The notes under the pieces are model-generated. The model had not been told where the DNA came from. It saw only the letters and a list, made by a program, of their open reading frames with translations, and searched no databases. The position numbers were made by a program, and so were the translations under genes. This document shows, in pieces, positions 1 through 13,705 of a DNA stretch of 13,705 nucleotides. The stretch covers positions 1 to 13,705 of the forward strand of contig DAIEEM010000221.1 of the NCBI GenBank assembly GCA_027325905.1, given 5' to 3'. This DNA is from Rhodocyclaceae bacterium. GTDB lineage: Bacteria; Pseudomonadota; Gammaproteobacteria; Burkholderiales; Rhodocyclaceae. Each line of letters starts with the position of its first letter. Position 1 is the stretch's first letter.

Positions 1-732
1 GTCGCCGGCGGCATCGCGCGCGATCTCGATGTCTTCGACCCGCGCGCCGAAGCGCACCTCGCCGCCGAGCGCGACGATGCCGGCGCGCATCTGCTCGACC
101 ATGCCGACGAGGCGGAAGGTGCCGATGTGCGGCTTGCTGACGTAGAGGATCTCGGGCGGCGCGCCGGCCTTGACGAATTCGTCGAGCACCTTGCGGCCGC
201 GGTGCTGCGGATCCTTGATCTGGCTGTGCAGCTTGCCGTCGGAGAAGGTGCCGGCGCCGCCCTCGCCGAACTGCACGTTCGACTCGGGGTCGAGCTTGCC
301 CTGGCGCCACAGGCCCCAGGTATCCTTGGTGCGCTCGCGCACCGCCTTGCCGCGCTCGAGGATGATCGGGCGGAAGCCCATCTGCGCCAGCACCAGGCCG
401 GCGAACAGGCCGCAGGGGCCGGTGCCGACGACCACCGGCCGCGACGGCAAATCGGCCGGGGCCTGGGCGACGAAGCGGTACGTCGTGTCCGGCGTCGGCG
501 CGACGTGGGCGTCTCCGCGCAGGCGTTTGAGAAGCGCGGCCTCGTCGCGCACGGCGACGTCGAGTGCATAGACGAGGACGATGGCCGACTTCTTGCGGGC
601 GTCGTAGCCGCGGCGGCAGATCGAGCAGCCGAGGAGATCCTTGTCGGCGACACCGAGGCGCTTGCAGACGGCGGCGCGCAGCGCGTCAGCGGGGTGGTCG
701 AGCGGGAGCTTGAGTTCGGTCAGCCGCAGCAT
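1..732 (-). CDS. FAD-dependent dehydrogenase (COG2509-type), N-terminal part, truncated by the left window edge
   Basis: An uninterrupted minus-strand frame of 244 codons starts at ATG 732 and runs off the left edge. Residues 1-95 form the N-terminal domain typical of this family, before the Rossmann fold. A dinucleotide-binding GTGPCG motif lies at 103-108, followed by a strand ending IILERG near 127. The family signature FGEGGAGTFSDGKL is at about 155-168 and fits the FAD-contact region. These features match uncharacterised FAD-dependent dehydrogenases of COG2509, whose substrate is not established. Full members are roughly 530-550 residues, so about half is missing because of the window and not because of mutation. 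The start lies 19 bp after the stop of the Crp/Fnr-type regulator, so the two are probably cotranscribed; only a weak GGA precedes the ATG. Assignment to the family is firm; its role is unknown. Confidence 0.9.
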   Translation of the reverse strand, partial: MLRLTELKLPLDHPADALRAAVCKRLGVADKDLLGCSICRRGYDARKKSAIVLVYALDVAVRDEAALLKRLRGDAHVAPTPDTTYRFVAQAPADLPSRPVVVGTGPCGLFAGLVLAQMGFRPIILERGKAVRERTKDTWGLWRQGKLDPESNVQFGEGGAGTFSDGKLHSQIKDPQHRGRKVLDEFVKAGAPPEILYVSKPHIGTFRLVGMVEQMRAGIVALGGEVRFGARVEDIEIARDAAGD

Positions 733-751
733 GCGCAGGTCCGTCGGCGGC

Positions 752-1450
752 TCAGCCGCCGAAGCGCCGCAGGCCGGCGAGGTCGCCGATGGTGATGCTG
801 CCGTAGGCGATGCTGAGGAAGCCGGCGTCCTCGAGGATCTTCAGCGAGCGATTGACGCGCTGGCGCGAGACGCCGGCCAGGTAACCGATCTCTTCCTGCG
901 AAATGGCGAGCTGCGGACCGAGGCCGGGGTAGAGGATGGGATTGAACAGGCCGGCCAGGCAACGCGCGACGCGGGTGTCGGTATCGAGCAGGCGTTCCGA
1001 TTCGAGCAGGCCGATGAACTGGCCGAGGCGTTCGTTCAACTGCACCAGCAGGTAGCGGTTGAAGGGGATGCTGTGGTCGAGCAGCCACTGGAAGGTGTCG
1101 CGGCGCAGGCAGGCGACGCGCGCGTCGCGCAGGGCGATGATGTCGTAGCGGCGCGGTTCCGACTTCAGGATCGAGCCTTCGCCGAACCAGGCGCCGGGCG
1201 GCAGGCCGGTGTAGGTCGCGGTCTTGCCGGTGACCCAGTCGGAGGACATCTTCGCCAGGCCGGCGATGAGGCCGAACCAGCAGTCGACCGCCTCGCCCTT
1301 GCGGCAAATGAAGCCGCCGGCCGGAATCTGCCGCTCGAATACTCCCTGCTCGACTTGTGCCCATTCTTCCTGGGTGAGAGCCGCGGCCCAGCGCGAGGAG
1401 CGCAGGGCGTCGGCGAGGGTCGGCGCTTTTTTGTCTGGATTGTCAGCCAC
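752..1450 (-). CDS. Crp/Fnr-family transcriptional regulator
   Basis: A 232-residue protein of normal Crp/Fnr length. It has an N-terminal cyclic-nucleotide-binding-type beta-roll (about 20-120, with a PPGAWFGEGSIL segment), a long dimerisation helix, and a C-terminal winged helix-turn-helix at about 181-210. The recognition helix reads SRQRVNRSLKIL (195-206). The Glu that contacts the C:G pair of TGTGA in E. coli CRP is Gln here (Q197), which suggests a different DNA site. No FNR-like N-terminal cysteine cluster is seen, so an Fe-S oxygen sensor is unlikely. I chose GTG 1450 because it gives family length and sits 6 nt after a TATAAT box. The frame stays open to a TTG at 1501, but that start has no ribosome site. 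If transcription starts where the -10 box predicts, the mRNA is nearly leaderless. The gene diverges from the ligase/Liv operon and is its likely regulator (inference from position). Confidence 0.88.
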   Translation of the reverse strand: MADNPDKKAPTLADALRSSRWAAALTQEEWAQVEQGVFERQIPAGGFICRKGEAVDCWFGLIAGLAKMSSDWVTGKTATYTGLPPGAWFGEGSILKSEPRRYDIIALRDARVACLRRDTFQWLLDHSIPFNRYLLVQLNERLGQFIGLLESERLLDTDTRVARCLAGLFNPILYPGLGPQLAISQEEIGYLAGVSRQRVNRSLKILEDAGFLSIAYGSITIGDLAGLRRFGG

Positions 1451-1458
1451 GTGACAAT
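1439..1458. promoter_or_regulatory. Perfect 7-6-7 inverted repeat (candidate operator) over the start of the Crp/Fnr gene
   Basis: The site reads ATTGTCA-GCCACG-TGACAAT, two perfect 7-bp arms with a 6-bp spacer. This is the geometry of Crp-family sites, but with TTGTCA/TGACAA half-sites instead of TGTGA/TCACA. It spans the proposed GTG start and the expected transcription start, and it touches the -10 box. Bound protein would therefore block transcription of the regulator, as in negative autoregulation. It may also affect the divergent ligase promoter about 160 bp away. The binding protein is inferred. Confidence 0.6.
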
Positions 1459-1462
1459 TATA
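1457..1462 (-). promoter_or_regulatory. Candidate -10 box (TATAAT) for the Crp/Fnr gene
   Basis: On the minus strand the hexamer is an exact TATAAT, rare in such GC-rich DNA. It lies 6 nt upstream of the GTG start. No hexamer resembling TTGACA is found at 16-18 bp spacing, so the promoter may need an activator or be weak. The 3' end of the box overlaps one arm of the inverted repeat at 1439-1458. Confidence 0.5.
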
Positions 1463-1604
1463 GGCGCAGCCCCGTCTTAGACTGCGTTCCAGTTGCCCCA
1501 AAGGGGTTCTAGGACGACGGCAAGCTGCGGTTACAATGGGCTTGCCGGAAAGCCGGACAGACCGCGCGCTACGCTCTCGGCGCAGCGCAAAGCGGCGGCG
1601 ATTT

Positions 1605-1610
1605 GAGGAG
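1605..1610 (+). promoter_or_regulatory. Ribosome binding site GAGGAG that sets the acyl-CoA ligase start
   Basis: GAGGAG lies 9 nt before ATG 1620. A TTG in frame immediately upstream (1617) would extend the protein by one residue, but the spacing and codon type favour the ATG. The rest of the 169-bp divergent intergenic region shows only a weak TACAAT (1532-1537) as a possible plus-strand -10 element, without a convincing -35. Confidence 0.7.
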
Positions 1611-1619
1611 ATCTAATTG

Positions 1620-3584
1620 ATGGCTGCAATGCCCGACGGCGGCGCGCTCGATACGTTTCCGCGCCTGTTGATGCACCACGCCAGCGTGCGCGGCGCCCGT
1701 CCCGCCGTGCGCGAAAAGGATTTGGGCATCTGGCAGACGCGGACCTGGGCCGAGGTGGCGGAAGAAACCCAGGCGCTGGCCTGCGGCCTGGCCCAACTCG
1801 GCTTCCGTCGCGGCGACCGCCTCGCCATCATCGGCGACAACCGTCCGCGCCTCTACGGCTCCATGCTTGCCGCGCAGATGCTCGGCGGCGTTCCCGTGCC
1901 TCTCTACCAGGACGCCGTCGCCGCCGAGATGGTGTTCGTGCTCCAGGATGCCGGCATCCGCATCGCCGTCGTCGAGGACCAGGAGCAGGTCGACAAGCTG
2001 ATGGAGGTCAAGGACCAGTGCCCCGACCTCCGGCACATCGTCTACGACGATCCGCGCGGCATGCGCCATTACACCCAGACCTTCCTGTTGAGCTTCGACG
2101 AAGCCGTGGCGATGGGGCGCATCCACAACCGCAATCATCCGGACTTCATCGCCGCGGAAATCGCCGAGGGCGCCGCCGAGGACATTTCGGTGATGCTCTA
2201 CACCTCGGGCACCACCGGCAAGCCCAAGGGCGTGTGCCAGACGCATCGCGCCTTCATCGCCGCCGCCCGCGGAGGCGCCGAGTTCGACGGCCTGAAGGAC
2301 AGCGACGACATCCTCTCCTACCTGCCGATGGCCTGGGTCGGCGACCACCTGTTCTCGCTGGCGCAGGCGATCTATGTCGGCTTCACGGTGAACTGCCCGG
2401 AATCCGGCGATACCGTGATGACCGACTTGCGCGAAATCGGCCCGACCTATTATTTCGCGCCGCCGCGCGTCTTCGAGAACATGCTGACGCAGGTGATGAT
2501 CCGCATGGAAGATGCCGGCACGGTTAAGCGCAAGCTCTTCCACTATTTCATGGACGTCGCCAAGCGCTGCGGCGCCGAGATTCTCGACGGCAAGCCGGTG
2601 GCGGCGGCGGACCGCCTGCTCTACGCGCTGGGCAATCTCGTCATCTACGGCCCGCTGCGCAACGTGCTGGGCATGAGCCGCATCCGCGTCGCCTACACCG
2701 CCGGCGCCGCCATCGGCCCGGATCTCTTCCGCTTCTACCGTTCCATCGGCATCAATCTCAAGCAGCTTTACGGCCAGACCGAGACCTGCGCCTACGTCTG
2801 CCTGCAGCCCGACGGCCAGATCAAGTTCGATTCCGTCGGCAAGCCGGCGCCGGGCGTCGAAATCAAGATCGCCGACAACGGCGAGATTCTCGTCAAGGGG
2901 CCGATGCTGCTCAAGGAATACTACAAGCGTCCCGACGCCACGGCCGAGTCGATCAACGCCGACGGCTACTTCATGACGGGCGACGCCGGCTTCCTCGACG
3001 CCGAGGGCCACCTCAAGATCATCGACCGCGCCAAGGACGTCGGCAAGCTCTCCGGCGGCGCCATGTTCGCGCCCAACTACATCGAGAACAAACTAAAATT
3101 CTTCCCCTACGTCAAGGAGTCGGTGTGCTTCGGCCACGGCCGCGACATGGTCTGCGCCTTCATCAACATCGACATGGGCGCGGTGGGCAACTGGGCCGAG
3201 CGGCGCCACATCGCCTACTCGGGCTACACCGACCTCGCCGGCAAGCCCGAGGTACTCGACCTGATCCGCGACTGCATCGAGCAGGTGAATGCCGAACTGG
3301 CGGCCGACGCCATGGTCGCCGACACGCAGTTGCACCGCTTCCTGGTGCTGCACAAGGAACTCGATCCCGACGACGACGAGCTGACGCGCACGCGCAAGGT
3401 GCGGCGCGGCTTCGTCGCCGAGAAGTACGCGGTGCTGATCGATGCGCTCTACTCGGGCCGCGCCTCGCAGTTCATCGAAACCGAAGTGAAGTTCGAGGAC
3501 GGCCGCCGCGGCAAGGTGGCGGCCGACCTGGCGATCCGCGACGCCAAGACATTTCCCAAGGCCGCGGCGCAGGGGGCGGCATAA
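1620..3584 (+). CDS. AMP-dependent acyl-CoA synthetase/ligase (long-chain fatty-acid type, COG1022-like)
   Basis: The 654-residue protein activates a carboxylic acid to its acyl-AMP and then its CoA thioester in the cytoplasm. Core motifs of the adenylate-forming superfamily are present: the P-loop-like YTSGTTGKPKG at 194-204, YGQTE at 384-388, TGD at 453-455 and DRAKD at 469-473. The hinge is followed by GKLSGGAMFAPNYIE, replacing the more usual ITAGGKNIAP; this variant keeps the expected glycine pair. Length and motif spacing fit the long-chain acyl-CoA synthetase group more than short-chain acetyl-CoA synthetases. Its stop overlaps the start of the Liv ATPase gene by one base (TAATG), so it is the first gene of the transporter operon and probably traps the imported substrate as a CoA ester. 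The substrate is unknown; chain-length class cannot be read from sequence. Confidence 0.92.
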   Translation: MAAMPDGGALDTFPRLLMHHASVRGARPAVREKDLGIWQTRTWAEVAEETQALACGLAQLGFRRGDRLAIIGDNRPRLYGSMLAAQMLGGVPVPLYQDAVAAEMVFVLQDAGIRIAVVEDQEQVDKLMEVKDQCPDLRHIVYDDPRGMRHYTQTFLLSFDEAVAMGRIHNRNHPDFIAAEIAEGAAEDISVMLYTSGTTGKPKGVCQTHRAFIAAARGGAEFDGLKDSDDILSYLPMAWVGDHLFSLAQAIYVGFTVNCPESGDTVMTDLREIGPTYYFAPPRVFENMLTQVMIRMEDAGTVKRKLFHYFMDVAKRCGAEILDGKPVAAADRLLYALGNLVIYGPLRNVLGMSRIRVAYTAGAAIGPDLFRFYRSIGINLKQLYGQTETCAYVCLQPDGQIKFDSVGKPAPGVEIKIADNGEILVKGPMLLKEYYKRPDATAESINADGYFMTGDAGFLDAEGHLKIIDRAKDVGKLSGGAMFAPNYIENKLKFFPYVKESVCFGHGRDMVCAFINIDMGAVGNWAERRHIAYSGYTDLAGKPEVLDLIRDCIEQVNAELAADAMVADTQLHRFLVLHKELDPDDDELTRTRKVRRGFVAEKYAVLIDALYSGRASQFIETEVKFEDGRRGKVAADLAIRDAKTFPKAAAQGAA

Positions 3585-4366
3585 TGGCGCGCGAGATCGG
3601 CGAAGTCATCCTGGATTTGCGCAACATCTCGTTGCGCTTCGGCGGCGTCAAGGCGCTGACCGATATTTCCTTCGACGTGAAGGAGCACGAGATCCGCGCC
3701 ATCATCGGCCCGAACGGCGCCGGCAAAAGCTCGATGCTCAACGTCATCAACGGCGTGTACCGGCCGCAGGAGGGCGAGATCGTCTTCCACGGCGAGCGTC
3801 GCTGCGACATGAACACCCACGCCGCCGCCGTCGCCGGCATCGCCCGCACCTTCCAGAACATCGCGCTGTTTAAGGGCATGTCCGTCCTCGACAACCTGAT
3901 GACCGGACGCAACCTCAAGATGAAGGCCGGCTTCCTGCAGCATGCGCTGTGGTGGGGGCCGGCCAAGCGCGAGGAACTCGCGCATCGCGCCAAGGTGGAG
4001 GAAGTGATCGACTTCCTCGAGATCGAGCACATCCGCAAGACGCCGGTCGGGCGCCTGCCCTACGGCCTGCAAAAGCGCGTCGAGTTGGGCCGCGCGCTCG
4101 CCGCCGAGCCGAAGATGCTGCTGCTCGACGAGCCGATGGCCGGCATGAACGTCGAGGAGAAACAGGACATGTGCCGCTTCATCCTCGACGTGAACGACCA
4201 GTTCGGCACCACCATCGTGCTGATCGAGCACGACATGGGCGTGGTGATGGACATCTCCGACCGCGTCGTCGTCCTCGACTACGGCAGGAAGATCGGCGAC
4301 GGCGTGCCGGACGAGGTCAAGAACAACCCCGAGGTGATTTCCGCCTACCTCGGCACGCAGCATTGA
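3584..4366 (+). CDS. livG: Branched-chain amino acid/organic acid ABC transporter ATP-binding protein (LivG-type)
   Basis: A 260-residue ABC ATPase of the Liv (HAAT) family, powering uptake at the inner membrane with its LivF-type partner. Walker A is GPNGAGKSS (42-50). The signature loop is LPYGLQKR (158-165), the LivG-style replacement of LSGGQ. Walker B is LLLDEP with D182 and E183, and the switch His is H216 in LIEHDM. The C-terminal DGVPDEVKNNPEVISAYLG segment is typical of LivG. The frame is open upstream into the ligase, but ATG 3584 gives family length and overlaps the ligase stop by 1 bp, implying translational coupling. All catalytic elements are intact. The symbol denotes the subunit type; the substrate need not be a branched-chain amino acid. 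Confidence 0.93.
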   Translation: MAREIGEVILDLRNISLRFGGVKALTDISFDVKEHEIRAIIGPNGAGKSSMLNVINGVYRPQEGEIVFHGERRCDMNTHAAAVAGIARTFQNIALFKGMSVLDNLMTGRNLKMKAGFLQHALWWGPAKREELAHRAKVEEVIDFLEIEHIRKTPVGRLPYGLQKRVELGRALAAEPKMLLLDEPMAGMNVEEKQDMCRFILDVNDQFGTTIVLIEHDMGVVMDISDRVVVLDYGRKIGDGVPDEVKNNPEVISAYLGTQH

Positions 4367-4379
4367 CGGAGCCGCGGCC

Positions 4380-5294
4380 ATGTCATTCTTCTTCGAAGTC
4401 CTGATCGGCGGCCTGCTCGCCGGCGTCATGTATTCGATGGTGGCGCTCGGTTTTGTGCTGATCTACAAGGCCTCGGGCGTGCTCAACTTCGCCCAGGGCG
4501 CCATGGTTTACCTGGCGGCGCTGTCGGTCGTCGGCTGCATGGAAAAGGGCGCACCGCTGTGGCTGGCGATCATTCTCGCCTTCGCCATCATGACCGCCTT
4601 CGGTATCGCCACCGAGAAGTTCGTGCTGCGCAAGATGGTGAACCAGCCGCCGATCGCCCTGTTCATGGCGACCATCGGCCTGTCGTTCTTCATCGAGGGC
4701 CTGGCGCCGATGCTGTTCGGCAACGACGTGCGCCCGCTCGACATCGGCCTCGTCGACGAGCCGATCCCGGCGATCCTCGACGCCTTCAACATCGTCGTCA
4801 GCCGCTTCGACCTCGCCGCCGCCGGCATCGCCGCGCTGCTGGTGGTGGTGCTGGCGCTGTTCTTCCAATACACGCGCGTCGGCCGCGCGCTGCGGGCGGT
4901 GGCCGACGACCACCAGGCGGCGCTGTCGATCGGCATTCCGCTGCAGCACATCTGGGCGCTGGTGTGGACGGTGGCGGGCTTCGTCGCCCTGGTCTCGGGC
5001 ATGCTCTGGGGCGCGCGCAACGGCGTGCAGTTCGCGCTCACCTTCACGGCGCTGAAGGCCTTGCCGGTGCTGATCCTCGGCGGCTTCACCTCGGTTCCCG
5101 GCGCCATCGTCGGCGGCCTCATCATCGGCGCCTCCGAGAAGCTCGCCGAGATCTACATCCCGCCGGTGATGCAGAGCATGTTCGATGGCAACTTCGGCGG
5201 CATCGAAGGCTGGTTCCCTTATGTGATGGCGCTGCTGTTCCTGCTGGTGCGCCCGGAGGGTTTGTTCGGGGAGAAGCACATTGATCGGGTTTGA
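4380..5294 (+). CDS. livH: Liv-type ABC transporter permease (LivH-type)
   Basis: A 304-residue, strongly hydrophobic protein with about eight predicted membrane segments. It carries LivH hallmarks: GVLNFAQGAM at 33-42, the cytoplasmic coupling segment TRVGRALRAVADDHQAALSI (165-184), GGFTSVPGAIVGGLIIG at 234-250, and VRPEGLFG near the C-terminus (290-297). It forms half of the transmembrane channel with the LivM-type permease. The ATG lies 13 bp after the LivG stop, with CGGAG (4367-4371) at good spacing. The following livM gene is unusually far (204 bp), because a hairpin repeat lies between them. Confidence 0.92.
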   Translation: MSFFFEVLIGGLLAGVMYSMVALGFVLIYKASGVLNFAQGAMVYLAALSVVGCMEKGAPLWLAIILAFAIMTAFGIATEKFVLRKMVNQPPIALFMATIGLSFFIEGLAPMLFGNDVRPLDIGLVDEPIPAILDAFNIVVSRFDLAAAGIAALLVVVLALFFQYTRVGRALRAVADDHQAALSIGIPLQHIWALVWTVAGFVALVSGMLWGARNGVQFALTFTALKALPVLILGGFTSVPGAIVGGLIIGASEKLAEIYIPPVMQSMFDGNFGGIEGWFPYVMALLFLLVRPEGLFGEKHIDRV

Positions 5295-5354
5295 AAATTC
5301 ATTGGCACGAGCGGAACCGGCGTCGTATTTCCGGGCAGAACGGCACGGCGCCAA

Positions 5355-5465
5355 GCCGAGGGTGGCGGGGGGTTGCCGCCGCGTAGGTAAAGGAGGAGGC
5401 GGACGCCTTATCGCTTTTGTCCGCCGGGGGACACGAAGCGGCGGCAACCCCCTGCCGCCCTCGGC
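5355..5465 (+). repeat. Variable-arm hairpin repeat, copy 1 (livH-livM gap)
   Basis: Outer inverted arms are at 5355-5382 and 5438-5465, complementary at 26 of 28 positions. Between them lies a 55-bp core. Its left strand is GTAGGTAAAGGAGGAGG (5383-5399). An inner stem pairs 5398-5404 (GGCGGAC) with 5419-5425 (GTCCGCC). Its right strand is CGGGGGACACGAA (5425-5437). The same two strands recur in copy 2 at 8865-8972, but with different arms and a different inner stem. On the transcript strand the AGGAGG tracts resemble a ribosome site with no suitable start codon after them. There is no T-run, so a standard intrinsic terminator is unlikely. It could be a MITE/REP-like element, or a structured RNA that tunes livM and downstream expression; the sequence does not decide. 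Confidence 0.85.
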
Positions 5466-5498
5466 GGTTAACACCGCGGCACGCTGGAACCACTAGAG

Positions 5499-6575
5499 AT
5501 GTTCTACAGAGAAACCGGACAATTCAAGACCACGTACGCGGCCGACCAGCAGATCTTCCCGATCCGCCAGGACCGCATCGGCATGCTGCTGCTGCTCGCC
5601 GTCGCCTTCGTCGGCATCCCGCTGTTCGCTTCCGAATACTGGTTCACGGCGATCCTGCTGCCCTTCCTGATCTTTGCCCTGGCGGCGCTCGGCCTCAACA
5701 TCCTCACCGGCTATGCCGGGCAGTTGTCGCTCGGCTCGGCGGCCTTCATGGCCGTCGGCGCCTATGCCGCCTACAACTTTCAGGTGCGCATCGACGGCAT
5801 GCCGGTGCTCGTCTCCTTCCTGCTGGCCGGCCTCACCGCCGCCGCCGTCGGCATCCTCTTCGGTTTGCCGTCGCTTCGCATCAAGGGCTTCTACCTCGCC
5901 GTGGCGACGCTGGCGGCACAGTTCTTCATCGTCTGGTGCCTGACGAAGTTCCCCTACCTGTCGAACGATTCCTCCTCGGGCGTCATCTCGCTGCCGGGCA
6001 TCACCATCCTCGGCTTCGCCTTCGACACGCCGCGCAGCACCTACCTGCTGGTGCTTACGCTGGTGCTGCTGCTGGCGCTGGCGGCGAAGAACCTGGTGCG
6101 CTCGACCACCGGCCGCGCCTGGATGGCGGTGCGCGACATGGACGTCGCCGCCGAGGTCATCGGCATCCGCCTGATGCACACCAAGCTGCTCGCCTTCGCC
6201 GTCAGTTCGTTCTACTGCGGCGTCGCCGGCGCGCTGTATGCGTTCTGCTACCTCGGTTCGGTCGAGCCCGACGGCTTCTCGCTCGACATGTCGTTCAAGA
6301 TACTTTTCATGATCATCGTCGGCGGCGTCGGCAGCATCCTCGGCAGCTTCCTCGGCGCGGCCTTCATCCTGCTGTTGCCGATCTTCCTCGACATCAGCCT
6401 GCCGGCCGCAGCCAGCATGCTGCACCTGCCGTTCGACAATGCCACCGTTTCGCACATCCAGTTGATGGTGTTCGGGGCGCTGATCATGTTCTTCCTCGTC
6501 GTGGAACCTCACGGCCTGGCGCGTTTGTGGCAGATTGCGAAGGAGAAGTTGCGTCTTTGGCCCTTCCCTCACTAG
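5499..6575 (+). CDS. livM: Liv-type ABC transporter permease (LivM-type)
   Basis: A 358-residue membrane protein and second half of the transporter channel. Family motifs are clear: GYAGQLSLGSAAFMAVGAY at 71-89, the cytoplasmic loop GRAWMAVRDMDVAAEVIGI at 205-223 that contacts an ATPase, VGGVGSILGSFLGA at 274-287, and EPHGLARLW (336-344) before a basic tail. A polar N-terminus of about 27 residues precedes the first membrane segment. ATG 5499 has only a weak purine-rich leader, unlike the strong sites of its neighbours. Translation may therefore be less efficient, or influenced by the hairpin repeat ending 34 bp upstream. Confidence 0.92.
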   Translation: MFYRETGQFKTTYAADQQIFPIRQDRIGMLLLLAVAFVGIPLFASEYWFTAILLPFLIFALAALGLNILTGYAGQLSLGSAAFMAVGAYAAYNFQVRIDGMPVLVSFLLAGLTAAAVGILFGLPSLRIKGFYLAVATLAAQFFIVWCLTKFPYLSNDSSSGVISLPGITILGFAFDTPRSTYLLVLTLVLLLALAAKNLVRSTTGRAWMAVRDMDVAAEVIGIRLMHTKLLAFAVSSFYCGVAGALYAFCYLGSVEPDGFSLDMSFKILFMIIVGGVGSILGSFLGAAFILLLPIFLDISLPAAASMLHLPFDNATVSHIQLMVFGALIMFFLVVEPHGLARLWQIAKEKLRLWPFPH

Positions 6576-6622
6576 GGCCGGCGCAGATTTTGTTGGAATA
6601 GTTCAACTACAAGGAGACACTC

Positions 6623-7963
6623 ATGTTCCAGAAAAGCAAGCAGTTCGCCGTCGCCATCGCGGCTTCGGCAGCTTGTCTCGCCGGGGCGTTTTCCGCGCCG
6701 GCGCAGGCCGCCGACGACCAGTACTTCATGCTGCCCGACTATCGCGTCGGCCCCTACGGCGCCAACGGCCAGGCCTTCTATGGCGGCTTCATCGACTACC
6801 TGACCTACGTCAACATGAAGGGCGGTATCGACGGCGTCAAGGTGGCCTGGGACGAATGCGAAACCGAGTACAACAACGCCAAGGGCGTGGAGTGCTACGA
6901 ACGACTGAAGGACAAGGCGAAGAAGTTCCCCGGCCCGATCCACACCATGTCGACCGGCATTTCCTACGCGCTGGTCGACAAGACGGTCGCCGACCACCTG
7001 CCGCTGGCGATGATGGGCTACGGGCTGACGATGGCGGTCGACGGCTCCGTCTTCCCCTACGCCTTCCCGCTGGTGACCACCTACCAGATGCAGGCGTCCG
7101 CCATCATCAAGTTCCTCAAGGACAAGAACGGCGGCAGCCTCGCCGGCAAGAAGATCGTCTTCCTCTACCATGACTCCGCCTACGGCAAGGAGCCGATCAT
7201 TGCCCTGGAAGCCGAATCGCGCCTCAACAAGTTCGAGCTGGTGCAGATTCCGGTCGCCCATCCCGGCAACGAGCAGGGTGCCCAGTGGCAGCGCATCCGC
7301 CAGGAAAAGCCGGACTACGTGATCATGTGGGGCTGGGGCGTCATGAACATGACGGCGATCAAGACCGCGCAGAAGATGGGCTTTCCGCGCGACCACATGA
7401 TCGGTTCCTGGTGGGCCGGATCCGAGGAGGACGTCATCCCGGCCGGCGAAGCCGCCAAGGGCTACATGTCCGCCACCTGGAACGTTTCCGGCGCGGGCGT
7501 GCCGCTGATCGCCGACATCGAGAAGACCGTGTATGGCGCCGGCAAGGGCAACCTCTCCGACAAGGCCAAGCTCGGCACCATCCTCTACAACCGCGGCGTC
7601 TCCGCCGCCGTGCTGTCGGTCGAAGCCATCCGCACCGCCCAGGCCAAGTTCGGCAAGGGCAAGCCGATGAACGGCGAGCAGGTGCGCTGGGGCCTGGAGA
7701 ACCTCAACCTTACCGACGCCCGCCTCAAGGTGCTGGGCGCCACCGGGCTGCTGCCGGAAGTGAAGACTTCCTGCGACAACCACGAAGGTTCGGGCAAGGT
7801 GAAGATCCAGCAGTGGGACGGCGCCAAGTGGGTGCTGGTGTCCGACTGGATCGAGGGCAACAAGGCGCTGATCCACCCGCTGTTCCAGGCCGACGCCAAG
7901 AAGTACGCCAAGGAAAAGGGCATCACGCCGCGCGATTGCGCCGCCGAGGCGAAGAAGAAGTAA
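6623..7963 (+). CDS. Periplasmic substrate-binding protein of the Liv-type ABC transporter
   Basis: A 446-residue secreted receptor that captures the substrate in the periplasm and delivers it to the two permeases. The N-terminus is a classical Sec signal peptide: basic MFQKSKQ, hydrophobic core to about residue 22, and cleavage after AQA (27-29). The mature part has the Peripla_BP_6-type organisation, with YGANGQAFYGGFIDYLTYVN at 45-64 near the start of domain 1. It is longer than E. coli LivK/LivJ (about 370), as is common for HAAT receptors of aromatic or other organic acids; the ligand is not readable. A strong AAGGAG (6611-6616) sits 6 nt before the ATG, fitting the high receptor level such systems need. 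It lies 47 bp after livM, and a hairpin follows its stop. Confidence 0.92.
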   Translation: MFQKSKQFAVAIAASAACLAGAFSAPAQAADDQYFMLPDYRVGPYGANGQAFYGGFIDYLTYVNMKGGIDGVKVAWDECETEYNNAKGVECYERLKDKAKKFPGPIHTMSTGISYALVDKTVADHLPLAMMGYGLTMAVDGSVFPYAFPLVTTYQMQASAIIKFLKDKNGGSLAGKKIVFLYHDSAYGKEPIIALEAESRLNKFELVQIPVAHPGNEQGAQWQRIRQEKPDYVIMWGWGVMNMTAIKTAQKMGFPRDHMIGSWWAGSEEDVIPAGEAAKGYMSATWNVSGAGVPLIADIEKTVYGAGKGNLSDKAKLGTILYNRGVSAAVLSVEAIRTAQAKFGKGKPMNGEQVRWGLENLNLTDARLKVLGATGLLPEVKTSCDNHEGSGKVKIQQWDGAKWVLVSDWIEGNKALIHPLFQADAKKYAKEKGITPRDCAAEAKKK

Positions 7964-7974
7964 GCCGGCAGGAC

Positions 7975-8000
7975 GCGGCGGGTGCATGCGCGCCCGCTGC
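7975..8000 (+). other. Intergenic RNA hairpin after the binding-protein gene
   Basis: An 8-bp stem pairs 7975-7982 with 7993-8000, with one G-U wobble and a 10-nt loop. It lies 11 bp after the binding-protein stop and has no T-run. Hairpins here in ABC operons often protect the upstream binding-protein message and lower expression of the next gene. That role is inferred from position. Confidence 0.4.
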
Positions 8001-8026
8001 GCCGCCGCTCGATACGGGACTCGCTC

Positions 8027-8830
8027 ATGTCGGCCTATCTCAACGTCAACAACATCGAAGTCATCTACGACCACGTCATCCTGGTGCTCAAGGGCGTTTC
8101 GCTCGAAGTGCCGGAGGGCAAGATCGTCGCCCTGCTGGGAGCCAACGGCGCCGGCAAGACGACCACGCTCAAGGCCGTCTCCAACCTGCTGCGCGCCGAG
8201 CGCGGCGAGGTGACCAAGGGCAGCATCGAATTCCAGGGTCGGCGCGTCGACCAGATGACGCCGAACGAGATGGTCAAGGGCGGCGTCATCCAGGTCATGG
8301 AAGGCCGCCATTGCTTCGGCCACCTGACCATCGAGGAGAACCTGCTGACGGGCGCGTATACGCAGTCGGCGTCGCGCAGCCAGTTGAAGCAGAACCTCGA
8401 GAAGGTCTACGCCTATTTCCCGCGCCTCAAGCAGCGGCGCAGCTCGCAGGCCGGCTACACTTCCGGCGGCGAGCAGCAGATGACCGCCATCGGCCGCGCG
8501 CTGATGGCCAATCCCGAGATGATCCTGCTCGACGAGCCGTCGATGGGCCTGGCGCCGCAGATCGTCGAGGAGATCTTCGAGATCGTGCGCGACTTGAACA
8601 CGCGCGAGAAGGTGAGCTTTCTGCTCGCCGAGCAGAACACCATGGTTGCGCTGCGCTTCGCCGACTTCGGTTACATCCTCGAAAACGGCCGCGTCGTCAT
8701 GGAAGGCGCCGCCGAGGAGTTGCGCAACAACGAGGACGTCAAGGAGTTCTATCTTGGCTTGTCCGGTCACGGACGCAAGAGCTTCCGCGACGTCAAACAC
8801 TATCGCCGGCGCAAACGCTGGCTGGCCTGA
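8027..8830 (+). CDS. livF: Liv-type ABC transporter ATP-binding protein (LivF-type)
   Basis: A 267-residue ABC ATPase, partner of the LivG-type subunit. Walker A is GANGAGKTT (38-46), the signature is SGGEQQ (146-151), and Walker B is LLDEP with D169 and E170. AEQN replaces the switch-His motif, as is usual for LivF proteins. ATG 8027 was chosen over the in-frame start at 7982 because MSAYLNVNNIEVIYDHV begins where LivF proteins begin and a weak GGGA (8016-8019) precedes it; the longer start would run through the hairpin. The C-terminus has a basic extension (RKSFRDVKHYRRRKRW) beyond the usual LivF end, which could contact membrane lipid or nucleic acid but has no known role. Confidence 0.92.
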   Translation: MSAYLNVNNIEVIYDHVILVLKGVSLEVPEGKIVALLGANGAGKTTTLKAVSNLLRAERGEVTKGSIEFQGRRVDQMTPNEMVKGGVIQVMEGRHCFGHLTIEENLLTGAYTQSASRSQLKQNLEKVYAYFPRLKQRRSSQAGYTSGGEQQMTAIGRALMANPEMILLDEPSMGLAPQIVEEIFEIVRDLNTREKVSFLLAEQNTMVALRFADFGYILENGRVVMEGAAEELRNNEDVKEFYLGLSGHGRKSFRDVKHYRRRKRWLA

Positions 8831-8864
8831 GATGAAACGTCCGCTGGTATCGACGGTGGAGCGC

Positions 8865-8972
8865 GATCGGGCCGGCGGGGTGCTCTGCTGCGCTTCGTGT
8901 CCCCCGTCGGCCGCCTACGGCGGCCTCCTCCTCCTTTACCTTCGCGCAGCAGAGCACCCCACCGGCCCGATC
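8865..8972 (-). repeat. Variable-arm hairpin repeat, copy 2 (livF-paaK-like gap), inverted relative to copy 1
   Basis: Outer arms are at 8865-8893 and 8944-8972, complementary at 28 of 29 positions. The 50-bp core, read on the minus strand, starts GAAGGTAAAGGAGGAGG and ends CGGGGGACACGAA, matching copy 1 almost exactly. The inner stem is GGCCGCC-GTA-GGCGGCC, different from copy 1 but also self-complementary. The arms likewise differ in sequence from those of copy 1. In copy 2 the purine-rich strand is antisense to the operon, so a ribosome-site role is not shared by both copies. The element fills much of the 258-bp gap before the PaaK-like gene. It could terminate or process transcription here, or be a small mobile repeat. 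Confidence 0.85.
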
Positions 8973-9054
8973 CGGAAGCACCGAGAAGTCTCGAACTCAA
9001 AGCACGCGCCGCCCTTGGCGCGCTCAGGCCGCGATCGAATGGGGCGTTTCATGC

Positions 9055-9071
9055 TTTGCGTGTGACGCAAA
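9055..9071. promoter_or_regulatory. Perfect inverted repeat TTTGCGT-GTG-ACGCAAA just upstream of the PaaK-like gene
   Basis: Two perfect 7-bp arms flank a 3-bp spacer, 17 bp before the chosen start codon. It could be an operator for a separate promoter of the PaaK-like gene, or a small RNA hairpin near the ribosome site. No clear -35/-10 pair was found close by. Confidence 0.4.
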
Positions 9072-9088
9072 ACGCAATGGAAAACGAC

Positions 9089-10321
9089 ATGCACTACGAC
9101 AACCTCGAAACGCGCTCGCCCGAAGAGCGCGAACGCGACCTGATGGCGCGGCTGCCGAAGCAGATCGCGCATGCGAAAACGCATGCCGCGTTCTTCGGCA
9201 AGTCGCTGTCCGGTTTCGACGCGGCGCAGGTCGACTCGCGCGCCGCGCTGGCGAAGCTGCCGGTGGTGCGCAAACATGAACTGATCGAGTTGCAGAAGAC
9301 GCAGCGGCCGTTCGGCGGCCTCGTCGCCACGCCCTACGGCAGACTCGGCCGCGTGTTCTCCTCGCCGGGTCCGATCTACGAGCCCGAAGGCCGTTTGCCC
9401 GACTGGTGGCGCACGGCGCGCGCGTTGTTCGCCGCGGGCTTCCGCGCCGGCGATCTGGTGCACAACAGCTTCTCCTACCACATGACGCCCGGCGCCTGGA
9501 TGCTCGAGGCCGGTGCGCTTGCGCTCGGCTGCACGGTGTTCCCCGGCGGCGTCGGCCAGAGCGAGCAGCAGGTGCAGGCGATGGCCGACCTGCAGCCCAG
9601 CGGCTACGTCGGCACGCCGTCCTTCCTGCGCATCCTGGTCGAGAAGGCCGATGAGATGAGCATCCGCGTGCCGCTGACCAAGGCGCTGGTGTCCGGCGAA
9701 GCCTTCCTGCCGCCGGTGCGCGATCTGCTTTCCGCTCGCGGCATCGAGGGCTACCAGGCCTACGCCACCGCCGACCTCGGCGTCATCGCCTACGAAACGG
9801 CGGCGCGCGTAGGCCTGGTTGTCGACGAAGGCGTCATCGTCGAGATCGTGCGTCCCGGCACCGGCGACCCGGTGCCTGTCGGCGAGGTCGGCGAAGTCGT
9901 CGTCACCACCTTCAACGCCGATTATCCGCTGGTGCGCTTCGGCACCGGCGACATTTCGGCCGTGCTGCCGGGCGCCTCGCCCTGCGGCCGCACCAATATG
10001 CGCATCAAGGGCTGGCTGGGCCGCGCCGACCAGACCGCCAAGGTCAAGGGCATGTTCGTTCATCCCGAGCAGGTGGCGGCGATCGTCAAGCGCCACCCCG
10101 AAGTGACGAAGGCGCGGCTGGTGATCACCAACCCCGACGCCGCCGATGCCATGACGCTGCACTGCGAAGCCGCCGCCGGCGCGGCCGGCGAGGCGCTGGC
10201 GAGGGCGGTGGCCGAGAGCATCCGCGACATCACCAAGTTGCGCGGCGAGGTCAGGCTGACCGCCGCCGGCAGCCTGCCCAACGACGGCCGGGTTATCGAG
10301 GACGCGCGGAAGTACGACTGA
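9089..10321 (+). CDS. PaaK-like adenylate-forming protein (phenylacetate-CoA ligase family), with atypical active-site motifs
   Basis: A 410-residue protein whose length and fold order match the phenylacetate-CoA ligase family, expected to form an acyl- or aryl-CoA in the cytoplasm. Supporting motifs are GTGD at 285-288 and GRADQTAKVKGMFVHPEQV from 311, the PaaK-type hinge and C-terminal domain start. Two usual elements are altered. The P-loop-like SSGTTG is SSPGP (91-95). The A10 Lys position has Arg (R401 in LPNDGRVIEDARKYD), although K408 is nearby. Activity on the acid half-reaction may thus be weak or different. MHYDNLETRSPEERE fits the family start and has GGAA 6 nt upstream; an ATG at 9077 would add four residues. 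The gene is last in the Liv operon, after hairpin repeat copy 2, so it may be expressed separately. Family is confident; substrate and activity are not. Confidence 0.85.
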   Translation: MHYDNLETRSPEERERDLMARLPKQIAHAKTHAAFFGKSLSGFDAAQVDSRAALAKLPVVRKHELIELQKTQRPFGGLVATPYGRLGRVFSSPGPIYEPEGRLPDWWRTARALFAAGFRAGDLVHNSFSYHMTPGAWMLEAGALALGCTVFPGGVGQSEQQVQAMADLQPSGYVGTPSFLRILVEKADEMSIRVPLTKALVSGEAFLPPVRDLLSARGIEGYQAYATADLGVIAYETAARVGLVVDEGVIVEIVRPGTGDPVPVGEVGEVVVTTFNADYPLVRFGTGDISAVLPGASPCGRTNMRIKGWLGRADQTAKVKGMFVHPEQVAAIVKRHPEVTKARLVITNPDAADAMTLHCEAAAGAAGEALARAVAESIRDITKLRGEVRLTAAGSLPNDGRVIEDARKYD

Positions 10322-10367
10322 ACCGCATTATGGCTTTCCGCTACCGACGCTGCTCGCCGGGCTTTAG

Positions 10368-10775
10368 CTACTGCGGATTCTTCTTCGGCTTGGCCGTCGG
10401 TTCCGGTGCCGCCGTCGGCTTGGCGGCGGGCTCGGGCGCGGTCGCCGCTTCCGGCGTCGCCGCGGCCTGCGGCATGAACGGCCACTGCCACATGGCGGGA
10501 TTGGCGAAAGGATTGGCGCTGGCGTCGGCGCCATTGGCCGACTCGCTGATGGCCTGCATGGCGGCCAGCGTGGTGCGCTGCATTTCGAGGCCGTGGATGG
10601 TCATCTGCAACAGACCGAGGTTGGTCTTGAGCCAGCCCTCGACGGTCTTGAGTTCGGCGATGCGCTTGTCGAGTTCGTCGGTGTCCAGCGTCGGCGTCAC
10701 CATGCCCGGCAGCGTGAAGCCCATATTGCCCCACATGTTCTTGATGAAATCGAGCGGGTCTGGGGCGTTGGGCAT
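10368..10775 (-). CDS. phaM: PhaM-like polyhydroxyalkanoate granule regulatory protein
   Basis: A 135-residue cytoplasmic protein. The N-terminal part, with DPLDFIKNMWGNMGF, LPGMVTPTLDTDELDKRI, and a helical stretch ending VEGWLKTNLGLLQMTIHGLE (about 7-65), matches PhaM of Ralstonia and relatives. PhaM binds PHB granules and PHA synthase PhaC, and also DNA, helping granules segregate with the nucleoid. The C-terminal part (about 85-135) is Ala/Pro-rich with a few Lys, a reduced version of the long PAKKA-type DNA-binding tail of R. eutropha PhaM (about 260 residues). DNA binding may be weaker or absent. GAGGAA lies 6 nt before the ATG. It converges with the PaaK-like gene 46 bp away and is divergent from the response regulator. 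Recognition is from memory of family motifs. Confidence 0.82.
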   Translation of the reverse strand: MPNAPDPLDFIKNMWGNMGFTLPGMVTPTLDTDELDKRIAELKTVEGWLKTNLGLLQMTIHGLEMQRTTLAAMQAISESANGADASANPFANPAMWQWPFMPQAAATPEAATAPEPAAKPTAAPEPTAKPKKNPQ

Positions 10776-10880
10776 GGCGAGTTCCTCGTCGGCGGATGCG
10801 AGGGATTCTACGGCAAGGCCGACATGCCCGGCGAAATTCGCGCTAGACTGCCAACGTCATAAGCCGTCGAGGAGAGCACC

Positions 10881-11519
10881 GTGTTGAAGGTATTGATCAT
10901 CGAGGACCACGCCCTGGTGCGCGAAGGTTTGTTGCTGGCACTGCGCGGCCTCGAACCGGGCACGCAGACCCTCGGCGCCCAGGATGCCGACCAGGGGCTG
11001 CAGTTGCTCGAAGCCAACGACGACATCGATCTCGTCATGCTCGACCTGATGCTGCCCGGGACCAGCGGCATGGCGGTGCTGGGTGCGATCCGCAAGCGCT
11101 ATCCGACCATTCCCGTGGTCATCCTCTCCGCCCTCGACGACGCCGAAACGGCGGCGCGGGCGATGCGCCACGGCGCCTCCGGCTTCGTGCCGAAATCGAG
11201 TTCCACCGATGCGCTGCTGGGCGCGCTGCGCCAGGTGCTCGACGGCGAGGTGTACCTGCCGTCGGCGATGCGCGAGGCGATGGAGCGCGGCGACGGCCAG
11301 CGCAACAAGCCGCTGGCCGAGCGCTACCATCTTACGGCGGCACAGATGCGCGTGCTGGAACTGCTGACGCAGGGCAAGACCAATCGCCAGATCGCCGAAA
11401 TGCTCGGCGTCACCGAAGGCACGGTGAAGATCCACGTCTCCGCGATCTTCAAGGCCTTGAACGTCACCAACCGCTCGCAGGCCCTGTTGGTCGCCAGCCG
11501 TCATCGCGTCAGGGTGTAG
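10881..11519 (+). CDS. NarL/FixJ (LuxR-type) DNA-binding response regulator
   Basis: A 212-residue two-domain response regulator. The receiver domain (1-120) has the acidic pair E8/D9, phospho-acceptor D55 in VMLDLMLPG, S83 and K105, so it should be phosphorylatable. The C-terminal LuxR HTH (about 151-202) includes LTQGKTNRQIAEMLGVTEGT and a following recognition helix with VKIHV. The start is GTG 10881, set by GAGGAG at 10869-10874, 6 nt upstream. Its likely partner is the hybrid kinase encoded convergently on the other strand; the two stops overlap by 11 bp (11509-11519), an unusual arrangement for a cognate pair. The 105-bp divergent region with phaM shows no convincing sigma-70 promoter. 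Target genes are unknown. Confidence 0.92.
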   Translation: MLKVLIIEDHALVREGLLLALRGLEPGTQTLGAQDADQGLQLLEANDDIDLVMLDLMLPGTSGMAVLGAIRKRYPTIPVVILSALDDAETAARAMRHGASGFVPKSSSTDALLGALRQVLDGEVYLPSAMREAMERGDGQRNKPLAERYHLTAAQMRVLELLTQGKTNRQIAEMLGVTEGTVKIHVSAIFKALNVTNRSQALLVASRHRVRV

Positions 11520-13467
11520 GCGGCTTTTCCCCCGGCGCCTTGGCGTCGGCGCGTTCGTTCGCTTCTTCGAGCAAGTGGTGGAGCAGGGCGCGCAGGCGTC
11601 CCGGCTTGACCGGCTTGGACAGCCGGCCGTCGAGAAAGAGGTTGCCCGGCGGCTGATTGTCGGGTGGATCGCCGACCAGCACCACTTGCGGCCGCGGCCG
11701 CGGCCGGCCGGCGATGGCCTGCGCCAGGCCCGCGATGAGGCTATCGTCGCAGACGACCAGGTCCGGCATCGCCGCCATGTGGGCGCGCAAGCGGTGCTCG
11801 TCGCCGGCGCGCAGCACGCGATAGCCCCAGTTGCCGATCAGGTTGCCCAGGCTCTCGAGTTCCGAGGCCACGGCGCCGGCGACGAGGATGCGGGCGGTCT
11901 GGGGTGCGGCGGCCGTCTCCGGCTCGTGCGGCGCCATGACGGCGGCGACGCGCGGCACTGAGATGCCGAACACCGAGCCGCGACGCGGCCTGCTGTGCGC
12001 ATGCAAGGCGTGCCCGAGCATGCGCGCCAGGCGCTCGACGATGGCCAGCCCCAGGCCGAGTCCCTTGCCGGCATCGCGCTCGCGGTTGGCGACCTGGTAG
12101 AACTCCTGGAACACCAGCGGCAGTTGGCCGCTATCGATGCCGATGCCGGTGTCCCAGACTTCGATGCGCAGGCCTGCGCCCTCGCGCCGTACGCCGACGA
12201 CGACGCCGCCCTGGTGGGTGTAGCGGACGGCATTGGCGACCAGATTGCCGAGCAGGCGGCGCAGCAGGTGAGGATCGCTGTCGGTCCAGGCCTGCGTGCC
12301 GACGCAGGCGATGCGCAGCCCCTTGGCCTCGGCGCTCTGGCGCTGGGCCGCGACGACGCCTTCCAGCAGCGGACCGAGCGCGAGTGCCTGACGTTGCGGG
12401 GCGAGGTCCTGGGTATCGAGGCGCGAGACTTCGAGCAGCGCATCGAGCAGTTCGCCCATGGCGCCGGTGGCGGCGCCGATCTGCCCCGCCAGGCGCTTCT
12501 GGTCGGGCGTCGCAGCGGTGGTCTCGAACTCCGCGGCGAACAGCATGAGGGCGTGAAGCGGCTGGCGCAGGTCATGGCTGGCGGCGACGAGGAAACGCGA
12601 CTTGGCGAAGTTGGCGCGCTCGGCCTCCTCCTTGCGCCACAGCAACTGGCGGTGCGTTTCGGCCAGTTGCGCTTCCGCGCGCTTGTGCTCGGTGATGTCG
12701 ACGAGGATGCCCAGTACCTGCGTGCCGTGGTCGGCGGCGATCGGCGTCTGCGCCCACTGGATGTTGCGCACGCTGCCGTCCTGGCGCAACAGCACGAAGT
12801 CGTAGCGGTCCTCGCAGCCCTGGCCTGCCAGGCCCTTGAAGTGGTTGCGCATGATGTGTTCGCGATCGTCCGGATGGGCGATCTGGACGAAGTGGGACAT
12901 AGCCTGCAGTTCCGGCAGGGCGTAGCCCGACATGCGTTCGACGGCGGCGTTGGCGAAGACGATGCGGCCGTATTCGATGATGGCGAGGCCGACGCCGGCA
13001 TGGGCCTGGGCGTCGAGCATGGCCTGGGCGAAGCCGAGTTGGCGCACCAGCTCCTCCTGGCGCTCGGCGAGCTGGCGCGCCGCCTGGCGTTGCGTCGCGG
13101 CGAGCGCGGCGGCGAGGTCGTTGACGCCGGCTTCGAGCGCGGCGAAGGCGCCGTCGCCGGGCAGGCGCACGTCGTAGTCGCCGTCGCGAATTGCCGCCAG
13201 CGCGGCTTCGAGCTTGCGCGCCGGCGCGGCCAGCCGACGCGTCAGGCGCCAGGCGACGGCGGCGGCCAACGCCAGCGCCGCCAGCATGGCCAGGAGTGCG
13301 ACGGCGAGCATCTGGCGCTGCCGCGCGGCGAGCGCGCCGGACGCCAGCGCGGCGTCGATGTCGCCGTAGCGCAAGGCGAGGAAATAGGCGGCGAGCGCCA
13401 CGGCGACGGCGACGGCCGGCGCCAGGGCGAGCTGCAGCAGATGGTTTTCGATGGCGCGCCGGGGCAT
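11509..13467 (-). CDS. Membrane-bound PAS hybrid sensor histidine kinase with degenerate C-terminal receiver
   Basis: A 652-residue inner-membrane sensor. Two membrane segments (about 12-32 and 51-73) enclose only a short periplasmic loop, so sensing is probably cytoplasmic or within the membrane. A HAMP-like linker (about 74-130) and coiled coil lead to a PAS/PAC domain (about 145-262). The HisKA domain has phospho-acceptor H298 in SHDLRQP. The ATPase domain has the N box around N408/N412, DTGIGI (439-444), and GKGLGLGL (468-475). The C-terminal receiver (about 525-635) keeps a candidate phospho-Asp D574 and K618, but the acidic pair after the first strand is replaced (ARILVAGAVASE). It may not autophosphorylate normally and may act as an inhibitory or pseudo-receiver domain. 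The frame begins at ATG 13467 without a clear ribosome site. The likely partner is the convergent LuxR-type regulator. Confidence 0.9.
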   Translation of the reverse strand: MPRRAIENHLLQLALAPAVAVAVALAAYFLALRYGDIDAALASGALAARQRQMLAVALLAMLAALALAAAVAWRLTRRLAAPARKLEAALAAIRDGDYDVRLPGDGAFAALEAGVNDLAAALAATQRQAARQLAERQEELVRQLGFAQAMLDAQAHAGVGLAIIEYGRIVFANAAVERMSGYALPELQAMSHFVQIAHPDDREHIMRNHFKGLAGQGCEDRYDFVLLRQDGSVRNIQWAQTPIAADHGTQVLGILVDITEHKRAEAQLAETHRQLLWRKEEAERANFAKSRFLVAASHDLRQPLHALMLFAAEFETTAATPDQKRLAGQIGAATGAMGELLDALLEVSRLDTQDLAPQRQALALGPLLEGVVAAQRQSAEAKGLRIACVGTQAWTDSDPHLLRRLLGNLVANAVRYTHQGGVVVGVRREGAGLRIEVWDTGIGIDSGQLPLVFQEFYQVANRERDAGKGLGLGLAIVERLARMLGHALHAHSRPRRGSVFGISVPRVAAVMAPHEPETAAAPQTARILVAGAVASELESLGNLIGNWGYRVLRAGDEHRLRAHMAAMPDLVVCDDSLIAGLAQAIAGRPRPRPQVVLVGDPPDNQPPGNLFLDGRLSKPVKPGRLRALLHHLLEEANERADAKAPGEKPPTP

Positions 13468-13510
13468 GATTGCGTCATTGTCCGTCGCCGTGGGCGCGAC
13501 GGCAAGTGAT

Positions 13511-13534
13511 GCGGCGGCGCTCCCGCGCCGCCGC
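13511..13534 (-). terminator. Perfect 10-bp GC stem-loop after the right-edge gene (terminator-like, no T-run)
   Basis: GCGGCGGCGC at 13511-13520 pairs perfectly with GCGCCGCCGC at 13525-13534, with a 4-nt loop. On the minus strand it begins 2 nt after the TAA of the upstream gene and precedes the kinase gene by 43 bp. The 3' side (ATCACTTGCC) lacks a T-run, so termination may be Rho-assisted, or the stem may only protect the 3' end. Confidence 0.5.
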
Positions 13535-13536
13535 GC

Positions 13537-13705
13537 TTATGCGGCGAGAGCCCCGGCCGGCTGTGCCATGGTCGGCCGGGCGGGCGCGGCCAGGGCGGCG
13601 TCCGCCGCCGCAAAATCGTCGGCGACGGAGATTTGCAGCAGATCCAGCACTTGGCGGGCGACGCCGCGGCAGGCGTTTCCGAGCGGGCTCGGCAGCCCGT
13701 CGGGA
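13537..13705 (-). CDS. Unrecognised protein, C-terminal end only (truncated by the right window edge)
   Basis: A minus-strand frame enters from the right edge and ends at TAA 13537-13539, giving 56 complete codons. It includes GNACRGVARQVLDLLQISVA and an Ala/Pro-rich tail ending AGALAA. The amphipathic segment, a plausible Ala/Pro tail and a terminator-like hairpin right after the stop support a real gene end. I do not recognise the family. It lies upstream of the kinase on the same strand with a 69-bp gap. Confidence 0.5.
   Translation of the reverse strand, partial: PDGLPSPLGNACRGVARQVLDLLQISVADDFAAADAALAAPARPTMAQPAGALAA

Follow-up and report, generated by a model that had tools for sequence, protein, structure and literature searches.

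A two-hairpin repeat with a fixed asymmetric loop and freely varying, paired arms beside transporter genes of a Rhodocyclaceae bacterium

Small palindromic repeats are usually held to persist by copying and not through a function at each site. ERIC/IRU, Correia, RUP and similar bacterial MITEs are small, non-autonomous palindromic insertions in intergenic DNA with end repeats of fixed sequence, while the attC sites of integrons have variable paired arms and conserved unpaired features, one of their strands being folded and recognised. Excerpts of published work describe REPs as short palindromes of 20-40 bp (PMC3733652) whose stems vary with pairing kept (PMC2817692), and the Betaproteobacteria repeat element BRE as a sequence of about 90 bp, usually intergenic and sometimes multiple, in Polaromonas, Rhodoferax, Acidovorax, Delftia and Azoarcus (PMC3110155).

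We analysed two hairpins in a 13,705-nucleotide stretch of Rhodocyclaceae DNA, called the window here, and found both copies at the positions and with the pairing that the initial annotation had given them. In copy 1, on the plus strand, 26 of the 28 pairs between the arms 5355-5382 and 5438-5465 are Watson-Crick, the exceptions being a T·G and a G·T, and in copy 2, on the minus strand, the same holds for 28 of the 29 pairs between the arms 8865-8893 and 8944-8972, with a single T·G. All three mismatches, two in copy 1 and one in copy 2, are G·T on the strand reading GGTAAAGGAGGAGG, which we refer to as the core strand. RNA folding of each copy alone gave z = -7.8 and -9.7 relative to dinucleotide shuffles. 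According to Pfam, the neighbouring genes encode two branched-chain permeases (BPD_transp_2), a periplasmic binding protein, an ABC ATPase and an AMP-binding enzyme; copy 1 lies in the gap separating the two permease genes and copy 2 in that separating the ATPase gene from the AMP-binding gene. The features of the two copies are given below, with A and B denoting the halves of the unit described in the next section.

5355..5468, plus strand: copy 1, A half, long hairpin whose loop is conserved (cmsearch R1, 85.1 bits, E 9e-19; fold)
5355..5382, plus strand: copy 1 left arm, partner 5438-5465 (sequence; self match 93% over 28 bases)
5386..5399, plus strand: copy 1 conserved loop strand 1, GGTAAAGGAGGAGG (sequence, core scan)
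5398..5425, plus strand: copy 1 inner stem-loop GGCGGAC/GTCCGCC, 7 bp, 5398-5404 with 5419-5425 (sequence)
5425..5437, plus strand: copy 1 conserved loop strand 2, CGGGGGACACGAA (sequence)
5438..5465, plus strand: copy 1 right arm (sequence)
8863..8971, minus strand: copy 2, B half, long hairpin whose loop is conserved (cmsearch R1, 74.9 bits, E 4e-16; fold)
8894..8906, minus strand: copy 2 conserved loop strand 2, CGGGGGACACGAA (sequence)
8909..8925, minus strand: copy 2 inner stem-loop, 7 bp, 8909-8915 with 8919-8925 (sequence)
8927..8940, minus strand: copy 2 conserved loop strand 1, GGTAAAGGAGGAGG (sequence, core scan)

Arm pairing around a fixed loop in a two-hairpin unit

The core is not confined to the window, as it would be if the two copies had arisen by local duplication: the exact 14-base sequence occurs 10 times in this genome, which is 59% complete. 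With up to two mismatches there are 41 matches in the same genome, many of them due to chance, since a control alone gives 27. A scan of public genomes for both core strands returned at least 113 stretches; among the matches listed (80 titles), 79 name taxa that we take to be betaproteobacterial or say merely "Proteobacteria/Pseudomonadota", and one is Pseudoxanthomonas. The element is thus spread over the genome. The two-strand pattern was present in all five genomes of the window's genus (18, 74, 13, 30 and 14 exact-pattern halves in G000 to G004) and, with a patchy distribution, in 14 of 399 genomes of the order; for one further family within that order the figures were 75 of 299 genomes, spread over 49 of 141 genera. 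When reversed as a control, the pattern matched no listed genome in the genus, order and other-family searches. The pattern is also present in one viral contig; three Variovorax plasmids carry full doublets, and a Burkholderia anthina plasmid carries one half.

The proposal of a structured element with covariation around an invariant asymmetric internal loop was borne out by the pairing counts in two sets of halves and by the changes at orthologous gaps described below. In an alignment of 80 halves, which leaves out six of 103 representatives with poorly paired or hybrid arms (109 of 168 positions paired), 14 longer than 108 nt and three for no reason of content, 88.8% of the cells were paired, compared with 35.6-41.1% for slid partners and 52.6% for shuffles. 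Cells with two-sided changes numbered 924 against 291, and the covariation score was 0.870 against 0.201; none of 500 shuffles reached either the observed paired fraction or the observed count of two-sided-change cells. With all 103 representatives included and none dropped, 87.5% of the cells were paired, compared with 35.7-44.3% for slid partners. All 28 arm pairs showed some two-sided change in the 80 halves; the number of pairs with such a change (32 of 33) does not discriminate, as 291 of the 500 shuffles reach the same. Covariation of this kind presupposes that the arms are complementary genome-wide, and 203 of 224 distinct halves have at least 24 of 31 arm positions paired, G·T counted. 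Over these 224 halves, the arms of a copy pair with each other at a mean of 25.7 of 31 positions, compared with 19.8 for randomly drawn copies and 18.4 for shuffled arms. The sequence of the arms is free provided that it pairs on the core strand.

The internal loop, in contrast to the arms, is fixed, and it is purine-rich and asymmetric, closed by a co-varying pair beside conserved G·A positions. In the 80 halves, the loop pair column 33/84 co-varies (64 G-C and 16 A-U), column 29/88 contains 29 U-A, 15 C-G, 35 G·A and one A·A, and columns 32 and 85 are invariably A and G. Over all 103 representatives, column 33/84 contains 74 G-C, 28 A-U and one A·C. The core pattern served to collect the sequences, so that the invariance of the core is partly a selection effect, whereas the arms and the named loop pairs were free to vary.

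The usual unit is a doublet of two halves facing apart, the minus-strand half coming first; 64 of 66 close pairs have this layout, and the distance between the two cores is near-constant, mostly 83-125 nt. Each half measures approximately 97-116 nt and consists of a 28-pair arm helix and the internal loop, with arms of around 25-28 bp per hairpin and a short inner stem. Three wider pairs (L037, L142 and L113) span 434-543 nt, and no autonomous version, with a gene enclosed by two halves, was seen in loci reaching a few kilobases, L037 being the wide pair whose sequence was read. A few copies suggested a conserved middle stem in the spacer; we rejected this candidate, as z was below -2 in 10 of 70 spacers, with a median of -0.26 (single-base shuffles). 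No promoter was evident by eye in the spacers.

The doublet also accounts for the difference between the two window copies. These had been taken for two copies of one element with divergent arms, but comparison of the orthologous gaps showed that they are not two versions of the same thing: each is a different half of the same kind of doublet, at its own insertion site. Their arms differ for this reason, the partner of each half having been deleted. At the first site, G001 has a full doublet and the window one half with remnants of the other, the outer ends seem to have been fused in G003, and in G002 and G004 only a few bases are present, leaving the site nearly empty. The second site contains the other half with remnants in the window, no more than a few bases in G001 and G004, and a different sequence in G002 and G003. 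The corresponding features are as follows, the start codon at 9089 being fixed by the orthologous gaps of G001 and G004.

5304..5312, no strand: GGCACGAGC, remnant of the deleted B half, spacer-side end (full doublet at the orthologous G001 gap)
5313..5354, no strand: spacer of the former doublet (G001 alignment)
8831..9088, plus strand: whole insertion at the second site, from right after the stop codon 8828-8830 to right before the start codon 9089-9091 (absent in the orthologous G001 and G004 gaps)
8831..8842, plus strand: GATGAAACGTCC, probable 5' arm of an outer stem present in part of this genus' copies (orthologous gaps, other doublets)
9004..9023, no strand: probable remnant of the deleted A half, the ends of two arms joined (read against full doublets)
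9041..9053, plus strand: GGGGCGTTTCATG, probable 3' arm of the outer stem (copy 2 region and full doublets)

Insertion sites and the search for a mobiliser

The gene calls behind our orientation, polarity, intergenic and neighbour counts come from a codon-usage script. On these calls, 121 element groups have usable flanks and 117 of them are intergenic; groups close to the end of a locus, or not flanked by called genes on both sides, were skipped. Among 100 groups with near neighbours, the flanking genes are co-directed in 68, convergent in 21 and divergent in 11. Near co-directed genes flank solo halves of both orientations (11 sense and 14 antisense), and doublets between co-directed genes of this genus have the B half upstream in 18 of the 19 that could be assigned, 10 more being without assignment.

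A subtype found in this genus, 353-362 nt long, fills the space from stop codon to ATG at seven G003 sites, which were picked for this stop-start layout out of 19 G003 stretches. At three of the seven, relatives without the element (L233, L234, L239 and L244) read TGAGATG or TGACATG, so that these empty junctions, TGANATG, correspond to 360-362 nt in G003. Further relatives have 21 nt (L235) or an overlap (L240) at these sites. The L216 site is occupied in two relatives as well (L245 and L246), and the element there may therefore be an old shared insertion. GGAG is found 7-9 nt 5' of the ATG at six of the seven G003 sites, so that a possible ribosome-binding site is preserved for the downstream gene, which may matter; the window copies are without it. 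Comparison of orthologous sites with and without the element gave no clear target-site duplication. The ends of the element coincide roughly with the hairpin bases, and at some sites of the genus there is stop-start-like sequence at both ends, blurred by divergence.

Our preferred reading, to which we give about even chances, is that the element is a non-autonomous, REPIN-like mobile DNA element of betaproteobacteria. Mobility is deduced here from presence-absence and copy-number differences and not from observed movement; what we count in its favour are the empty orthologous sites, the doublets, the intergenic spread, the 13-74 exact-pattern halves per genome of the genus and the patchy distribution. 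Three observations count against it. Pairing is kept over species-level distances, which would be needless for a merely parasitic element; no mobilising gene, recurrent helper or clear target-site duplication was found; and the preferred polarity of the doublets (18 of 19) would suit an RNA role or transcription-linked insertion. On this reading, the core strand of each half would fold once exposed as a single strand, most likely of DNA during replication, and a protein would grip the fixed loop. Two opposite halves could then make the unit recognisable on either strand, to be cut at the hairpin bases, and the genus subtype, by landing between stop and start codon and often ending in GGAG, would leave the downstream gene unharmed.

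A true REP/REPIN moved by RAYT, a Y1 HUH transposase, would share with the element its inverted pairs, its intergenic location, its many copies and its hairpins, and one or two Y1_Tnp genes were indeed found in nine of ten element-bearing genomes searched outside the genus. However, none of 17 Y1_Tnp loci had a model match within up to 1.5 kb on each side, there was no Y1 transposase match in G000 to G003 (two of them 99% complete and one only 59%), and a half of about 97-116 nt with an internal loop is not a 20-40 bp palindrome. With no linkage to Y1 genes and with genomes lacking a Y1 match, the element cannot be filed as REP/REPIN; we reject membership on this RAYT test and consider such an origin very unlikely. 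The initial annotation had allowed for a catalogued REP/MITE-like repeat; no transposase, and hence no REP or MITE family, could be assigned.

Two other mobilisers were rejected as well: a neighbouring reverse transcriptase, with no model match at seven loci, and an IS91-type Y2 transposase, with none at two loci, in both cases within up to 1.5 kb on each side. Matches to both enzymes exist in the genus, unlinked to the element. No recurrent helper gene was found beside the copies among 360 neighbour proteins at 119 loci, the commonest neighbours being transporter and carboxylase genes, partly through orthologous loci. The patchy, abundant copies, such as the 74 exact-pattern halves of G001, a genome with no match to a Y1 transposase, lend themselves to the search for a mobilising enzyme that is not a RAYT.

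Resident copies and the folded strand

Copies occupy the same gap in different species in 61 orthologous locus pairs, two of which were skipped because both halves lie within one locus. Among these sets are seven orthologous loci flanked by what are presumably propionyl-CoA and acetyl-CoA carboxylase subunit genes, four loci, two of them titled Hydrogenophaga, five further loci, and others. In 78 half-comparisons, which overlap and are not independent, and from which those with an arm difference of 50% or more were excluded, two-sided changes kept the pair in 217 cases and broke it in 7. A null with the right-arm changes placed randomly gave means of 73 kept and 45 broken, and none of its 200 trials kept more than 91. 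Where only one side of a Watson-Crick pair had changed, the outcome at these gaps was 158 G·T, 28 A·C and 91 other mismatches. This compensatory change indicates that resident copies are held to folding, with a core-strand bias. Orthologous copies thus keep their pairing by strand-biased compensatory change while stationary, so that two possibilities can be put to the test: that a repeat of this kind serves the cell, or that the folding of single strands is constantly monitored.

A neutral palindrome, with its arms kept alike by template-switch (quasipalindrome) correction and no selection for folding, might also show many changed arm pairs, and in L036, L040 and L122 the arms do differ at many pairs while the flanks are about 90% alike. 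Correction of this kind would be expected to leave G·T as often as A·C, but the observed ratio is around 9:1 and tracks the core strand in both orientations; moreover, the unpaired loop stays fixed alongside, though the copies were partly collected by their loop. We therefore give this explanation hardly any credence. The suggestion that the arms are rewritten by intrastrand repair fails in a similar way, as repair alone does not explain the excess of G·T over A·C on the core strand (142:16).

That excess comes from the 103 representatives, in which mispairs flanked by Watson-Crick pairs, read on the core strand, are G·T in 142 cases, A·C in 16 and other in 46. It holds whichever way the halves face. 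G·T to A·C is 75:7 in sense and 69:4 in antisense halves of doublets (with 42 and 20 other mismatches), 23:1 in solo sense and 24:1 in solo antisense halves (9 and 19 others), and 110:6 in convergent or divergent gaps (63 others), these tests not being mutually independent. An excess of this size on the core strand, whatever the facing, favours folding of one strand of each half, as RNA or as single-stranded DNA. Because antisense halves show an equal bias, it is tied to the element's own strand and not to operon mRNA, and an RNA role restricted to operon mRNA was rejected on this ground. Since solo antisense halves retain the bias, we lean to DNA as the folded form, which would then be single-stranded DNA.

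The locus had at first been likened to a structured RNA, of which the structure and the covariation stand, while the RNA nature does not follow, antisense halves being biased like sense halves. A wider RNA role, in which each half is functional once its core strand is transcribed and the doublet is a bidirectional device for processing, stabilising or blocking read-through between genes, seems to us possible but somewhat doubtful. It would fit the RNA-like covariation with tolerance of G·U, the G·A positions adjoining the loop, the compensation in situ (217 kept and 7 broken, against 73 and 45 under the null), the one-sided changes (158 G·T, 28 A·C, 91 other) and the preferred polarity in operon gaps of the genus (18 of 19 assigned). 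It fits less well with the antisense halves, solo ones included, which are equally biased (69:4 and 24:1) though operon mRNA does not contain their core strand, or with the near-equal orientation of solo halves (11 sense, 14 antisense). The spacers, with neither a general stem (10 of 70 with z < -2) nor a promoter evident by eye, and the lack of an Rfam match also speak against it.

Relation to described repeat families

No curated covariance model of Rfam matched the family in the window or at eight doublet loci: there were no matches at the gathering score in the window, and the doublet loci, searched with E up to 1, gave one weak miRNA match of 35.5 bits against a cut-off of 89. Among the matches listed, the open literature contained no description of this element, BRE possibly excepted. 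PMC3733652 mentions none of six betaproteobacterial names looked for in it.

The element could be BRE in another form, given the overlapping hosts, the length of about 90 bp and the mostly intergenic location reported for that repeat. In the excerpt of PMC3110155, however, BRE is described as occurring in tandem copies with more than 70% identity, and not as inverted doublets with freely varying arms, and we regard identity of the two as highly improbable. BRE is set apart here by that description; the marker strings of the present element are GTAAAGGAGGAG and GGGGGACA. Overall, it looks as if no described family tested here covers the element, with BRE, judged by the same excerpted description, as a possible earlier sighting.

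Tentatively, and with rather more doubt than conviction, we propose that the element represents a new strand-specific fold. This fold would have a purine-rich asymmetric loop (GUAAAGGAGGAG with GGGGGACA), with a co-varying closing pair, G·A positions and perhaps a two-layer G-quadruplex between helices. It would be selected at resident sites on both DNA strands and carried by a mobile two-hairpin element outside the known transposase and RNA families, which in one genus would enter operons stop-to-start with its own ribosome-binding site. The fixed loop would be a ready bait for a putative loop-binding protein.

Compared with known systems, the element is like REP, BIME and REPIN, as far as the excerpts describe them, in having many intergenic hairpins in inverted pairs and variable stems that are still paired. 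It is unlike them in its half of about 100 nt, its fixed asymmetric internal loop and its arms of around 25-28 bp, and unlike REP/REPIN with RAYT it is absent at 17 of 17 Y1_Tnp loci and present in genomes without a Y1_Tnp match. With the ERIC/IRU, Correia and RUP MITEs it shares the character of a small palindromic intergenic insertion, but its ends vary and its inner loop is fixed. Finally, it resembles the attC sites in idea and differs from them in its inverted doublet.

Unequal and divergent halves

At one orthologous site (loci L036, L040, L118 and L122), one half of the doublet is almost constant and the other shows up to 10 two-sided pair changes, in which both bases of an arm pair differ between orthologous copies; therefore, the rates of evolution are very different for the two halves. 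At five loci (L072, L079, L089, L125 and L143), the core of the partner half has diverged, reading GAAATTAAGGAGGAG or GAAATAAAGGAGGAG together with GGGGGACATTCGCGG, and these partners are overlooked by the strict pattern, an exact search for both core strands.

Spacers and widely spaced doublets

A short tandem repeat lies within the spacer between the halves at L134, L135 and L140, and its copy number varies among these three loci. The cores of three other doublets (L037, L142 and L113) are 434-543 nt apart, including:

L037, 4347-5032: wide doublet

Judged by eye, the L037 sequence between the cores is mostly an inverted repeat, and together with the doublet it looks, from its sequence, like a single palindrome of several hundred bases.

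Occupied gaps and a plasmid-borne half

In two relatives of the same genus, G003 (L191) and G002 (L194), the stop-to-start gap orthologous to the window insertion at 8831-9088 holds another, unlike palindrome-rich sequence (TTTGCATAGCGCTGCTATGCGG... GCCTTGCATCGCTTGGCGC), and thus this gap appears to attract or tolerate insertions.

A further half was found on a Burkholderia anthina plasmid, within a catechol meta-cleavage operon, where it separates two of the genes:

L212, 2477-2583: half, model score 76.7 bits

This plasmid is typed as conjugative, and it is a possible route by which the element could spread.
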